Under the pieces are notes generated by a model. The model was not told the DNA's origin. It saw nothing but the letters and a program-made list of their open reading frames with translations, and did no database searches. 64,000 nucleotides of DNA from Tissierellales bacterium. Its GTDB lineage: Bacteria > Bacillota > Clostridia > Tissierellales > Sedimentibacteraceae. Shown one piece after another: positions 1-64,000 of this stretch. Made by a program: the position numbers and the translations under genes. The stretch covers positions 62,001 through 126,000 of the forward strand of contig JAHDQO010000003.1 of the NCBI GenBank assembly GCA_018433765.1, read 5' to 3'. Each line of letters begins with the position of its first letter. The first letter of the stretch is position 1.

Positions 1-444
1 ACAGGCAGCACAGGTTTTTGGGCACAGAAGGTGCTAACGAAATATGATGCAAAGGAAAAAATTACATCTGTTTATGACGGCACGATTATTGTGCCGACGG
101 TAGATTTGCCGGAAGATACCAACGGAGATGTGGGGGTACAGGTTGGTGACAGTTTTATGATCAGAGCTGGTGAGACTCTCGCGATTGATATAAAAGATGC
201 AGCTTATAATATGCCAAAAGTTAATTGGGCTATTGTTGATGTTGATACAGGAGAAGTGGTAAAGTGGATGGCTAACACTTCCAGTGGTTACAGATTTGTT
301 TGGATACCTAGCGATTACTATGTGGGGCACACATTTAGGGTGATGATAAGCACAAGTGCGCGCCATAATATAAGCGATAATGCCGTTTTGGAAGTCTTCA
401 CTTATCAAACCGGAGATCAGGAAATGATTAGTAGAGTAGATTAG
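1..444 (+). CDS. C-terminal part of an unknown protein (5' end outside window)
   Basis: The reading frame is open from base 1 and reads TGSTGFWAQKV before the first possible start (GTG at 31), so the gene begins upstream of the window and only the last 147 residues are seen. The visible part is rich in beta-prone stretches with alternating hydrophobic residues and has no cysteine or membrane segment. This is compatible with a beta-sandwich domain of an extracellular or structural protein, but I do not recognise a family. It ends 31 bases before a strong bidirectional terminator and converges with the HEAT-like gene. A GTG start at 31 cannot be excluded but has no ribosome-binding site. Confidence 0.6.
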   Translation, partial: TGSTGFWAQKVLTKYDAKEKITSVYDGTIIVPTVDLPEDTNGDVGVQVGDSFMIRAGETLAIDIKDAAYNMPKVNWAIVDVDTGEVVKWMANTSSGYRFVWIPSDYYVGHTFRVMISTSARHNISDNAVLEVFTYQTGDQEMISRVD

Positions 445-475
445 TCAATTTATAAAGCCTGACTTCGAATTATTA

Positions 476-511
476 CTTAGCAAATAAAATCAATTAATTT
501 TATTTGCTAAG
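476..511. terminator. Bidirectional intrinsic terminator
   Basis: A perfect 15-bp inverted repeat (476-490 with 497-511) closes a 6-nt loop. It lies between the convergent genes ending at 444 and 500, and the stop codon of the minus-strand gene sits inside the right arm. A/T-rich runs on both sides let it work in both directions. Confidence 0.8.
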
Positions 512-1108
512 TTGTTTTAAACTTCGTTCTGCTTCCCATTTATGCTGCTTGATATTTGATTCTTTATAAGAATTTAAAATTTTAATAGACAAATCATTGT
601 CAAATGCTTGAAATGATCTTATTATCTTCCATACCATAACATTGTCATTTTCATATTTTTCAAGAAGAACAATTAAATTATTAAAGCTTGTATTATCATT
701 ATTATAGTAAGAAATAAATCCTACTGCATCTACAGCTTCAAGGCATTGTTCATAATTCCCACTGATTAAGCAGTTATTCAAATCTTCTAATGCAGGCACG
801 CCAATCTTACAAATTGTCCTTGCTATTATATCTCTCGGTAAAGGATAATTTTTTTTATTGAAAGGCTTATCAGGAAGTTTTTTATGTTGATTATTACCTA
901 TAACTCCTAAATATTTTACTAGTTTTTTACTAGCTTCTTTGCCGTATGTAGCTACTTCTTCAGATAATGCAATTTTTGTGTATAATTTCTTTTCATTTAT
1001 AAGGCTGTTGATAAGAATATCCAAAATAGAATCATTTCTATATTTGCTTAATAATTTTACTGCAATAGTTCGCTCAGTTGCTAAATCAGAATTTAGTAAT
1101 TCAATCAA
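500..1108 (-). CDS. HEAT-repeat-like hypothetical protein
   Basis: The 202-residue product is mostly alpha-helical, with repeated helix pairs (for example IELLNSDLATERTIAVKLL and the later IGVPALEDLNNCL) typical of HEAT/armadillo-like scaffolds, so a protein-binding role is inferred. No catalytic motif is visible. The start used is TTG at 1108, and it has no convincing ribosome-binding site. The frame stays open for about 40 more codons upstream (to about 1227) and reads as sensible protein (INQLKNRGYIEKTD), but it contains no ATG, GTG or TTG. The 5' end may therefore be decayed or frameshifted and the gene may be inactive. It converges on the first gene through a shared terminator. Confidence 0.6.
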   Translation of the reverse strand: MIELLNSDLATERTIAVKLLSKYRNDSILDILINSLINEKKLYTKIALSEEVATYGKEASKKLVKYLGVIGNNQHKKLPDKPFNKKNYPLPRDIIARTICKIGVPALEDLNNCLISGNYEQCLEAVDAVGFISYYNNDNTSFNNLIVLLEKYENDNVMVWKIIRSFQAFDNDLSIKILNSYKESNIKQHKWEAERSLKQLSK

Positions 1109-1333
1109 ATCCTTTTCACTATATGAACTATATGATGATAAATCTGTTTTTTCAATATATCCTCTATTTTTGAGTTGGTTAATATCACTTTTTATAGTAT
1201 TATCCTCGCAATCATTGTATTATTAATTGGTAACTATATTTTATCACTAATTATATCATATTTTTAAAATATAATATTTAGAAAACTTTAGAGACATTTT
1301 CTAAATTATATAAAAAACCAAGAAGACATATTA

Positions 1334-1362
1334 TTGCTATCGTTTTATTAATAGAATATAAT
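1334..1362 (+). promoter_or_regulatory. Sigma-A-type promoter for the LAL regulator gene
   Basis: TTGCTA (1334-1339) and TATAAT (1357-1362) are separated by 17 nt, about 35 nt before the start of the regulator gene. The -10 box is perfect and the -35 box matches 4 of 6. Confidence 0.55.
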
Positions 1363-1397
1363 ATAACAGTAAATAAATATTTTATGGGGGAAAATGA

Positions 1398-4300
1398 GTG
1401 AACTTAAGGGTTGTTGAAAAAAAATTTAACAAGACAATGACATCTAGAAATACAGAAATAGAAGCTGTTAAAAAATGTTTTGACCGTGTTTTAGAAGGTG
1501 GAAGCAGTGTATCAGTTATTACTGGTTCACCTGGTATTGGTAAAACATTTTTAATAGATAATATTGTAAAAGAGTATTTAAATAATAATGTAACATATGT
1601 ATACGGAAAATTCAGACAGCATGACAGAAAACCATTTATTGCCATTTCAGAAGTTATAGAGCAAATGGTAAAACATATTTTAACTTTACCCTATGATTTA
1701 TTAAAGAATATAAAAAATAATTTAATAAAAGCTTTAGGTTCTGATATAGAGATAATTACATCTATCAACCCATATGCTAGAAAACTGTTAGGACAGCATA
1801 AAACTATTAATATAGATAATTACGAAAAATTAAGATATAGAGTTAGAAAAGCTATTTATCAGTTTATTTCTACTGTTTCTGAATCACTATTTCCTCTAAT
1901 TATATTTATAGATGATTTGCAGTGGGCGGACGAACCTTCTTTAGAAGTGTTAGAGATTATATGTAAGGACCAAGAACTATTAAATCTAATGCTTATATTT
2001 GCATATCGTGATAATGAAATAGAAAGTGTTAAAAAATTAGAACATATAAATAAAATACTTAAAGTAAAAAATGATTATATTCATTTACAATTATATGAAT
2101 TAACAAATATAGAAATTAAGGAGTATTTACAACTAGTTTTTGGGTCAGAAACTAAAAATATTAATTATTTATCAAGAATAATATTTGGCTTAACACTTGG
2201 AAATCCTTTCTATATTAAAGAAATTATCAATATTTTTATAAAAGAAGATATTCTCGTATACTCTCGTAAAGAAGAACAGTGGGCAATAGAAATTGACTGC
2301 ATTAATAATCTAAGCTTACCCAGCGATATGGAACAGATTATATCAAACAAATTAAACAATCAAGTTAAAGAGGACAAATCACTGCTTGAACTAATTGCTT
2401 GTTTTGACGGCAGAGTAGAATATGAAATATTAAAAAAAATTATAAATTCAGATGATGTTTTGCTAAACAATCAGCTGTATAAACTATGTGAATCTGCTTT
2501 TTTAGTTAAAATAGAAGAAAATTATCAAAACGAAAAAACTATAACATATGGTTTTGTTCATGATATTTTATTAGAACTAATCTATGAAAGAATTGATACT
2601 AAAAAAAGAGCAGAAATTCATTTTAATATAGCTAAAAACTTAATAGACCATGAAGATAAAATATTTATAGAAAATAATCGGCTTTTTATTGCATCTCAAT
2701 TACTTCGTTCTGATTATAATTTAATTAAACAAGAAAATACAGAAAGATGGATTTATGAACTTTATTTTGCTGGCTTGGAGGCAAAACAAACTACAGCAAT
2801 AGAACAAGCTTTAAAAATCTTTGAGTGCTGTGAAAGCTTATTGACTTACTGCGATTTAAAAGAAAAACATAATTTAGATATGAAAATTAATTTGGAATTA
2901 GGAGAATGTCAATTTATCTGTAGAATGTACCAAGAAGCTAAAGAGAGATTCGAAAAACTTGTTTCTAAATACAATACAACTGAAAATGCAATAGCTATTA
3001 AAAGAAAATATATGAGTCTATATGCTTATAACGGTGATCATCAGAAAGTAATAGAATTAGGTGTTGAAATATTAAAGCACCTTGATATTAAATTCGATAT
3101 AAAAAATCTAAAGGTTACTCTTTTAAAAGGAAAACTGTTGTATTCTAATAAAAAAATAGAAAAACTTAAAAATGCACCTGCTATAACAGATGAAAGAATT
3201 ATGATTGCTTTAGAAACCCTAACCAAAATGATATTAGCTGCTAACTGCTTAAATGATAAGATATTTTTACAAGTTCTTATGAAAATAAGCAGTATTTCTG
3301 CAAAACATGGGAATTCACCGTATTCTCCTATAGGATATAGTGCATACAGCCACGTAACTAATAATGTATGGAAAGATTTTGATAAGGCAAAAAAATTAGA
3401 AGATATTACAATAGAGTTATTAGAAACTACAGATAATCTTTTTACTAGGTCATTCGTATATGCATTTGTTGGTACATTTACAGCTCATTGGTCAAATCCT
3501 ATGGAAAAATCTATTGAATATTTAGAAAAGTCTATTGAAGAGAGTATAAAGATGGGTGATTTTTTATTTTGCAGCTATACTTTTATATCTTCTATTTATG
3601 CCAAATACATTATGGGGATGCCTTTAAATGAAATAAATGATTATATAGATAATCAATTAAAAAAATTGCAGAGAGTTGGAAATGACTCAGTAAAATTTAT
3701 AGACTATATTTTTAAATATTATATTAATTATCTTAATAAAGGAGTACTTTTAGAGGAAAATGATCAAATAAAAGAGGAAATAGGATCATTTAATAATGCC
3801 AAAAACCTTGTATTCTATGCCTTTAAATTTAAAAAATTATATTTAGGCGGGGAAATAAAAAGAGCATATGAAGTATTAGAAAATATAACGACAAGCATAG
3901 ATTTTTTAAAAGGTCATATCATGTATATTGATTTACTCTTTTATAGTATACTTACAAGGCTTGCTAGGCATAAAGATTTAGATGCAGTAAATAAAAGGCG
4001 GAATAAAAGATTAATTGAGAAATATAGGAAAGAGCTAAAATATTGGACAGATATATATAAGGGAAACCATTATTCAAGATATTTGCTTGCAGAGGCTGAA
4101 TATACAGCAGTATTTGATAAGGAAAAGTCTTTAGGAAAAATATATAATGAAGCAATTAGTTTTGCAGAAGATCAAGGTCAATTACAATTAGTAGCTATAG
4201 GAAATCTTTTGGCAGCTAAGCATTATTATTATAATAAGAAACTCTCAAAATTTTATGCTAAAGAAGCTGTAACTTCATTTAGAAAATGGGGAGCAGAATA

Positions 4301-5129
4301 TGTTGCTGGACTAATAGAAAAGGAATACAGTCTTGAGAATGATATTGAGTTAATATCAGAAGAAAAACAGGAAAAAATAGATAAGAATGAAAATTATAAT
4401 CAAATAAATAAGAACATTATATATCATTTAAACAGAATAGAAGAGATGGAAGAAGAACAGGGATTTGGTTATATACTCGATGTTCTTACTAAAAAAAATT
4501 ATGCAGATTATGCTGCTGTTTTATTTGAAAAATCAGATGAAATGTATTTACAATATGAAAAGATGAACAATGAAAAATCATTATACCACAAAGATTTAGT
4601 CAACATAAAACATGTAAGTTATCTATCTCGTAAAATAATCAGATATGTTGCAAGAACACAAGAAGAAGTAATCTTAAATAAAAAACCAGAGAGCGGCATA
4701 TTTACAAAAGATACATATATAATGGACAAAGATAAAATATCAATTACCTGTATACCAATAAAATATTTGGGTGTATTTGTAGGTATAATTTACTTAGAAA
4801 AAATGAGTGAAGATGGATTTCATGAAAACATAGATCAAATCATTAAAAGTGTAATTCCTTCACTTATTTCAAAAAGAACAACTATAAAGGATGTAAACCT
4901 ACATAGTTTATTTAATCCTCAAAATATTACTTCACCATTAACAGATAGAGAACTGGAAGTTTTAAAATTAGTTGCAGAAGGCATGTCAAACTTAGCCATA
5001 AGTAAAGAACTATATATTACTCTAGGTACTGCAAAAAATCATTTGAGTAATATTTATAGTAAATTAGAAGTGGACAGCCGTATAAAAGCAGTAATAAAAG
5101 CAAAAGAACTAAATATCATAAAAATTTAA
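1398..5129 (+). CDS. LAL-type transcriptional regulator: AAA ATPase, TPR-like region, GAF-like domain, LuxR HTH
   Basis: A 1243-residue signal-responsive transcription factor of the MalT/LAL class. An N-terminal ATPase carries Walker A GSPGIGKT (residues 43-50) and Walker B IIFIDDLQWADE (about 168-179). A long helical TPR-like middle (about 430-950) and a GAF-like sensor (about 1030-1155) follow. The C-terminus is a LuxR helix-turn-helix (LTDRELEVLKLVAEGMSN, about 1178-1238). The start is GTG at 1398 behind GGGGG; the ATG four bases earlier runs into a stop after seven codons. LAL proteins normally bind DNA after ATP-dependent oligomerisation triggered by a ligand; the ligand here is unknown. 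It lies upstream of the large surface-protein genes and is a reasonable candidate to control them, which is inference from position only. Confidence 0.88.
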   Translation: MNLRVVEKKFNKTMTSRNTEIEAVKKCFDRVLEGGSSVSVITGSPGIGKTFLIDNIVKEYLNNNVTYVYGKFRQHDRKPFIAISEVIEQMVKHILTLPYDLLKNIKNNLIKALGSDIEIITSINPYARKLLGQHKTINIDNYEKLRYRVRKAIYQFISTVSESLFPLIIFIDDLQWADEPSLEVLEIICKDQELLNLMLIFAYRDNEIESVKKLEHINKILKVKNDYIHLQLYELTNIEIKEYLQLVFGSETKNINYLSRIIFGLTLGNPFYIKEIINIFIKEDILVYSRKEEQWAIEIDCINNLSLPSDMEQIISNKLNNQVKEDKSLLELIACFDGRVEYEILKKIINSDDVLLNNQLYKLCESAFLVKIEENYQNEKTITYGFVHDILLELIYERIDTKKRAEIHFNIAKNLIDHEDKIFIENNRLFIASQLLRSDYNLIKQENTERWIYELYFAGLEAKQTTAIEQALKIFECCESLLTYCDLKEKHNLDMKINLELGECQFICRMYQEAKERFEKLVSKYNTTENAIAIKRKYMSLYAYNGDHQKVIELGVEILKHLDIKFDIKNLKVTLLKGKLLYSNKKIEKLKNAPAITDERIMIALETLTKMILAANCLNDKIFLQVLMKISSISAKHGNSPYSPIGYSAYSHVTNNVWKDFDKAKKLEDITIELLETTDNLFTRSFVYAFVGTFTAHWSNPMEKSIEYLEKSIEESIKMGDFLFCSYTFISSIYAKYIMGMPLNEINDYIDNQLKKLQRVGNDSVKFIDYIFKYYINYLNKGVLLEENDQIKEEIGSFNNAKNLVFYAFKFKKLYLGGEIKRAYEVLENITTSIDFLKGHIMYIDLLFYSILTRLARHKDLDAVNKRRNKRLIEKYRKELKYWTDIYKGNHYSRYLLAEAEYTAVFDKEKSLGKIYNEAISFAEDQGQLQLVAIGNLLAAKHYYYNKKLSKFYAKEAVTSFRKWGAEYVAGLIEKEYSLENDIELISEEKQEKIDKNENYNQINKNIIYHLNRIEEMEEEQGFGYILDVLTKKNYADYAAVLFEKSDEMYLQYEKMNNEKSLYHKDLVNIKHVSYLSRKIIRYVARTQEEVILNKKPESGIFTKDTYIMDKDKISITCIPIKYLGVFVGIIYLEKMSEDGFHENIDQIIKSVIPSLISKRTTIKDVNLHSLFNPQNITSPLTDRELEVLKLVAEGMSNLAISKELYITLGTAKNHLSNIYSKLEVDSRIKAVIKAKELNIIKI

Positions 5130-5188
5130 AAAACAAGAATCCGGGGACGGTACTTTTTTGATGACAAGTAACGTAACATTCATAGCTT

Positions 5189-5217
5189 AAAACCTACTAA
5201 AATCAGTAGGTTTTTTT
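5189..5217 (+). terminator. Intrinsic terminator after the LAL regulator
   Basis: The stem AAAACCTACT/AGTAGGTTTT with a 6-nt loop is followed by a run of T. It closes the regulator transcription unit. Confidence 0.8.
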
Positions 5218-5327
5218 ATTTTTTTGAAAAGATATTACTTTTGGCACATGTAAAATTCTACATAATTTATATAATAAAATATCAAATAATAAATGCTATT
5301 TATATTTTAAAAAGCTTCTATAAGTTT

Positions 5328-5356
5328 CTAGAGTTATATTCTAATCTAGAAAGTTG
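5328..5356 (+). other. Inverted repeat in the leader of the tail-collar gene
   Basis: TTTCTAGA and TCTAGAAA form an 8-bp inverted repeat with a 12-nt loop, ending about 25 nt before the start codon and just upstream of the AGAGGAGGAAGG ribosome-binding site. It could be an operator or a leader hairpin. Function unknown. Confidence 0.35.
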
Positions 5357-5380
5357 TAACAAAAGAGGAGGAAGGAATAC

Positions 5381-5629
5381 ATGAATTATATGCTGGGTGA
5401 AATCAAACTATTTCCTTATGACGATGTACCAGAAGGATGGCTTAAATGCAGAGGGCAGACTTTACCAATAAACAAATATCCTAAACTTTATATGCTTTTC
5501 GGTACAAAATTTGGGAAAGAAGGTGAGCTTTGCTTTAAATTGCCAAATTTAGTAGATGATGAACCTGATAATCTAACTTACTGCATTGCTGTAGAAGGTG
5601 AACTGCCTAAACTCTACAGTGAACGATAA
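5381..5629 (+). CDS. Small phage tail-collar-domain protein
   Basis: The 82 residues match the start of the phage Tail Collar domain (PF07484, microcystin-dependent-protein-like): the LGEIKLFPYDDVPEGWLKC opening followed by GQTLPINKYPKLYMLFGTKFG. Usual family members are 170 residues or more, so this is a minimal stand-alone domain. It has a very strong ribosome-binding site (GAGGAGGAAGG). No other phage structural gene is near, so it is more likely a domesticated or surface-associated version than part of a prophage. It lies between the LAL regulator and the secreted Ig-like protein. The molecular role is unknown; the family name describes the fold only. Confidence 0.8.
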   Translation: MNYMLGEIKLFPYDDVPEGWLKCRGQTLPINKYPKLYMLFGTKFGKEGELCFKLPNLVDDEPDNLTYCIAVEGELPKLYSER

Positions 5630-5632
5630 TTT

Positions 5633-5728
5633 GCTAAGATAAAAGTTAAAAGATAAAAGTGTAAAGTTAAGGAAAGCTTTACTGACGTAAAACAACAAAA
5701 ACGATAAACGAGGAAGTAGGAACTAGTA
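5633..5728 (+). repeat. Dispersed repeat A, copy 1
   Basis: About 95 bp starting just after the tail-collar stop codon, with a tract of TAAAAGTTAAAAG-like units and then AGCTTTACTGACGTAAAA and a GAGGAAGTAGGAACTAGT tail. A similar copy lies at 36692-36778, also immediately after a stop codon, and a weaker purine-rich relative at about 39272-39310. It looks like a short intergenic repeat. Confidence 0.5.
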
Positions 5729-5872
5729 ACATGGTAGTTTTGCTTACGCAAAACAAAAGAAAATAGAAACTAAAATAAAGTATTATTTAATAAAAGAAAC
5801 TTGGAACAAGTTTCTACATTTAATTATCAACTATTAACTATCAAATATCAACTATATTTAAAGGAGGTTATG

Positions 5873-8800
5873 ATGATTAAAGAAAGCAAAATTAAGTGGC
5901 TTAATATAATTACATTTTTATTTAGTTTTTTATTAATTTTAAGCTTCAAAACTGTATTCGTTAATGCTGAGATACAGCCAGTAGTTCAGGATTATAAAAT
6001 GATTAGTCAAGATTCTTATATAAACTGGTCTACAGAACAGAAGGGAATTGGTATTATAGTACAGTTTGATTCTAGTATAACGATTGAGAGCACAACTTCA
6101 ACCTATGTAGAATTAAATCTAAGTATGGAAGGTGATAATAGCAATTTACCAGTAAAAGGGGCTAATGTTGCTAGTATTACTCTGAATGATGGAAAAACTT
6201 ATACACCAAGCCCAAATGAGTTATTGTTCCAATACAATTACATACAAGGGGCGCATTTCTTAGATGGTAACCTGCATCTACAGCCGGGAGATAACAACAA
6301 CGAACCATTTTTGCTAAAAGTAGAGAATATGGTTATCGATGGTCAGAATATTTCTGTAAATTTACAACCACAGGAAGGTTACCACGTTTATTACGATACT
6401 GTTAATCCTAGATTTGTAAATGGATTGATTACAAGCAATGAGGAGAGCTATCAATATCATGAAGCAATAACAATAGATATTCATTGTGATGAACCTGTGG
6501 ATATTAAGGATATTAATAATGCAGTTAAACTGTGTATAAAATATCCTGATAATTCAGAATTTGTGGATTCATTTACAAGTTTATCAGGAAATGGCACTAA
6601 AGATATTTCATTAAGCTATGTTCTAGATGAACAGCTTAGAACTAATTATGAAGGAAATATTGGAGTGCTAATTGATAAAACTTATGTTACAGATATAGCA
6701 GGAAATGAATTATGGCCAGAAGGTTATTTCGAAATGGGTTCTGTAAAAATACAATCCATTTATCCAACAGTAACACAAGCAGACCCTCCAAGCTATGACA
6801 CTACCATTACTATTAAATTTACAGATGATGATACTGATTACAGCCTTGACCATTTAACAGGAGAATGGGAAGTAGGCATATTTCTTGCTGATAATCATGT
6901 AGAGGATATAGGATATATTGACTACAGAATATATCCTTTAAGATATACAAATATTGAAGGAAATGATAAGAGTCATCTTGTTTTTAATGATTATGCAAAT
7001 GAATATTATTTATATATTGATATGACAGATGAGGCGTTTGTAAAAGCCAATGAAAAAGATCAAGAATGGTATTTTTATTATTACATAAAAGATGCAGATG
7101 GAAACAAAGTTTATAAAGAAATATCAAATGTATATATAGATAGAAAACCGCCAGAGATAACTATTGATGGTGAATACTTAACTCCATTAACAAATCAAGC
7201 AATTAATTTTGAAATTACTGATTCATTTATAAATACATTTAGATTTGATATAAAAAATTTAAATGGAGATAGTATTTTTAACGATGATGGATATAATAGA
7301 GAGTTTTATTTTGAAGGTTTTTTGCAAGAAGATTATGAATTTCCAGATTATCTAAACATTGAGGATACTGAACTTTCAAGAACAATAACAGGTAAAATTG
7401 ATGTAGACAAAATGGTTAAATATATAAATGAACATACAAATAATCCAGAGACCTATACAGATATTTCTTTAGGTACAGATACCTATAAATTAGTTATACA
7501 ATCAGTAGATGACAGTCATCCTAATATGGTAAGTGAAAAAGATGTACTTTTTACAATTGATAAAACTCCTCCAAATATAGATATAAGTACAAATGAAGGT
7601 GAACAGGGAACTGTTTTATCTTATGAACTAGCTTTATCAGACAATGAAGGACATTATAATCCAGACTTAGGACAGATTAATAAGAAGCCTATCACCTTAT
7701 TTTATGAGTTTGCTAGATCTGGATTATCTAGCTATCCGGAACCTGAAGAAAATGAACAGAGCGTAACTGGGAGCTCAATTGAAATAGCAATTCCATATGG
7801 AGAACTAAGTGTAGGAACATATTGTTTAAATGCTAAAGCCGTTGATTATGCAGGAAATAACACAACAACTGTTTCAGCTCTAACTTTTGAAGTTAAGGAA
7901 GGGCCGGCAGGAACCATTGATTGTGATGATTTTTCAAATAATGCAACGTTAAGTGCTGTTTACTCAGTATCAAGTACATATGACAACTTAGAATACCGCG
8001 TTAACATAGATGAAGCTGATACAGCCAATTGGAATACAGATTGGCAGACTTTAAATCATACTAATGGAAATGGAACTTTATCAATTGATTTAAATAACTA
8101 TGCTCCTTTAGAACAGGGAGAACATAAGCTATATGTTCAATACCGTTATAAATTAAACAACGTATATTTTGAATCAGCAGTAATATCAGATAGTTTTATT
8201 TATGATATTGAAGGTCCTACTGCAGTGATTCAATATTCAACTAAAGAGGCAACTGATGAACCAGTAACGGCTGTATTAGTTGACTGGGCAGATAATTTCA
8301 CTAAAGAAAAAGAAAAATTTAAGGTTAGGTTAGATGGTATTGAAAATAGTGATGGCACAAAAGAAGTAACATTGAATACTGCAGATGAAAAGATTACTTT
8401 TGTTTTAGCTGATGAAGCAGGAAATGAAAGCAAATTTACAGCTCACGCACCTTGGATTATCGGTGAAGCTAAACCAGCTACTATTATATACAGTACAACA
8501 GACAAAACTAGAGAAGATGTTACTGTTTATTTGGATTTTGAAGGAATGAATAATACAGCAGCAGCAATTACTTTATTAAATCCTTTAAACGTTACAGAAT
8601 CAGTAGATGAACAAGGGAATAAGCTGTTTATATTTTCAGCTAATGGTATCTATAACTTTGAGTATATAGATGATAATGGAAAAATTGGATACGTGACTGC
8701 GTATATTAACAACATTGATAGAACAGCTCCTACTGGAGAAATAAGCTACAATATCAATAAGTTAACTAATAACAATATTTACGGATATATAAAGCCATCT

Positions 8801-9916
8801 GAAACAGTAAGTTATAAAATATTTAATGAAAACGACCAATTAATTAAAGAAGGTAAAATAAGTGAAGGTGAAATGATAAAACATCTGTTTACAGACAATG
8901 GCTCGGTAACAGTTTTGTTAGAAGATGAAGCAGGTAATAACAGTCAAAGATATATTCTATCAGTTGATTGGATTGATAAGACACCTCCTGTAATTACCGT
9001 CATATACAGTAATAATTATTATGAGAATAAAACCAGAGAAAATGTTACAGCTACTATTACTGCAAATGAACCAATAAATATACTAAATAACTATCAAAAG
9101 GATACTAAGGTTTTTACAGAAAATGAAGAATATACTTTTATGGCAGAAGATAAAGCTGGAAATCGAGTGGATGTTAATATAAGTATTACCAATATAGACA
9201 AAAGTGAACCAATATTTAATATAGACTACAGTACATTAGAACCAACGAATGGAGAAGTAACTGCTACATTGACCTGTAATTTACCTATAACCATTTTAAA
9301 CAATGATGGAAGTAATAAAATGTTGTTTACTGAAAATGGAAGAAAATATTTTAAAGTTAAATACGGTGATGAAGATCCAATCTACAAATTTGCCGAAGTA
9401 GCTAATATTGATAAACAACCGCCAGTAATGAAGTTTTATAAATCTGAATATCTGTTTACTGAAGTAGGAGGAAGTATAGATTTAGATGAAGGATTTAGTA
9501 TTTATGATGAGGTTGATGGTACTATAACTAAATATACAATAGATGATAATATTAATCTTCAAAAGAAAGGTACTTATTATGCTGATTATACTTTTCATGA
9601 TGAAGCAGGAAACAAAGTAACTGTAAGGCGAATAGTAGAAGTTGTAAATGATTTAACCTTGGTTATAAACGGTCTAGAAGGAACCAATGATTTGCTAAAT
9701 ATAAATGGATTAAGTATTCATGTTGATGTTTATAATTCTTCAGGTGATTACCAATTACAATATAAAGAAGGTAATCTTAATACGGGTAATTTTAAGAAAA
9801 ATAAGCAAATGGTAGAAGAAGACAGCATAAAAGCAAATAACAGCGGATATATCACTTTTTACTTGCAAGATCAGGAACGAAATTGGAAATTAGTACGCTG
9901 TTATGTAATTAAATAG
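5873..9916 (+). CDS. Secreted Ig-like repeat surface protein
   Basis: A secreted protein of 1347 residues. The start is set by GGAGG at 5863-5867, which favours ATG 5873 (ATG 5870 is also possible); a longer frame from 5801 has no ribosome-binding site. The N-terminus is a signal peptide ending near VFVNA/EIQ. The body is a chain of bacterial Ig-like/beta-sandwich modules, each introduced by D(K/R)xxP-P phrases (DRKPPEITIDG, DKTPPNIDIS, DRTAPTGEIS, DKTPPVITV, DKQPPVMKF). No LPXTG or SLH anchor is visible, so it is either released or held by its partner. Fifteen bases separate it from the SLH protein, indicating one operon. Probably an adhesin or cell-surface structural protein. Confidence 0.82.
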   Translation: MIKESKIKWLNIITFLFSFLLILSFKTVFVNAEIQPVVQDYKMISQDSYINWSTEQKGIGIIVQFDSSITIESTTSTYVELNLSMEGDNSNLPVKGANVASITLNDGKTYTPSPNELLFQYNYIQGAHFLDGNLHLQPGDNNNEPFLLKVENMVIDGQNISVNLQPQEGYHVYYDTVNPRFVNGLITSNEESYQYHEAITIDIHCDEPVDIKDINNAVKLCIKYPDNSEFVDSFTSLSGNGTKDISLSYVLDEQLRTNYEGNIGVLIDKTYVTDIAGNELWPEGYFEMGSVKIQSIYPTVTQADPPSYDTTITIKFTDDDTDYSLDHLTGEWEVGIFLADNHVEDIGYIDYRIYPLRYTNIEGNDKSHLVFNDYANEYYLYIDMTDEAFVKANEKDQEWYFYYYIKDADGNKVYKEISNVYIDRKPPEITIDGEYLTPLTNQAINFEITDSFINTFRFDIKNLNGDSIFNDDGYNREFYFEGFLQEDYEFPDYLNIEDTELSRTITGKIDVDKMVKYINEHTNNPETYTDISLGTDTYKLVIQSVDDSHPNMVSEKDVLFTIDKTPPNIDISTNEGEQGTVLSYELALSDNEGHYNPDLGQINKKPITLFYEFARSGLSSYPEPEENEQSVTGSSIEIAIPYGELSVGTYCLNAKAVDYAGNNTTTVSALTFEVKEGPAGTIDCDDFSNNATLSAVYSVSSTYDNLEYRVNIDEADTANWNTDWQTLNHTNGNGTLSIDLNNYAPLEQGEHKLYVQYRYKLNNVYFESAVISDSFIYDIEGPTAVIQYSTKEATDEPVTAVLVDWADNFTKEKEKFKVRLDGIENSDGTKEVTLNTADEKITFVLADEAGNESKFTAHAPWIIGEAKPATIIYSTTDKTREDVTVYLDFEGMNNTAAAITLLNPLNVTESVDEQGNKLFIFSANGIYNFEYIDDNGKIGYVTAYINNIDRTAPTGEISYNINKLTNNNIYGYIKPSETVSYKIFNENDQLIKEGKISEGEMIKHLFTDNGSVTVLLEDEAGNNSQRYILSVDWIDKTPPVITVIYSNNYYENKTRENVTATITANEPINILNNYQKDTKVFTENEEYTFMAEDKAGNRVDVNISITNIDKSEPIFNIDYSTLEPTNGEVTATLTCNLPITILNNDGSNKMLFTENGRKYFKVKYGDEDPIYKFAEVANIDKQPPVMKFYKSEYLFTEVGGSIDLDEGFSIYDEVDGTITKYTIDDNINLQKKGTYYADYTFHDEAGNKVTVRRIVEVVNDLTLVINGLEGTNDLLNINGLSIHVDVYNSSGDYQLQYKEGNLNTGNFKKNKQMVEEDSIKANNSGYITFYLQDQERNWKLVRCYVIK

Positions 9917-9931
9917 GAAGGAGGAGAAAAG

Positions 9932-12900
9932 ATGAAAATAATTGCACGTATATTAGTATTTGTTTTAATTGTATTACAGTTTAATGGGATTATAGAAAAT
10001 GTCAGTTATGCTTATGAAAACAATAAAATAGAAGTAAGCAACGGTTTTGTTAAATATTCAGTTAATAAGGATAATGGAAGATTCAGCATATCTACAGAAA
10101 GTGGTGCAGCTTATAGAAATGATGAAAATCAGCCTCTGCTTTTTGAAGAATATGTTCCAGATACATCATTCACAACATTTAAAATAAATGGAGAAGATTA
10201 TATTTATGGAAATGACTATGGCTTTTTAGGCATAGGCAGTCATTTTAATAAGATTCCAAATAATACTGGTCTAGAGAATGAATCAACTTGGGTTGTTAAT
10301 GGTGTTGAGATTACTCAAACTTTAATCCTTGATAATACAGAGCAAAATGCTGGAAATGTAAAAGTAAGTTATCATGTAAGAAATACTACGAACAATAATA
10401 TTACAATAGGTTCGAGAATTTTACTAGATACAATGCTAGGTGCAAATGATGGTTCACCCGTTATATTTCCCGGAAATCAAACTTTTATAGAGAAAGAAAA
10501 AGAGTTTTCAGGTAGCGAAATACCGGTGTATTGGAAGTCTGTGGATAACAAAGATTTTGCAAATATAGTTTCCTACGGCTTAATTAGTGGATGGAGGAAT
10601 GACAATATATTAAATCAGGATGAACTTTACAACACTAAACCTAACAAGATGATTATAGGTCACTGGGAAGGACTTTCAAAAACTAAGTGGGATTATGATA
10701 TAGATGGAAGACTTAACTTTACTTCTCCTAATAATGTTTATGGAAGTAGAGATAGTGCAGTTGCTCTTTATTGGGATGAACATACATTGGGAGCTGGTAA
10801 AGAAAGAGTATATGAAACCTATTATGGACTTGGCGAGTATTCAACGGCTGAGAGTGAAATACCTGTTGGATTAAGCACGTATGCACCAGAAAGGTTATAT
10901 CTTAATGATACTAAAACTGGATATACTACAAAAACAGTAACAGTAAGTGGCGAAATTGATAACACTCTAAGCGGCAGTCAGCAATTAATCAATGCAAAAG
11001 CTACTATAGAATGCAGCACGGCTGGTCTAGCATTACCTTATGGAGAATCAAAGACCATTGATTTAGGAACAATTGAGGCTAATACAATAACTCCATTTTC
11101 ATGGGATTTGAATACATCACCTCTTTACAGCTGGACTAATTTTCAGTATAGAGTGACTCTCACAGCGGATAATCTTACTCAGCCAATAACACGTGATGGC
11201 AGTGTTTTAATTCCATCAATAACTGGAGAACCACCGGAAATTAAGTTTACTGATTATTTCCCTGGAAATCTATATTTTTTAGATGATGAAAAAGTACTGA
11301 CAATTACAGGTCAAAACTTAGATGCTATTACTTATGGAAATAATTATCGTTTAATTATAACATCTGAGAAAACTGGTAAGAAATATGTAATAGGAAAAGA
11401 AAATCTAGAATTTAGTAATACTTCAATAACTGTTAATATTCCTAATTCATTATTATTCATGAAAGTAGGGCTTTACAACGTTACTATAGAATATCTAGAA
11501 GATGGTGAAAATAAAAGCTATACTTTTGATGCAAAACTAAACTTATCAGATGATAAAAAATATATGATAAGAAAATATGGAATTCTTATGGTAGTAAGAG
11601 TTATGGAAAATGGTGACTATACTTATAAATTAGTTAATGCAAAAGACGAGAGTGAATTAGAAGCATTAGGTAAAAATGAAAGTATAATTTTGGATCTTCG
11701 TGCTGATGAAATAATTAAAATAGGAGATATTTATACTATTAATAGTGAAACAGTGACAATTAATTCAGTTGTAACTTGTCTCTATAATCAGCAGTATGGT
11801 GATGATCCGATGATTATAGAAAAGAAATCTAATGATATATCGCACAATGATGATTATATTTTTATTACAGGAAAAGGAAAGCTTGAAATACCGGGATTCC
11901 AATTTCATAATGGTCCTTATGAAATGGAGTTTGAAGATGGACAGTTTTACTCTGTGACAGATGAAGATGATGCAGAAGATGTTGTTATCCATAAACCATT
12001 ATTATATAAGGGATTACCTGTTATTGATTATAATATAATACTGCAAGCACTGCCTATAAGTATAAATGAAGCTGTTCTTCGAGAAAATGCAATCACATTT
12101 GGCGGTAGTATTGATTTAGCTTCATTATTGAACGGTGCTCAGAAATTAAGTGAAAAAAAGAAAGATGATAACAATAATGATAATAACGAAGAAGATGAAG
12201 GAAATGACGTAGATTTAGGATGCGGATTAAACATTGAAGATTTAAGATTTGGTGTTAATAATGGCTATGTAACACTAGAAGGTTTAAAAGCAGACGGCAG
12301 TGTAGGAATTCCAAAAAAAATTACTAAAAAAATAGTTCCAGAATGCGATCTTGGTGCAGAAATAGGGGTTGCCATAGATACTTTTGATAATTGGATGTTT
12401 GAAATTAAAGCAGATATTAATTTTGAAGTCATTCAAGCAAAAGGAGATATTGTTTTCAAGATATTTGAAATAGAAGGTTTTCCAATACCTATTCCTGATA
12501 AGGTAATAATATATGGTGGAAATAAACAGCCGGGTATTCCGTTAATACCACCTGTTCCTGTTGGATTCTTAACTGGACTTGGAGGAGGATTTGAAGGCTT
12601 ATATGATACACTTACTTTAAATTTTAATTTCCTTCCGCCTCTAACATTAAATGCAATTGCTTCATTCCAGTTGTTCAAAATTCTTGAGGCAAATGAAGCA
12701 CAGCTTAAAGTTTCAGCAAGAGGAATATCCTTTAATGTTGCTGAAATAGGCATAGGTCCTCTTGAGATATTTAAAGATGTTGGAATGCATGTGTTCGTAA
12801 AGGATGATTTAAAGTATCCAGGATTTGAAATAAAAACTTATGCAGGCTTGGACATTGCAGGATGGGTTACAGGAGAGGCGTACTATCTCTGTGCGGTAGA

Positions 12901-15900
12901 TGCTGCTAAACATGGAAACTTAGGACCAGTTACTATTATTGGAGAAGCATCAGGAAGTGTTCAAGTTCCAGACGATAGTCCAATATTCCCAGGCATGGAA
13001 TTTGCAGATGCTAATTTTGGGATTAGCGATGAAGGTATTTTTGCAAGATTAACAGCTTTTGGTTTTGTGCCAGCAGCATTTTCATATTATTGGGGAGGAA
13101 ATGTAGTACTAGGTATTGCCAGCTTAGATGAACAATATATGGAAACCAGAGGAATTTATTCTGCTCCAAACTATGATGAAAAAGGAGAAATTATAGGTAC
13201 AGTATGTATAGGAGAAAACTTCCATGTAGTTTCAGATTCATGTTCGGAATATAGGTTTGCATCTATTTTAAACGATTTACCTATACGTCTTGCAGGACTT
13301 GATAAGATTCATGATTTAGATATTATAAATCATGATTACAGCTTAATAGAAGTAGAATATTATGGAGATGAACCAGAATTACATTTATATACTCCAGAGC
13401 CAAATAGACAAGAAATTAGCTTGACAAAAGATACAAACTATTTTATTCAAAAAGCAGCAGCAGTAAGCGATGCTAATAAAATATATATACCACTTGAAAA
13501 ACCAGATAATAGTACTTGGCAGTTGACTTCTTCTAAGTCAGTTAATACAAGACTGATTAAGATAGACGAAATACCAGAATTAACACAAGTAAGCGGTTCG
13601 TTAAATGGTTCTCAACTTACAGTTAATTGGAGTGGTAAAAAATTAAATGATGAAAAAGTAAATATAGTACTTTTTACAGATGATGATAATGTAGGAAAGA
13701 TTGTAGCTAGTGATATAGCAGTTACTTCTGGAAACGCTGATATTCAACTACCAAATGATTTACCTAGTGGAAATTACTACATAAGAGCACAGTTAATCAG
13801 TCAAGAAGGTGCCGTATTAAGTACAATTGATTCAGAAAACACAATAGAATATAACGATCCAAATCAACCAAAAATTTTAAATAATATGACAGTGTCTAAT
13901 TGCGGAAACGGGCTGCTAAATGTAAGATGGAATGATTCAGAAACAGTAGATGGATATGTAATCGATGTAATTGATGAAGAAACAAATGAAATAGTATCAA
14001 GCTTTGACTTAACTGAAAATGCTGGAGACAATATTATCGGGGGTACTTACAACCAAATTTCATCACTTACAGATAGTCGTTCTGTTGAGGATGTTTCTGA
14101 AGGAGGAATGATACCAGGACGTACATATACAATAGCTGTTTCTAGCTATAATGTTGTAAATGATACAAAACATTATTCAGAACAAGTTACAGAAGTAGTT
14201 ACAGTAAATCAACCTAATCCAGCAGATATTGACTATACAATAAGCAGTGAACAAGGGAAAATAGTTGATAAAGGAATGATAGACAATATTCAAACTTTCT
14301 TAACAAAGGAGCAGAATGTAAACCTTTCATTAAGAAGTGACCAAGAGGTTGAATGGAAAGTAACTGTAAATGATGAAGTGGTTTATAACCAAACTAGTAA
14401 AAATGCAGAAGTATCAATAGATTTGACTTCACAAGATAATAACATTGGTATAAAAGCAGTAAATGAGCAGGGAGATATATCAGAAAAGGGGTTTAACATA
14501 GAATTAGATAAAGAGCCGCCTGTGCTTCGTATAGATTCTCCGGAGCAAGGGCAGCTGATAAAAGATAATATTGTAATAAGCGGTTTTGTTGATTTAAATT
14601 CAACCTTGTTTATTAATGGTGAAGAAGCTGACTATGATAATAATGGTTTGTTTAATGCAGAAATACCTATGGGCAGTGATATGGTTAAAACAATCCTTGT
14701 TGAAGCTGTAGATGAAGCAAATAATAAATCTGAGTATTTAGCAGAAGTTTACAATGATAAAGTCAAGGATATTAAAGACATAAAAATTCAGCCAAGCACA
14801 AACCAACTTGTTATAGGTGAAAAAGTAGATTATAACGTATGCCTTATTGATAAGGATAACAATGAATTCATAGTAGATGATTCAGTAATAAAATGGTCTT
14901 TACTAAACGACTACAATGTTATTGATGTAAACCAGCAGGGAGAGGTATGTGCACTAACTAAAGGGAAAGATGTACTTATAGCTTCATATCAGATATCAGA
15001 AGACTATGCTTTTGAAGATGCTGTAATCATTGAAGCTGTAGAAGAATTTAGAGAAACAGACAGCATTTCAGTTAGTCCAGATGATATTTATATATATTCA
15101 AACAACTATGAAACATTAAAAGTATATGAGATATTTAACGACACATCAAATAGATTACTTGACAATGAAATGCTAGATTTCGATATTATATCTGGAAATG
15201 ATTTTATTGATATAAGCGATAAGGGTAAGATATTTGCTAAAAAAGCTGGAGAAGCTATTGTATCAGTTAGATATGTGAAAAATGGTAAAGAATATACTGC
15301 AGATGCTCTAATTCATGTTACTAATAACAGCAGTAATAATCACAATCATTTAACACCAGATGATAAATTTATACTTAATGTCATTAAAGGACTTGTAAAT
15401 AAAGACGGAAGTTTAAAAATCACATTAAAAGAGTCTGATATGAAAAAGGAGAATGGAAAAGCGGCAGCAGCCATATCTTCTAAAGGTATAGAGCAGGCAT
15501 TTGAGAAAGTAAATAAAAATAACGAAGGTAAAAAGAAAATTATACTTGATATTCCAAGAATAGAATGCGTAAATGGATATATTATATACATTCCAACTAC
15601 AGCACTGAAATCAGACAATGAGAATATTATAGAACTGCAGACCCATTTAGGCAGTATAATGTTATCCTGTGATATGCTTCAAAAATCACAAGTAAAAGGA
15701 ACAGACTATATAAGTCTAGTCATAGAAGAAGCAGATAGCGGACATCTAGGTAGTCAAATTAAAGAAGAAATAGGAGATAGACCGATAATAGAAATAAGTG
15801 TTATGTCGAATGGTCAAAATATCAATTGGAAGAATCAAAATTCTCCTGTTAAAGTATTTGTATCATATACTCCTAAAGATGAAGAAGATTATGAAAAATT

Positions 15901-16570
15901 AGTAGTATTATATATTGACAAAAATGGAAAAGCAGCAAAAGTAACTAATGGAAAATATGATTCAGAAAAAGGTATGGTAGTATTTGATACAACACATCTA
16001 AGCACATATGCAGTAGCCTATAATGATAAAACATTTAGTGATTTAAGTGCTTATCCATGGGCTGAGCATCAGATAGAAGTATTAGCTTCTAAGGGTATTA
16101 TTAACGGAACTTCAAATACAACATATTCACCGCAGCAAAAAATTACTAGAGCAGATTTTCTGACACTACTTGTTAGAACTTTAGAGTTAACAGCCGAAAT
16201 AGATTCTAATTTTAACGATATTAAGCCTACAGACTACTACTATGAAGCAGTAGGAATAGCAAAAAAACTTAAAATAACAACTGGTTCAGGAAACAACATG
16301 TTCAATCCAAAAGAAAGCATAACAAGGCAGGATATGATGGTAATGACAGAAAGAGCATTAAGGATTAAAGGTATGCTGGCAGAAGACTACAGCATAACAG
16401 AACTAGATAAATTCAAGGATAAAGATACAATTACTTCATATGCACAAAACAGTATTGCTGTACTTGTAAAAGAAGGTTTAATAAAAGGCTCGGATAATAC
16501 AATCAACCCAAAAGGAAATACAACAAGAGCAGAAATAGCAGTACTGCTTTATAGAATATATAATAAATAA
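9932..16570 (+). CDS. Giant SLH-domain surface protein with FN3/Ig-like modules
   Basis: 2212 residues, with start ATG 9932 behind GGAAGGAGGAG. A signal peptide (MKIIARILVFVLIVLQFNG...) precedes a unique N-terminal domain, an IPT/TIG-like module (about 432-525), an Asn/Asp-rich linker (about 745-760), a large beta-rich core (about 790-1150), fibronectin-III-like domains (about 1210-1450), an Ig-like module opening DKEPPVLRIDSPEQGQ (about 1527), a Big_2-like module (about 1610-1690), and three C-terminal SLH domains (about 2030-2212; FSDLSAYPWAEHQIEVLASK, YYYEAVGIAKKL, YAQNSIAVLVKEGLIKG). SLH domains bind pyruvylated secondary wall polymer, so the protein sits on the cell surface. Co-oriented and 15 nt behind the secreted Ig-like protein. 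Ligand unknown. Confidence 0.88.
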   Translation: MKIIARILVFVLIVLQFNGIIENVSYAYENNKIEVSNGFVKYSVNKDNGRFSISTESGAAYRNDENQPLLFEEYVPDTSFTTFKINGEDYIYGNDYGFLGIGSHFNKIPNNTGLENESTWVVNGVEITQTLILDNTEQNAGNVKVSYHVRNTTNNNITIGSRILLDTMLGANDGSPVIFPGNQTFIEKEKEFSGSEIPVYWKSVDNKDFANIVSYGLISGWRNDNILNQDELYNTKPNKMIIGHWEGLSKTKWDYDIDGRLNFTSPNNVYGSRDSAVALYWDEHTLGAGKERVYETYYGLGEYSTAESEIPVGLSTYAPERLYLNDTKTGYTTKTVTVSGEIDNTLSGSQQLINAKATIECSTAGLALPYGESKTIDLGTIEANTITPFSWDLNTSPLYSWTNFQYRVTLTADNLTQPITRDGSVLIPSITGEPPEIKFTDYFPGNLYFLDDEKVLTITGQNLDAITYGNNYRLIITSEKTGKKYVIGKENLEFSNTSITVNIPNSLLFMKVGLYNVTIEYLEDGENKSYTFDAKLNLSDDKKYMIRKYGILMVVRVMENGDYTYKLVNAKDESELEALGKNESIILDLRADEIIKIGDIYTINSETVTINSVVTCLYNQQYGDDPMIIEKKSNDISHNDDYIFITGKGKLEIPGFQFHNGPYEMEFEDGQFYSVTDEDDAEDVVIHKPLLYKGLPVIDYNIILQALPISINEAVLRENAITFGGSIDLASLLNGAQKLSEKKKDDNNNDNNEEDEGNDVDLGCGLNIEDLRFGVNNGYVTLEGLKADGSVGIPKKITKKIVPECDLGAEIGVAIDTFDNWMFEIKADINFEVIQAKGDIVFKIFEIEGFPIPIPDKVIIYGGNKQPGIPLIPPVPVGFLTGLGGGFEGLYDTLTLNFNFLPPLTLNAIASFQLFKILEANEAQLKVSARGISFNVAEIGIGPLEIFKDVGMHVFVKDDLKYPGFEIKTYAGLDIAGWVTGEAYYLCAVDAAKHGNLGPVTIIGEASGSVQVPDDSPIFPGMEFADANFGISDEGIFARLTAFGFVPAAFSYYWGGNVVLGIASLDEQYMETRGIYSAPNYDEKGEIIGTVCIGENFHVVSDSCSEYRFASILNDLPIRLAGLDKIHDLDIINHDYSLIEVEYYGDEPELHLYTPEPNRQEISLTKDTNYFIQKAAAVSDANKIYIPLEKPDNSTWQLTSSKSVNTRLIKIDEIPELTQVSGSLNGSQLTVNWSGKKLNDEKVNIVLFTDDDNVGKIVASDIAVTSGNADIQLPNDLPSGNYYIRAQLISQEGAVLSTIDSENTIEYNDPNQPKILNNMTVSNCGNGLLNVRWNDSETVDGYVIDVIDEETNEIVSSFDLTENAGDNIIGGTYNQISSLTDSRSVEDVSEGGMIPGRTYTIAVSSYNVVNDTKHYSEQVTEVVTVNQPNPADIDYTISSEQGKIVDKGMIDNIQTFLTKEQNVNLSLRSDQEVEWKVTVNDEVVYNQTSKNAEVSIDLTSQDNNIGIKAVNEQGDISEKGFNIELDKEPPVLRIDSPEQGQLIKDNIVISGFVDLNSTLFINGEEADYDNNGLFNAEIPMGSDMVKTILVEAVDEANNKSEYLAEVYNDKVKDIKDIKIQPSTNQLVIGEKVDYNVCLIDKDNNEFIVDDSVIKWSLLNDYNVIDVNQQGEVCALTKGKDVLIASYQISEDYAFEDAVIIEAVEEFRETDSISVSPDDIYIYSNNYETLKVYEIFNDTSNRLLDNEMLDFDIISGNDFIDISDKGKIFAKKAGEAIVSVRYVKNGKEYTADALIHVTNNSSNNHNHLTPDDKFILNVIKGLVNKDGSLKITLKESDMKKENGKAAAAISSKGIEQAFEKVNKNNEGKKKIILDIPRIECVNGYIIYIPTTALKSDNENIIELQTHLGSIMLSCDMLQKSQVKGTDYISLVIEEADSGHLGSQIKEEIGDRPIIEISVMSNGQNINWKNQNSPVKVFVSYTPKDEEDYEKLVVLYIDKNGKAAKVTNGKYDSEKGMVVFDTTHLSTYAVAYNDKTFSDLSAYPWAEHQIEVLASKGIINGTSNTTYSPQQKITRADFLTLLVRTLELTAEIDSNFNDIKPTDYYYEAVGIAKKLKITTGSGNNMFNPKESITRQDMMVMTERALRIKGMLAEDYSITELDKFKDKDTITSYAQNSIAVLVKEGLIKGSDNTINPKGNTTRAEIAVLLYRIYNK

Positions 16571-16591
16571 TATTAAAAAATAAAGAATTAA

Positions 16592-16630
16592 AACAAAGCT
16601 CCTCTTTATAATTGAAGAGGAGTTTTATTT
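16592..16630 (+). terminator. Intrinsic terminator of the surface-protein operon
   Basis: An 8-bp stem CTCCTCTT/AAGAGGAG with an 8-nt loop is followed by TTTTATTTT, 22 nt after the SLH gene stop. Confidence 0.8.
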
Positions 16631-16641
16631 TGCAATTGTTT

Positions 16642-16977
16642 GGGGTCAGGCTTGACAAGTTGACAAATTGAGGGGATAATTATCACTATTCTTCTGTTTC
16701 ACATTTATTAAATGGAACGTTATTTACAAAATACAATACTATAATAGCATTGTAAAATTATTTAATTTATATTATAATTTGCATATTGATAATAATATTG
16801 GATAATTACTAAACAAGAAGTATATACAATGTAATAAATAAAAATATTGCAAGTATAAAGAGTCTTTTAGATGATATAATGTAAAACTATAAGTAGTCAT
16901 ATAAAGGAAATATTACTAAAATACGTAAGTGTCACCAAAAAAGTCAAGATTACCAAAGTTCGGGAAATATTAGATAA
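16642..16977 (+). repeat. Dispersed repeat B, copy 1 (opens the accessory region)
   Basis: Starts with GGGGTCAGGCTTGACAAGTT and continues as a long AT-rich non-coding stretch (GTAAAATTATTTAATTTATA, then TATAAAGAGTCTTTTAGATG, then AGATTACCAAAGTTCG). Similar copies or parts occur at 20469-20583, 21388-21610 and 28801-28906. No protein is encoded. The gap 16631-17051 holds nothing else apart from a TCGCTAGCGCG segment near 16988, a relative of the palindromes described below, and the kinase ribosome-binding site. Confidence 0.65.
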
Positions 16978-17051
16978 GCAAAATGTCGCTAGCGCGTAAT
17001 TAATTGAGTGTATTATAAAGATTATTTATATAATGGGAGGTAGTATTTAAA

Positions 17052-17597
17052 ATGGGAACTGTATATATTTTCAGAGGAAAGGCGGCAACTGGTAAATCGA
17101 CATTAGCAAATATGCTTGCAAAAAAGCTGGCAATTCCTGTTTTTTGTAAAGATGATGTTGTAGACGCGTTGAAAAGTAGCGAAAATATAGATAAAGGGAG
17201 TATCAATAACGAGGTTTGCTATAACATCTTATATAAAATAATTCAAACTAATCTTGATTTAAATACTGACTTTATATTAGATATTGCCCTTGGTGATAGA
17301 AACAATGCGAAATGGTTTTTTGGAAGACTGGACTTTAAGGATAATAAAGTTTTGAAATTTTTTATTGATTGTAGTGATGAAGATGAATGGAAAAGAAGAC
17401 ATATTGAAAGACTTAAAAATCCCTTGCTACATCAATCTTTTCAAACAATTGAACATGTAATTGAGCATTATAAACTGGCAGATATATATCCTTTTGAGGA
17501 TGAATATATAATTGATAGTAACGAGTCTGTTGAAGAAAGTTTTGAAGCAATTAGTAAAATTATTAGCTTTTCTCATAAAATAAAAAATAAAAATTAG
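17052..17597 (+). CDS. P-loop kinase of the zeta-toxin/AAA_33 type
   Basis: 181 residues with a Walker A loop GKAATGKST at residues 9-17, right after the first strand TVYIFRG. An acidic DKGSINNE segment and a LID-like region with RRHIERLKN follow. This layout is that of small ATP-dependent kinases related to zeta toxins, gluconate kinases and chloramphenicol phosphotransferase. The phosphate acceptor cannot be deduced, and no epsilon-like antitoxin neighbour is present, so a toxin role is not supported. Start ATG 17052 follows GGGAGG. It is the first gene of the plus-strand accessory array and is followed at about 60-230 nt by two palindromic elements. Confidence 0.72.
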   Translation: MGTVYIFRGKAATGKSTLANMLAKKLAIPVFCKDDVVDALKSSENIDKGSINNEVCYNILYKIIQTNLDLNTDFILDIALGDRNNAKWFFGRLDFKDNKVLKFFIDCSDEDEWKRRHIERLKNPLLHQSFQTIEHVIEHYKLADIYPFEDEYIIDSNESVEESFEAISKIISFSHKIKNKN

Positions 17598-17657
17598 TAT
17601 AATAAGTATACAAAAGATCTAAGGTGGTCCGGTTCAACGACGTTGGGAGTACAAAAC

Positions 17658-17752
17658 GATAAGCAAAATGCCGCTAGCCCGTCATTTTACTTATTGTAGC
17701 GCGGGTACGGGTACCCCGCTGACAGGCTCGGGCTAGCGCTACATTGCCTATC
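17658..17752 (+). repeat. Imperfect palindrome with nested hairpin, next to attC-like site A
   Basis: The left arm GATAAGCAAAATGCCGCTAG... (from 17658) and the right arm ending TACATTGCCTATC (17752) are inverted relatives; their inner 10 bp CGCTAGCCCG (17672-17681) and CGGGCTAGCG (17729-17738) match perfectly. Inside lies a second GC-rich hairpin around GGGTACGGGTACCCC (17700-17717). The same left-arm sequence appears alone at about 16973-16999. The right arm doubles as the left end of attC-like site A. The G+C content is far above the neighbourhood. Confidence 0.6.
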
Positions 17753-17829
17753 AGCGGGTTTGCAAAATTGTCAAGTTAGACAGTAAATTGTCTAGCTCGA
17801 TAATTTCGTAAACCCGCGCGACGTTATAA
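17738..17829 (+). other. attC-like palindromic site A
   Basis: A 29-nt arm (17754-17782) pairs with 17789-17817 around a 6-nt loop. There are five mismatches, all transitions, three of which are G.T wobbles on this strand. Outside the stem, the left end reads GCGCTACATTGC and the right end GCGACGTTATAA, which themselves pair as ACATTGC with GCGACGT. A 6-nt stretch (CTATCA) is unpaired on the left only. This matches the general plan of integron attC sites (inverse core, asymmetric imperfect stem, GTT core at the 3' end). The canonical core is GTTRRRY; here it is GTTATAA, so the match is partial. It follows the kinase gene and precedes the next gene by 77 nt. Confidence 0.45.
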
Positions 17830-17905
17830 GACATAATATGAGCTAAGTATATAAAAAAATATTAATATAAACAATTAAAGCATACTAGGAAGTACAAGTG
17901 GGTGA

Positions 17906-18088
17906 ATGAATATGAAAAAGACCATATCTCCTTTAATAAAGATAGGTTTACTTATAAATACTGCAATTATAATAATAGAGAGATTTGTTACACCAATATC
18001 TAATTGGATAGCTATGCCATTACTTATTGCAGGGATAGTTTTAGTGATCATGGGTGGATTGGAAGACAAAAAAGAAAAACAAAAATAA
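17906..18088 (+). CDS. Small two-helix membrane protein
   Basis: A 60-residue protein with two predicted membrane helices (about residues 10-25 and 35-50) joined by a short loop, and a strongly charged tail EDKKEKQK that should lie in the cytoplasm. No family recognised. The start ATG 17906 is weakly supported (GTGGGTGA upstream); an in-frame ATG lies two codons later. It sits between attC-like sites A and B, as a cassette gene would, and is followed by the first copy of an 84-bp duplicated sequence. Confidence 0.5.
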   Translation: MNMKKTISPLIKIGLLINTAIIIIERFVTPISNWIAMPLLIAGIVLVIMGGLEDKKEKQK

Positions 18089-18114
18089 CATGAAATACTC
18101 AACAGGTAATTAGA

Positions 18115-18198
18115 AGATAGGGGGTCAGACCAGCTAGTAAAAGTCAAGTATTTTTTTAAAAAACTTGGAAATATTTTTTAGTATAGTAATGAACATAG
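18115..18198 (+). repeat. 84-bp direct repeat C, copy 1
   Basis: AGATAGGGGGTCAGACCAGC followed by a T/A-rich stretch and ending AATGAACATAG. A nearly identical copy is at 18813-18895. The GGGGTCAGAC opening resembles repeats associated with REP/RAYT transposases. Copy 1 abuts the left end of attC-like site B. Confidence 0.8.
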
Positions 18199-18299
18199 AG
18201 GGCTAGCGCTACATCGTCTATTAGCAGGTTTACAAAATTATCAAGTTAGACAGCAAACTGACTAACTCGATAACTTCGTAAACTCGCGCGACGTTATAG
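18199..18299 (+). other. attC-like palindromic site B
   Basis: Same plan as site A: left end GGGCTAGCGCTACATCG (18201-18217), arm from 18224, small central loop, right arm to 18287, then GCGACGTTATAG (core at 18293-18299). The 38-nt right end (18262-18299) matches site A at 34 of 38 positions by eye. Two stem positions that are wobbles in site A are Watson-Crick pairs here, so pairing rather than exact sequence appears conserved. The next gene starts 139 nt downstream. Confidence 0.45.
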
Positions 18300-18437
18300 A
18301 AATGATGATGTTGAGGCAGTTCTTTGTGGTCTTGTTTGAAAAAATGTTGAAAAGAGGGATATATATTGAGGAACCGTCTATGTGTATTTGCAGATAAATG
18401 TGAAATAAAGTTGTTTGTAAAATAGGAGGTCGTATAA

Positions 18438-18818
18438 TTGAAATCAATGGATATAAAAAACAAAATCCTGTGGGGAATTAGTATGATTGGACTACTTGGT
18501 ATCTCATATTGGCTAAGCAGATTTTCTTTTTTTGAAATGCATGGTATGAAACAGTGGCCAAACCTATTGGCTATATTAAGTATTACTATAATAGTTATTG
18601 CTACTATATTTGGAAATCGAATAATTCCAGTAGTCACTGTTGTAGGATATATGAGTGGGTTTATTCTTGCTATGATATTTAATACTGATGGTGTAGACCA
18701 AGGTGGAGGGAGAACAAATAATGCTTGGATAATATGGGGAACTGTTTTAATTTTCTCAATTCTGATTGGTATCATTTTAGGTTTTATTTATAAACAGAGA
18801 CATGAAAATGAAAGATAG
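18438..18818 (+). CDS. Four-helix membrane protein, conserved hypothetical
   Basis: 126 residues with four hydrophobic segments (about 10-26, 40-58, 65-82, 97-118) and a conserved-looking loop FNTDGVDQGGGRTNNAWIIWG between helices three and four. I recall similar uncharacterised membrane proteins in Firmicutes but no function. The start is TTG 18438, chosen because AGGAGGT lies 7 nt upstream; the ATG at 18447 would be 16 nt away. Its stop codon lies inside the second copy of repeat C. Confidence 0.75.
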   Translation: MKSMDIKNKILWGISMIGLLGISYWLSRFSFFEMHGMKQWPNLLAILSITIIVIATIFGNRIIPVVTVVGYMSGFILAMIFNTDGVDQGGGRTNNAWIIWGTVLIFSILIGIILGFIYKQRHENER

Positions 18819-18895
18819 GGGGTCAGATCAGCTAGTAAAAGTCAAATTTTTTTAAAAAAACTTGGAAATATTTTTTAGCATAGTAATGAACATAG
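18813..18895 (+). repeat. 84-bp direct repeat C, copy 2
   Basis: Second copy of the repeat at 18115-18198, starting AGATAGGGGGTCAGATCAGC and ending AATGAACATAG, with only a few differences. It overlaps the stop codon of the membrane-protein gene. In copy 1 an attC-like site follows at once; here the IS110 remnant follows instead. Confidence 0.8.
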
Positions 18896-18945
18896 TAAAC
18901 AAACCAATTCAAAACACGAACAATCGGCTATAATATAAATTTGCA

Positions 18946-19383
18946 TTATGCAATTAAATTAAGCTTTTTATTGTAATAATAAACATGTTCTTTTGGAGTA
19001 ATAATTTTGAATTCATTATCTTTACGTAAAACTGCAAAAATTATATTAGTGACTTTCCTCATTAATGCTCCAATAGCAACTTTTTTAGGCTTCAATTCCA
19101 ATTTAGAATTATAATATTCTTTCAAAACATGATTAACTACTTTACCATTTTTACTACATCTAATATTAGCAATAGCAATAACAAATAAGATTCTTCTAGC
19201 TATTCGTGAGCCTCTCTTAGACATTTTAACCTGATTACCAATAAACTTACCTGATTGCTTAACACTTGGGTCTATAATAAAATAAGAAACTAATTGTTTA
19301 GGTTTAGTAAATGCAGAAAAATCACCAATTTCACACATTATTGATACTGTTGATATAAAACCAACACCAGTAATAGAACTACA
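18946..19383 (-). pseudogene. IS110-family transposase remnant (C-terminal domain only)
   Basis: The minus-strand frame reads SITGVGFISTVSIMCEIGDF and then FTKPKQLVSYFIIDPSVKQSGKF, KRGSRIARRILFV and a helical C-terminus. This is the Transposase_20 (PF02371) region of IS110/IS1111 transposases, including the conserved serine-region approach G(V)G and the P-K-QLVSY motif. The N-terminal DEDD catalytic domain is absent: the frame is closed by a stop at 19384-19386 and nothing similar lies beyond, so it is an inactive fragment. IS1111-group elements are known to target attC sites of integrons, which makes its position beside attC-like palindromes noteworthy. Confidence 0.8.
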
Positions 19384-19455
19384 TCAATACCTACACTAAT
19401 AAAATTAAAATAACTAATAAATATCACTCCCATATTTTGCTTAACTATATGGTAC

Positions 19456-19476
19456 TAGGCTTAACAAGTTGACGAA
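19456..19476 (+). repeat. Degenerate GGCTTGACAAGTTGAC element
   Basis: AGGCTTAACAAGTTGACGAAT is a degenerate copy of the element opening repeat B. Others lie at 26274-26296 and 29753-29779, all just after genes. Confidence 0.5.
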
Positions 19477-19587
19477 TATAATAAACAAAATAAAAATATG
19501 TTTATAAATATATAGACATTAAACTGAAAGTTGTGTATAATTAGAAAAGAAAAAATTAGTATGATAAATATTAAAATGAGGTGGGGT

Positions 19588-20451
19588 ATGATTAAAAATT
19601 ATTTAGAATTAAATAAACTTGAAGTAGAGAAATTTATTCAGTTTATAAATAGAAATAAAAAGAATAAATTATCTTTTGAAGACATCGATAATGAATTTAA
19701 GTCTGAAGAATTTGATTTTGGAAGAGGAGTTATTTTTAATATTAAGGGACAAGATATTATTGGTATGGCATCAATAATATTAAAAGAATGTAATAAGAAA
19801 GGAATAGCATATATAATTAAGCTAGATATAAATGAAAGCATTGAGGATAAGTTGACAGCTTTAAGTGAGATAATAGAAGAATCTAAGAATATAGCTAAAA
19901 AATATGGAGCACGGGAAATATTTTTAGGTACAAAAGATGATACAATAATTAAAAATTTGAATACTTTAAATATAGAAAAACAATATTCTGCAGTAAGGAT
20001 GACTTTAGAAAATAGAAGAGTTAAATATTCACCGTTAAGTCTAGTCAAATTATCAGAGGAAAATAAGAAAGAATATTTAACGATTTATAATGATGCTTTT
20101 AAAGAAGTTCCAAATGGAGAAACGTTAATAGAGAGTGAGATTTATGAATATATAAAAAAAACAGATGGAAATAATCATTATATAGCTATAATAAATAATA
20201 AAATGGTAGGTTTTTTGCAGTTTAATATTAAAGATGGAGTGGGTGAATTTGATTTAGGGTTAATTGAGAGTGCTAGAGGAAAGGGATATGGAAAAATAAT
20301 TTTAGAAACGGCTATTAGCTTCTTGAATTCAAAAAAAGTAAAAGAAATAGGTTTAATTGTTATTACAAAAAATACTTTAGCTTATGATATGTATAAGAAA
20401 AGAGGGTTTAAAGAAAGCAAATTAGTTAGTGATTGGTTTAAACTAGATTAA
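19588..20451 (+). CDS. GNAT family N-acetyltransferase
   Basis: 287 residues. The C-terminal half is a GNAT fold with acetyl-CoA-binding motif A ARGKGYGKIILE (Q/R-x-x-G-x-G/A) and motif B ending LAYDMYKKRGFKE. The N-terminal half looks like a second, degenerate GNAT-type domain, as in tandem GNAT proteins. Start chosen at ATG 19588 because GAGGTGGGG immediately precedes it; the frame extends back to 19531 without another ribosome-binding site. Substrate unknown (small amine, antibiotic or protein N-terminus are all possible). It is followed by a partial repeat B and attC-like site C. Confidence 0.8.
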   Translation: MIKNYLELNKLEVEKFIQFINRNKKNKLSFEDIDNEFKSEEFDFGRGVIFNIKGQDIIGMASIILKECNKKGIAYIIKLDINESIEDKLTALSEIIEESKNIAKKYGAREIFLGTKDDTIIKNLNTLNIEKQYSAVRMTLENRRVKYSPLSLVKLSEENKKEYLTIYNDAFKEVPNGETLIESEIYEYIKKTDGNNHYIAIINNKMVGFLQFNIKDGVGEFDLGLIESARGKGYGKIILETAISFLNSKKVKEIGLIVITKNTLAYDMYKKRGFKESKLVSDWFKLD

Positions 20452-20468
20452 GAATAGGAAAATAGTGT

Positions 20469-20583
20469 GTCTGGCTTAACTTAACCCCAAATTTTTATCT
20501 ACTATTGTAATACTATAATAAACATTGTAAAATCATATAAATTATACTATAATTTACATATTAATAATAATATACAATAATCG
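20469..20583 (+). repeat. Dispersed repeat B, partial copy
   Basis: A degenerate CTGGCTTAACTTAACCCC opening, then TACTATAATAAACATTGTAA and TATACTATAATTTACATATT, which align with 16720-16800 of copy 1. The second half of the unit is missing. Confidence 0.55.
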
Positions 20584-20621
20584 CTTAGTGATTTGTAACC
20601 TGAGTTATGACTCTCATTACC

Positions 20622-20717
20622 ATGTACATCGTTTTTACTGGGTACAAGCAGTCAAGCGGTGAAGTCTAGCGTCATATAGCTACCTCAATAATTTCGTAAC
20701 CATGCGTGACGTTAGGC
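20622..20717 (+). other. attC-like site C (canonical 3' end GTTAGGC)
   Basis: The left end is ATGTACATCG (20622-20631; compare CTACATCG in site B). The right 38 nt (20680-20717) align without gaps to site A at 29 of 38 positions by eye and end TGACGTTAGGC. GTTAGGC fits the integron core GTTRRRY exactly, and RRCGTTAGSC is the consensus used to recognise attC 3' ends. The stem is weaker than in A and B. It follows the GNAT gene (stop 20451) and lies 26 nt before the next start codon. Confidence 0.45.
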
Positions 20718-20742
20718 AGCATTTAGTGAAAGGAAGATAGTA

Positions 20743-21333
20743 TTGAAGAAAAAAGTCTTAATAAGCATTATTATAATTATTTTATTATTAATACTTTGTT
20801 TGCATTATTGGGAGTATCCTATTGATAAAGATTATAGTTGTATTCAATTTACAATTGGGGAAGAGAACTATAAAGAAGTTAAAGTTAAAATTTCTGGTAC
20901 TATTAAGAAAAGTTTAATAAGAGATGACATTGCAGAACTTAAGTTCCAATTTAATGATAAAGAATTTCCTAATACATTAATACATCCATATATTTTTCCT
21001 ATTAATTTTACAGGAATAGTAGCATCTAATAATAAAATTAGATTCAACCCAACAGACAAGGTCGAGCAAAATATAATTGAAAATGGAGAATATTCAATAA
21101 TTGAACTAGAATACAAATACTGGGATGGTAAGGCAAAATTCCCGTCTACAGAAGTATTTGGAAAGTTATATTTTGATAAAGATTTTGAATCTATAGCAAT
21201 AACAGTGTATAAACATGAAGGAAATGGATTTATATGGTGCTTTTCACAATATGAAATAATTGTGTCAGAAAGTAATATTGATGATGCTATTTCATTAGCT
21301 GAAGATTTAACAGGAATGTATTTGAAAAATTAG
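20743..21333 (+). CDS. Membrane-anchored hypothetical protein
   Basis: 196 residues: an N-terminal hydrophobic anchor (VLISIIIIILLLILCLHYW) followed by an extracytoplasmic domain of alternating strands (KVKISGTIKK, AELKFQF, SIIELEYKYWDGKAKFP). No known family recognised. Start TTG 20743 follows AAAGGAAG. It lies just behind attC-like site C. The last codons and stop belong to a segment (21322-21375) repeated at 23201-23255, so in the ancestral order it probably sat directly upstream of the lipoprotein gene now at 23225. Confidence 0.6.
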   Translation: MKKKVLISIIIIILLLILCLHYWEYPIDKDYSCIQFTIGEENYKEVKVKISGTIKKSLIRDDIAELKFQFNDKEFPNTLIHPYIFPINFTGIVASNNKIRFNPTDKVEQNIIENGEYSIIELEYKYWDGKAKFPSTEVFGKLYFDKDFESIAITVYKHEGNGFIWCFSQYEIIVSESNIDDAISLAEDLTGMYLKN

Positions 21334-21345
21334 GAGCGGAGCGGT

Positions 21346-21417
21346 ATGAAAATTATAAGAATTATGAAAAGCATGAGGGAAAACTTTGGGGTCAGGCTTG
21401 ACAAGTTGACAAATTGA
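21346..21417 (+). pseudogene. 5' fragment duplicating the start of the lipoprotein gene at 23225
   Basis: A ribosome-binding site (AGGAGCGGAGCGG) and a start reading MKIIRIMKSM, the same as the beginning of the gene at 23225 (MKIIKIMKSM). After about ten codons the frame runs into repeat B and stops at 21417. It is a truncated duplicate, not a gene. Confidence 0.8.
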
Positions 21418-21610
21418 GCGGATAATTATCAATAAGCGTTGTAAAATCATTCAATTTATATTATAATTTGCATATTGATAATAATATTGGAATAACAAAT
21501 AAAAATACTGCAAATATAAAGAGTCCTTTATAGATATAATTTAAAATATTACAAAAAATGTAAGTCGTACCAAAAAAATAAGATTACCAAAGTTCGCAAT
21601 ATATTAATTA
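21388..21610 (+). repeat. Dispersed repeat B, copy 2
   Basis: Opens GGGGTCAGGCTTGACAAGTT and continues with the same AT-rich segments as copy 1 (ATTTGCATATTGATAATAAT, TATAAAGAGTCCTTTA, AGATTACCAAAGTTCG), with internal deletions. Its first 22 bases are an exact inverted match to 23151-23172. Confidence 0.7.
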
Positions 21611-21721
21611 AAGAAAGAATGATATAATTTCTGATTATATATTTAGGGTCAAATTAAACGTATTTTAGATTTATTAAAAAATATTAAGTTAGTAAAGATT
21701 ATATAATGAGAGGTGATGTCA

Positions 21722-22153
21722 ATGAAAAAGAAAGCTAAATCATTTAGTATAATTGCAATTGCTTGCTTCATATTCGTTTTACTTTGTGAATTTTTTAATG
21801 ACAGTTCATATATAAGAGATATTATCAATAAAATTGATAGAGTGAATAATATAGATATCATTAGCGAAGAAAATATAATATCTTACCCATTTGATGAACA
21901 AATGATAGATCTTGTATCTTATGGTGGTAAAATTATAGATGTTGAAAATCCAATAGAGGAACTATTTAGTCCTTATAGAAATGAGTTGACAGAATCAAAT
22001 ATAAAAATTGTTTACAAAAAAGATGACTGTATTATAGCCACTGCTGATGTTTTCTTAGAAAAAGAAAACGTTGAAGAATACATTTTATATATGAATAAAG
22101 TATATTGGTCTACAAATTCCAAATTAAAGGATTTATTAAAGCTGATACCATAA
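21722..22153 (+). CDS. Membrane-anchored hypothetical protein
   Basis: 143 residues with an N-terminal membrane anchor (SIIAIACFIFVLLCEFF) and an acidic extracytoplasmic domain. No family recognised. Start ATG 21722, because AGAGGTGAT matches the 16S anti-Shine-Dalgarno sequence well and ends four bases upstream; in-frame GTG 21713 and ATG 21716 fall inside that sequence. It is the first of two small genes held between the inverted GGGTCAGGCTTGAC elements. Confidence 0.6.
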   Translation: MKKKAKSFSIIAIACFIFVLLCEFFNDSSYIRDIINKIDRVNNIDIISEENIISYPFDEQMIDLVSYGGKIIDVENPIEELFSPYRNELTESNIKIVYKKDDCIIATADVFLEKENVEEYILYMNKVYWSTNSKLKDLLKLIP

Positions 22154-22493
22154 AACTTAATATGAGGATAATATAAGGTTGGTGAATTTATAAAATTAAA
22201 TCATTAAAAAATAACCAAGAAGCTTATATTATTCCAACTTCTAACAACATATTACATAAGGATCCTAGAGGGAACGTTAAAGGGGCAAGTCAGAACACAT
22301 CACTTCACCGGTGTGACCATTTCCAAGACGGTCTAGTTATACGGATTCGGATGAAAGACCGATGTATTTCAGAGTGTATCTATAAGGTCTAATAAAAAAT
22401 TTATTTAGAGTACTTGAAAATTATATGAAGTTAATTAAAAGTATTTATATTTCGAGACTAATGGATAAATAGAAAGTTGAGGAGGTTAATCAG
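22154..22493 (+). other. Intergenic stretch with a relatively GC-rich core
   Basis: No open frame of note. The part 22255-22370 is clearly richer in G+C than its surroundings and contains CACCGGTG inside a short hairpin (TCAC..CACCGGTGTGA), plus GGGAACGTTAAAGG and TCTAGTTATACGG at its edges. It may be a decayed structured element of the same class as the attC-like sites, but no long pairing could be drawn. Transcription of the next gene probably starts in its AT-rich distal part. Confidence 0.4.
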
Positions 22494-22991
22494 TTGAAAA
22501 AAATTAAAATAATTATATCAGCTGCACTATTTCTTATACTTATGGTTTGTGTGCTGCTATACACACGACCAATGACACTTGCTCAACTTTGTTCAGGTGT
22601 CGATATAACTCAAAGTGTATCAATCAGTGGATATTTTTTTCTTGCACCAAGTGTTGATGATTCATTTTTTGAAATTGATAAAGATGATGAGAGTTTTAGT
22701 CAGATAGTAGAGTTGTTTGAGTCTCGCAAATTTCGCAGGTCACTTGTCAGCCTGTTGCCACACGGAATTAAAATGCATAGAACCAAAGATGGTGATTTCA
22801 AGTGGGAGGTAATGTTTGAAATTAATAATGTAACATTTCCTGATGGAAGTATTAACTCAGGAACTTTAATACATGTTAACAATTTCTTTGGGACTTTAGA
22901 AGTCTATTTTAATGGCGATGTATGGTACTGTACTACAAGGGATAAGAAAGAATGGTTAAGCGATGTGATGTCGCTGATTTCTTATCCATAA
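22494..22991 (+). CDS. Membrane-anchored hypothetical protein
   Basis: 165 residues: an N-terminal anchor (IIISAALFLILMVCVLLY) and an extracytoplasmic domain with strands such as KWEVMFEINNVTF and GTLEVYFNGDVWY. No known family recognised, although the plan is like the proteins at 20743 and 21722. Start TTG 22494 with GGAGGT 7 nt upstream. Second gene of the segment bounded by inverted repeats. Confidence 0.6.
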   Translation: MKKIKIIISAALFLILMVCVLLYTRPMTLAQLCSGVDITQSVSISGYFFLAPSVDDSFFEIDKDDESFSQIVELFESRKFRRSLVSLLPHGIKMHRTKDGDFKWEVMFEINNVTFPDGSINSGTLIHVNNFFGTLEVYFNGDVWYCTTRDKKEWLSDVMSLISYP

Positions 22992-23144
22992 GGTGAATGT
23001 TAGAAAAGTTCCAGTTTGTTGATAGAGCTAATGAACATAATACGAAGTATATAAAATATGATTATGGTAAGTAAATAATAATAGTTAAGCAAAAAACTGC
23101 GATGTAAGAAATATAAATTTAGCTAAAAAATTAAATATAACAAC

Positions 23145-23172
23145 AAATTAGTCAACTTGTCAAGCCTGACCC
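23145..23172 (-). repeat. Inverted copy of the GGGTCAGGCTTGAC element
   Basis: The reverse complement of the opening of repeat B, with a 22-bp exact match to 21389-21410 and AATT conserved just beyond. Together the two copies bracket a 1.8-kb segment containing two genes. Confidence 0.8.
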
Positions 23173-23224
23173 TGTCTTATACATAGAATTTTAGGGTAGT
23201 TTGAAAAAATAGGAGCGGAGCGGT

Positions 23225-24400
23225 ATGAAAATTATAAAAATTATGAAAAGTATGAGTATAACATCAATAATAGTGTTAATTAGTTTTTTGATTGTAAGTT
23301 GTGCTACAAAAAATGAGGATATGAGTGAATATAAAACGTATTCTAATGATTATTATACTATACAATATCCATCAAGTTGGCTAGAACCTAAATCAGTTAA
23401 AGACCGTGAAGATGGTTGTTATATAGTAGCTTTTTCGACGGAGGATAATCAAATTTCATTGACAGTAGCGGCAGAACGTATCTATCCAATTACAAGTTCC
23501 CAAGAAAATTATATTGAAAAAATTTTAAAAGAAAATGAAGAAGGTATAAACGTTGAAGAATGCATTGTTGACAGAAATAAAGGATATAAAATTAAAAGTG
23601 AAGACAATAATAAGTTTCAAACAATTTATATTGTCCAAAAAAATGATATGATTTTTGAAATGAATTTTAAATATCAAGCTAATGATTATAATAATTGTCA
23701 AGCTTTAACGAATCAAATAGAAAAATCCTTTAAGTTTAATGACTTTGAGTCTTTAAGTGTATTGAAAGATAATTGGAACAAATATAGCATAGAAGATATC
23801 GAAGTTTATTATTCTGATAACAGTGTTATATATAATAGTATAGAAAAGTGGGCTAAAGAAAGAGTTGAGGCATTTAATTATATAACTGAGTATTTAAATG
23901 TTCAATGGGATTATGAACCGATAAAAATATTTGTTTTTAATTCACAAGAGCATGGTAAACAATTTGGTTTAATATTAGGGTTTGCTAAACCTGAATATAA
24001 CGAAATATTTACAAAGTATACACAAACGCCGGGACACGAATTAGCGCATTGTATTTCTAATTATATTAGTGGTGAGAGAATACATTCATCTTTAATTAAT
24101 GAAGGTTTAGCTACACATTTAAATATGACTGGAAGAGACTATCATAGATTGGCTGCAGATATATTACAAGAAAAAAATTATAGTGTTAAATTGTTAGGAA
24201 ATGATTTTAGGAAAAATGAAAATGCCTATACTTTAGGAGCATCTTTCGTTAAATATTTAATAGATGAGTATAATTTAGAAGTGTTTAAAGAATTTTTTGC
24301 ACAAAACAGAAATAATGAAGAAGAAAGCTTTAGAAAATTCTATGATAAAGAAGGAAATATACTTATAAATGAATGGATGGAATATTTGAAAACATATTAA
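23225..24400 (+). CDS. Lipoprotein with a C-terminal HExxH zinc-protease-like domain
   Basis: 391 residues. A lipoprotein signal ends FLIVSC with Cys26 as the lipid site. The first domain (about 35-180; YSNDYYTIQYPSSWLEP) resembles PsbP-like domains of bacterial lipoproteins. The C-terminal domain carries HELAH at 271-275 and an NEGLA motif with Glu293, the layout of gluzincin peptidases of the MA-like type (PF13485). All three expected zinc ligands and the catalytic Glu272 are present, so it is probably an active surface metallopeptidase; the substrate is unknown. Ribosome-binding site AGGAGCGGAGCGG. The 5' end is duplicated at 21346. Confidence 0.78.
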   Translation: MKIIKIMKSMSITSIIVLISFLIVSCATKNEDMSEYKTYSNDYYTIQYPSSWLEPKSVKDREDGCYIVAFSTEDNQISLTVAAERIYPITSSQENYIEKILKENEEGINVEECIVDRNKGYKIKSEDNNKFQTIYIVQKNDMIFEMNFKYQANDYNNCQALTNQIEKSFKFNDFESLSVLKDNWNKYSIEDIEVYYSDNSVIYNSIEKWAKERVEAFNYITEYLNVQWDYEPIKIFVFNSQEHGKQFGLILGFAKPEYNEIFTKYTQTPGHELAHCISNYISGERIHSSLINEGLATHLNMTGRDYHRLAADILQEKNYSVKLLGNDFRKNENAYTLGASFVKYLIDEYNLEVFKEFFAQNRNNEEESFRKFYDKEGNILINEWMEYLKTY

Positions 24401-24499
24401 CTAACATTCTTAGAGAAAGAACATAAGAAGGGTTGGTGTGCTTCGCAAGTAAGCCGTAAGTTTTGTTATACATGTAAAAAGTAGTTAATTATATTAAGA

Positions 24500-24619
24500 A
24501 TGAAAATTAATGGAGGTAAACAATATGCATCATTAGGTGGAAATGGAATTATTTTAGATTTTAGATATAGAAATGGAGAATGGGTTATTTTTAAACTCGA
24601 GCATAGTTGGATATCGTAA
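24500..24619 (+). pseudogene. Short ORF, probably the C-terminal remnant of a lost cassette gene
   Basis: 39 codons, containing GNGIILDFRYRNGEWVIFKL and ending HSWIS, which looks like a real beta-strand C-terminus. There is no ribosome-binding site before ATG 24500. A relatively GC-rich segment (24436-24456, CTTCGCAAGTAAGCCGTAAG) precedes it. Most likely a gene tail left by deletion; an intact microprotein is possible but less likely. Confidence 0.4.
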
Positions 24620-24664
24620 TGCTTAAAATATGTAAAGATGTTATAAAATGGGAGGTTTATAACT

Positions 24665-25141
24665 ATGAGTGTAATATTAAAAAAAAGAAAGTATGAACAC
24701 GTTGTTTTTTTTTGGGAGAAAACTCAAGATGAAGAAATACAGAAATGGTTTCCTATCAGTATAAAATCTTTAGAAGAAGCGTTGAAATTATATCAAGAAT
24801 CTCTTAAAAATGAAGCATTAAGTTATGGAAAAACTATCTACTATGGAGGAAAATATGTTGGAGATATATGGTGTTATTCTATAGATGAAGTGAATGAAAA
24901 GATGGCGATGTTAAGTATTGTTATCTTTGAAAAGGAACTATGGGGAAAAGGTATATCAACTATAGCTACTAAAGAGTTTATTGAAGAAATTTTTGCTAAA
25001 TATAATTTAGAAAAGATTGGAGCTTTTACATATGCATCTAATAATAGATCAATTGGTGTATTAAAAAAAGTTGGATTTGCGAATATTGAACCATTCATAG
25101 AAGATGGAATTAAATCAATATATTTTGAAATAAGAAGATAG
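24665..25141 (+). CDS. GNAT family N-acetyltransferase (RimJ/RimL-like)
   Basis: 158 residues covering one GNAT domain: an early strand pair (TIYYGGKYVGDIWCYSI), motif A around IVIFEKELWGKGISTIATKEF (G-K-G pyrophosphate loop), then ASNNRSIGVLKKVGF, the usual motif B of RimJ/RimL-type enzymes. It probably transfers acetyl from acetyl-CoA to a small molecule or protein amine; the substrate is unknown. Start ATG 24665 after GGGAGG. Confidence 0.8.
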   Translation: MSVILKKRKYEHVVFFWEKTQDEEIQKWFPISIKSLEEALKLYQESLKNEALSYGKTIYYGGKYVGDIWCYSIDEVNEKMAMLSIVIFEKELWGKGISTIATKEFIEEIFAKYNLEKIGAFTYASNNRSIGVLKKVGFANIEPFIEDGIKSIYFEIRR

Positions 25142-25267
25142 AATAAAGCTAAACTTTAACAATGATAAAATGTCGTAAAAAAATGGTTAAAAAGTGGAAG
25201 TACAAAACAGTAAAATAAGCACAGAGGTGAAAAATCAGAAAGAAGAAAAAAGCTGTAAGGAGAAGTC

Positions 25268-26287
25268 ATGAATAAACTTTCTAAAATTAGTAAAAGGAAA
25301 AAATTAAAGATATATATTTTTTTGAGTATCTTTCTAATAATTTTATGTATTGCTGTATATAATCAAATATTAATAAAAGTTGAAAAAAATAAATTTAATC
25401 CACCAGGTAAGTTAATAGAAATTGATGGACATAAAATGCATATTTTTAGTATGGGTGATAGCAATAGCTCACCTACAGTAGTTATGACTTGCGGTAGTGG
25501 TGCACCATCAGCCTATACAGAATTTTCAAATATACAACCAAAAGTGTCTACTTACACTAGAACCAGTGTATATGAAAGACCAGGTTATGGATGGAGTGAA
25601 CAAGCATCTACTCCAAGAGATACTAATCAAATAGTGGAAGATTTACATAGATTACTTGATAAATCAGGAGAAAAACCACCATATTTATTTGTAGCTCATT
25701 CAATGGGTGCTATGGAAGTGTTGCTTTATACACATAAGTATCCAGAAGAAGTAGAGGGTGTAGTTTTAGTTGATGGGACAAGTCCATATAAACATCTTTA
25801 TCATTCAGAAGCTTCAATTTCTGATTTTGGAGTTAAGTTTATAAAAATATTAAATAAAGTAGGGTTTGTGAGGATAATTCTAGATTTTGAATTAATTCCA
25901 ATGTTTAATAATAGATTAAATAGCATGAATGAGGAAATAAAAAAAATTGATAAAGCTATGACATACAAAAACATATTAAACGATATGGTTTTGAAGGAAG
26001 GTAATTCTTTGAAAACAACTGCTGAAGAAATGTATGGCAAATTAGATTTTAGGGATATACCATTGGTGTTATTTGCTGCTGATAAATCTATGCAAGAATT
26101 GCCTGGATGGGGAAATTCACATAATAGTTTATTAAAGCTATCTAATGATAGCAAATTAATTGTTGTTGAAAATACAGATCACCTTTCTATATTACATGAT
26201 AGTGCTGAGGAAATTGAAAATGTTATTAAAGAAATGATTATAAAAATAAGAAATAAAAAAGATAAGAGATCAGAATTGATGAATTGA
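25268..26287 (+). CDS. Membrane-anchored alpha/beta hydrolase
   Basis: 339 residues: an N-terminal membrane segment (about 15-32), then an alpha/beta-hydrolase fold. The nucleophile elbow AHSMG places Ser145. The oxyanion-region phrase TCGSGAPS lies about 75 residues in, ERPGYGWSE follows, and TDHLSILHD near the C-terminus supplies the catalytic His. This is close to the YERPGxGWS group of alpha/beta hydrolases, often annotated as proline iminopeptidase-like, but the substrate cannot be told. Strong ribosome-binding site AAGGAG. Exposed on the outer face if the N-terminal helix is an uncleaved anchor. Confidence 0.82.
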   Translation: MNKLSKISKRKKLKIYIFLSIFLIILCIAVYNQILIKVEKNKFNPPGKLIEIDGHKMHIFSMGDSNSSPTVVMTCGSGAPSAYTEFSNIQPKVSTYTRTSVYERPGYGWSEQASTPRDTNQIVEDLHRLLDKSGEKPPYLFVAHSMGAMEVLLYTHKYPEEVEGVVLVDGTSPYKHLYHSEASISDFGVKFIKILNKVGFVRIILDFELIPMFNNRLNSMNEEIKKIDKAMTYKNILNDMVLKEGNSLKTTAEEMYGKLDFRDIPLVLFAADKSMQELPGWGNSHNSLLKLSNDSKLIVVENTDHLSILHDSAEEIENVIKEMIIKIRNKKDKRSELMN

Positions 26288-26372
26288 CAAATTAAGGTTA
26301 TAATGGTAGCAAGGAACTAGAATATAGAAAGGAATAGTGATTACAGAGTTTCTTCTAATGGGAGGTAATAAT

Positions 26373-27422
26373 ATGGAAAATATTTATAAGCTTAAAAAGG
26401 AGAATTATTCAAAGGTTGCTCCTTTGATAGAATCTCAAAATGAGCTATCTGTTATATCAACAATAAACGGTATTATGCCGGGTGAAATATACGTAAATGA
26501 TATAGATAATCCAACAGCTACTTTTATAAAAACTTGTGAATGTAATTATATTGCTGGAAAAACTAATGATAAAGAATTTAACCTTGCAATTTCAGAAAAA
26601 CTAGACTTCTGGGATCAAATTACACCTGATTCAATTAGCTGGAATGAAGTAATACCATCTATTCACAAAGATAAATTTATTAGAAAATATACAAGAAGAC
26701 ATTATGTTTTACATGAACATATGCAGAAGGAAATAAATGAAAAGTTACCTGATGGTTATTATATAGAAGAAATAAACCCTACATCTCTTAAAAATATGAA
26801 ATATGAAAATGTAGATGATTTACTTGAATGGCTTGATAATTGGGAAAATGATGATAAGTTTATTCAATATGGAATTGGTTACTATATACGTAACGATAAA
26901 ACGATTGTAAGTTGGTCACTGAGTGATTGCAGTTATGATAAAAAAATAGCAATAGGTATAAATACAGATAGACGATATAGAAAACAGGGTTTTGCAAAAG
27001 TAGTAATTTCAAAAGTAGTTCAAGAGTGTTTTTTAAAAGGATATAATCAAATAGATTGGTTGTGTGTTGATAGTAATAAAGGCTCTATCGCAATAGCTGA
27101 GAAAATTGGCTTTATCTTATCTAATAAATATAATAGTTTTACACCGTATCCTCCAATTGAGAATGTTACAGACTTATCTGAGGATGAATGGAGTCAATGG
27201 GCTGAGTATCTGGATAATGCTTCAAAATCTGAACCAGATTTGTTAATTGATTGCTTAATTTCACACATTAAAGCTAATAACATAAAGAGTGCTTCAGATA
27301 TAGTATCTTCAATGCGAAAACTTGATTTACCAATTGAAATAAATATGTCTCAATTTATTAGTTATTTGCATTCTTTGGAGAGAGCATCTAATTTCAAGGA
27401 AAATTGGATTAATAGTATTTAG
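26373..27422 (+). CDS. GNAT acetyltransferase, large two-domain type
   Basis: 349 residues. The first two thirds match the GNAT_acetyltr_2-like architecture (PF12746 type): an N-terminal alpha/beta domain, then a GNAT core with INTDRRYRKQGFAKVVISKVV (motif A) and DSNKGSIAIAEKIGF (motif B). A helical C-terminal extension (about 270-349) is of unknown role. Start ATG 26373 follows GGGAGGTAAT; the frame opens 36 nt earlier without a ribosome-binding site. Third of the four GNAT genes in the accessory region. The GNAT gene at 27457 follows 34 nt after its stop, so the two may be cotranscribed. Confidence 0.8.
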   Translation: MENIYKLKKENYSKVAPLIESQNELSVISTINGIMPGEIYVNDIDNPTATFIKTCECNYIAGKTNDKEFNLAISEKLDFWDQITPDSISWNEVIPSIHKDKFIRKYTRRHYVLHEHMQKEINEKLPDGYYIEEINPTSLKNMKYENVDDLLEWLDNWENDDKFIQYGIGYYIRNDKTIVSWSLSDCSYDKKIAIGINTDRRYRKQGFAKVVISKVVQECFLKGYNQIDWLCVDSNKGSIAIAEKIGFILSNKYNSFTPYPPIENVTDLSEDEWSQWAEYLDNASKSEPDLLIDCLISHIKANNIKSASDIVSSMRKLDLPIEINMSQFISYLHSLERASNFKENWINSI

Positions 27423-27456
27423 GATTTAAAATAATGCTGAAAGGAAGAACTAAATA

Positions 27457-27960
27457 ATGAAAGTACTCATTACTACAAAAAGATTAAACATCTGTTTGGC
27501 AGAAGAACAAGATATTAATAAAATAATTGAACTTGAAAATCATGAAGATAATAAAAGATTTATTTGGCAAGGTACATATGAAGAACATTTAGCTGAGATT
27601 AATAGTAAATCATCTTTATTACTTACTTTTAGACAAAAAAGTGATAATGAAATTATAGGTTTTGCATTATCTGTACATAATGATAAATTTGATGTTTTTG
27701 AGCTGCGGCGGATAGCTATTTCAAAAAAAGGTTGGGGATATGGCAAGGAAACAATTTTAGGGATAATAAAATATAGCTTTGAGCAACTTAATACAAACAG
27801 ATTTTGGATTGATGTATATCCTGAGAATAAAATAGGAATCAGTTTATACAAAAGCATTGGTATGCATCTTGATGGAACATTACGTCAATCGTATAAAGAC
27901 GATAGAGGTTATCATGATCAAATGGTTTTTTCAATTCTAAAAGAGGAATATATAGCTTAG
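27457..27960 (+). CDS. GNAT family N-acetyltransferase
   Basis: 167 residues, a single GNAT domain beginning ITTKRLNICLAEEQD. Motif A is ISKKGWGYGKETILGI and motif B is YPENKIGISLYKSIGM, closest to RimJ/RimL-like enzymes. Ribosome-binding site GAAAGGAAG. Directly follows another acetyltransferase gene, and substrate assignment is not possible from sequence. Acetyltransferases of this kind are common passenger genes of integron cassettes, which fits the surroundings but proves nothing alone. Confidence 0.8.
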   Translation: MKVLITTKRLNICLAEEQDINKIIELENHEDNKRFIWQGTYEEHLAEINSKSSLLLTFRQKSDNEIIGFALSVHNDKFDVFELRRIAISKKGWGYGKETILGIIKYSFEQLNTNRFWIDVYPENKIGISLYKSIGMHLDGTLRQSYKDDRGYHDQMVFSILKEEYIA

Positions 27961-28096
27961 TTATGTGACAGTGTGCTTTGTGTATATTTAGTATTAGAAT
28001 ATATTTTAAGTCATACAATTATTTATGTTAATTAGTTCATAAGTATATAAAGAATGCATGTTAAAAATTTGAGAAGTTGGAGAGGAGAAAATTTAG

Positions 28097-28555
28097 ATGG
28101 CAACTAATATTTTACAGAAAAAAGGAAAAGAACTTTATTCATACATACTGAAAAACAAATTTATTACAGTATGTGTTTTGTTTGCTTTTTTCACATTATT
28201 AGATACCATAACAATTTTACTGGGTTTATTTCCAGCAAAAGTAGGATTAAATCCATATGTACACCTATTAGGTAGATTTGTTTTGCATTCAATACTTGTA
28301 TGTGGATTGTTTGTTTATGATAAATTAAGAAAAAGAGTAAAGTCTAGATTATTAATTTATGTTATAACTTTTATTCTAACATGGGGACTTCTAATGTGTT
28401 ATTTATGGATTAATACACTTTTTACTGAATTGCATCCTAATGCATTTGTAGATGGTTCTAGAAGTTATGCTTCTATGTATCTAATCTTAGGAATAGTATT
28501 ATTTCTTAGTGACAAGACAAAAGTAATTATTAAGAATATTAAGAATAATAAATAG
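28097..28555 (+). CDS. Multi-pass membrane protein, hypothetical
   Basis: 152 residues with four predicted membrane helices (about 23-43, 55-75, 84-105, 125-142), a positively charged loop (KLRKRVKSR) between helices two and three that should be cytoplasmic, and a Lys/Asn-rich tail. No family recognised. Start ATG 28097 after AGAGGAG. Solitary gene in the accessory region. Confidence 0.65.
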   Translation: MATNILQKKGKELYSYILKNKFITVCVLFAFFTLLDTITILLGLFPAKVGLNPYVHLLGRFVLHSILVCGLFVYDKLRKRVKSRLLIYVITFILTWGLLMCYLWINTLFTELHPNAFVDGSRSYASMYLILGIVLFLSDKTKVIIKNIKNNK

Positions 28556-28659
28556 TGATTATAAATTTATAGTATTATATATCTAGTTTTTTGAGAAATG
28601 TGGATGAGTAAATTATAATATATATAAACTTTTAAGTAATTATGTGAAGGCTATTTAGT

Positions 28660-28797
28660 ATGAATATTGGAATCATTAGTGACATTCATTGAAATTATAA
28701 CGCTTTGAAGTGCGTACTTAACTATGTGATAAAGGAAATCATTGACTCAGTTATTGTACTTGGTGATATTATTTTTGATATAGATAATACTAGGTTG
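28660..28797 (+). pseudogene. Remnant of a calcineurin-like metallophosphoesterase
   Basis: From ATG 28660 the frame reads MNIGIISDIH, then a TGA stop where the family has Gly, then NYNALKCVL... and VIVLGDIIF. DIHGNxxAL and GD are the metal-binding motifs of YfcE/MJ0936-type phosphodiesterases. The stop replaces the glycine of DIHGN (GGA to TGA is a single change). After about 46 codons the sequence runs into repeat B, so about two thirds of the gene is missing. Confidence 0.82.
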
Positions 28798-28800
28798 AAG

Positions 28801-28906
28801 ACTACAGAAATATTACAAGTATAAAGAGTCTTTTAGATGATATAGTGTAAAAACTATAAGTAATCATATAGGAATTATACCTATATGTAAGTAATACCAA
28901 AAAGAG
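28801..28906 (+). repeat. Dispersed repeat B, partial copy
   Basis: AATATTACAAGTATAAAGAG through GTAAAAACTATAAGTAATCA to TAATACCAAAAAG aligns with 16845-16940 of copy 1. It joins two gene fragments, so it marks a rearrangement junction. Confidence 0.7.
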
Positions 28907-29017
28907 TTTCACGAGTCATTAAAAAAAGAATTAGGGGGAGTTAAAGAAAAACTTCTATTAGCTATAGAAAGGTATAGTACGAGAGATCGTAGATTTGGTG
29001 AAGTAAGTGATACATAG
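28907..29017 (+). pseudogene. C-terminal gene fragment of unknown family
   Basis: An open frame of about 37 codons ending at TAG 29017, with a natural-looking helical C-terminus (KEKLLLAIERYSTRDRRFGE). It has no start codon or ribosome-binding site and its 5' side is repeat B. Probably the end of a gene whose front was lost. Confidence 0.45.
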
Positions 29018-29140
29018 TGTGGAAAGTATGATTTTAGTACAAAGTATCTTATTATTTATTAGAAAAGTTATAAAATAAAAATCAGTTGCTGTAAATAAAA
29101 TTCTATAAATCATTAGTATTATATGAGAAAGGGTATTTGT

Positions 29141-29752
29141 ATGAGAAGATTTTGTTTTGTAGTATTAATTGTTTTATTATTATCAACTGGATGTAATGAT
29201 GATGCTGAAAATGAAAATTTATATAAAGATGAAATTATATATTTGAAGAATGAAGTGGCTAAGTTGGTTGAAAAGAACGAAGAATTAGAAGATACTATAG
29301 TTAAATTAAACAATGATATAAGTAGATTATATGATTATAGTCATAGTTTTATACACGCAGATGTTGAAATTAGTCAATTATACAGATATTTACAAGCGTT
29401 GCCATCTTATACAGCAGTTTTTGGAATCATTAAGGATTATGATATAACTAATAATGTTATATATTTTGATGACTTAGAATGGATTTCAAGTCAGGATAAG
29501 GTAAGGATAAAAGAGTTAGGAAGAGAAGGTGAAAGTTTTCCAAATGGCTGTTTTCTACATAATGAAGAGGAAGATATTATTCCATATACTATAAAAGAGA
29601 GAATAGGTTTTTACTTATTAAATGAAGAACAAATTGTTGAAAAATCATCATATGAAACTTTTGTAGAGAAAATAGGAAAACATAGTGTTTTATGTAATAT
29701 AACTTTTTGTGGAGAAGAAATTGTTTATATTACAGAAGTATATTTTCCGTAG
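29141..29752 (+). CDS. Lipoprotein with coiled-coil segment
   Basis: 203 residues. The lipobox LSTGC puts the lipid on Cys18. A coiled coil follows (about 30-65; YLKNEVAKLVEKNEELEDTI), then a globular beta-rich domain. No family recognised. Start ATG 29141, with AGAAAGGG about 7 nt upstream, is preferred over ATG 29123. The stop is followed directly by a degenerate GGCTTGAGAAGTTGAC element. Located on the outer face of the membrane. Confidence 0.68.
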   Translation: MRRFCFVVLIVLLLSTGCNDDAENENLYKDEIIYLKNEVAKLVEKNEELEDTIVKLNNDISRLYDYSHSFIHADVEISQLYRYLQALPSYTAVFGIIKDYDITNNVIYFDDLEWISSQDKVRIKELGREGESFPNGCFLHNEEEDIIPYTIKERIGFYLLNEEQIVEKSSYETFVEKIGKHSVLCNITFCGEEIVYITEVYFP

Positions 29753-29844
29753 GAATTGGCTTGAGAAGTTGACAAATGATGGTAAGAAATATAATAATAT
29801 TGAATTATTATCAAAATTAGTGAAAATTAAGAGGTGATAAAATT

Positions 29845-30912
29845 ATGAAAAGTAAAAGTATTTTTGTGTTTTTAATGGCAATGATTTTGATATTGTCAGC
29901 TTGTTCTAATAGTGCTACCCAAGGTGATATATCCGGATCACCATCGCAATCCTCTGAACACATTTACTTATACGGGGAAGTGCATGGAGTAGATAAAATT
30001 TTACATAAAGAATTTGAATTGTGGTACGAGTACTACCACAACCAAGGCATGAGACATTTATTTGTTGAACTTCCGTACTATACGGCAGAGTTTTTGAACA
30101 TATGGATAAAATCAGATAGCAATGATATACTGGATACTATATATAATGATTGGATTGGTACTGCTTGTAATAAACCTAATGTTAAAAAGTTTTATGAGAA
30201 AATAAAAAGCCAGTGTCCTGAAACGATTTTTCATGGGACAGATGTTGGGCATCAATACAATACAACAGGAGAAAAATTTTTGGTGTATCTTAAAAATAAT
30301 AACTTAGAGGACTCAGAGCAATATGTGTTAACTAAGGAAGGTATAGAGCAGGGCAAGTACTATTATGGACACTCTGACGATGTATACCGTGAAAACATGA
30401 TGGTGGAGAACTTTATTCGTGAATTTGATAAATTAAGTGGTGAAAGCATTATGGGAATTTATGGTGGGGCACATACTGGGCTGGAAGCGATGGACTATAC
30501 TAACTCTATTCCATGTATGGCAAATCAACTAAAGGAGCTTTATGGTGATGCAATACATTCCGAAGATTTAACCAGTTTGGCGAAGGATATTGAACCATAC
30601 AGATTAGATTCAATCCATGTTGGTGAAAAAGATTATGAAGCATTGTATTATGGAAAACAAGATTTGACAGGATTAAAAGACTATGCATATAGGGAATTTT
30701 GGCGTTTAGAAAATTCATATGATGATTTTGTAAATAGACCTAAAACACAGGATGTACTACCTTACAGCAATTATCCTATGCTAATAGAAACAGGACAAGT
30801 CTTTGTTATAGACTATACTAAATCTGATGGTTCTGTTATAAGAAAGTATTATCGTTCTGATGGAAATATATGGAACAATGAACCGACAACAGAGGAATTT
30901 ACAGTAGAGTGA
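29845..30912 (+). CDS. Lipoprotein of the EreA/ChaN/TraB-like fold
   Basis: 355 residues. Lipobox LSAC with Cys20. The mature part opens IYLYGEVHGVDKI and has HLFVELPYY later and GIYGGAHTG near residue 210. The GExH...E...H pattern is shared by erythromycin-esterase-like, ChaN haem-binding and TraB/TIKI proteins, which use these Glu/His residues in the active site. Whether it is a hydrolase or a ligand-binding protein cannot be decided. Start ATG 29845 behind GAGGTGAT. A short palindrome with GACGTTAT follows the stop by 26 nt. Confidence 0.65.
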   Translation: MKSKSIFVFLMAMILILSACSNSATQGDISGSPSQSSEHIYLYGEVHGVDKILHKEFELWYEYYHNQGMRHLFVELPYYTAEFLNIWIKSDSNDILDTIYNDWIGTACNKPNVKKFYEKIKSQCPETIFHGTDVGHQYNTTGEKFLVYLKNNNLEDSEQYVLTKEGIEQGKYYYGHSDDVYRENMMVENFIREFDKLSGESIMGIYGGAHTGLEAMDYTNSIPCMANQLKELYGDAIHSEDLTSLAKDIEPYRLDSIHVGEKDYEALYYGKQDLTGLKDYAYREFWRLENSYDDFVNRPKTQDVLPYSNYPMLIETGQVFVIDYTKSDGSVIRKYYRSDGNIWNNEPTTEEFTVE

Positions 30913-30938
30913 TAAATTATAAACATTAGTAAATACAA

Positions 30939-30976
30939 ATAACGTAAAATTTTAGTAGCAATTTATATGACGTTAT
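30939..30976 (+). other. Short attC-like palindrome (ATAACGT...ACGTTAT)
   Basis: ATAACGT (30939-30945) and ACGTTAT (30970-30976) are exact inverted repeats, with AAATT/AATTT pairing inside and an apical TTAGTAGC-like loop. The right end GACGTTAT is the same as in sites A and B, and it lies just after a stop codon on the same strand. Too short for a typical attC, so a mini-site or coincidence. Confidence 0.3.
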
Positions 30977-31020
30977 GTGACATTCTATGCTACGTATATT
31001 ATAGAAATAAAGTTGATGTT

Positions 31021-31050
31021 AAAAATAGGCTGTTAAATCAGCCTATTTTA
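31021..31050 (+). terminator. Intrinsic terminator
   Basis: AAAATAGGCTG and CAGCCTATTTT form an 11-bp stem with a 6-nt loop and flanking A/T runs. It lies between the EreA-like gene and the propeller gene. Confidence 0.78.
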
Positions 31051-31173
31051 TGTAGTATCTATTTTTGAATTTATATAAACATTATTGGAAATATTACTCA
31101 ATTTGATATATAATTTAAAGTATAAGAGCAGTTAAAATTAAAACCCAAAATATAAATAATTTTGGAGGTAGTT

Positions 31174-33771
31174 ATGAAGAAAATAGTGTTAATATTATCA
31201 GTTTTATTACTAATTCTAAATTTAACAACAGTAGGATTTTGTTATTCAAAAGATAATCAAGATATAGAAGAAAAAATATATATTAATCATTTTCCAATAC
31301 CTTATTATGAATTTAGTCAAGATAAATATATAAAAATTGATGATTTTAAGAGCTACGGATTTAGTGTTGAATTTAATGAGGATAAGAAAAGGATAGATAT
31401 AATTAAAAATCCATATTTATTAATACAGCCAATTGATACAACAAATTACTGTTTACATACTGACATAGTTTATAGTTCAGACATAAAAGTATATATTAAT
31501 AATTGTATTATGAAAGCTAATAAAATAAATAATGAGTTAGTTATTAATGTGGAAAGTTTTTCTGACTTAAACAATTGTAAATTTACTGATAATGATAACT
31601 GCATTAATATAATATTAGGAAGCAAAAGTTTACTTTCATGCCAAAATAAAAATACAATTCATATTAGTAAAAAAGGTAATGATTTATATAGCGATGGTGT
31701 TAAAATAGGTTATGTAAAGGATAATATTGAATGGTTATCAATAATCTATTTAGGTAAGAAATTTGAGTTTGATAATTTAGGTGGTACAAGAAATAGAGGA
31801 ACATGGAATGAATATGCTGAAAAAGGGAAGTACAGGTTAAGAATTACTATAGAAGAAGAAGACAATGAAGCTGTTGCTTATATGGGATGGGGTGACATAG
31901 AAAATATTTATAGAAACGAATTACTTGAAATTCCTGACATAGGTGAAGATATATATATTCCTTTAGTAGACTTAATTCAATTTATGAATATAGAAATTGT
32001 TAGAGATTATGATTTATCTAGATATATAGATGTTAATGATTGTAATGGTAATACAGTGAATGGTATGAATGTAATCAGCTATAATGATTGGATATATTAT
32101 ATAAACCAAGTAGATCATAACAAATTGTATAAAATGAAAAGTGATATGAGTAAAAATACAAAAATTTGTGATGATTACATAAGTCAATTTTGTATAGATA
32201 ATGATGAAATTTATTATATAAATTTAAATGAACAAAGTAAAGGACTATGTAAAATCAACATAGATGGTAGTAATAAAACTAATATTGTAGAAGGCGAAAT
32301 CTCATACTTAAATGTTAGTAAAGATAGGATATATTATTGTGATGGTTTAAAAGGCGGTAGTTTATATGAAGTCAATAAGAAAGGTAAAAATAAAAATATA
32401 GTTATACAAGATAAAGTGATTTATCCTAATATAATAGGAGATTGGATATATTACATAAATACTTCTGATAGAAATACTATATATAAAATAACAACCGATG
32501 GTAAATATAATTTTAAAATAAATAATAAATTTGCACGTACATTAAATGTCGGAAAAAATAAGATTTATTTTTCAAATTATAATGGTACTTATTTCATGAA
32601 CAATGATGGAAGTTTTGAAAATATAATATCATATGACTATTCAGATAATATACTGATTGGAGAGAATTATATATTTTTAATAACAGATGATAAAATAATA
32701 AAGCATAATCAAGATAATGGATATTTAGAAAAAATCTATGAAATTGACAGTTTAAATGGAATTGGATTAGAAGAAGACGAACTATATTTGCTAGAAGAGA
32801 AATACAGTCAAGGATTGTATATATATAATCCAGATAATGACAATAAAATAATGATTATTGGCGAGGCTTATGATATTGAGACAGTTGAATATCCATATAT
32901 ATATTATAAAGTAAATGATGATAACCTTGTTAAATATAATATAGAAAATGAAAAATCTGAAATTGTAATAAATAAAAATTTTTATGAATTATATGGAATA
33001 ATTGATGACTATATTTATTACAGTGATATTTTGTGCGGACTATGTAAAATTAAATTAGATGGAACAGATAAAAGTGTATTAACAGATACAAGTATGGCAA
33101 GAGTTACTGTTGATGAAAGCGGTATATACTATTTGGAATCTTATTTTGGAAGCATAGAAGATTTTTATAAGATTAATTTAGATGGAAGTGGCAAAAAGAC
33201 TATTATTGATGACTTAGATAAAGGCTGTCATTTTGCATATTGTATATATGAAGATTATATATATTACCCACAAAGGAAGGGATTATATAGAATTAAAACA
33301 GATGGAACAGATAAATCAAAATTATGTGATAAATATATTTATAATTTTATAATAAATGATGATTACATATATTATCAAGATGGTGGTGAAGTTTATAGAT
33401 TGAAAATTGATGGCAAAAATGAAGAGAAAATACCTAATGAAGGCGGAGACTATTGTTTTTCTATATACAATAACGAATTATTATATATAAAGACTAAAAA
33501 TGATTGTTCAGAATTATACAGATATAATTTAAAAACTAAAGAAATTAAGATAATTGATCTAGAACAAACTGTAAATTTAATTGGATTAGATGATAAATAT
33601 TTGTATATGATTAATTATAAAGATGACAGCGAAGCCTTATATCAGTTAAATTTAGATACAGATGAAAAGATAAAAATATCTAATAGTGAATTAATGAATT
33701 CTTATAATTTTTATGGAGATAAGGTTATTTACTTAAATGAAGCTTATGAGAATAATTTAATTGTTAAGTAA
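31174..33771 (+). CDS. Secreted DUF5050-type beta-propeller protein
   Basis: 865 residues. Signal peptide MKKIVLILSVLLLILNLTTVGFC. An N-terminal domain of about 250 residues resembles copper-amine-oxidase-N stalk domains (IYINHFPIPYYEF...YIKIDDFKSYGF). From about residue 300 there are many repeats of the type IYYINxxDxxxLYKIxxDG (for example WIYYINQVDHNKLYKMKSD and GLCKIKLDGTDKS), as in DUF5050 (PF16472) propellers. Start ATG 31174 with GGAGGT upstream, not the ATG at 31162. Extracellular sensing or binding role inferred; no enzyme motif seen. Confidence 0.78.
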   Translation: MKKIVLILSVLLLILNLTTVGFCYSKDNQDIEEKIYINHFPIPYYEFSQDKYIKIDDFKSYGFSVEFNEDKKRIDIIKNPYLLIQPIDTTNYCLHTDIVYSSDIKVYINNCIMKANKINNELVINVESFSDLNNCKFTDNDNCINIILGSKSLLSCQNKNTIHISKKGNDLYSDGVKIGYVKDNIEWLSIIYLGKKFEFDNLGGTRNRGTWNEYAEKGKYRLRITIEEEDNEAVAYMGWGDIENIYRNELLEIPDIGEDIYIPLVDLIQFMNIEIVRDYDLSRYIDVNDCNGNTVNGMNVISYNDWIYYINQVDHNKLYKMKSDMSKNTKICDDYISQFCIDNDEIYYINLNEQSKGLCKINIDGSNKTNIVEGEISYLNVSKDRIYYCDGLKGGSLYEVNKKGKNKNIVIQDKVIYPNIIGDWIYYINTSDRNTIYKITTDGKYNFKINNKFARTLNVGKNKIYFSNYNGTYFMNNDGSFENIISYDYSDNILIGENYIFLITDDKIIKHNQDNGYLEKIYEIDSLNGIGLEEDELYLLEEKYSQGLYIYNPDNDNKIMIIGEAYDIETVEYPYIYYKVNDDNLVKYNIENEKSEIVINKNFYELYGIIDDYIYYSDILCGLCKIKLDGTDKSVLTDTSMARVTVDESGIYYLESYFGSIEDFYKINLDGSGKKTIIDDLDKGCHFAYCIYEDYIYYPQRKGLYRIKTDGTDKSKLCDKYIYNFIINDDYIYYQDGGEVYRLKIDGKNEEKIPNEGGDYCFSIYNNELLYIKTKNDCSELYRYNLKTKEIKIIDLEQTVNLIGLDDKYLYMINYKDDSEALYQLNLDTDEKIKISNSELMNSYNFYGDKVIYLNEAYENNLIVK

Positions 33772-33851
33772 ATAATCATATAATTACGATAGGCTAAATA
33801 TTAGTAAAGGAGCGTATGATTTAGTTACTAAATATATCATACAAGTATAAT

Positions 33852-34211
33852 ATGAAAAAAAAACTATTAATGATGATTATTATTGTTACCCTAATTTTTA
33901 CTTGTAGTTGTTCAATCAATAAAAATTCAAATCAATTGAAGATTGGTAAGTATGTTAAATTAGAAAATGGTTTTGCATGGGTTGTTTTGAAGGAGAATAA
34001 CGAATTTGAGTTTAATAGGAGTATTGCAACTAGTTATAATCCAAGAGGTAGTTATAGTATTCAAAATGATGAACTAATACTAAAAGTGAATGATACGGAA
34101 GCATACAAGTTTAAGATTGATGGAAAAAAATTAGTTTTTGAAAGTGGTACATATGTTGAAAATTTGCTAGAAAAGGGAATGGTTTTTGTATATGCGGATA
34201 AAGATAAATAA
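33852..34211 (+). CDS. Small putative lipoprotein
   Basis: 119 residues: a hydrophobic signal segment ending FTCSC (Cys18 or Cys20), then a beta-rich domain (WVVLKENNEFEFNRS, GSYSIQNDELILKVND) like small lipocalin-like or copper-resistance-type sensor domains, not assignable to a family. No good ribosome-binding site precedes ATG 33852; the nearest AAAGGAG (33809) leads into a two-codon ORF. Last gene of the plus-strand accessory array. Confidence 0.6.
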   Translation: MKKKLLMMIIIVTLIFTCSCSINKNSNQLKIGKYVKLENGFAWVVLKENNEFEFNRSIATSYNPRGSYSIQNDELILKVNDTEAYKFKIDGKKLVFESGTYVENLLEKGMVFVYADKDK

Positions 34212-34256
34212 ACTATTCAAAATACAAGTTATTAGATAATAATTTTTAATTTATAG

Positions 34257-34286
34257 CGCGTTGATATCTAGATAACGCGTTTTTTA
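34257..34286. terminator. Intrinsic terminator between convergent genes
   Basis: CGCGTT and AACGCG pair around an 11-nt loop, followed by TTTTTT on the plus strand. It marks the right end of the accessory array and overlaps the stop codon of the TetR gene. Confidence 0.65.
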
Positions 34287-34931
34287 GCATAAAGCACCCT
34301 TTATAAATTTTAATAGTTCTTTAGCTACTAAATCATCATTATCAAAAACATTTTCATCTATAAACATTTTAAGTCTTTTTTTATAATATTCACATGAATA
34401 AGAAAATTGAAGGAGTACAAATAAATTGTCAAGAAAAAAAGCAGAATATTTTGAGTCTATATCCTTTCTTACTATGCCGTCATTTTGTGCTTTTTTTATA
34501 ATAGATGCATAGAGATTAGCAGTTATGCCTTCCATATCTGAAGCAATTTTCCATACTAATTCGTAATTATTTTCAGTAGTCATTTCATTATATAATTTTG
34601 TTAAAGCTTCATCACTTCTTGAATATAATTGTATAGCTTTAATTATTTTTTCTATAGTACTGAAAAAATCATCTTGACTATTAATTATATCATTTAGTAC
34701 AGTTCTAAGTTTTTTAACAGAGAAATCTACCACAGTTAAGTATAAATCTTTTTTATTAGTAAAGTACTTATACATTGATCCAACACTTACATCAGCTTTT
34801 TTAGCTATTTTATTTATATTAGCACTGTCAAAGCCATTATCAGCAAATTCTGTTATAGCTGAATGTAGTATTCTATTCTTTTTTTCTTCTGAAATTCTAT
34901 CAAAAGGTTCTTTACTATATTTAAATTCCAT
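34284..34931 (-). CDS. TetR/AcrR-family transcriptional repressor
   Basis: 215 residues. The N-terminal TetR helix-turn-helix (RILHSAITEFADNGFDSANI, KKADVSVGSMYKYFTNKKDL) occupies about residues 15-60, and the rest is the all-helical ligand-binding domain. Start at 34931 because GAGGTGGT lies just upstream on the minus strand; the frame could start at 34985, but that would put the N-terminus across an operator-like palindrome. It is divergent from the aminotransferase-like operon and two similar palindromes lie in the shared intergenic region. The inducer is presumably a substrate of that operon. Confidence 0.88.
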   Translation of the reverse strand: MEFKYSKEPFDRISEEKKNRILHSAITEFADNGFDSANINKIAKKADVSVGSMYKYFTNKKDLYLTVVDFSVKKLRTVLNDIINSQDDFFSTIEKIIKAIQLYSRSDEALTKLYNEMTTENNYELVWKIASDMEGITANLYASIIKKAQNDGIVRKDIDSKYSAFFLDNLFVLLQFSYSCEYYKKRLKMFIDENVFDNDDLVAKELLKFIKGALC

Positions 34932-34963
34932 TAATACCACCTCAAAATTATGTTTGTAAAAAT

Positions 34964-34985
34964 ATGTGAGTCGAAATTCACTCAT
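34964..34985. promoter_or_regulatory. TetR operator-like palindrome (repressor side)
   Basis: GTGAGTCGAAATTCACTCAT matches the half sites of the palindrome at 35098-35117 (GTGAGT...TCACTCA). It lies just upstream of the repressor start, consistent with autoregulation. Confidence 0.6.
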
Positions 34986-35065
34986 AATTTTATCATAAAA
35001 TATGTGATTTGCAACATCAACTTTCTAAATTATAACATAATTGTATATTTAAGATATAATAATTC

Positions 35066-35117
35066 TTGACATTTTGGTAAATAGTGCTAAAATTAAAGTG
35101 AGTGAATACTCACTCAC
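35066..35117 (+). promoter_or_regulatory. Promoter and TetR operator of the catabolic operon
   Basis: TTGACA (35066-35071) and TAAAAT (35088-35093), 16 nt apart, are followed at once by the 20-nt near-perfect palindrome GTGAGTGAATACTCACTCAC (35098-35117), symmetric at 18 of 20 positions. A repressor bound here would block transcription start. Confidence 0.72.
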
Positions 35118-35213
35118 TTATCAAAAATTACTAATCTTAAAAGAGCCAATTATTATAATTTTCATATATTTTGAGAAGATACAAACTAATATTTTTAAAG
35201 GAGGAGATTTAGT

Positions 35214-36689
35214 GTGAATCAAAACTTTGCAATTTCCGAATATCCAGATGCAGATAAAATTATAAAGCAACTTGATGAATTAATTAAAAAACCTATTTAT
35301 ACAATTTGGCCAGAAGCATTAAAAAGGTATGAAGAAGAGTATTTTGATAAAAAATGTTCAAAATCAAAAGAAATGATTGAAGAAGCTAAAGAGCTGATAC
35401 CAGGTGGTGTTCAACATAACCTTGCCTTTAATCATCCATTCCCACTTGTATTTACCAAAGCTGAGGGACCTTATTTGTATGACATTGACGGCAATAAATA
35501 TTATGATTTTCTTCAAGCAGGAGGACCAACGGTACTAGGAAGCAATCCTAACGAAGTTCGTGAAAAGGTAATTGAGTTAATCAATGATTGCGGTCCTTCT
35601 ACAGGTCTATTTCATGAATATGAATATAAACTTGCTAAAAAAATATCAGATAATATAGAAAGTGTTGAAATGTTTAGGATGCTTGGCTCAGGTACTGAAG
35701 CCGATATGGCGGCTATAAGAGTTGCAAGACTTGCTACAAAAAAGAAAAATATTATTAAAATGGGCGGAGCTTATCACGGGTGGAGTGACCAGCTTGCATA
35801 TGGAATACGTATACCGGGAACTAAATCAACTCAAGCTAATGGAGTACCACGCCATGTATTTAAATATACACAAGAATTTTTTCCAAATGATTTAAATGAT
35901 CTTGAAAAAAAACTATTCAGGAATAAATTTAGAGGTGGAACAGCAGCAGTACTAATAGAACCTGTTGGTCCAGAAAGTGGAACCAGACCTCTTGACATAG
36001 ATTTTAACAAAGGTGTTGAAAAGTTGTGTAGAAAATATGGAGCACTGTTAATATTTGATGAAGTAGTAACTGCTTTTAGAATAGGTATGTCAGGTGCGCA
36101 AGGATATTTTGGTGTATATCCTGATTTAACTGTGTTTGGAAAAGTTGTTGCAGGAGGTTATCCAAGTGCCGGAGGACTAGGAGGTAAAAAAGAATATATG
36201 AAATATTTAGCAGCAGGAATAAGCGGTGGAGATAAACATAAGAAAGCTCTTGTTGGCGGAACAATGGCAGCTAATCCATTGAGCTGTGTTGCTGGTTATT
36301 ATACCTTATGTGAAATAGAAAAAACAAATGCTTCACAAAAAGCTGGATTGTTTGCTGATAAATTGATAAAAGGTATACAAGAATTAATTAAAAAATATAA
36401 TTTGCCTTTTGTAGCTTTTAATCAAGGTTCTATATGTCATCTTGAAACTGTAGGTACTATGCATTTTTCAATAAATTGGTCTAAACCTTGGAAGATCCCC
36501 TCTGTATTAGAGGAAACTTCAAAAAGAAAAAAAGAAATGGAGCATATAGGATCTGCTTATATGGCTGAAGGAATAGTAACTCTTGCTGGTTCGAGACTTT
36601 ACACAAGTGCTGCATACAATGATGATATGCTTCCAGATATATTATCGAGATTTGAAAATATTTTTGAGCAAATAGATGTTAAACCATGA
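35214..36689 (+). CDS. Class III PLP aminotransferase, glutamate-1-semialdehyde aminomutase-like
   Basis: 491 residues with the class III aminotransferase fold: GSGTEADMAAIRVAR (cofactor phosphate loop), GGAYHGWSD, LIFDEVVTAFR, and FGKVVAGGYPSAG with the PLP-binding Lys near residue 308. It resembles HemL (about 430 residues) but is longer at the N-terminus by about 50 residues, and it sits in a carbohydrate-type operon without other haem genes. A specific aminotransferase or aminomutase of a catabolic pathway is therefore more likely than tetrapyrrole synthesis. Start GTG 35214, with AAAGGAGGAG upstream. First gene of the TetR-controlled operon. Confidence 0.82.
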   Translation: MNQNFAISEYPDADKIIKQLDELIKKPIYTIWPEALKRYEEEYFDKKCSKSKEMIEEAKELIPGGVQHNLAFNHPFPLVFTKAEGPYLYDIDGNKYYDFLQAGGPTVLGSNPNEVREKVIELINDCGPSTGLFHEYEYKLAKKISDNIESVEMFRMLGSGTEADMAAIRVARLATKKKNIIKMGGAYHGWSDQLAYGIRIPGTKSTQANGVPRHVFKYTQEFFPNDLNDLEKKLFRNKFRGGTAAVLIEPVGPESGTRPLDIDFNKGVEKLCRKYGALLIFDEVVTAFRIGMSGAQGYFGVYPDLTVFGKVVAGGYPSAGGLGGKKEYMKYLAAGISGGDKHKKALVGGTMAANPLSCVAGYYTLCEIEKTNASQKAGLFADKLIKGIQELIKKYNLPFVAFNQGSICHLETVGTMHFSINWSKPWKIPSVLEETSKRKKEMEHIGSAYMAEGIVTLAGSRLYTSAAYNDDMLPDILSRFENIFEQIDVKP

Positions 36690-36691
36690 AT

Positions 36692-36778
36692 TAAGATAAA
36701 AGATAAGAGTTAAAAGTGAAAAGTTAACGTAGCTTTACTGGCGTAAAGCGAAAATAAAACGAGAGATGAGGAGCTAGT
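36692..36778 (+). repeat. Dispersed repeat A, copy 2
   Basis: Begins two bases after the aminotransferase stop. TAAGATAAAAGATAAGAG, AGCTTTACTGGCGTAAAG and GAGATGAGGAGCTAGT align with 5633-5728. It fills the gap between two operon genes, so the transcript must read through it. Confidence 0.55.
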
Positions 36779-36842
36779 GTTCAGGATGACCCGATATAGT
36801 CATTTTGTGTTTTATGAGTAAGTGAAAAGGGGACGTTTTTTT

Positions 36843-38033
36843 ATGAATATAGATGAAGCTAAAGAATTAGTAATTAAAGCGGGTATTAAACTTATTGAAT
36901 GTGGTTTGATTGCAAGAACATGGGGTAATGTAAGCTGTCGTGTAGATGATAAAAGTTTTGTGATAACACCTAGCGGAAGAGATTATCTTTCATTAAAACC
37001 TGAAGAAATAGTTCAAGTAAATATAAAAGATTTAAGTTATAAAGGTGATGTTAAACCTTCATCAGAAAAAGGAATACACGCTGAAACATATACTATTTAT
37101 TCAGATGTTAACTTTATAATACATACGCATCAAGATAATGCTTCAGTTGTAGGAACATCAGGACTTGATTATATTGATATAAAAGAGAGTAATCCACTAT
37201 TAGGTGATAAAGTTATTTGTGCTAAATATGCTCTGCCCGGAACAAAAGCTCTTCGTAAAAATGTAGGTACTGCTCTTAAAGAATCAAAAGGAAAAGCAGT
37301 TATTATGAAATATCATGGAGCTCTCTGCTTTGGTAAAAACTATGATGAAACTTTTTTAGCAGCAACAGAGTTGGAAAAAGTTTGTTATGATTTTGTAGTT
37401 AATAAGTATTTAAGTTTGAGTAATAGAAAAAGCTTTATACCTTATGAAATGGCTGTATTTGCATTAACATACTTAAATAAATTCGATTACAAATTTACAG
37501 ATGGTGAATTATCAGTATATAGTAACAGCAGAAGAACTGAAAAAGGATTTATTATATATTCATATGAAAAAGAAATTGAGGTTGAAAACGATAAAGTAGA
37601 TTTATCTTTTCAAAAAGAAGCAGAAACTTATAAATACATCTACGCTGAGAACAAAAACATTAATAATATAATATTTAACAACTCACCTGAAATTTTAGCT
37701 ATTTCTTATTTTGGTATTACTATAAAACCTATACTTGATGATTATGCTCAGATAATAGGTTCTTCAGTAAAAAACGTTGATAACAATCCTATATTAATTT
37801 CAAAAGCTTTAAAAAAATCACCTTTGGTATTTGTCAGAAATTTGGGTGCATTATGCTGTGGTAAAACTAATGATGATGCTTTAGCAGTAAGTATGATAGC
37901 TCAAAAAGCTTGTAAAGCATATATAGGGGCGTCTTTATTTGGAAAAGTCAAGCCAATAAATTCTCTTGAATGCATGTTGATGCGATTTATTTATTTAAAA
38001 AAATATTCAAAGAAGGCAGAAATAAATAATTAA
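36843..38033 (+). CDS. Tandem class II aldolase/adducin protein, second domain degenerate
   Basis: 396 residues with two class II aldolase-like domains. Domain 1 (about 1-190) has NVSCR, the acid SSEKGIHAETY, zinc ligands HTH and YHG, as in fuculose-phosphate aldolase relatives. Domain 2 (about 210-390) follows the same pattern, but NNSPE stands where HTH should be and RNLGALCCG where KYHGALCFG should be, so its metal site is lost. Class II aldolases cleave or epimerise phosphorylated sugars. Start ATG 36843 (AAAAGGGG upstream) rather than ATG 36822. Probably acts on a product of the FGGY kinase encoded downstream. Confidence 0.8.
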   Translation: MNIDEAKELVIKAGIKLIECGLIARTWGNVSCRVDDKSFVITPSGRDYLSLKPEEIVQVNIKDLSYKGDVKPSSEKGIHAETYTIYSDVNFIIHTHQDNASVVGTSGLDYIDIKESNPLLGDKVICAKYALPGTKALRKNVGTALKESKGKAVIMKYHGALCFGKNYDETFLAATELEKVCYDFVVNKYLSLSNRKSFIPYEMAVFALTYLNKFDYKFTDGELSVYSNSRRTEKGFIIYSYEKEIEVENDKVDLSFQKEAETYKYIYAENKNINNIIFNNSPEILAISYFGITIKPILDDYAQIIGSSVKNVDNNPILISKALKKSPLVFVRNLGALCCGKTNDDALAVSMIAQKACKAYIGASLFGKVKPINSLECMLMRFIYLKKYSKKAEINN

Positions 38034-38049
38034 TAAAGGTGGTAATTTT

Positions 38050-39270
38050 ATGAAGAGTAAGGATATATCATCCTACAGATGGATAATTGTTTTAGCAATT
38101 GTTCCTATTATTATATCTACTGAAATTATGTGGCTTTCTTTAGCTCCTATATCTAGTATGGCTGAAAGTTTTTATGGAGTAAGTGGAATGAAAATAGCAT
38201 TATTTTCGATGAGCTATATGATAATGTATATAATATTTTCTATACCTGCATCATGGGTTGTAGACAAATATGGATATCGGTATTCTCTAATAATTGGTGC
38301 TTCGTTGACAGCTATTTTCGGACTAATAAGAGCCTTATGTGCAGATAATTTTACAATTGTATTAATTTCTCAGTTCATAATTGCTATAGGTCAGCCTTTC
38401 CTTCTTAATATATCTACAAAAGTTCCCGCAAACTGGTTTCCTATCTCTGAAAGATCAACAGCAGCAGGTATATTGATTATGGCACAATACATTGGTTTTG
38501 CAGTTCCCATGTTAATTGCTCCTATAGTAGCTACAAGCTCAGGTATACCTAAAGTTTTTATGCTTTTTGCTATTATAGCCATTATATCAGCAGTTATTGC
38601 AATAATTTTTACTAAAGAGAAACCAGCAACTGCACCTCCCGGACCTACTGCTGCAAAAGAAGATTTTAGTATTTCATCTATTAAGAAGCTTTTTAAAAAC
38701 AAAGGTTATTTATTAGTTCTTTTCATATGTTTTATGTCCATGGGAATCTTTAATACTTTACTAACATTAATAGAATCAATACTTATTCCAAGAGGAATAA
38801 CCTCAGTTCAAGCAGGCATTGTAGGTGCAGTTTTCGTTGTTGCAGGTATTATTGGAGCTGTAATACTGCCTGTAATATCTGACAAGATAGGCATAAAAGT
38901 TCCTTTGTTTATATGTGCTATAGCACTGCTAATACCACTTTACTTAGGATTGACTTTTATTGAAAGTTTTGTTTTTGTAGCTATAATAGCAGGAGCAGCA
39001 GGTTTTACTATTATGGGTGTTGCCCCCATATTATTTCAACATGGTTCAGAAGTTGCTTATCCTATTCAAGAAGGCACTTCACTTGGTATTACACTTCTTA
39101 TGGGTCAAATATCTGGAGTTTTATTTGTTTACATTTTTGAATCAATTGCGTCAATTTCAGGTTCAGTAATTATTCCTATGCTGATAGTAGTTGCAATAAC
39201 AGTGATAGAACTGCCTTTTACCTTCCGAATGAAAGAATCAAACATGACAATAAAAATGAAAAACGAGTAA
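38050..39270 (+). CDS. Major facilitator superfamily transporter
   Basis: 406 residues with about twelve membrane helices. The loop between helices two and three carries the MFS signature in the form WVVDKYGYRYSLIIGA. A cytoplasmic middle loop (about 193-215, KPATAPPGPTAAKEDF) separates the two six-helix halves. The sequence resembles the FLVCR/UhpC-like part of the superfamily. The position between aldolase and kinase suggests uptake of the operon substrate as the free compound. Start ATG 38050 after GGTGGT, 16 nt behind the aldolase stop. Confidence 0.85.
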   Translation: MKSKDISSYRWIIVLAIVPIIISTEIMWLSLAPISSMAESFYGVSGMKIALFSMSYMIMYIIFSIPASWVVDKYGYRYSLIIGASLTAIFGLIRALCADNFTIVLISQFIIAIGQPFLLNISTKVPANWFPISERSTAAGILIMAQYIGFAVPMLIAPIVATSSGIPKVFMLFAIIAIISAVIAIIFTKEKPATAPPGPTAAKEDFSISSIKKLFKNKGYLLVLFICFMSMGIFNTLLTLIESILIPRGITSVQAGIVGAVFVVAGIIGAVILPVISDKIGIKVPLFICAIALLIPLYLGLTFIESFVFVAIIAGAAGFTIMGVAPILFQHGSEVAYPIQEGTSLGITLLMGQISGVLFVYIFESIASISGSVIIPMLIVVAITVIELPFTFRMKESNMTIKMKNE

Positions 39271-39271
39271 A

Positions 39272-39539
39272 AAATAAGTTGAAAGTTTAAAAGTGAAAAG
39301 ATGATAGTTATGGAAGTTTTACTACATAAACAATAAAAAATAGTTGTAACAGTTGAAAAAGGAATAAATGATTTACGAAGAAATGAGTAAATCAACATTA
39401 TTACTCGTTACTCATTTCTAGTTACTCATTACTAATTACTCATCACTCGTTTAAAATGGTGCGAAGAACAATTCAATGTTATTCCGTGTGCTTCCGTGGT
39501 TAATTAAATTATAAACTATTTATATGAAGGGAGGTAAAT
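39272..39539 (+). repeat. Intergenic stretch with short tandem units
   Basis: The first part (39280-39300, GAAAGTTTAAAAGTGAAAAG) is related to the purine tract of repeat A. The part 39390-39450 is a run of irregular copies of TTACTCATT (TTACTCGTTACTCATTTC, TTACTCATTACTAATTACTC). No gene. The kinase ribosome-binding site GGGAGGT lies at the end. It separates the kinase from the upstream three genes, so the kinase may have its own promoter, though none is obvious. Confidence 0.5.
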
Positions 39540-41135
39540 ATGGAGACTTATGTAATTGCATATGATGTAGGAACAACAGGTATTAAAACTTGTATTTTTG
39601 AGATTTCAGAAACTATAAAACTTATTGCTAGTGCTATTGAAGGATACGATCTTTATGTATTGGAAAATGGCGGTGTTGAACAAGAACCTTATGATTGGTG
39701 GAATGCTATGTGCAGTACTACTAATAAAATACTGAATGATAATTATATTTCAGCTGATAAGATACAAGGTATATCGTTTTGTGCTCAAATGCAAGGTTTA
39801 GTTTTAGTTAATAGAGACGGTGAACCAGTAAGGCGTGCAATGAGTTATATGGATAATAGAGCTAATAAAGAGCTGAAAGATGGTCTTGCAACAGGAATAT
39901 GTGTATCAGGTATGAATGTACGGAAATTAATAAAATCCATTAAGATAAGCGGTGCAGTTGCCGCTAGTGTAAAAGACCCTGTTTGGAAATACAAATGGGT
40001 TCAGTACAATGAGCCTAATAATTTTAAAGAAGTATATAAATGGCTAGATGTAAAAGAGTTTTTAATTTGTAAATCTACAGGTGAATTTGTTATGACAGAG
40101 GACAGTGCCTTCGCTACAATGCTTTTTGATACTAGAAAGGGCAGAAAATGTTTCAGTAAAGAAATTTGTGAGATGTTTGGTGTTGATATAAAACATCTTC
40201 CAAGAGTAGTAAAGAGTATTGATATGGTCGGAAGAATTACACAAGAAGCAGCAAAAAAACTTGGTTTAAAAGAAGGAACTCCAGTATTTGGAGGAGGAGG
40301 AGATGCTTCTCTGATAGGATTAGGAGCAGGACTTGCAGAAGTAAACAGTACTCACATTTATTTAGGTACTTCGGGATGGGTATCAACCGTTGTAAGTAAT
40401 CAAAAACTAGATGTAAATAATATGATAGCAGCAATAGTAGGTGCTAGCAATAAGAATTTTAATTATTTTGCTGAACTAGAAACTGCTGGAAAATGTCTTG
40501 AGTGGGTTAAAGACCACTTAGCTTTAGATGAAATAAATGTTTATTTAGAAAAGAAGCAGATACATGAATCTCAAGAAACTGTATATACATCTTTATATGA
40601 TTATATGATGTATGCAATAAAAGATGTTCCAGCAGGAAGTAATGGAGTCATATTTACTCCTTGGCTTCATGGAAATAGATGTCCGTTTGAAGATCATAAG
40701 GCTAGAGGAATGTTTTTCAATATAAGTTTAGAAACAGGCAAAACAGAGTTAATACATTCTGTTATAGAGGGTGTATGCTACCATTTAAGATGGCAGTTGG
40801 AATCTTGCGAAAGAAAAGTGAAAACTTCAAAAAAAATAAGATTCGTTGGCGGTGGTGCGTTAGCTCCAATAACATGTCAAATTCTTTCTGATGTATTAGG
40901 ACGTGAAATAGAAACAGTAGATAATCCTCAAAACATAGGTTCTGTAGGAGCTGCGGTTGTAATAGCTGTAGGACTTAACATAATAGATAAAATTGAAGAC
41001 GTAAAGAAACTTATAAAAGTAAAAAAACGCTATATTCCTAATAAAAATAATACCCTAATTTATGATAAGTATTTTATTGAATTTAAATCTTTATATAAAA
41101 ATAATAAAAAATCTTTCAACGTTTTAAATACTTGA
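39540..41135 (+). CDS. FGGY-family carbohydrate kinase, xylulokinase-like
   Basis: 531 residues of the FGGY kinase fold: the N-terminal phosphate-1 motif AYDVGTTGIKTCIFE, GISFCAQMQGLV, VFGGGGDASLIGLGAG and HIYLGTSGWVSTV in the middle, and the C-terminal RFVGGGALAPITCQILSDVLG with NIGSVGAAV. These bind ATP and a polyol or keto-sugar. The closest known plan is xylulokinase/ribulokinase-like; the substrate is unknown. Start ATG 39540 after GGGAGGT. Together with the aldolase it suggests phosphorylation, then retro-aldol cleavage of a sugar or sugar derivative. Confidence 0.85.
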   Translation: METYVIAYDVGTTGIKTCIFEISETIKLIASAIEGYDLYVLENGGVEQEPYDWWNAMCSTTNKILNDNYISADKIQGISFCAQMQGLVLVNRDGEPVRRAMSYMDNRANKELKDGLATGICVSGMNVRKLIKSIKISGAVAASVKDPVWKYKWVQYNEPNNFKEVYKWLDVKEFLICKSTGEFVMTEDSAFATMLFDTRKGRKCFSKEICEMFGVDIKHLPRVVKSIDMVGRITQEAAKKLGLKEGTPVFGGGGDASLIGLGAGLAEVNSTHIYLGTSGWVSTVVSNQKLDVNNMIAAIVGASNKNFNYFAELETAGKCLEWVKDHLALDEINVYLEKKQIHESQETVYTSLYDYMMYAIKDVPAGSNGVIFTPWLHGNRCPFEDHKARGMFFNISLETGKTELIHSVIEGVCYHLRWQLESCERKVKTSKKIRFVGGGALAPITCQILSDVLGREIETVDNPQNIGSVGAAVVIAVGLNIIDKIEDVKKLIKVKKRYIPNKNNTLIYDKYFIEFKSLYKNNKKSFNVLNT

Positions 41136-41145
41136 CGATTAATAT

Positions 41146-41187
41146 AAAAATAGTGAGTGTCTATAAATCTAATACTCACTATTTTTT
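41146..41187 (+). terminator. Intrinsic terminator of the TetR-controlled operon
   Basis: AAAATAGTGAGTG and TACTCACTATTTTTT form a stem of about 10 bp with a loop of about 14 nt and a T run. Confidence 0.8.
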
Positions 41188-41189
41188 AT

Positions 41190-41523
41190 ATATTTTATAA
41201 ATAGTATAAATAATAAAATTTTTTAATTCTGCTATTATATCTTTCAACAGATGTCCTTTTATCATATGAATTTTTTCAGCTATCATAAGACCTTAAGGAA
41301 TATCCATAATTAGAATAAAATTACAATTTTAAATCTCAAATTAATAATTATATTGAAAAGTTAATATTTAGTATTTTTATGTTGATTTTTCAAGGTCCTT
41401 TATATGTGCGAAAGTTAGATATTAAAATACTATTTAATAATTTTCCTTTTATTAGAAAAAAAAATGATATATAATATGAGAAATTTTTAATACAACTATA
41501 AAAATATATTTTGGAGGTATACT
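41190..41523 (+). other. Intergenic, AT-rich, no gene seen
   Basis: No open frame on either strand that looks coding and no strong repeat. TATATAATATGAG near 41470 could include a -10 box for the peptidase T gene, with no clear -35. Confidence 0.4.
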
Positions 41524-42750
41524 ATGGATAAAATAGTTGAAAGATTTTTAAAGTATGTAAAGATAGACACACAGTCAGATTCAGACTCTACATCAAGTCC
41601 GACTACTGAAAAGCAATTTGTTTTAGCTAAACTATTAGTAAATGAATTAAATGATATTGGACTCAAAAATGTGAACTTGGATGAGTTTTGCAAAGTAATG
41701 GCTGAGCTTCCTTCAAATACTGACGAGCACATTCCTACAATAGGATTTTTAGCTCATATGGATACAGCTCTAGATTTTACAGGAGCTAATGTAAACCCAA
41801 ATATAATTAATAACTACGATGGTAAAGATATAATTCTTAACAAAGAAAAAGATGTGATTTTAAAAACTAAAGATTTTCCAGAAATATTACAATATATTGG
41901 TGAGGACATAATTATTACAGATGGTACTACATTGCTTGGTGCAGATGACAAAGCAGGCATTGCAGAAATAGTAACAGCAGTAGAATACCTTGTTAATAAT
42001 CCTGATATTAAACATGGGACTATAAAAATAGCTTTTACTCCAGATGAAGAAACTGGAAGAGGAACAGATAATTTTGATGTTGAAAAATTTAATGCTGACT
42101 TTGCATACACAATTGATGGTGGCGGTATCGGTGGTTTAGATTACGAAAACTTTAATGCTGCTAAAGCTAAAATAACTGTAAACGGAAGAAATGTACATCC
42201 TGGAGCAGCGAAAAATAAAATGATAAATTCATTAAGAATCGCAAATGAATTAGACAATATGCTTCCTATAGATCAAAAACCAGAATATACAGAAGGTTAC
42301 GAAGGATTTTTTCATCTTTTAGACATTAATGGTAATGTTGAGAAAACCTGTATGAAATATTTAATAAGAGATCATGACAAAAATAAGCTTGAACAAAAGA
42401 AAAAGCTTTTTGTAGATATTGCAGAATTTTTAAATAAAAAATATTTACCAAATACAATTGAACTTGAAATTAAAGATGAATATTCTAACATGAAAGAAAA
42501 AATTGAGCCTGTAATACATATAATAGAAACAGCAAAGAAAGCTATGAAAGATTTAGGAATAGAGCCAGATATTAAACCTATACGTGCAGGCACAGATGGA
42601 GCTATGCTTTCATACAGAGGACTTCCAACTCCTAATATATTTACAGGAGGTCATAATTTCCATGGTAAATATGAATATATTCCAATAAGTTCTATGAAAG
42701 CCTCTGTTAATGTTATATTAAAAATAATTGAACTTTATAGTAAAAAATAA
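41524..42750 (+). CDS. pepT: Peptidase T (tripeptide aminopeptidase)
   Basis: 408 residues, the usual length for PepT. The M20 co-catalytic zinc site is complete: HMDT (His78, Asp80), LLGADDKAG, TPDEETGRGTD (Glu-Glu) and TIDGGGIGGLDYE, and GGHNFHGKYEYIP at the C-terminus. The middle insertion with NGRNVHPGAAKNKMINS is the dimerisation domain. PepT removes the N-terminal residue from tripeptides in the cytosol. Start ATG 41524 behind TTGGAGGT. The amidohydrolase gene starts 59 nt downstream, so the two are probably cotranscribed. Confidence 0.95.
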   Translation: MDKIVERFLKYVKIDTQSDSDSTSSPTTEKQFVLAKLLVNELNDIGLKNVNLDEFCKVMAELPSNTDEHIPTIGFLAHMDTALDFTGANVNPNIINNYDGKDIILNKEKDVILKTKDFPEILQYIGEDIIITDGTTLLGADDKAGIAEIVTAVEYLVNNPDIKHGTIKIAFTPDEETGRGTDNFDVEKFNADFAYTIDGGGIGGLDYENFNAAKAKITVNGRNVHPGAAKNKMINSLRIANELDNMLPIDQKPEYTEGYEGFFHLLDINGNVEKTCMKYLIRDHDKNKLEQKKKLFVDIAEFLNKKYLPNTIELEIKDEYSNMKEKIEPVIHIIETAKKAMKDLGIEPDIKPIRAGTDGAMLSYRGLPTPNIFTGGHNFHGKYEYIPISSMKASVNVILKIIELYSKK

Positions 42751-42809
42751 TACAAAGCTAATTAGAAAAAATAATAATTAATTAATGATTAAAATAAGGA
42801 GGTTTTAGT

Positions 42810-44027
42810 GTGAAAATAATAAAGGCAGATCAAATAATTGTTGGAGATGGCCAAACTATTTTAGATAATGGAGCTATTTTGATTAATGATGAAGGTAGAA
42901 TAGAATCAGTAGGGCACTCTAATGAAATTGAAGCAAAATATACTGATGTAAATGTAGTATATAAAGAAAATTGTACAATCCTTCCAGGATTAATAGATAT
43001 GCATGTGCATATTGGTTATTGGTGGTCTAAACCAGATGCAAATGAGTTAGGCAAAAATGGCTACAGTGATTATGATATTGCTTTTCTTACAAGTAAAAAT
43101 ATGAGAGAAGCATTATCTCTTGGTGTTACAACTATTAGAACAGTGACTGACCCGAAGGGATTAAACCAAGCTATAAAATCTGCATTAAATAAAAAGTATA
43201 TTATTGGTCCAAGAGTTATTTCCTCAGAGCAAGGAATTATAAAAACTGGTGGACATGCATGGCAGTTAAAAGGTGGATTAATAGAAGCAGATGGTCCATG
43301 GGAAGTACGTAAAGCAGTAAGAGAAAATATAAAAAATGGCGCTGATTGGATAAAAGTTATGGCTAGCCATAGAACCCATATTTGTGAATATACTCAAGAA
43401 GAAATGAATTCTATAGTAGATGAGTGTCATAGAACAGGTTATAAATGTTGTGTACACGCATCAACATTTGAAGCAGCAGAGGCAGCTATAGAAGCAGGAT
43501 TTGATACCATAGAACATGCTACATATATGGATGTTGATTTAGCAGAAAAAGCTAAGAAAAAAGGTATAGCATGGGTACCGACTTTATCAGTACTTTTTGG
43601 AATATTAGATTTTTATAATGAATATGAGAAGAAATTACAAAGGCCTTTAAAAAAAGATGAAATAGTACAAAAAAAATACTTGCAAGATAGCGTTGATACA
43701 ATAAACAAGAATTTTTTAAATATATATAAAACTGGAATAAAGATTCTTGCTGGAACAGATATTGTAATGCCTAACAAGCCAATTACACCTGTAATAGATG
43801 AAATAGCATATTTGTGCAAATTAGGATTAGAGCCATTAGAAGCTATAAAATGTGCAACAAAAAACTCTGCAGAGGTTTTAGATATGTCAGATGATATAGG
43901 ATTAATCAAAGAAGGATTATTAGCTGATTTATTAATAGTAGAAGGAAACCCTTTGCAGGATATTAAAACTTTAAATAATATAGTACAAGTATATAAAGAT
44001 GGAGAAATAGTTTATAAAAGAAATTAA
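42810..44027 (+). CDS. Amidohydrolase family protein (imidazolonepropionase/prolidase-like)
   Basis: 405 residues with the amidohydrolase TIM barrel: LPGLIDMHVHIG (first metal pair HxH), an expected bridging-residue region near WIKVMASHRTH, CVHASTFEAAEAAIEAGFDTIEHATY (two more His), and ILAGTDIVMP (catalytic Asp). This is the subgroup containing imidazolonepropionase-related and Xaa-Pro dipeptidase-like enzymes. Start GTG 42810 with AAGGAGG upstream. The context with peptidase T and an S9 peptidase favours a dipeptidase or N-acyl amino-acid hydrolase, which is inference. Confidence 0.83.
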   Translation: MKIIKADQIIVGDGQTILDNGAILINDEGRIESVGHSNEIEAKYTDVNVVYKENCTILPGLIDMHVHIGYWWSKPDANELGKNGYSDYDIAFLTSKNMREALSLGVTTIRTVTDPKGLNQAIKSALNKKYIIGPRVISSEQGIIKTGGHAWQLKGGLIEADGPWEVRKAVRENIKNGADWIKVMASHRTHICEYTQEEMNSIVDECHRTGYKCCVHASTFEAAEAAIEAGFDTIEHATYMDVDLAEKAKKKGIAWVPTLSVLFGILDFYNEYEKKLQRPLKKDEIVQKKYLQDSVDTINKNFLNIYKTGIKILAGTDIVMPNKPITPVIDEIAYLCKLGLEPLEAIKCATKNSAEVLDMSDDIGLIKEGLLADLLIVEGNPLQDIKTLNNIVQVYKDGEIVYKRN

Positions 44028-44048
44028 GATAAAACAGTTTGAAATTAA

Positions 44049-44098
44049 GGTGGTACAGCGGGTATTCTTGTCATTTTAAATGAGAGTATCCGTTTTTT
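44049..44098 (+). terminator. Intrinsic terminator carrying a T-box-like motif
   Basis: A 10-bp stem CGGGTATTCT/AGAGTATCCG (44059-44092, two G.U pairs) with a T6 run follows the stop of the amidohydrolase. Just before and overlapping the stem is AAGGTGGTACAGCG, which differs from the T-box consensus AGGGTGGNACCGCG at two positions. A real T-box leader needs about 150-200 nt of stem I upstream, but only about 20 nt separate this from the coding region. It therefore acts as a terminator and may be a truncated T-box. Confidence 0.6.
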
Positions 44099-44106
44099 AA
44101 TTTATA

Positions 44107-44147
44107 TTTACTTATAAGTTTTTCAATGCTATACTAAATGTATACAT
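44107..44147 (+). promoter_or_regulatory. Promoter and operator of the GntR gene
   Basis: TTTACT (44107-44112) and TATACT (44130-44135), 17 nt apart, are followed by the perfect palindrome ATGTATACAT (44138-44147). The same TGTATACA core is found after the promoter of the next operon, so autoregulation by this GntR protein is likely. Confidence 0.65.
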
Positions 44148-44165
44148 CAATGAAAGGTGATGAAA

Positions 44166-44813
44166 ATGAGTATAAAAAAAAGGAATAATGTAGCAACAAG
44201 TGTATATGAAGAAATAAAAAATAGAATTATAACTCTTGAATATGAACCTGGATATATATTAAACGAAACAGAATTGTCGCGAGAATTTGGAATAAGTAGG
44301 ACACCAATAAGAGAAGCTCTTCATAAATTGCAGCAAGAGAAGCTTATAACAATTGTATCAAGAGTAGGAGCACAAGTAATACCATTAGATTTATTTTATT
44401 TAAAACAAGCATTTGAAGTAAAAAAAAATTTAGAAGCTTTTGCAACTAAATTGGCAGCAGTAAATGCAACAAAAAAGCAGATTGATGAATTAAAAGAAAT
44501 AGTTGATAGATTTGAAAAAGTCAATCCAGATGTTGATTATGAAAAGTTAATAGATATAGACGAAGAGTTCCATAAAAAAATAAGAGAAATAAGTAAAAAT
44601 ATTGTATTAATTGATGTACTTGATATGTTACATACAAGATTTAAAAGATTATGGCATTATACTAAAAATCAAGTAACAAATAGCAAAACATTTATTAATA
44701 CCTTAAAAGATATAGTAGATGCAATAGAAAAGAAAAACCCAGAAAAAGCCTCTGAAATGGCTGTTAAACATATAGAAGTTTATATTGAACAAATAAAAAA
44801 CGATATATTTTAA
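44166..44813 (+). CDS. GntR-family (FCD/FadR type) transcriptional regulator
   Basis: 215 residues: a winged helix (about 8-70; YEEIKNRIITLEYEPGYILNE, FGISRTPIREALHKL) and an all-helical FCD ligand-binding domain with DIDEEFHKKIREI and a metal-site-like HIEVYIEQI near the end. Start ATG 44166 behind AAAGGTGAT; GTG 44157 and ATG 44160 overlap that sequence. Operator-like TGTATACA sites occur before its own gene and before the ornithine-cyclodeaminase-like gene. The effector is probably an amino acid or derivative handled by the neighbours. Confidence 0.88.
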   Translation: MSIKKRNNVATSVYEEIKNRIITLEYEPGYILNETELSREFGISRTPIREALHKLQQEKLITIVSRVGAQVIPLDLFYLKQAFEVKKNLEAFATKLAAVNATKKQIDELKEIVDRFEKVNPDVDYEKLIDIDEEFHKKIREISKNIVLIDVLDMLHTRFKRLWHYTKNQVTNSKTFINTLKDIVDAIEKKNPEKASEMAVKHIEVYIEQIKNDIF

Positions 44814-44818
44814 TATAT

Positions 44819-44848
44819 AAAATCAGATTTAAAATCTGATTTTTTTTG
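44819..44848 (+). terminator. Intrinsic terminator after gntR
   Basis: A palindromic stem AAATCAGATTT/AAATCTGATTT is followed by T8, directly after the GntR stop. Confidence 0.82.
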
Positions 44849-44857
44849 TTTTTTCTA

Positions 44858-44899
44858 TTGACAAGTTAGGGATACTTACTGTATATTTAATGTATACAA
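44858..44899 (+). promoter_or_regulatory. Promoter and GntR operator of the cyclodeaminase-like gene
   Basis: TTGACA (44858-44863), 18-nt spacer, TATATT (44882-44887), then ATGTATACAAG (44889-44899) sharing TGTATACA with the gntR operator at the same place relative to the -10 box. Confidence 0.68.
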
Positions 44900-44929
44900 G
44901 AAGGATATCTAAAACATATGGAGGTTGCG

Positions 44930-45982
44930 ATGAATAGTATTGAGTATAGAAATTGGGTAAATGAAAAGGTTAACATTGGTAATGAAATGCTTTATCTATC
45001 ATTTCAAGATTGTCAAGATACAGGCGTAACAATTGATGAAATAATAGATTATACGGAAAGAGCTATGATAGCTTACAGCAAAAAAGAAGTTGAGATGCCA
45101 GCAAAAATTGGTTTGCATCCACAACCCAATTCGTTAATGCATGCTATGCCAGCTTATTTATCAAAGGAATTCGCATGTGGTATTAAATGGGGGTCGAATT
45201 TTCCTACAAACAAGGAAAGATTTTCAGATATAACTCCAACAAATTGTCAGATAATATATAATGACCATGAATCAGGACTACCACTTGCAATAATGGATGC
45301 AACATGGATAACAGAAGTGAGAACACCAGCAGTTTCTCTTGTAGCGGCGAAACATATGGCTAATTTAAATGCTACTACTTTTGGAATGTATGGATGTGGA
45401 ATCCAAGGAAAAGCACATATAAAAATGATCGAAAAAATATTACCGAAACTAGAAAACATATACATATACGATATTTATGAATCATCAATGGATAAAGTCA
45501 TAGAAATATGCCAACCATTAGTAAATGCTAAGATAATTAAAACAAGTGATCCAAGTGAAATAGCTAAAAAATGCGAAGTTATGTGTTCAGCAGTTCCAAT
45601 TCACCATAAACCAAATCCATTTGTAGAAGGAAGTTTAATAGGAAAAGGACAAACAGTAATTACTTGTGATTGTCATTCAGTATATACAGATGATTTATAT
45701 AAAAAAGCTGATATTTATACTGTAGATAGCATAGAACAACATAAATTACTAGAAGGATATGGATATTATCCTTGGGGACTTCCAGAAATTTATGCAGAAA
45801 CTGGTGGAGTTGCAGGAGGATTAAAGAAGGGTAGGACATCAAAAGAACAACTAATATTATCAAATAATGTAGGCATGGCTGTTGAAGACATGATGGTAGC
45901 ACGAAGAATATTTGATAAAGCATTAGAAAAAGGATTAGGAATTAAGCTACCATTATGGAAAAATACTAAATCTATAAGGTGA
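44930..45982 (+). CDS. Ornithine cyclodeaminase/mu-crystallin family protein
   Basis: 350 residues. The Rossmann motif GMYGCGIQGKAHIKMI binds NAD(P). Upstream are KIGLHPQPNSLMHAMPAYL and the substrate-side KWGSNFPTN, and ATWITEVRTPAVSLVAAKHM precedes the nucleotide domain, as in OCD/alanine dehydrogenase/ketimine reductase relatives. The enzyme could cyclise ornithine to proline or reduce a cyclic ketimine. Start ATG 44930, with GGAGG ending five bases upstream; the ATG at 44918 overlaps that site. Controlled by the adjacent GntR protein, judging from the shared operator. Confidence 0.85.
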   Translation: MNSIEYRNWVNEKVNIGNEMLYLSFQDCQDTGVTIDEIIDYTERAMIAYSKKEVEMPAKIGLHPQPNSLMHAMPAYLSKEFACGIKWGSNFPTNKERFSDITPTNCQIIYNDHESGLPLAIMDATWITEVRTPAVSLVAAKHMANLNATTFGMYGCGIQGKAHIKMIEKILPKLENIYIYDIYESSMDKVIEICQPLVNAKIIKTSDPSEIAKKCEVMCSAVPIHHKPNPFVEGSLIGKGQTVITCDCHSVYTDDLYKKADIYTVDSIEQHKLLEGYGYYPWGLPEIYAETGGVAGGLKKGRTSKEQLILSNNVGMAVEDMMVARRIFDKALEKGLGIKLPLWKNTKSIR

Positions 45983-46222
45983 TATTATCATAATTAATAA
46001 CAAATAAAAAGAATGGATTTTCGATTAAAATAGAAGTACAATAAATTTATTATTATAATCTATATAGGTTTCTGAAAAAGAAAAATATTCTATACCTTAA
46101 ATATTATAAAAAATTATTTTAAAGCAAAAACTGATGTTTAGTAAATAATTTTGTAACTATATCTAAATTTAATAAGGTTCCAATAAATTAAAATAATAAA
46201 TATTGCTAAGGAGTGGATCGAA

Positions 46223-48532
46223 TTGTTCCAAAAATATGAAAGAGCAGAAAAATTCTTAAACGAAAACTTGCAAGCAATTACTAAAAATGCAAAAATTATA
46301 CCGAATTGGGTTAGTAATACTGCATTTTGGTATAAGAAAGATACGGAAAAAGGTAAAGAGTTTGTTCTTTATGATTTAGAAAAAGATATGAATATTGAGC
46401 TTTTTAATCATAAAGAGGTTGCAAAAGCAGTTTCAGAAGTTTTAGGTTTTGAATCAAGTCCGTATAATTTACCATTTGATACTTTTTCTTATTTTCTAGA
46501 AAAACATTTAATGATATTCGTCATAGGATTTCAATCATATATGTTAAATACTGAAAATTATGAATGTAAAGCGGTAACAAACCCATTAGCTCCTTATATT
46601 CCATCTATGTCGCCAGATCAATCTAAAGCTGTATTTACAAGAGATAATAACCTTTGGGTTCAGGATCTAACTGAAGAAAGTCCTAAACAGTTAACTTTCG
46701 ATGGAGAAAAAAATAAAGCATATGGTAAATTGCCTGGATATGGTTTTGTATCTGTATTACTATCAAAAATGAGAATGCAAACTCCTACGATAGGTGTAGT
46801 ATGGTCTCCTGATTCAAGTAAAATAATAGTAAAAGTACTTGATGAAAGAGAATATGATACTTTACCTTACGTTGAATCAGTACCAGTAGATGGATCATTA
46901 AAACCTAAGTTATATGAGATAAAATATCCTACATCAGAAAAAAAAGAAATAATAGATTATTACTGTATTGATATTGAAAGTGGAAAAATTGTAAAAATTA
47001 AGACTCCTGAAAGTGTAGGTTTATTTGATGATGTATCAATGAAACCATTCATTTGGTGGAAAGATAACAATTCAAAAGCTATCGTTATTGGACAGACTGT
47101 GAATTCAGATTATTTTAATGTTATGGAACTAGATTTAGTAAAAGGGGACTATAAAGTTATACTAGAAGAAAAGGCTGAAACATTTCTGAATCTTAATGGA
47201 TTAACGTATAATAATCCAAATGTAAGAGTAATTAAAGATAGCAGTGAGCTTATTTGGTATTCAGAAAGAAGTGGTTGGGGACATCTGTATAGATATAACT
47301 TACAAACGGGTGAACTTATTAATCAAATAACAACAGGGGAATGGATTGTAAGAGATTTATTAGAAGTTGATGAACAAAATGAAACTATATATTTTGCAGC
47401 TGCAGGAGTAGATAAAGATGTTGATCCTTATTATAGAAAAATTTACAAAGTAAAATTTGATGGTAGTGATTTAACTGCTTTAACTTCTGAAAATGCTGAT
47501 CATATATACACCAATACTCAACCTAATTTTATGGGAGGTGGAGATACTAGATTTGCGAATATATCATTTGATAATAAGTATTTAGTTGATAATTACTCAA
47601 CAGTTCAGCAAGTACCTGTTACTGTAGTAAGAAGTACAGAAGATGGAAGTATAATAAAAGTAATAGAAGAAGCTGACATAACTGATTTAAAAGGAATTGG
47701 ATTTAGGATGCCTGAAAGATTTGTTGTAAAAGCTGAAGATGGTGTTAATAATATATGGGGAGTAATTTATAAACCATCTGATTTCGATCCTAATAAAAAG
47801 TATCCCGTAATTGACTCAATATATAATGGTCCTCAAATAATATCTACTCCAGTTAATTTTATTGATACTATGGATGTAGCGGGTATATCTCCAGGTGGAT
47901 GTCAAGACAATTATGCTATTGCTGAACTAGGATTCATAGTCATAGTATTAGATTCAACAGGTACGCCAGGTAGATCAAAGACATTTCATGAAAAAATATA
48001 TGGAGGTTTCGATAATTTTGGACTAGATGATCATGTAAGAGCAATAAAGACTTTAGCGGAAGATAGACCGTATATGAATATTGATAAAGTAGGTATATTT
48101 GGTCATTCTTTTGGAGGATATGCATCATGTAGAGCTATACTTAAATATCCTAACTTTTTCAAAGTTGCTGTTTCATCTGCAGGTTCCCATGATTATAGTG
48201 CAATACTTCCAGTTGCTATGTCACCTTATCTTAGGTATATGGAAAACCAAGAGAATATCAAAGCTGTAAGCAATAAATTATTAGCTCAAAACTTAGAAGG
48301 AAAGCTATTACTTGCATATGGTGAACATGATGAAAATGTTCCTTTTAATCAATTTACACAATTGGCAGATGAATTAATAAAAGCTAATAAAGAATTTGAT
48401 GTTATATTTATGCCAAATGAAAACCATCAATTCTACACTTCTTTATACTTTAGAAGAAGAAGAATGGACTATTTTGTTAGACATTTATTAGGACAAGAGC
48501 CACCAAGAAATTATCAGTTGAAATTAATTTAG
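46223..48532 (+). CDS. S9-family prolyl oligopeptidase / dipeptidyl peptidase
   Basis: 769 residues: an N-terminal eight-bladed propeller region like DPP IV (SPDQSKAVFTRDNNLWVQD, WSPDSSKIIVK) and a C-terminal alpha/beta-hydrolase domain. The nucleophile motif GHSFGGYAS gives Ser629, YGEHDENVPFNQ the acid, and NENHQFY the His. No signal peptide is present, so it is cytoplasmic, suiting breakdown of imported peptides. Start TTG 46223 with AAGGAG 9 nt upstream. The gap from 45983 holds nothing obvious. The enzyme cuts after proline or alanine in short peptides, completing the peptidase set here. Confidence 0.88.
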   Translation: MFQKYERAEKFLNENLQAITKNAKIIPNWVSNTAFWYKKDTEKGKEFVLYDLEKDMNIELFNHKEVAKAVSEVLGFESSPYNLPFDTFSYFLEKHLMIFVIGFQSYMLNTENYECKAVTNPLAPYIPSMSPDQSKAVFTRDNNLWVQDLTEESPKQLTFDGEKNKAYGKLPGYGFVSVLLSKMRMQTPTIGVVWSPDSSKIIVKVLDEREYDTLPYVESVPVDGSLKPKLYEIKYPTSEKKEIIDYYCIDIESGKIVKIKTPESVGLFDDVSMKPFIWWKDNNSKAIVIGQTVNSDYFNVMELDLVKGDYKVILEEKAETFLNLNGLTYNNPNVRVIKDSSELIWYSERSGWGHLYRYNLQTGELINQITTGEWIVRDLLEVDEQNETIYFAAAGVDKDVDPYYRKIYKVKFDGSDLTALTSENADHIYTNTQPNFMGGGDTRFANISFDNKYLVDNYSTVQQVPVTVVRSTEDGSIIKVIEEADITDLKGIGFRMPERFVVKAEDGVNNIWGVIYKPSDFDPNKKYPVIDSIYNGPQIISTPVNFIDTMDVAGISPGGCQDNYAIAELGFIVIVLDSTGTPGRSKTFHEKIYGGFDNFGLDDHVRAIKTLAEDRPYMNIDKVGIFGHSFGGYASCRAILKYPNFFKVAVSSAGSHDYSAILPVAMSPYLRYMENQENIKAVSNKLLAQNLEGKLLLAYGEHDENVPFNQFTQLADELIKANKEFDVIFMPNENHQFYTSLYFRRRRMDYFVRHLLGQEPPRNYQLKLI

Positions 48533-48556
48533 ATTATAAACTGATTAATTTTAATG

Positions 48557-49234
48557 CTAATATAAAACTTTTCTTAGCCTATCGATATTTAATATATAAA
48601 ATGTTCTATTTTTATTTTTTATTAAACCCTCTTCTTCTATATCTCTGAGAGATCTGGAAAGAGAGGGTGTTTGAACATGTAGATATTCTGCCCATATTTT
48701 TTTTGAGAAAGGTAAATTGATTGTTAAACTATTGTTTTTATCATATTCACATAGTAAATAATGAATAATTTTATTTTTTATTGAAGCTTGTGAGAGTATA
48801 TCAATTTTATTGTTAAGTACGTTATTGTCACAGGATAAAGCTTTAACAAAATTAAACATTAACTCTGTATCTTTGTATAGAAGATTATTTAAGTCATTTT
48901 TATAAATTATTAAAATATCAGTATTTTCTTTTGATGTTATAGAAAATGGATAATATTTCACATTTGAAAAAATACTACTAATTCCTATCAAATCATTTTC
49001 TACTTTTTCTCCTATTATTAATGATTCTCCTGATACAAGTATTTTTTTTATTATCACTGAACCTGATAAAATAATACCTACTTTATCACAAACTTTGTTA
49101 GGACTAAAAATAACTTCATTCTTTTTAAAATTATTAATAATATAATTAGAGTTAGAGGTTAAAGATTCTATTTGATTAGTTGATTTGCCGCTAAATAATA
49201 ATGTCTTACTAAATTTATCAATAATATTATACAT
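48557..49234 (-). CDS. Crp/Fnr-family transcriptional regulator
   Basis: 225 residues: a cyclic-nucleotide-binding-like beta barrel (about 20-120; GIILSGSVIIKKILVSGESLII) and a C-terminal winged helix (about 150-220; WAEYLHVQTPSLSRSLRDIEEEGLI) with the CRP recognition-helix pattern. No Cys cluster for a 4Fe-4S centre like that of E. coli Fnr is visible. Divergent from the flavodoxin gene, so the 130-nt region between them may contain its binding site. Redox or metal stress regulation is inferred from the neighbour. Confidence 0.85.
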   Translation of the reverse strand: MYNIIDKFSKTLLFSGKSTNQIESLTSNSNYIINNFKKNEVIFSPNKVCDKVGIILSGSVIIKKILVSGESLIIGEKVENDLIGISSIFSNVKYYPFSITSKENTDILIIYKNDLNNLLYKDTELMFNFVKALSCDNNVLNNKIDILSQASIKNKIIHYLLCEYDKNNSLTINLPFSKKIWAEYLHVQTPSLSRSLRDIEEEGLIKNKNRTFYILNIDRLRKVLY

Positions 49235-49319
49235 AAAAATTCTCCTAAAAATTATTTTTAATTAACAAATGTTAATGATTTATACTTTACATTATAGTAT
49301 AATTATTTAAAATTGTAAA

Positions 49320-49334
49320 TGATAAAGATTATCA
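49320..49334. promoter_or_regulatory. Fur box upstream of the flavodoxin gene
   Basis: TGATAAAGATTATCA matches the 7-1-7 Fur consensus TGATAAT-N-ATTATCA at 13 of 14 positions, 32 nt before the flavodoxin start. Confidence 0.7.
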
Positions 49335-49366
49335 ATATCATACAAAATAAAATTTTGGAGGTTATT

Positions 49367-49795
49367 ATGAAAGATATAGCAGTAATTTATTGGAGTGGAA
49401 CAGGAAATACAGAAAAGATGGCTCAAGCTGTAGTAGAAGGAATAAAAAATTCTGATCAAGCTGAGGCTAAAATTATGACTGTAGATAAAGCGTCTGTTGA
49501 AGATATAAAAAAAGCAAATGCAGTTGCATTAGGCTGTCCGTCAATGGGAGCTGAAGTTTTAGAGGAAACAGAAATGGAGCCTTTTATTGAATCTATAAAA
49601 GATGCTGTTAAAGATAAAAGGATAGCTTTATTTGGATCTTATGGATGGGGCGACGGCCAATGGATGAGAGACTGGGAAGTTAGAATGGAAGACTATGGCG
49701 CAGTTCTTGTTGATGATGGATTAACTATTAACGAGGAACCAGACGAAATAGGATTATCAGCATGCAAAGCGCTTGGAAAAGTATTAGCTAACTAG
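49367..49795 (+). CDS. Flavodoxin
   Basis: 142 residues, the usual short-chain flavodoxin length. The FMN phosphate loop is IYWSGTGNTEKMA at the N-terminus; ALGCPSMGAE and ALFGSYGWGDGQWM give the two loops around the isoalloxazine ring. Flavodoxin replaces ferredoxin as a low-potential electron carrier when iron is scarce, matching the Fur box upstream. Start ATG 49367 with TTTGGAGGT upstream; the frame extends to 49319 but that would overlap the Fur box. Followed 16 nt later by the DUF3793 gene. Confidence 0.95.
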   Translation: MKDIAVIYWSGTGNTEKMAQAVVEGIKNSDQAEAKIMTVDKASVEDIKKANAVALGCPSMGAEVLEETEMEPFIESIKDAVKDKRIALFGSYGWGDGQWMRDWEVRMEDYGAVLVDDGLTINEEPDEIGLSACKALGKVLAN

Positions 49796-49811
49796 ATAGT
49801 GAGGATGGTTT

Positions 49812-50414
49812 ATGGAAAAACATTGCTTATTAAATAATGAGTTAGTTAAATCTTATGATGATTTAGAATATTTACATTTTTTAGTAGCTTATTATACTGC
49901 ACCAACTTTAGAAAATAAAAAGCCATCCTCATTAGTTTCTTTTAAAAATTCTTGTAGAAACAACAGAGATATATGGCATAAATATAAAAACAATTTGAAA
50001 GAGATAGATTATAATTTTATTGAATTACTTGATAAAGATGATATAACAGTTGTTTTGTTTTATAACAGCAGTATACTTACAAAAATTTTAAATAGCAAAG
50101 AAAATATGAATTTTCTTTGCAAATATGGATATAATGAGCATATGCAGTTAAACGAATGTTTAGAATATTTAAGCAGAAGATACAAAAAAGAATGTCCACA
50201 CGAAATTGGTATATTCTTAGGTTATCCTCTTAATGATGTTGAAGCATTTACCAGCTGCTGTAAAAGGGATTGTTTAATGGTAGGGTATTGGAAAGTTTAT
50301 TCAGATGTTAAAACAGCTAAAAAGACATTTAAAAGTTATGATTTAATTAAAAGTAATATCATACAGTCATTAACTTCTGGCATTAAACCTACCCAACTTT
50401 TTGGAACTACATAA
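49812..50414 (+). CDS. DUF3793 family protein
   Basis: 200 residues with the DUF3793 (PF12672) pattern: HFLVAYYTAPTLENKKPSSLVSF at the start, VVLFYNSSIL in the middle, and CPHEIGIFLGYPLNDVEAF with GYWKVYSD near the end. The function is unknown. Such genes are regularly found beside flavodoxin genes in Clostridia, and here the two form one unit 16 nt apart, so it should share the iron control. A cytosolic helper in flavodoxin or iron physiology is inference. Start ATG 49812 after GTGAGGATGG. Confidence 0.85.
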   Translation: MEKHCLLNNELVKSYDDLEYLHFLVAYYTAPTLENKKPSSLVSFKNSCRNNRDIWHKYKNNLKEIDYNFIELLDKDDITVVLFYNSSILTKILNSKENMNFLCKYGYNEHMQLNECLEYLSRRYKKECPHEIGIFLGYPLNDVEAFTSCCKRDCLMVGYWKVYSDVKTAKKTFKSYDLIKSNIIQSLTSGIKPTQLFGTT

Positions 50415-50453
50415 CGCCTTCTAATTAAGACCACATGCTGTCTTATTTATATT

Positions 50454-50498
50454 AATTAGATAATTATGATTAAAAACCATAATTATCTAATTTTTTTA
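50454..50498 (+). terminator. Intrinsic terminator of the flavodoxin operon
   Basis: A 15-bp perfect stem (50454-50468 with 50478-50492, AATTAGATAATTATG) with a 9-nt loop and T run. Confidence 0.85.
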
Positions 50499-50577
50499 TG
50501 TAGATAATATTCTTTGAGTCTAAAGGAAAATAAATATTAAAATACTTTTAAGGGGAGAAATAATACACACAAGAGTT

Positions 50578-50596
50578 GATAGTGATTATTAATAGC
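50578..50596. promoter_or_regulatory. Weak Fur-box-like site
   Basis: GATAGTGATTATTAATAGC matches the 19-bp consensus GATAATGATAATCATTATC at 14 positions, upstream of the binding-protein gene. Confidence 0.45.
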
Positions 50597-50646
50597 AATT
50601 ATAATAATTAAATGAAATACTTTATAATTACAGGAGGATGGTTGAA

Positions 50647-52245
50647 ATGAAAAAAATATTAAGTATAATAATAGCAGCGTTTTTAGTTTGTTCACTATTA
50701 ATAGTTGGGTGTAGTTCACAAGAAATGAGTAATAAACAGCAGGAATCAACAGAAATTATTATAGGAGAAAGTACAGATTTTACGAGTGGTTTCAATTTAA
50801 TTTCAGGAGACGATGGGTCTGGTTTTGTAAAATATATGCCAAATGTATATGAAACTTTAGTGTTATACGATGAATCTGGTATGAAACCTGGACTTGCTGA
50901 ATCATGGAATATTAATGAAAATGAAATAATTTTTAAATTAAGAGAGGGAGTAAAATTTAGTGATGGCTCAGAATTAACTTCTGATGTAGTTAAATTAAAT
51001 TTTGATGCAATGAAAAAAGCAATCGGTGAACAGTTTTCATGGTTTGCAGGGATATCAAAATTGAAAGAAGTTAAAGTTATGGATAAATATCAAGTCAAAT
51101 TTATTTATGATACTCCATATATAGCTGCGTTGCAGGATTTGACTGTTAATTGCCCAATGGGTATCATGTCACCAAAAGCTTATGAAAATGGTAATGCTTC
51201 AGAAGAACTAAATAATAAAACTTTTGGTACTGGTCCATATAAAATAGATAAATTTGAAAAAGGAAAATACTATACATTTGTTAGGAATGAAAACTATTGG
51301 GGAGAAAGACCTAAATTAGATAAAATAACTGTTAAAATAATACCAAATATGGAATCTCGTGTCCTTGCTTTAAAAACAGGAGAAATAGATATAATGTACG
51401 GCATAAAAGATATTTCTCAAGATTCTTTTGTATTTTTAGGCGATGAAGGATTTGGAACAAAAGTAGCTGAAAAGAGATTTAGTACAAGAAATATATTACT
51501 AAATTCGTCAAAAGAACCTTTTAGCAATTTAGATGTTAGATTAGCTGCACAGTATGCAGTAAATAAAGATGCTATATGTAAAAGTACACTATGCGGACTA
51601 GAAGAAAGGGCTGATAACTTACTTAATCCTAACTTACCATTTTGCGATGTAGATGTAGATCCTTATTACTATAATACAGCAAAAGCTGAAGAATTACTAG
51701 ATAAAGCAGGATGGCTCAAGGTAGAAGGTAAAGATATAAGGGAAAAAGACGGAAAAAAATTAGAAGCTGAAATATTGTATAGATCCGGATGGGGTATGGA
51801 AGAAGATATTTGTGAAGCTGCAGCAAGTCAACTGCGTGAAGTTGGATTTGATGTGAAAATAAGCGGGTTAGAGATTATGACATGGTACAGTAAAGTTTTA
51901 GAAGGAAATTTTGAAGCTACAATAAATGATACATATGGAATACAATACGATCCCCACACGTATTTAAGTCCAATGCTTAACTATAGTGCAGATAACTTAG
52001 CACAACAAGGATTATTACAAAAAAGTGAGATAGATAGAAGAATTAGAGAATCATTTAGTACTATTGATGAAAAAGTAATTCAAGAAAATTATGAGTATAT
52101 CTTAAAAACACTTCATAAAGAGGCTTTAAATATATATATTTCATATACAAAGGATACTATAATATATAATAAAAATAAGATTAAAGATTATGAATTTGAA
52201 AATCAAACAAAAGACTTTTATATAAATAGTATAATAATTAATTAA
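50647..52245 (+). CDS. ABC transporter substrate-binding lipoprotein (NikA/OppA family)
   Basis: 532 residues. Lipobox LIVGC with Cys22. The mature protein has the SBP_bac_5 (PF00496) signature: ESWNINENEIIFKLREGVKFSDG, TGPYKIDKFEKGKYYTFVRNENYWGE and LALKTGEIDIMYG. The overall pattern is near nickel-binding NikA and metallophore-binding CntA as well as dipeptide-binding proteins. No permease or ATPase gene follows, so it must work with a transporter encoded elsewhere. Start ATG 50647, because GGAGG lies 9 nt upstream and overlaps the alternative ATG 50638. The setting among Fur boxes suggests a metal or metal-chelate ligand. Confidence 0.83.
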   Translation: MKKILSIIIAAFLVCSLLIVGCSSQEMSNKQQESTEIIIGESTDFTSGFNLISGDDGSGFVKYMPNVYETLVLYDESGMKPGLAESWNINENEIIFKLREGVKFSDGSELTSDVVKLNFDAMKKAIGEQFSWFAGISKLKEVKVMDKYQVKFIYDTPYIAALQDLTVNCPMGIMSPKAYENGNASEELNNKTFGTGPYKIDKFEKGKYYTFVRNENYWGERPKLDKITVKIIPNMESRVLALKTGEIDIMYGIKDISQDSFVFLGDEGFGTKVAEKRFSTRNILLNSSKEPFSNLDVRLAAQYAVNKDAICKSTLCGLEERADNLLNPNLPFCDVDVDPYYYNTAKAEELLDKAGWLKVEGKDIREKDGKKLEAEILYRSGWGMEEDICEAAASQLREVGFDVKISGLEIMTWYSKVLEGNFEATINDTYGIQYDPHTYLSPMLNYSADNLAQQGLLQKSEIDRRIRESFSTIDEKVIQENYEYILKTLHKEALNIYISYTKDTIIYNKNKIKDYEFENQTKDFYINSIIIN

Positions 52246-52284
52246 AAAATCATATTATACTATTGAAAAATTTGAATTTCATAG

Positions 52285-52324
52285 TAGTTGACTTGTCAAC
52301 AATCTAGGTCAGGACTTATATCCT
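52285..52324. repeat. GTTGAC/GGTCAGG repeat forming a hairpin at the AraC gene end
   Basis: GTTGACTTGTCAAC is followed by GGTCAGGACTTATATCCTGACC, two palindromes made from the same motifs as the GGGTCAGGCTTGACAAGTTG element of the accessory region. The hairpin contains the last codons and stop of the AraC gene and probably terminates it. Confidence 0.55.
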
Positions 52325-53290
52325 GACCCTTCTTTTCAATTCACTTGGATTAACACCAAATTTCTTTTTAAATGCAACAGAAAAATGACTGGGATTAGAA
52401 TAGCCTACCATATTAGCAATTTCAATAACATTTTTCTGGCCTTCAATTAAGTATTCCCGTGCTTTTTCCATTCTTAAATTTCTAATATAACCATAAATTG
52501 TTGTATTGTAAATTTCTTTAAATCCTACTTTTAATTTAAATGTATTTAGACCTACATACTTTGATAAATCTTTTATTGATAGGGGATCAATAAATTCATT
52601 TGTAATAACTTCTTTAGCATGTTTTATTTTTTTTATATCTTCAATCTTAAAAACACTTGATTCGTCTCGTGTAAAAATTTTGTTTTGTACAAACAGAGTA
52701 ATTATTTCTATAGCTTTACTTTGCATATATAACATTCTGCAAAAAGAAGAACAGCTGCATTTATTAATTTGATTGAAAGCTACTTTTATTTCAGGTGATA
52801 ATACATCTAGCAACATTCCATTTATTAAAGAATTTAAAACATCTTCATCTATAAAATTATTATTGTATTCAGAAATTTGTTCTAAAAATTGGTTGTTAAA
52901 GCAAATAGATATAGACTTCCAATTTTCATTTTTCGGGAATATTTCCCATCTACTAGATGAACCATTCTTTAGAAATCTAATATCTCCTTCCTTTATAACA
53001 TATTCTGTCTTGTTTTTACTATCACCGCATGTTAAAGCGCCTTTAATGCAGTAAATAATTTCAAAATTAGAGAAATTCAAATTATAATTGTATTTAATTC
53101 CTTCACTTAAAGTCATTTCATTAATAATAATTTCAATTCCACTATCTAAAAAAATGTGTTCAGAACTACCTATACCTACAGTGTTATGTATTTTATAATA
53201 GTTTGCTAATTTATTTTTGTTTTCCAAATAAAATATATCTTTAAATTTTGAATAATAATCTTCTGAATTTTCAATCATTAGGTGTTTCAT
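52316..53290 (-). CDS. AraC-family transcriptional regulator (YbtA/PchR-like)
   Basis: 324 residues: an N-terminal sensing domain of about 220 residues and a C-terminal pair of AraC helix-turn-helix motifs (LSIKDLSKYVGLNTFKLKVGF; NVIEIANMVGYSNPSHFSVAFKKKFG). The layout is that of YbtA/PchR regulators, which bind a ferric siderophore and activate siderophore transport genes; here the ABC pair is divergent. Start at 53290 with GGAGG just upstream on the minus strand. A Fur-like site lies in the intergenic region. The final residues RRVRI are encoded by a repeat hairpin, so the C-terminal end may be repeat-derived. Confidence 0.85.
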   Translation of the reverse strand: MKHLMIENSEDYYSKFKDIFYLENKNKLANYYKIHNTVGIGSSEHIFLDSGIEIIINEMTLSEGIKYNYNLNFSNFEIIYCIKGALTCGDSKNKTEYVIKEGDIRFLKNGSSSRWEIFPKNENWKSISICFNNQFLEQISEYNNNFIDEDVLNSLINGMLLDVLSPEIKVAFNQINKCSCSSFCRMLYMQSKAIEIITLFVQNKIFTRDESSVFKIEDIKKIKHAKEVITNEFIDPLSIKDLSKYVGLNTFKLKVGFKEIYNTTIYGYIRNLRMEKAREYLIEGQKNVIEIANMVGYSNPSHFSVAFKKKFGVNPSELKRRVRI

Positions 53291-53325
53291 AATACCTCCA
53301 CTGTATTAAAACTGTAAAACGATAT

Positions 53326-53340
53326 AGATAATTATTATCA
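53326..53340. promoter_or_regulatory. Fur box between the AraC gene and the ABC operon
   Basis: AGATAATTATTATCA matches TGATAAT-N-ATTATCA at 13 of 14 positions. It is placed to control both divergent units. Confidence 0.65.
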
Positions 53341-53500
53341 TATACCTTTACAATATTTTAACAGTGGACAATATTTATGTCAATATGCATTTTAGGTTTA
53401 CATTATACCAGATTGGGGATATATAATGCTTTTCGGAGTTGAAAGCATTATTCAATAAAATTAGAATTGTAATAAAGTTTAAAAGAGAGGAGACATTTAA

Positions 53501-55258
53501 TTGGAAAATTTAAAAAGAGTATTTTCTTATGCAAAGGAGCATAAGACTAAAATTACAAAGTCGGTTATTTTCGCAACAATTAGTGTGGTTATGGGAATAA
53601 TTCCATATATTCTTGTACATAGAATTGTTCTTAAATTTATGGAATCAGCATCTGTAACTATTAGCTATATAGGTATAATATCTTTAGGTATTGTAATTTG
53701 CCTAAGTGCAAAGGGATTACTTTTTGCTAAAGCAACAACTTATTCTCATGAAAGTGCTTATGATATTTTAATGGGAATGAGAAACAAATTAGCTGAGAAA
53801 ATGATAAAAATGCCTATGGGAGAAATACATAAAAACACAACCGGTAAATTTAAAAATATTTTTGTAGATGATATAGAATCAATGGAGATTATACTTGCTC
53901 ATATGATTCCAGAGATAATATCTAATTTATTAGCACCCTCTTTAATTATTGTGTACATTTTAATATTAGATTGGAGAATGGCAATTTTATCATTAGCTAC
54001 AATTCCTATAGGTTATTTTTTCTATGCTTTAATGATGAAAGACCATAAAATAAAAGTAAAAAAATTCTTTAATGCAACTGATGAAATGAATGGAACAATT
54101 GTTGAATATATAAATGGAATGGAAGTTATAAAGACTTTTAATCAAACAACATCATCTTTTGCTAAATATACAAATTCAGTTAATAATTATAAAGATTTTG
54201 CATTAGAATGGTACAAATATTCATGGCCTTATATGACAGCATATGCAGTAATACTGCCTTGTACTTTGGCGTTTGTTCTTCCCTTTGGAGCATTATTTTA
54301 TTTTAGAGGAACACTTTCATTAAGTACTTATTTTTTATGTATTTTATTATCATTGGGATTAACTACTCCAATAATCAAATTATCTGAGCATGTTGACAAC
54401 TTAGGAATTATTAGTGAAAAAGAGAAAAAGATAAATAAAATTCTACAATCTAAGGAATTGAAAGAGACATCAGAGGAAACAACTCTAGAAAATTATGATT
54501 TAACATTAAAAAATGTCTCATTTGCTTATGATACAAAGGATGTATTAAGTAATATTTCATTTACAGCAAAAGAAAATACAATAACTGCATTAGTTGGAAG
54601 ATCAGGTTCTGGTAAATCAACCATAGCAAAATTGATAACTAGATTTTGGGATGTAGATAGTGGAGAAATTATGATAGGTAGTGTGAATATTAAGGATTTA
54701 ACTTTTGAGAAACTTATGAATAGTATTAGCTATGTATCTCAAGATGTATATCTCTTTAATATGTCTATTAAAGAAAATATTCGAATAGGAAACCCTAATG
54801 CAAGTGATGAGGATGTGATAAGAGTATCTAAACTTGCACAATGCCATGATTTTATTATGGATACTGAAAAAGGATATGATACAAATGCAGGTGATGCAGG
54901 TAACAAACTTAGTGGAGGACAGAAACAGCGTATATCAATAGCAAGAGCTTTGTTAAAGGATGCACCTATAGTTATACTAGATGAAGCTACAGCATTTACA
55001 GATCCTGAAAACGAGGATAAGCTTCAAGAATCAATCAATAATTTGGTTAGTAATAAAACCTTAATAATGGTTGCACATAGATTATCAACAATTATTAATG
55101 CTGATAATATAATTCTTGTCGATAAAGGCAGAATATCAGCTCAGGGAACTCATAATGAACTTCTTTCTAACTCTGAAATTTATTCAAATATGTGGAAAGC
55201 ACATATAGGTGCTGTGGAATGGAACATGTCAGTGAAAGGAGAGAATGTATCATGTTAA
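53501..55258 (+). CDS. ABC exporter-fold half transporter, YbtP/IrtA-like
   Basis: 585 residues: six membrane helices (about 15-300) and a nucleotide-binding domain with Walker A GRSGSGKST (about 365), Q-loop YVSQDVYLF, signature LSGGQKQR, Walker B IVILDEAT and H-loop VAHR. It forms a pair with the next gene, overlapping by 7 nt. In YbtPQ and IrtAB such exporter-fold heterodimers import ferric siderophores or metallophores. The divergent AraC regulator and Fur site support that role here. Start TTG 53501 with GAGAGGAG upstream. Confidence 0.85.
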   Translation: MENLKRVFSYAKEHKTKITKSVIFATISVVMGIIPYILVHRIVLKFMESASVTISYIGIISLGIVICLSAKGLLFAKATTYSHESAYDILMGMRNKLAEKMIKMPMGEIHKNTTGKFKNIFVDDIESMEIILAHMIPEIISNLLAPSLIIVYILILDWRMAILSLATIPIGYFFYALMMKDHKIKVKKFFNATDEMNGTIVEYINGMEVIKTFNQTTSSFAKYTNSVNNYKDFALEWYKYSWPYMTAYAVILPCTLAFVLPFGALFYFRGTLSLSTYFLCILLSLGLTTPIIKLSEHVDNLGIISEKEKKINKILQSKELKETSEETTLENYDLTLKNVSFAYDTKDVLSNISFTAKENTITALVGRSGSGKSTIAKLITRFWDVDSGEIMIGSVNIKDLTFEKLMNSISYVSQDVYLFNMSIKENIRIGNPNASDEDVIRVSKLAQCHDFIMDTEKGYDTNAGDAGNKLSGGQKQRISIARALLKDAPIVILDEATAFTDPENEDKLQESINNLVSNKTLIMVAHRLSTIINADNIILVDKGRISAQGTHNELLSNSEIYSNMWKAHIGAVEWNMSVKGENVSC

Positions 55259-56994
55259 ATATTATAAAGAGAGTTTTAAATATTTCTGGTGAACAATCAA
55301 AAAAAATAAAAATAGCTTTTGTGTTTAGTTTTTTCGAGAGCGTGTTTGCTAATTTCTCTATACTAGCAGTTTTTTATATTATGTTCAGAATAATACATTC
55401 ATCTAGTTATGAAAAAATTAACATTAATGATATATGGATGAGTGGATTGATTATTGTTATAGGACTCATAGGTCAATATATTTTTAAATTACTCATATAT
55501 CATTTTCAAAGTGCATCTGGTTATGAAGTATTTAACCGTGAAAGGATTAAGTTAGGCAATCATTTGAAGCGTTTACCTATGGGTTTTTTTAATGAGGGAA
55601 ATATAGGTGACATATCAGCGATAATAACATCAGATTTATCTTTCGTTGAAATGTATTCAATGGATAACCTCGACAAAGTTATAAATGCATTTGTAGGTAT
55701 AGTTATAGGTTGTATATTACTTTTGATACTTGATTGGAGAATTGCTATTATTGCAACTAGTGTGACAATACCTGTCGCATTTGTTTTAAATAAGATGCAG
55801 AAAACAGGTAAAGTATATTCACAAAAAAGGCAAGATACACAAGCTAATTTAATAACTGCAGTATTAGAATATGCTCAAGGAATGTCAGTTATTAAAGCAT
55901 TTAATATGACAGGTGAAAAATCAAAGAAGACAAAAGAAAGATTCAAAGAAACTAGAGATAGATATATAGAATTTGAGAAAAAATTTATATATCCAAATAC
56001 ATTATGCGATATATATTTTTCTGTAGGTATTGGATTGATTATCTTTTTTTCTTCATATTTTTATATTCACGGAAGTTTATCACTACCTACTCTATTATTT
56101 TTCCTAATTTTTATTTTTAAACTGTATATACCATTGCAGGCAATTGGTGTATTAACAGGATTTATTAGAATTATGGATGCATCTCTTGATAGATTTGAAA
56201 GAGTTCAAAATTTAGAAGTGATTGATGAAAACGGTAAAGATATAAATCTTACAGAATTTGATATAGAGTTTAAGAATGTATCATTTGCATATGAAGATAG
56301 AAATGTCTTAGAAAATATTAGTTTTAAAGTTCCAGAAAACAGCATGACAGCGTTAGTAGGGGCTTCAGGTTGTGGTAAAACTACTATTGCTAATTTAATT
56401 GCGAGGTTTTGGGATGTTCAAAAAGGACAAGTTTTAGTTGGCGGAGTAGATATTAAAAATATGACATGTGACAGCTTACTTAAGAATATCAGTATGGTAT
56501 TTCAAAAGGTTTATTTATTTAACGATACTATACTAAATAATATTAAGTTTGGTAAGTCAGATGCTACTTATGAAGAAGTAGTAGAAGCAGCTAAAAAAGC
56601 AAGGTGTCATGAATTTATCATGGAACTTGAAGAAGGATATGATACGGTAGTTGGAGAAGGAGGAGCTACACTATCAGGTGGAGAAAAGCAGAGAATATCT
56701 ATTGCAAGAGCTATATTAAAAGATGCACCTATAGTGCTTTTAGATGAAGCAACAGCAAGTATTGACCCAGATAATGAAAGACATATACAAATGGCAATAG
56801 ATGAACTTTTAAGAGATAAAACACTTGTGGTTATAGCACATAGATTGTCTACTATACAAAGTGCTGATCAAATACTTGTTATTAATGATGGCAAACTAAT
56901 TCAAAAAGGAACTCATAATGAACTTATACAAGAAGAAGGTCAATACAAAGATTATTGGCAAAGAAGAATGAAAATAAGAAGTTGGACAATTTAA
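55252..56994 (+). CDS. ABC exporter-fold half transporter, YbtQ/IrtB-like
   Basis: 580 residues: membrane domain (about 15-300), then Walker A GASGCGKTT (about 370), Q-loop MVFQKVYLF, signature LSGGEKQR, Walker B IVLLDEAT and IAHR. Its ATG overlaps the stop of the partner gene (translational coupling), and AAAGGAGAG lies about 9 nt upstream; the frame extends back to 55192 inside the partner gene but that is not used. Expected to form a heterodimer that moves an iron chelate inward. A decayed copy of this gene's 3' end lies at about 61158-61330. Confidence 0.87.
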   Translation: MLNIIKRVLNISGEQSKKIKIAFVFSFFESVFANFSILAVFYIMFRIIHSSSYEKININDIWMSGLIIVIGLIGQYIFKLLIYHFQSASGYEVFNRERIKLGNHLKRLPMGFFNEGNIGDISAIITSDLSFVEMYSMDNLDKVINAFVGIVIGCILLLILDWRIAIIATSVTIPVAFVLNKMQKTGKVYSQKRQDTQANLITAVLEYAQGMSVIKAFNMTGEKSKKTKERFKETRDRYIEFEKKFIYPNTLCDIYFSVGIGLIIFFSSYFYIHGSLSLPTLLFFLIFIFKLYIPLQAIGVLTGFIRIMDASLDRFERVQNLEVIDENGKDINLTEFDIEFKNVSFAYEDRNVLENISFKVPENSMTALVGASGCGKTTIANLIARFWDVQKGQVLVGGVDIKNMTCDSLLKNISMVFQKVYLFNDTILNNIKFGKSDATYEEVVEAAKKARCHEFIMELEEGYDTVVGEGGATLSGGEKQRISIARAILKDAPIVLLDEATASIDPDNERHIQMAIDELLRDKTLVVIAHRLSTIQSADQILVINDGKLIQKGTHNELIQEEGQYKDYWQRRMKIRSWTI

Positions 56995-57008
56995 ACAATT
57001 TTACTAGG

Positions 57009-57054
57009 GATAATGATAATCATTATTGACAAAAGTAAGCGCCTATTATATAAT
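57009..57054 (+). promoter_or_regulatory. Fur box and consensus promoter of the MATE gene
   Basis: GATAATGATAATCATTATT (57009-57027) matches the Fur consensus at 18 of 19 positions and overlaps TTGACA (57026-57031). TATAAT (57049-57054) follows after exactly 17 nt. Fur bound here would cover the -35 box. Confidence 0.85.
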
Positions 57055-57132
57055 TAATCCAAGTTTTGGTTAAAAAAACATATTAAGTAGAATTAAAATT
57101 CATTTAATAATGAATTATAAGGAGTTGGAGAT

Positions 57133-58515
57133 GTGAAATCAGAAAACATTAGCAAAGAAAAACAAAAACAAATGATATTAAATGATAACTTATGGAAAGT
57201 TATGTTTAATCTATCATGGCCTGCTGTAATAGCAATGCTGTTATATGGACTTAATACAGTGTTTGATGCTATATTTGTGGGTAGATTTGTAGGTGAAACA
57301 GCATTAGCAGGTGTTTCGTTAGCTTATCCTTTATCACAAATAACTTTAGGATTTGGTTCGTTAATAGGTGTTGGAGCAGGGTCTGCACTAAGTATTGCAT
57401 TAGGATCTAATGATAAAAAAACTCAAGGAAAAATAATGGGAAATGTGAATTATTTATCTATAATAATTACTATTGTATATATGGGTTTTGCTTGGTTTTT
57501 AGCAACACCTCTTGTAAAAGTAATGGGTGGAACAGGAGAACCATTACTAATAGGTAAATGCTATTTTCAAGTAACCGTTTTAGGTTCACTATTTTGGATA
57601 CATGGTTTGGCAGGCAATATGGTTGTACGTGCAGAGGGAAAAATGAAATCCGCTGCAGTAATGATGGGATTAGGACTAATAGTAAATATTATTGCTAATT
57701 ATATTTTAATCGTGTTATTAGATATGGGAGTTGCAGGAGCAGCTTGGGGCACTAATATAGGTATGCTTGTATATACAATATCTGGTCTTGTATATTTTTC
57801 AAAGGGCAAGGCATCGTTTAAAGCTAATCCATTTAGAATTTCTAGAGATAAACAGATTATTAAGTCTATTATGTCAATGGGAATACCTTCAATGATTATG
57901 ACGGTAATGAGTTTAATACAAGCAATTGTTGTATTTAATGCATTATCAAGAGTTGGAACAACTTATGATTTAGCGTTTTATGGTGCAGTATATAGAATAT
58001 TTACTTTATTATTGACTCCAATATTTGGTCTTATGAGAGCTTTACAACCAGTTATAGGTATAAACTTTGGAGCTAAAGAGAATAGTCGTGTAATAAATAG
58101 TTTTAAGGTGTTTGGTGTAAGCAGTATGCTTATGATGCTTCCATTTTGGTTAGCTATTATGTTTGCACCTCAAAGTGCTTTAGGTTTGATGTTCCCAAAT
58201 AAAATATTTGATAGTGCAAGTATATTGAATTTTAGAATTTATATGTCACTGCTGCCAATACTGCCTATAGTATTTATGACTATGACTTTCTTCCCTGCTA
58301 TAAACAAAGGTAAACCAGCAGCATTAATAGGAATTGTTCGTCAATTGATATTTTATGTTCCTGTTATGCTTATATTACCAAAACTTTACGGAATAAGGTG
58401 GATATATTTAGGGTCAGTGTTAATAGATGTTATTATATCAATATGGTCACTTTTCTTAGTTAAAAAAGAGTTTGGTAATTTAAGGCAGGATAAATATAAG
58501 AATGCACCAATTTAA
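57133..58515 (+). CDS. MATE-family efflux transporter
   Basis: 460 residues with twelve predicted membrane helices and the MATE pattern: MFNLSWPAVIAMLLYGLNTVFDAIFVGRFVGETALAGVS in the first half, repeated in the second as SIMSMGIPSMIMTVMSLIQAIVVFNALSRVG. MATE proteins export cationic drugs or metabolites using Na+ or H+. The start is GTG 57133 with AAGGAGTTGGAG upstream; the ATG two bases before runs directly into TGA. The strong Fur-promoter control suggests export of an iron-related compound such as a spent chelator or flavin, which is inference. Confidence 0.88.
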   Translation: MKSENISKEKQKQMILNDNLWKVMFNLSWPAVIAMLLYGLNTVFDAIFVGRFVGETALAGVSLAYPLSQITLGFGSLIGVGAGSALSIALGSNDKKTQGKIMGNVNYLSIIITIVYMGFAWFLATPLVKVMGGTGEPLLIGKCYFQVTVLGSLFWIHGLAGNMVVRAEGKMKSAAVMMGLGLIVNIIANYILIVLLDMGVAGAAWGTNIGMLVYTISGLVYFSKGKASFKANPFRISRDKQIIKSIMSMGIPSMIMTVMSLIQAIVVFNALSRVGTTYDLAFYGAVYRIFTLLLTPIFGLMRALQPVIGINFGAKENSRVINSFKVFGVSSMLMMLPFWLAIMFAPQSALGLMFPNKIFDSASILNFRIYMSLLPILPIVFMTMTFFPAINKGKPAALIGIVRQLIFYVPVMLILPKLYGIRWIYLGSVLIDVIISIWSLFLVKKEFGNLRQDKYKNAPI

Positions 58516-58516
58516 T

Positions 58517-58657
58517 ATGAACGAAAAGAAGTGTACTAAATTTGAAAGATATAAGAAAAGATTTGCTTTTTTTAAACCATATGACTATTTTAAAGGAGTC
58601 AACTTAAAAGTATTATATATAAAGTACTGCTTAAATATGGATATGGAACAATTATAA
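58517..58657 (+). CDS. Doubtful short ORF behind the MATE gene
   Basis: 46 codons starting one base after the MATE stop (MNEKKCTKFERYKKRF..., rich in Lys, Phe, Tyr). No ribosome-binding site and no recognised family. It is either a coupled small protein or a gene remnant. The rest of 58516-58993 holds two terminators, a Fur box and a promoter. Confidence 0.22.
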   Translation: MNEKKCTKFERYKKRFAFFKPYDYFKGVNLKVLYIKYCLNMDMEQL

Positions 58658-58683
58658 TGTTTAGCATAATATAATATTTTACC

Positions 58684-58730
58684 AAAGGATATTAGAGAAT
58701 TATAATATAAATTATCTAATATCCTTTTTA
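58684..58730 (+). terminator. Intrinsic terminator after the MATE gene
   Basis: A 13-bp stem AAAGGATATTAGA/TCTAATATCCTTT is followed by TTTTTAA. Confidence 0.8.
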
Positions 58731-58836
58731 AGAAAATGTGAAATAAGTTTTATAGAAAAGAATGAATGTTAGAAGTTGGAAAATCAATAAGGCTTTTAAT
58801 TATTAGAGTAATGATAGAATTATTGTACTTTAAGTC

Positions 58837-58869
58837 AAAGACAGTTTTTAAATGGCTGTCTTTATTTTT
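58837..58869 (+). terminator. Second intrinsic terminator
   Basis: An 8-bp stem AAAGACAG/CTGTCTTT with an 11-nt loop and trailing ATTTTTG, just before the Fur-controlled promoter of the EFR1 gene. Confidence 0.65.
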
Positions 58870-58881
58870 GTTTAATAAAAA

Positions 58882-58932
58882 TGATAATTAATATCAAAAA
58901 GCATTGACAAATTACTTCTTGAGTGATATTCT
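58882..58932 (+). promoter_or_regulatory. Fur box and promoter of the EFR1 gene
   Basis: TGATAATTAATATCA (58882-58896) is close to the 7-1-7 Fur consensus. TTGACA (58904-58909), 17 nt, TATTCT (58927-58932) follow. The start codon is about 60 nt downstream. Confidence 0.72.
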
Positions 58933-58993
58933 TTAGCTACTAAAACATTTATGGATCAAATTACAATATAAAGAATAAAATGGAGGTACTACT

Positions 58994-59815
58994 ATGAATA
59001 TAATGTTAGCTTACTTTTCAGCTACAGGAAACACACAAAAAATAGCAAATGTAATACAAAAGAAACTAGTAGAAGAAGGTATTAATGTAACTAAACTTGA
59101 TATTACTTCTAAATCTAGTAGAGAAAAAGATGTAGCAGTTAACCAATATGATGCATTTTTCTTTGGATTTCCTATTTACTCTATGAGAGCTCCGCGTGTA
59201 TGCAGAGAATGGCTTCAAAAAATTAGTGGTAGAGGAAAGAAATGTTCTGTATTCTTTACATATGGTGGGTTTGGAAAAGATCCTGCTCATTATTATATGA
59301 AGGAGCTATTAGATAAACAAAATTTAAAGCTTGTTTCAACAGCAGAATTTCTTGGAGCACATACATTTAATCGAAGTGGATGGAAAGCTGCTGAACAGCG
59401 TCCTAACAAACAGGATTTTGAAATTGCTCAAGATTATACAATTAAAACTATTCAAAGATTTTATGGACAAGATTTAAATGAGCTAAAAGATTTTAATAAA
59501 CCTATGTTCAGTTCTAGTCAGTTAGATCAAGCAGAAAAATATAGATTTCATATTATAACTAAGCTTCCAACTAGGGATAATAATAGCTGTTCTATGTGCA
59601 AGCTGTGTGAAAAAATATGTCCAACAAATGCAATGGATTATGTAAAAGGTACTGCTAATCATGACTCATGTATTGCATGCTTTAGATGTATTGCAAATTG
59701 TCCTGATAGAGTTTTACATACTAATGATTTGTCTAATACTTGGTCAAAAAAATTAGAACTTCATAAGACTACCAAAGAAGAAATAGATAACTTAGTAAGT
59801 AGAATATATCTATAA
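58994..59815 (+). CDS. EFR1-family flavodoxin-ferredoxin fusion
   Basis: 273 residues: an N-terminal flavodoxin-like domain (MLAYFSATGNTQKIANVI, GFPIYSMRAP, TYGGFGKDPAHYY) and a C-terminal domain with two 4Fe-4S motifs, CSMCKLCEKICP and CIACFRCIANCP (about 200-245). EFR1 proteins are proposed electron-transfer enzymes; beside iron-chelate import a role in reducing ferric chelates is plausible, as inference. It is odd that an iron-starvation protein should need eight irons. Start ATG 58994 with TGGAGG upstream. Followed by the MarR and MBL genes at 27- and 32-nt gaps, so one operon. Confidence 0.88.
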   Translation: MNIMLAYFSATGNTQKIANVIQKKLVEEGINVTKLDITSKSSREKDVAVNQYDAFFFGFPIYSMRAPRVCREWLQKISGRGKKCSVFFTYGGFGKDPAHYYMKELLDKQNLKLVSTAEFLGAHTFNRSGWKAAEQRPNKQDFEIAQDYTIKTIQRFYGQDLNELKDFNKPMFSSSQLDQAEKYRFHIITKLPTRDNNSCSMCKLCEKICPTNAMDYVKGTANHDSCIACFRCIANCPDRVLHTNDLSNTWSKKLELHKTTKEEIDNLVSRIYL

Positions 59816-59842
59816 AAAACAGAGCATATGTGGTGAATTTAA

Positions 59843-60286
59843 ATGAATAATTATATTAATTTAATCGAAAGAATGGCGGCAATTCAATATAGAATTAATT
59901 TAAATGATAGAAAACCTAAAAGTTTTGGAACAAATCAACTTTTGTATCATTCTGAAATTCATTTTATAGATGCTATAGGTATCGATAAGGAAATAAATGC
60001 TTCTCAACTGTCAAGTAAATTAGATATAACAAATGGAGCAGTTACACAAGTTTCACAAAAGTTAATAAAGAAAAAATTAATTGAAAAGTATAAAAAAGAA
60101 ACAAACAAAAAAGAAGTATATTTTAAATTGACTGAATCAGGCAAAGTAGCTTACAAAAATCACAAATTGTTTCATAAACAACTTGACGATAAAATAATTG
60201 AGTATCTTAAAGGATTAAGTAGAGAACAACTTGATATAATATTAGGATTTGTTGCTATTGCAGAAGAGCATTTACCAAGACTTTAA
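59843..60286 (+). CDS. MarR-family transcriptional regulator
   Basis: 147 residues with the MarR winged helix: HFIDAIGIDKEINASQLSSKLDITNGAVTQVSQKLIKKKLI (about 35-75) and the wing KKEVYFKLTESGKVAY. The dimerisation helices are at both ends. Start ATG 59843 with a weak GTGGTGA upstream. Cotranscribed with the EFR1 gene and probably autoregulatory. Effector unknown; the SQLSSKL...AVTQ recognition helix gives no hint of target. Confidence 0.85.
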   Translation: MNNYINLIERMAAIQYRINLNDRKPKSFGTNQLLYHSEIHFIDAIGIDKEINASQLSSKLDITNGAVTQVSQKLIKKKLIEKYKKETNKKEVYFKLTESGKVAYKNHKLFHKQLDDKIIEYLKGLSREQLDIILGFVAIAEEHLPRL

Positions 60287-60318
60287 ATTTAAAATTTTTA
60301 TAAAAAATGAGGGGTATT

Positions 60319-61059
60319 ATGGAAATAATTAAATTGAAATTAAGTGCTACAATGTGTTATTTGATTACTGTTGGAAATAAGTATCTGTTAATAGATACAG
60401 GATATGAAAAAGATAAATCTTTGTTTTACAGAAGATTGTCAAATTTAAATATCAGTATACAGGATATTGCTTATGTGTTATTGACTCATCATCATGATGA
60501 TCATGCTGGATTATTAAATGAAATAAAGAGTTGTAATAAATCTTGTAGAATTATTATGCATGAAAAATGTGTAGCTCTTGTTGAAAAGGGAAAAAATGAT
60601 ATAACTTTTGGCTGTGGATATATTAATAGCAGAGTAAATATTATTATTAAAATATTTAAGAAGTTAAACAAAGAATGGGACTTTACTTTTCCATCTTACA
60701 AAATAGACAGTAACGATATTATTATTAGAGAAGAAATAGAATTAAGAGAAATTGGTATAGACATTCCTGGAAGAATAATTTATACGCCTGGACACACAAG
60801 TGATTCTATTTCTTTATTACTTAACAATGGTATTTGTTTTGCAGGTGATGCTGCTGCAAATATGATGAATTTTATAGGAACAAGATATTGCGTTATTTTT
60901 ATTACTGATTTAGAACAATATTATCAAAGTTGGAAAAGACTTATTAACGAGAATGTTAAGATGATATATCCAGCTCATGGCAAGTCTTTTGATATAGATA
61001 AACTTAAAAGTAATATTTACAAGAACAAAAAAGAAAATATGGTAAAAATTAAAGTGTAG
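60319..61059 (+). CDS. Metallo-beta-lactamase-fold hydrolase
   Basis: 246 residues. The metal-binding signature HHHDDH (HxHxDH, residues 57-62) is complete. GHTSDSISLLL gives the next His, FAGDAAAN the bridging Asp and YPAHGKSF the last His. Such stand-alone proteins hydrolyse lactones, thioesters or phosphodiesters; the substrate is not predictable. Start ATG 60319 with GAGGGG upstream; the ATG at 60307 is part of that site. Last gene of the EFR1-MarR-MBL operon. Confidence 0.85.
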   Translation: MEIIKLKLSATMCYLITVGNKYLLIDTGYEKDKSLFYRRLSNLNISIQDIAYVLLTHHHDDHAGLLNEIKSCNKSCRIIMHEKCVALVEKGKNDITFGCGYINSRVNIIIKIFKKLNKEWDFTFPSYKIDSNDIIIREEIELREIGIDIPGRIIYTPGHTSDSISLLLNNGICFAGDAAANMMNFIGTRYCVIFITDLEQYYQSWKRLINENVKMIYPAHGKSFDIDKLKSNIYKNKKENMVKIKV

Positions 61060-61131
61060 TTTATTAATATCATACTTGCAAGTCATTTGCATAAATGTAT
61101 AGACAATTATGGATTGCATAATAAATTTATA

Positions 61132-61151
61132 TGATAATGATATTCGTTATT
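61132..61151. promoter_or_regulatory. Orphan Fur box
   Basis: GATAATGATATTCGTTATT (61133-61151) matches the 19-bp consensus at 16 positions. Only a gene remnant follows it. Confidence 0.6.
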
Positions 61152-61157
61152 AAAAAT

Positions 61158-61330
61158 GATTGCAGTTAAGCTACAAGTATCTATTATACGCAGTGCTGAT
61201 CAAATACTTATAATTGATGATGGGAAACTTATTCAAAAAGGTACTCATGAAAGAAGAAGGTCAATATAATGATTTTTGGAAGAGAAGAATAAAGGCAAGA
61301 AGCTGGGGTAGTTATAAATATATAGAATAA
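61158..61330 (+). pseudogene. Remnant of an ABC transporter 3' end (YbtQ-like)
   Basis: The sequence reads IRSADQILIIDDGKLIQKGTH and, after a frame change, EGQYNDFWKRRIKARSW. This aligns with the C-terminus of the product of 55252-56994 (QSADQILVINDGKLIQKGTH..., EGQYKDYWQRRMKIRSW). A small deletion in the NELIQ region breaks the frame, and everything upstream of the H-loop is missing. It shows that a second, now deleted transporter gene stood here behind its own Fur box. Confidence 0.88.
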
Positions 61331-61334
61331 TTTA

Positions 61335-61389
61335 TTGACAATTTAGACATATGATTATAAAATTTAACAAAATAATGATATTCATTATC
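61335..61389 (+). promoter_or_regulatory. Promoter and Fur box of the permease operon
   Basis: TTGACA (61335-61340), 17 nt, TAAAAT (61358-61363), then AATAATGATATTCATTATC (61371-61389), which matches the Fur consensus at 17 of 19 positions, about 60-85 nt before the permease start. Confidence 0.78.
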
Positions 61390-61446
61390 GATACTAATAA
61401 AGTACATATATTCTAAATTTGACTAAAAACTTGTTACTTTTTTATA

Positions 61447-62472
61447 GTGCAAAATAAAAATAAGGCAACTGATATGTATAAAAATAAAGCTAAAAATACA
61501 ACACTACATAATTTAACATTAATAATAATTACACTATCTTTTGGATATTTATTAGGTCATTTAATTGTATATATAGGTTTTGATCAAGTATCTAGAACAG
61601 TTAAAATTTTTTCAACAAAATTTACTAGTATTATAATAGAAGCTTTACCGTTTTTACTAATAGGTTCTTTTATTTCTTCTTTACTACATGTATTTGTTCC
61701 TATAGATACTTTAGTTAAAATATTTCCTGAAAACAAGTTTACAGGTACTTTGTTTGCAGTTGTTGCAGGAGTATTTGTTCCTCTATGTGATTGTGCAATT
61801 ATTCCTATTGCAATGAGATTAATTAAAAAAGAAGTACCTGTGCATATAGCTATTACTTTTATGCTTGCTGCACCTATAGTTAATCCTATATCTATAATGT
61901 CAACTCTGTTTGCCTTTTCTGGAAAAACCAACATAGCGATTATAAGAGTGCTTTTTGGGATAATAATATCAATAAGTGTTGGCTTTTTATTTAGTCTATT
62001 AGTTAAAAATAAAGAAATAATAAATGATAAAAACTACTGCAGTCATTGTACTATTAACTTAAATAATACAGTTTGGGACAAGATAAACGAACTTTTTTTA
62101 CATACTAGTGAAGAATTTTTTAATATAGGAAAGTATGTAATAACAGGAATTTTTATTTCAACAATATTCCAAATGATGTTTGATTCAATAGGCTTAAATA
62201 ATATCAGTATAAGTAATAATCATGCGTTACTACTTATGCTTTTATTTGCTTTTTGCATTTCTGCTTGTTCTAATTCAGATGCATTTATAGCTAGAGGATT
62301 AATGAATAGTTTTCCATTTGGTTCTATAATAGGTTTTTTAGTATTTGGTCCTATGCTTGATTTAAAAAATATATTAGTTCTGAACAAATATTTTAAAAGA
62401 CATGTTTTGATAATATTTACAATTACATTAGTTCTTCTAACCTATACTATTGTGAGCATAGCTTTTTTTTAA
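61447..62472 (+). CDS. DUF318/ArsP-like permease
   Basis: 341 residues with about eight to ten membrane helices and the permease family PF03773 motifs: EALPFLLIGSFISSLLHVFVP, VFVPLCDCAIIPIAMRLIKKEVPVHIAITFMLAAPIVNPISIMST, and later CISACSNSDAFIARGL. The conserved Cys pairs (CDC, SACSNSD) are typical. It is paired with the DUF1980-type gene 14 nt downstream, as in other Firmicutes. Transported species unknown; the Fur box argues for metal relevance. The start GTG 61447 lacks a good ribosome-binding site; ATG 61474, with AAGG 8 nt upstream, is a fair alternative. Confidence 0.83.
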   Translation: MQNKNKATDMYKNKAKNTTLHNLTLIIITLSFGYLLGHLIVYIGFDQVSRTVKIFSTKFTSIIIEALPFLLIGSFISSLLHVFVPIDTLVKIFPENKFTGTLFAVVAGVFVPLCDCAIIPIAMRLIKKEVPVHIAITFMLAAPIVNPISIMSTLFAFSGKTNIAIIRVLFGIIISISVGFLFSLLVKNKEIINDKNYCSHCTINLNNTVWDKINELFLHTSEEFFNIGKYVITGIFISTIFQMMFDSIGLNNISISNNHALLLMLLFAFCISACSNSDAFIARGLMNSFPFGSIIGFLVFGPMLDLKNILVLNKYFKRHVLIIFTITLVLLTYTIVSIAFF

Positions 62473-62485
62473 GGAAAGGATAAAA

Positions 62486-63286
62486 ATGAAATCAAAAATT
62501 ACTAGAATAATAATTTTGTTAAGTTATAGTTTTGTAAATTTATATCTTATAGTAACTAAAAAAATTCTTAAGTACGTTCATCCTAAAATTATACCTATAA
62601 TAGTTATAAGTATAATTATTATGAGCATTGCTAGTATGATATTAATATTAAATATAAAGATTGAAAACCATAATAAATCAAAAAAAAATATGTATATTAT
62701 TTTTATTATTCCTATAGCTATGATTTTATTTATTCCATTTAAGCAATCTGAATGTTTAAATACTAATTTCACAGTTACACAAAATATTTCTATAGATAAT
62801 AAAGAATTTGAATCTGCTGGTAAACAATCAATAAGCAATAATGATGTTATGAATTCAAAAGAAATAGATATAAATGAAGTTATTGAAAATAATAAGCTTG
62901 ATGAAAAAATAAAAGAACTTATACTTGAAAATGATGTAATTGTTGTAACAGATAATAATTTTGTTAAATGGATGGATGAGTTATATGAAAATAAAATATA
63001 TGAAAATAAAGAAATACAAATAACTGGATTTGCTTATAAAGAATCAAATTTTAGCAAAAGTGAATTTGTTATAGCTAGATATATAATGGTTTGCTGTGCA
63101 GCTCATATGGCAGTAGGAGGTCTTATGTGTAATTATATGGCTGATGATATACAGCAAGATAGCTGGTACAATATATCTGGAACTATTAAGTATGAAACGT
63201 ATGATGGTGAGACATTACCTATTATAAAAGTTAATAAAGCAGTTGAAACAGAAACACCTAGTGTAGAATACGTGTATCCATACTAA
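62486..63286 (+). CDS. TIGR03943/DUF1980-type permease partner
   Basis: 266 residues: two or three N-terminal membrane helices (about 7-27, 35-55, 68-84) and an exported C-terminal domain with NFVKWMDELYEN and the signature FVIARYIMVCCAAHMAVGGLMC. This is the pattern of the TIGR03943 family, regularly encoded with PF03773 permeases. The CC pair may bind metal. Start ATG 62486 with AAGGAAAGG upstream. It probably forms a complex with the upstream permease in the membrane. Confidence 0.82.
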   Translation: MKSKITRIIILLSYSFVNLYLIVTKKILKYVHPKIIPIIVISIIIMSIASMILILNIKIENHNKSKKNMYIIFIIPIAMILFIPFKQSECLNTNFTVTQNISIDNKEFESAGKQSISNNDVMNSKEIDINEVIENNKLDEKIKELILENDVIVVTDNNFVKWMDELYENKIYENKEIQITGFAYKESNFSKSEFVIARYIMVCCAAHMAVGGLMCNYMADDIQQDSWYNISGTIKYETYDGETLPIIKVNKAVETETPSVEYVYPY

Positions 63287-63315
63287 AAAAATTTGACAAA
63301 AGATTATTTTATAAC

Positions 63316-63370
63316 TTTACTTTTATATACATTTATGTTATTATCGTAAATGATAATAAAAATCATTATC
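63316..63370 (+). promoter_or_regulatory. Promoter and Fur box of the binding-protein gene
   Basis: TTTACT (63316-63321), 17 nt, TATTAT (63339-63344), then GATAATAAAAATCATTATC (63352-63370), which matches the Fur consensus at 17 of 19 positions. Confidence 0.75.
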
Positions 63371-63382
63371 TATATAATATTA

Positions 63383-63399
63383 TGTATGCCCGGCATACA
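63383..63399 (+). other. 17-nt perfect palindrome before the ribosome-binding site
   Basis: TGTATGCCCGGCATACA is symmetric around its central C and ends 2 nt before AGGAGG. It may be the site of a second regulator, or an RNA hairpin affecting translation. Not seen elsewhere in the window. Confidence 0.55.
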
Positions 63400-63412
63400 A
63401 AGGAGGTATAAA

Positions 63413-64000
63413 ATGAGAAAGGCTTTTATTATTCTAGTTATTGTAATATCTTTGGTAGGAATTTACGGATGCAGTGATAGAGAAGTGGCTGTAGATGATA
63501 AACTTTCTGAGATTGAAAAAAAAGAATTAAAAGAAAGAGAAGTTGTAGATTTAGGTGGTAATGTCGTTAAAATTCCATCAGCAGAAGAAATAAATCGTGT
63601 AGTAATTGTATCGCCGCCAATTACATCAATACAATATAGTGTTCTTAAGGATGCAAGTAAAATAGTTGCAGTAAATCCTCTAACATTTAAGAGTGCTAAT
63701 TCGGACATAGTAAAGGATGTTTTTGAAAATCTAGATAATATTAATACAAGTTTTGTAAAGGGATTTAATGTTGATATAGAAGCGGTATTGAATCTTAAAC
63801 CAGATATAATTTTCTATTATGGACAGCAGCAAAAGAAGGGTCTCGAGAGTTTGGAAATACCAATGGTTGATTTTATGAAACAAAAAGAAAGAAACCCTAT
63901 AATTATAACAACTGAATGGGAAAGATTAATTAGAAAAATATTTGATATTAATGATAGTACTACAATAAATGATGAGTGGAATAAAATAGATAAAAATGTT
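63413..64000 (+). CDS. Iron-siderophore-type ABC substrate-binding lipoprotein (3' end outside window)
   Basis: The first 196 residues are visible. Lipobox GIYGC with Cys20. The mature part begins with a helical linker (LSEIEKKELKEREVVDLGGNVVKIP), then the Peripla_BP_2 (PF01497) pattern: NRVVIVSPPITSIQYSVLKDASKIVAVNPL, and the mid-domain NVDIEAVLNLKPDIIFYYG typical of FhuD/BtuF/FepB-like proteins. It should bind a ferric siderophore, haem or corrinoid outside the membrane, and permease and ATPase genes are expected just beyond the window. Start ATG 63413 after AAAGGAGGT, behind a Fur box. Confidence 0.87.
   Translation, partial: MRKAFIILVIVISLVGIYGCSDREVAVDDKLSEIEKKELKEREVVDLGGNVVKIPSAEEINRVVIVSPPITSIQYSVLKDASKIVAVNPLTFKSANSDIVKDVFENLDNINTSFVKGFNVDIEAVLNLKPDIIFYYGQQQKKGLESLEIPMVDFMKQKERNPIIITTEWERLIRKIFDINDSTTINDEWNKIDKNV

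Follow-up and report, generated by a model that had tools for sequence, protein, structure and literature searches.

Remnants of an integron-like cassette array in a clostridial genome, probably derived from a system whose integrase lacks the additional domain

Our analysis suggests that part of a 64,000-nucleotide stretch of a Tissierellales genome (the window) is very probably what is left of a chromosomal integron-like array after decay. The system to which it would belong uses a "patchless" integrase, a tyrosine recombinase whose alignment lacks the ~40-residue additional (I2) domain of IntI. The arrays, their orientation, the cassette junction, the co-occurrence of recombinase and attC, and the absence of both I2 and an L-stem bulge can be read directly from the sequences; that the patchless recombinase itself recombines the cassettes, on single-stranded bottom-strand attC, we infer. 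Among the titles and abstracts that searches of open PubMed Central papers brought up, none describes integrons with an integrase devoid of the additional domain, or large arrays in Clostridia.

Results

The initial annotation of the window described three long palindromic, attC-like sites between small genes. Their ends at 17820–17829 (GACGTTATAA), 18290–18299 (GACGTTATAG) and 20708–20717 (GACGTTAGGC) were confirmed in the sequence, as was the TACATYG motif in sites 1, 2 and 3. The right-end pattern common to the sites occurs three times in the 4.19 Mb genome, always within the window (reversed control, 0 matches), which bears out the earlier view that they are not a scattered MITE/REP family. 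Sites 1 and 2 are 88% identical over 99 bp, and their DNA folds beat shuffles strongly (bottom strand, z −3.6 and −5.0, respectively). The description as a long palindrome fails for site 3, because its fold is no better than that of shuffles (z +1.1) and includes no significant hairpin; a local alignment score of 44, versus 30 for the best of 200 shuffles, nevertheless relates site 3 to the element present at the other two sites. None of the sites is the usual attC of the system: the first two are copies of an element without genes that is located at cassette junctions, and the third is a diverged version of this element. A scan of the window with Rfam gave no match.

The true attC belong to a different family of ~147 nt, found at 22238–22367 of the window (nhmmer match 22238–22341, E 6e-20) and on contigs C11 and C13; attC persist on three contigs of this genome. 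The window copy, which had escaped the initial annotation, is the only clear attC there; over ~4.8 kb it is accompanied by one attC half and three element copies (Table 1). The half-site was matched by nhmmer at 17618–17655 (E 0.001) and by our attC covariance model R1 at 17598–17661 with only 12.1 bits (E 0.17), and its text resembles the attC ends that precede the element in the relative G026. The genes had been considered cassette-type and on one strand, which is roughly correct (AAA_33, GNAT, small unknowns) apart from a minus-strand IS110/IS116 remnant between sites 2 and 3; window positions 19016–19378 share 71% DNA identity over 363 bp with an IS110 element inside a G026 array.

The proposed covariance-model and integrase check, run with our own attC model, revealed a broken integrase on another contig of the same genome and intact ones in relatives. 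An IntI-model search of the window's own contig (C17) gave no hit, and contig C13 carries the integrase remnant together with attI-like repeats and attC, the attI-like core there being ATTA, not GTTA. The earlier proposal of an integrase-less cassette array, or a system unlike canonical integrons, holds in that the region is integron-related and has no integrase, and in that the system differs from the canonical type.

Table 1. Features of the cassette region in the window.
Feature	Position	Strand	Basis
Right half (L'-side) of clostridial attC, left half lost	17604..17657	+	Abuts element directly
Full copy of gene-free element, GATAAGC...GCGCGAC	17658..17822	+	89% identity to G026 copy
Cassette-junction core GTTATAAG, site 1	17823..17830	+	Sequence; junction position by analogy with G026
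3' part of second element copy, site 2	18200..18292	+	92% identity to element positions 67–163
Core GTTATAG after site 2	18293..18299	+	Sequence
ORF, 126 aa, possible cassette gene	18438..18818	+	No Pfam family at E 0.01
IS110/IS116 transposase remnant	18946..19338	−	Pfam PF02371, E 1.9e-13
GNAT acetyltransferase ORF, 306 aa, possible cassette gene	19531..20451	+	Pfam PF00583, E 6.1e-15
Diverged copy of element's 3' part, site 3	20620..20710	+	Alignment score 44, shuffles at most 30
Core GTTAGGC after site 3	20711..20717	+	Sequence
ORF, 196 aa	20743..21333	+	No Pfam family at E 0.01; similar gene on contig C5
Decayed attC, R'' CTTCTAAC, right end degenerate	22238..22367	+	Covariance model R1, 75.8 bits, E 5.3e-18

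Members of the attC family were detected in 24 of the 249 order genomes and in 29 of the 391 class genomes (about 7% of the latter). The R1 model was built from one genome plus the L060 locus and is nearly a sequence model, since RNAalifold gave only 7 pairs. A de novo stem search without a spacer rule produced hits on both strands, and the search was then tightened. Among viral_contigs, a search with the integrase found no match, and the site pattern matched two contigs.

Large, oriented arrays were found in G026, where 120 attC hits in 363 kb correspond to 109 sites in three arrays, 11 of the sites being split by a ~1.9 kb insert at the same position in each. All attC lie on the plus strand at 17–56 kb and on the minus strand at 849–891 and 1538–1627 kb, and the two minus-strand arrays begin directly after intact tyrosine recombinase (integrase) genes. 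Both cases of split attC at locus L039 are due to a group II intron. The R'', L'', L' and R' boxes and the GTT core are present in this attC family, and the bottom strand folds lower than the top strand in 78 of 91 attC.

A cassette start complementary to the R'' box of its own attC is a hallmark of integron cassettes. In G026 all four positions pair in 62 of 91 cassettes and at least three in 81 of 91, compared with 7.7% of shuffles for a full match; with the R'' box misplaced, 42 of 86 starts match, likewise above shuffles, and nine other loci gave 12 of 37 against 5.4%. No cassette in the window passes this test. The junction itself could be located in 15 pairs that share downstream sequence (not all independent, three being copies of the gene-free element): identity stops between C and GTT in 11 and 2–5 nt further left in four. 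In a further 39 pairs the attC is common and the sequence after it different. The gene-free element (159–165 bp; 159 bp in G026) is palindromic and, of the 249 order genomes, was found in just two; all six G026 copies sit exactly where one attC stops and the following cassette begins, and the element was probably moved by the same integrase as the cassettes.

The spacing between the KGxKxR and LRH motifs of the integrase is 67–73 residues in 33 of 37 relatives (four were not measurable; a second recombinase of L062, with 77 residues, was set aside), and 102–110 residues in 43 of the 44 measurable canonical rows (82 rows in total; the exception, L244, has 79). In a tree computed with the I2 columns dropped, the recombinase clade stands apart from six Xer proteins (support 100/93) and is sister to IntI. 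The IntI cut-off of 265 bits was reached in none of the 391 class genomes and none of the 24 attC-bearing genomes, while three canonical IntI used as positive controls scored 447–523 bits in one stretch. An AlphaFold model of the L060 integrase (5 sequences) had a mean pLDDT of 53 and was discarded.

Shortly after the integrase stop codon we noticed an attI-like site consisting of GAAC..GTTC-type inverted repeats and ending in GTTA; its core is present at 16 of 28 integron-type loci (some near-copies) and 0 of 6 IS91-type loci, the latter belonging to a related seven-member clade that accompanies IS91 transposases and is no integron. The start of cassette 1 matches the R'' of its own attC at all four positions in 10 of 13 cases and at three in the other 3 of 13. 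A strict attC motif near 38 recombinases occurs 29 times downstream in forward orientation (15 of 38 loci), never reversed and twice upstream, with 0.6 expected from shuffles. It is absent downstream of 23 of the 38 loci, many with little sequence there; the integron-type loci L128, L189, L190 and L192 have 4.9–10.8 kb of sequence lacking it, although R1 does match sites beside the L190 and L192 genes. At the Bacteroidota loci L063–L068 the strict motif was not found within the 0.1–10 kb of downstream sequence; repeats follow the recombinase gene in L065 and L068. A simple LexA-like box lies upstream of 2 of 37 recombinase genes.

Recombinase and attC co-occur at both taxonomic levels. Across the class, attC were found in 17 of 26 genomes with the recombinase versus 12 of 365 without (p 5e-16); for the order the corresponding figures are 8 of 9 and 16 of 240 (p 2e-8). 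At the thresholds used, the recombinase is missing from 12 of the class genomes that carry attC and from 16 such genomes in the order; conversely, it occurs without R1 attC in 9 of 26 class genomes and, in the order, in G044.

According to passages of PMC2727003, the extrahelical base of the L'' arm is absolutely conserved. Such a bulge in the L stem was seen in 0 of 91 clostridial attC and in 7 of 7 canonical controls (6 of 6 VCR, 1 of 1 cmlA5), the six VCR having been located in a Vibrio array by a routine with a lower limit that allowed bulges. L stems have at least 7 uninterrupted pairs in 46 of the 91 attC and fewer than 7 bp in 45, for which the missing bulge is less telling because in 38 of these 45 the helix simply ends. 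This classification replaced an earlier one that used poorer registers and had put 31 of 91 attC at 7 or more unbroken pairs and assigned a left bulge to 2 of 91.

Discussion

The region could be read as a canonical integron remnant, in which ordinary attC were moved by a canonical IntI that has been lost or is encoded elsewhere, and in which the patchless recombinase is a bystander. Site 3 does finish in a textbook core, the R and L boxes are those of integrons, and passages of PMC9024848 report a single complete integron plus a few CALIN from Firmicutes. We nevertheless consider this improbable, because no protein of the 391 class genomes or the 24 attC-bearing genomes reached the IntI cut-off that could point to a canonical IntI acting in trans, the patchless gene forms the array head with an attI core matching cassette 1, and the extrahelical base is missing from all 91 sites.

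An IMEX-like arrangement, in which the cassettes are moved by host XerC/XerD or some other recombinase, is very unlikely. The patchless integrase scores highest with the XerA model NF040815 (P0001 239.6 bits, L060 231.2 bits, cut-off 220) and some attC-bearing genomes have no such gene, but its clade is distinct from the six Xer proteins in the tree and next to IntI, it is strongly associated with attC, and it adjoins attI-like sites. Ordinary REP/MITE-like palindromes, lying between genes by chance, would suit the gene-free, palindromic and rare element of sites 1 and 2; this reading is scarcely credible, as it is contradicted by genome-wide counts (no other match of the site pattern in this genome) and by junction precision in G026, and is at odds with the uniform attC orientation within arrays and the cassette-specific start/R'' complementarity.

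We favour a decayed array of the patchless system. Where it is intact, in relatives, this system comprises a tyrosine recombinase without I2, an attI and an array of cassettes that all point the same way. Every cassette is closed by an attC, in most cases ~150 nt long, that carries the boxes R'' (nnnnTAAC), L'', L' and R' (GTTAnnnn). Once cut out at GTT, a cassette would form a circle in which its own start is paired with its own R'' box, with the expected junction nnnnGTTAnnnn, and could then be inserted again at an attI or attC site. Recognition of the folded bottom strand by the integrase probably depends on an unpaired spacer that is asymmetric, with 4 nt on the left and 7 nt on the right, and not on an extrahelical base. 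On contig C13 of the window's genome the integrase has decayed, and attC are left behind.

More broadly, we lean towards a second integron lineage in Clostridia, perhaps also in Bacteroidota, whose integrase never had or lost I2 and whose attC correspondingly lack extrahelical bases. Its place as sister to IntI could make it a living relic of a pre-I2 stage or an independent route to folded-cassette capture. The I2 domain is thought indispensable for cassette capture; such a lineage, if true, would contradict this rule, and may therefore show integrons working before or without I2. A natural system with ~100 cassettes in one genome and neither I2 nor the extrahelical base would make the question of their need testable. 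Surveys demanding an IntI domain could overlook it, with attC in 29 of 391 class species of a phylum said, in those passages of PMC9024848, to hold so few integrons.

The patchless recombinase shares a large clade with those adjacent to IS91-family elements, but the IS91-type loci lack the attI-like core, and of the five that have over 1.5 kb of downstream sequence one shows the strict attC motif. It resembles XerA, XerC and XerD in its KGxKxR–LRH length (73 residues in one Xer-type control) and in aligning without I2, and departs from them in its position beside IntI and at the head of cassette arrays. Several attC within 4 kb define a CALIN, the IntegronFinder term for cassette arrays without an integrase. 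The window is similar in having attC-type sites with no integrase nearby; it differs in that its attC are of the patchless system's family and a broken integrase lies on another contig. Compared with chromosomal integrons or superintegrons, the clostridial system lacks the I2 domain and the L-stem bulge, has an attI of GAAC..GTTC-type inverted repeats, has the cassettes on the strand that also encodes the integrase, and showed a simple LexA-like box upstream of 2 of 37 recombinase genes. Like them, it combines an integrase at the head of a one-way array and an attI-like site with R''-L''-L'-R' attC, a GTT junction, cassette starts complementary to their own R'' and group II introns within attC.

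Palindromes in the window and a gene-free element

The initial annotation described three long palindromic sites with a shared right end (ends at 17829, 18299 and 20717) as attC-like. This is only partly confirmed, since the first two sites fold as hairpins and the third does not. All three right ends are present: the pattern TTCGTAA-N4-8-GCGnGACGTTA has three matches in the 4.19 Mb genome, all within the window, and the reversed control pattern none in the same genome. With the bottom strand folded as DNA, sites 1 and 2 form genuine hairpins (z -3.6 and -5.0); site 3 does not (z +1.1), although it is related to the element of the other two.

A pattern search of 27 genomes of the family yielded six further copies, every one in G026, which belongs to another genus and consists of a single 3.13 Mb contig. 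These copies represent one 159-bp gene-free element, GATAAGC...GCGCGAC, and all six separate an attC end from the cassette that comes next, with GTTA directly after the element in five copies and GATA in one. One G026 cassette occurs in two versions, with the element ahead of it (~39.2 kb) and without (~1614.5 kb), 96.8% identical over 1087 aligned positions. The attC sites ahead of the two versions match at 90% over 175 bp, and the element accounts for the whole difference between the junctions. The genes further upstream are not alike, and the pair is therefore not one locus before and after. Because its internal GTTTATC-GTCGCGCG is complementary at 14 of 15 positions to CGCGCGAC-GATAAGC, the junction that its own circle would have, the element looks like a gene-less cassette with an AT core in place of TT. 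It is present in 2 of the order's 249 genomes. Its exact right-end pattern also occurs in two IMG/VR contigs (L279, 461-482; L280, 5144-5165).

attC arrays and cassette boundaries

A profile made from 13 G026 attC sites gave 120 matches in 363 kb of G026 sequence, plus 10 in the locus L060; as 11 sites are split in two, the G026 matches amount to 109 sites. Across both sources the median spacing is 1035 bp and the 90 full-length matches are 150 nt long (121-208), with uniform orientation within each G026 array. Stretches of 1.89-2.24 kb interrupt the 11 sites, always at one and the same point of the attC; both interrupted sites of the G026 locus L039 carry a group II intron there, one with an RVT_1 protein, and nine other G026 sites share the identical split position. 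The L039 introns resemble the attC-targeting group II introns of integrons. Shorter attC-like sites of ~60-70 nt, closer in size to canonical attC, lie in loci with long ones (L061 8436-8494 and 13681-13739; L060 16652-16716).

Coordinates of arrays, intact recombinases and introns in G026
Feature	Position	Strand	Detail
Array 1	17-56 kb	+	30 attC matches
Array 2	849-891 kb	-	33 attC matches
Array 3	1538-1627 kb	-	57 attC matches
Intact recombinase	892 kb		directly before 849-891 kb array; one of two open frames, 315 and 349 residues
Intact recombinase	1628 kb		directly before 1538-1627 kb array; one of two open frames, 315 and 349 residues
Group II intron splitting attC	L039 11397-13255		Rfam RF02005/RF00029
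Group II intron splitting attC	L039 17363-19223		Rfam RF02005/RF00029

In integrons, the R'' box ending a cassette is complementary to the start of the same cassette. Over four variable positions in 91 neighbouring pairs (84 from G026, 7 from L060), this match was complete in 62 and held at three or more positions in 81, with 7.7% complete in the shuffled control; R'' matched the start of the next cassette completely in 9 of 91. Five pairs matched at one position or none, and four of these come after a site that runs on into GATAAGC (three cases, the element) or GATAAGA (one case). In the order, nine further loci gave 12 of 37 complete matches versus 5.4% shuffled, a weaker result partly because the model that placed the boxes fitted less well.

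An inverted repeat followed by GTTA, resembling attI, stands after the recombinase stop codon in 16 of 28 integron-type loci, a count that is descriptive only, as the regular expression was drawn up with the sequences already in view and near-copies occur among the loci; the same core was found in none of six IS91-type loci. Where an attC follows, cassette 1 matched its R'' at all four positions in 10 of 13 comparisons and at three in the other 3, and these comparisons had no role in locating the cores.

A covariance model, R1, was derived from 36 sites, of which 30 belong to G026 and 6 to L060. It has matches in 24 of the order's 249 genomes and, within the class, in 29 of the 391 that were sampled. 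In the order, attC occurs in 8 of 9 recombinase genomes versus 16 of 240 others (p 2e-8), and in the class in 17 of 26, IS91-type included, versus 12 of 365 (p 5e-16). Around 38 recombinase loci, a strict attC motif occurs 29 times downstream in the expected layout, at 15 loci and in 200 kb of sequence, and not once there in mirrored form; upstream it occurs twice in 252 kb, both times at L061.

Within the genome from which the window comes, R1 yields five sites: window 22238-22367, one on contig C11 and three on contig C13, where a DNA profile gives four. On C13 an integrase fragment disrupted by stops and frameshifts is followed by degenerate attI-like repeats, then the first cassette (start TTAGACG, terminal R'' CGTCTAAC) and attC sites. 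The window thus presents decaying, scattered cassettes, and the integrase that goes with them is broken. The cassette-like region also holds repeats of 50-227 bp that are not attC, 67-96% alike (16639-16688, 21385-21434, 16735-16806, 20509-20581, 21431-21487, 28766-28903). Two ~95-100 bp leaders (21613-21705, 22352-22451), 75-80% like the post-junction L039 7565-7664, are perhaps shared cassette promoters. Neighbouring stretches 54491-55162 and 56255-56925, 66% alike over 680 bp, represent a diverged duplication.

A recombinase without the I2 domain

The best curated model for the G026 recombinase, of which a third copy is broken, is the XerA-type NF040815 (239.6 bits, above its cut-off of 220). 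The IntI model TIGR02249 scores 214 bits in two stretches, below its cut-off of 265, skipping model positions 181-233; three canonical IntI controls score 447-523 bits in one stretch. From KGxKxR to LRH, relatives lacking the IntI additional (I2) domain, here termed patchless, have 67-73 residues in 33 of 37 (four not measurable), and canonical proteins 102-110 in 43 of 44 measurable rows and 79 in one.

In a tree of 84 proteins, made after dropping poorly filled columns (I2 included) and rooted on a small outgroup of six Xer, canonical IntI forms one clade (100/100) and patchless proteins with five Bacteroidota proteins another (100/97), the two together excluding Xer (100/93). Taken by themselves, the clostridial patchless proteins are weakly supported (75/50). 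In Maribacter orientalis (L065 11375-11564, 12962-13155) and Carboxylicivirga (L068 11643-11775, 18386-18518), related recombinases have repeats downstream that may serve as sites of a comparable system in Bacteroidota. One patchless subclade, of seven members, goes with IS91 transposases, two of which were examined with Pfam. Such transposases follow or lie near the recombinases of L137 and L195 (Pfam) and L134, L186, L193 and L043 (by visual inspection); this association is related but not of integron type.

Comparison with canonical integrons

That the system works like an integron is well supported. Its position, association and junctions suggest that cassettes would be recombined by an I2-less integrase. 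The left spacer measures 4 nt and the right one 7 nt in 57 of the 91 sites, and the L''/L' stem has at least seven uninterrupted pairs in 46 of 91, its helix ending after 3-6 pairs in 38. An extrahelical-base bulge on the left arm of this stem was found in none of the 91 sites; the same routine detects it in 6/6 Vibrio repeats and 1/1 class 1 attC. Published studies link I2 to the recognition of extrahelical bases, and one describes the first such base as absolutely conserved (PMC2727003). Co-evolution predicts that the reader (I2) and the sign (extrahelical bases) should be absent together, as they are here. The system departs from canonical IntI integrons in two defining features.
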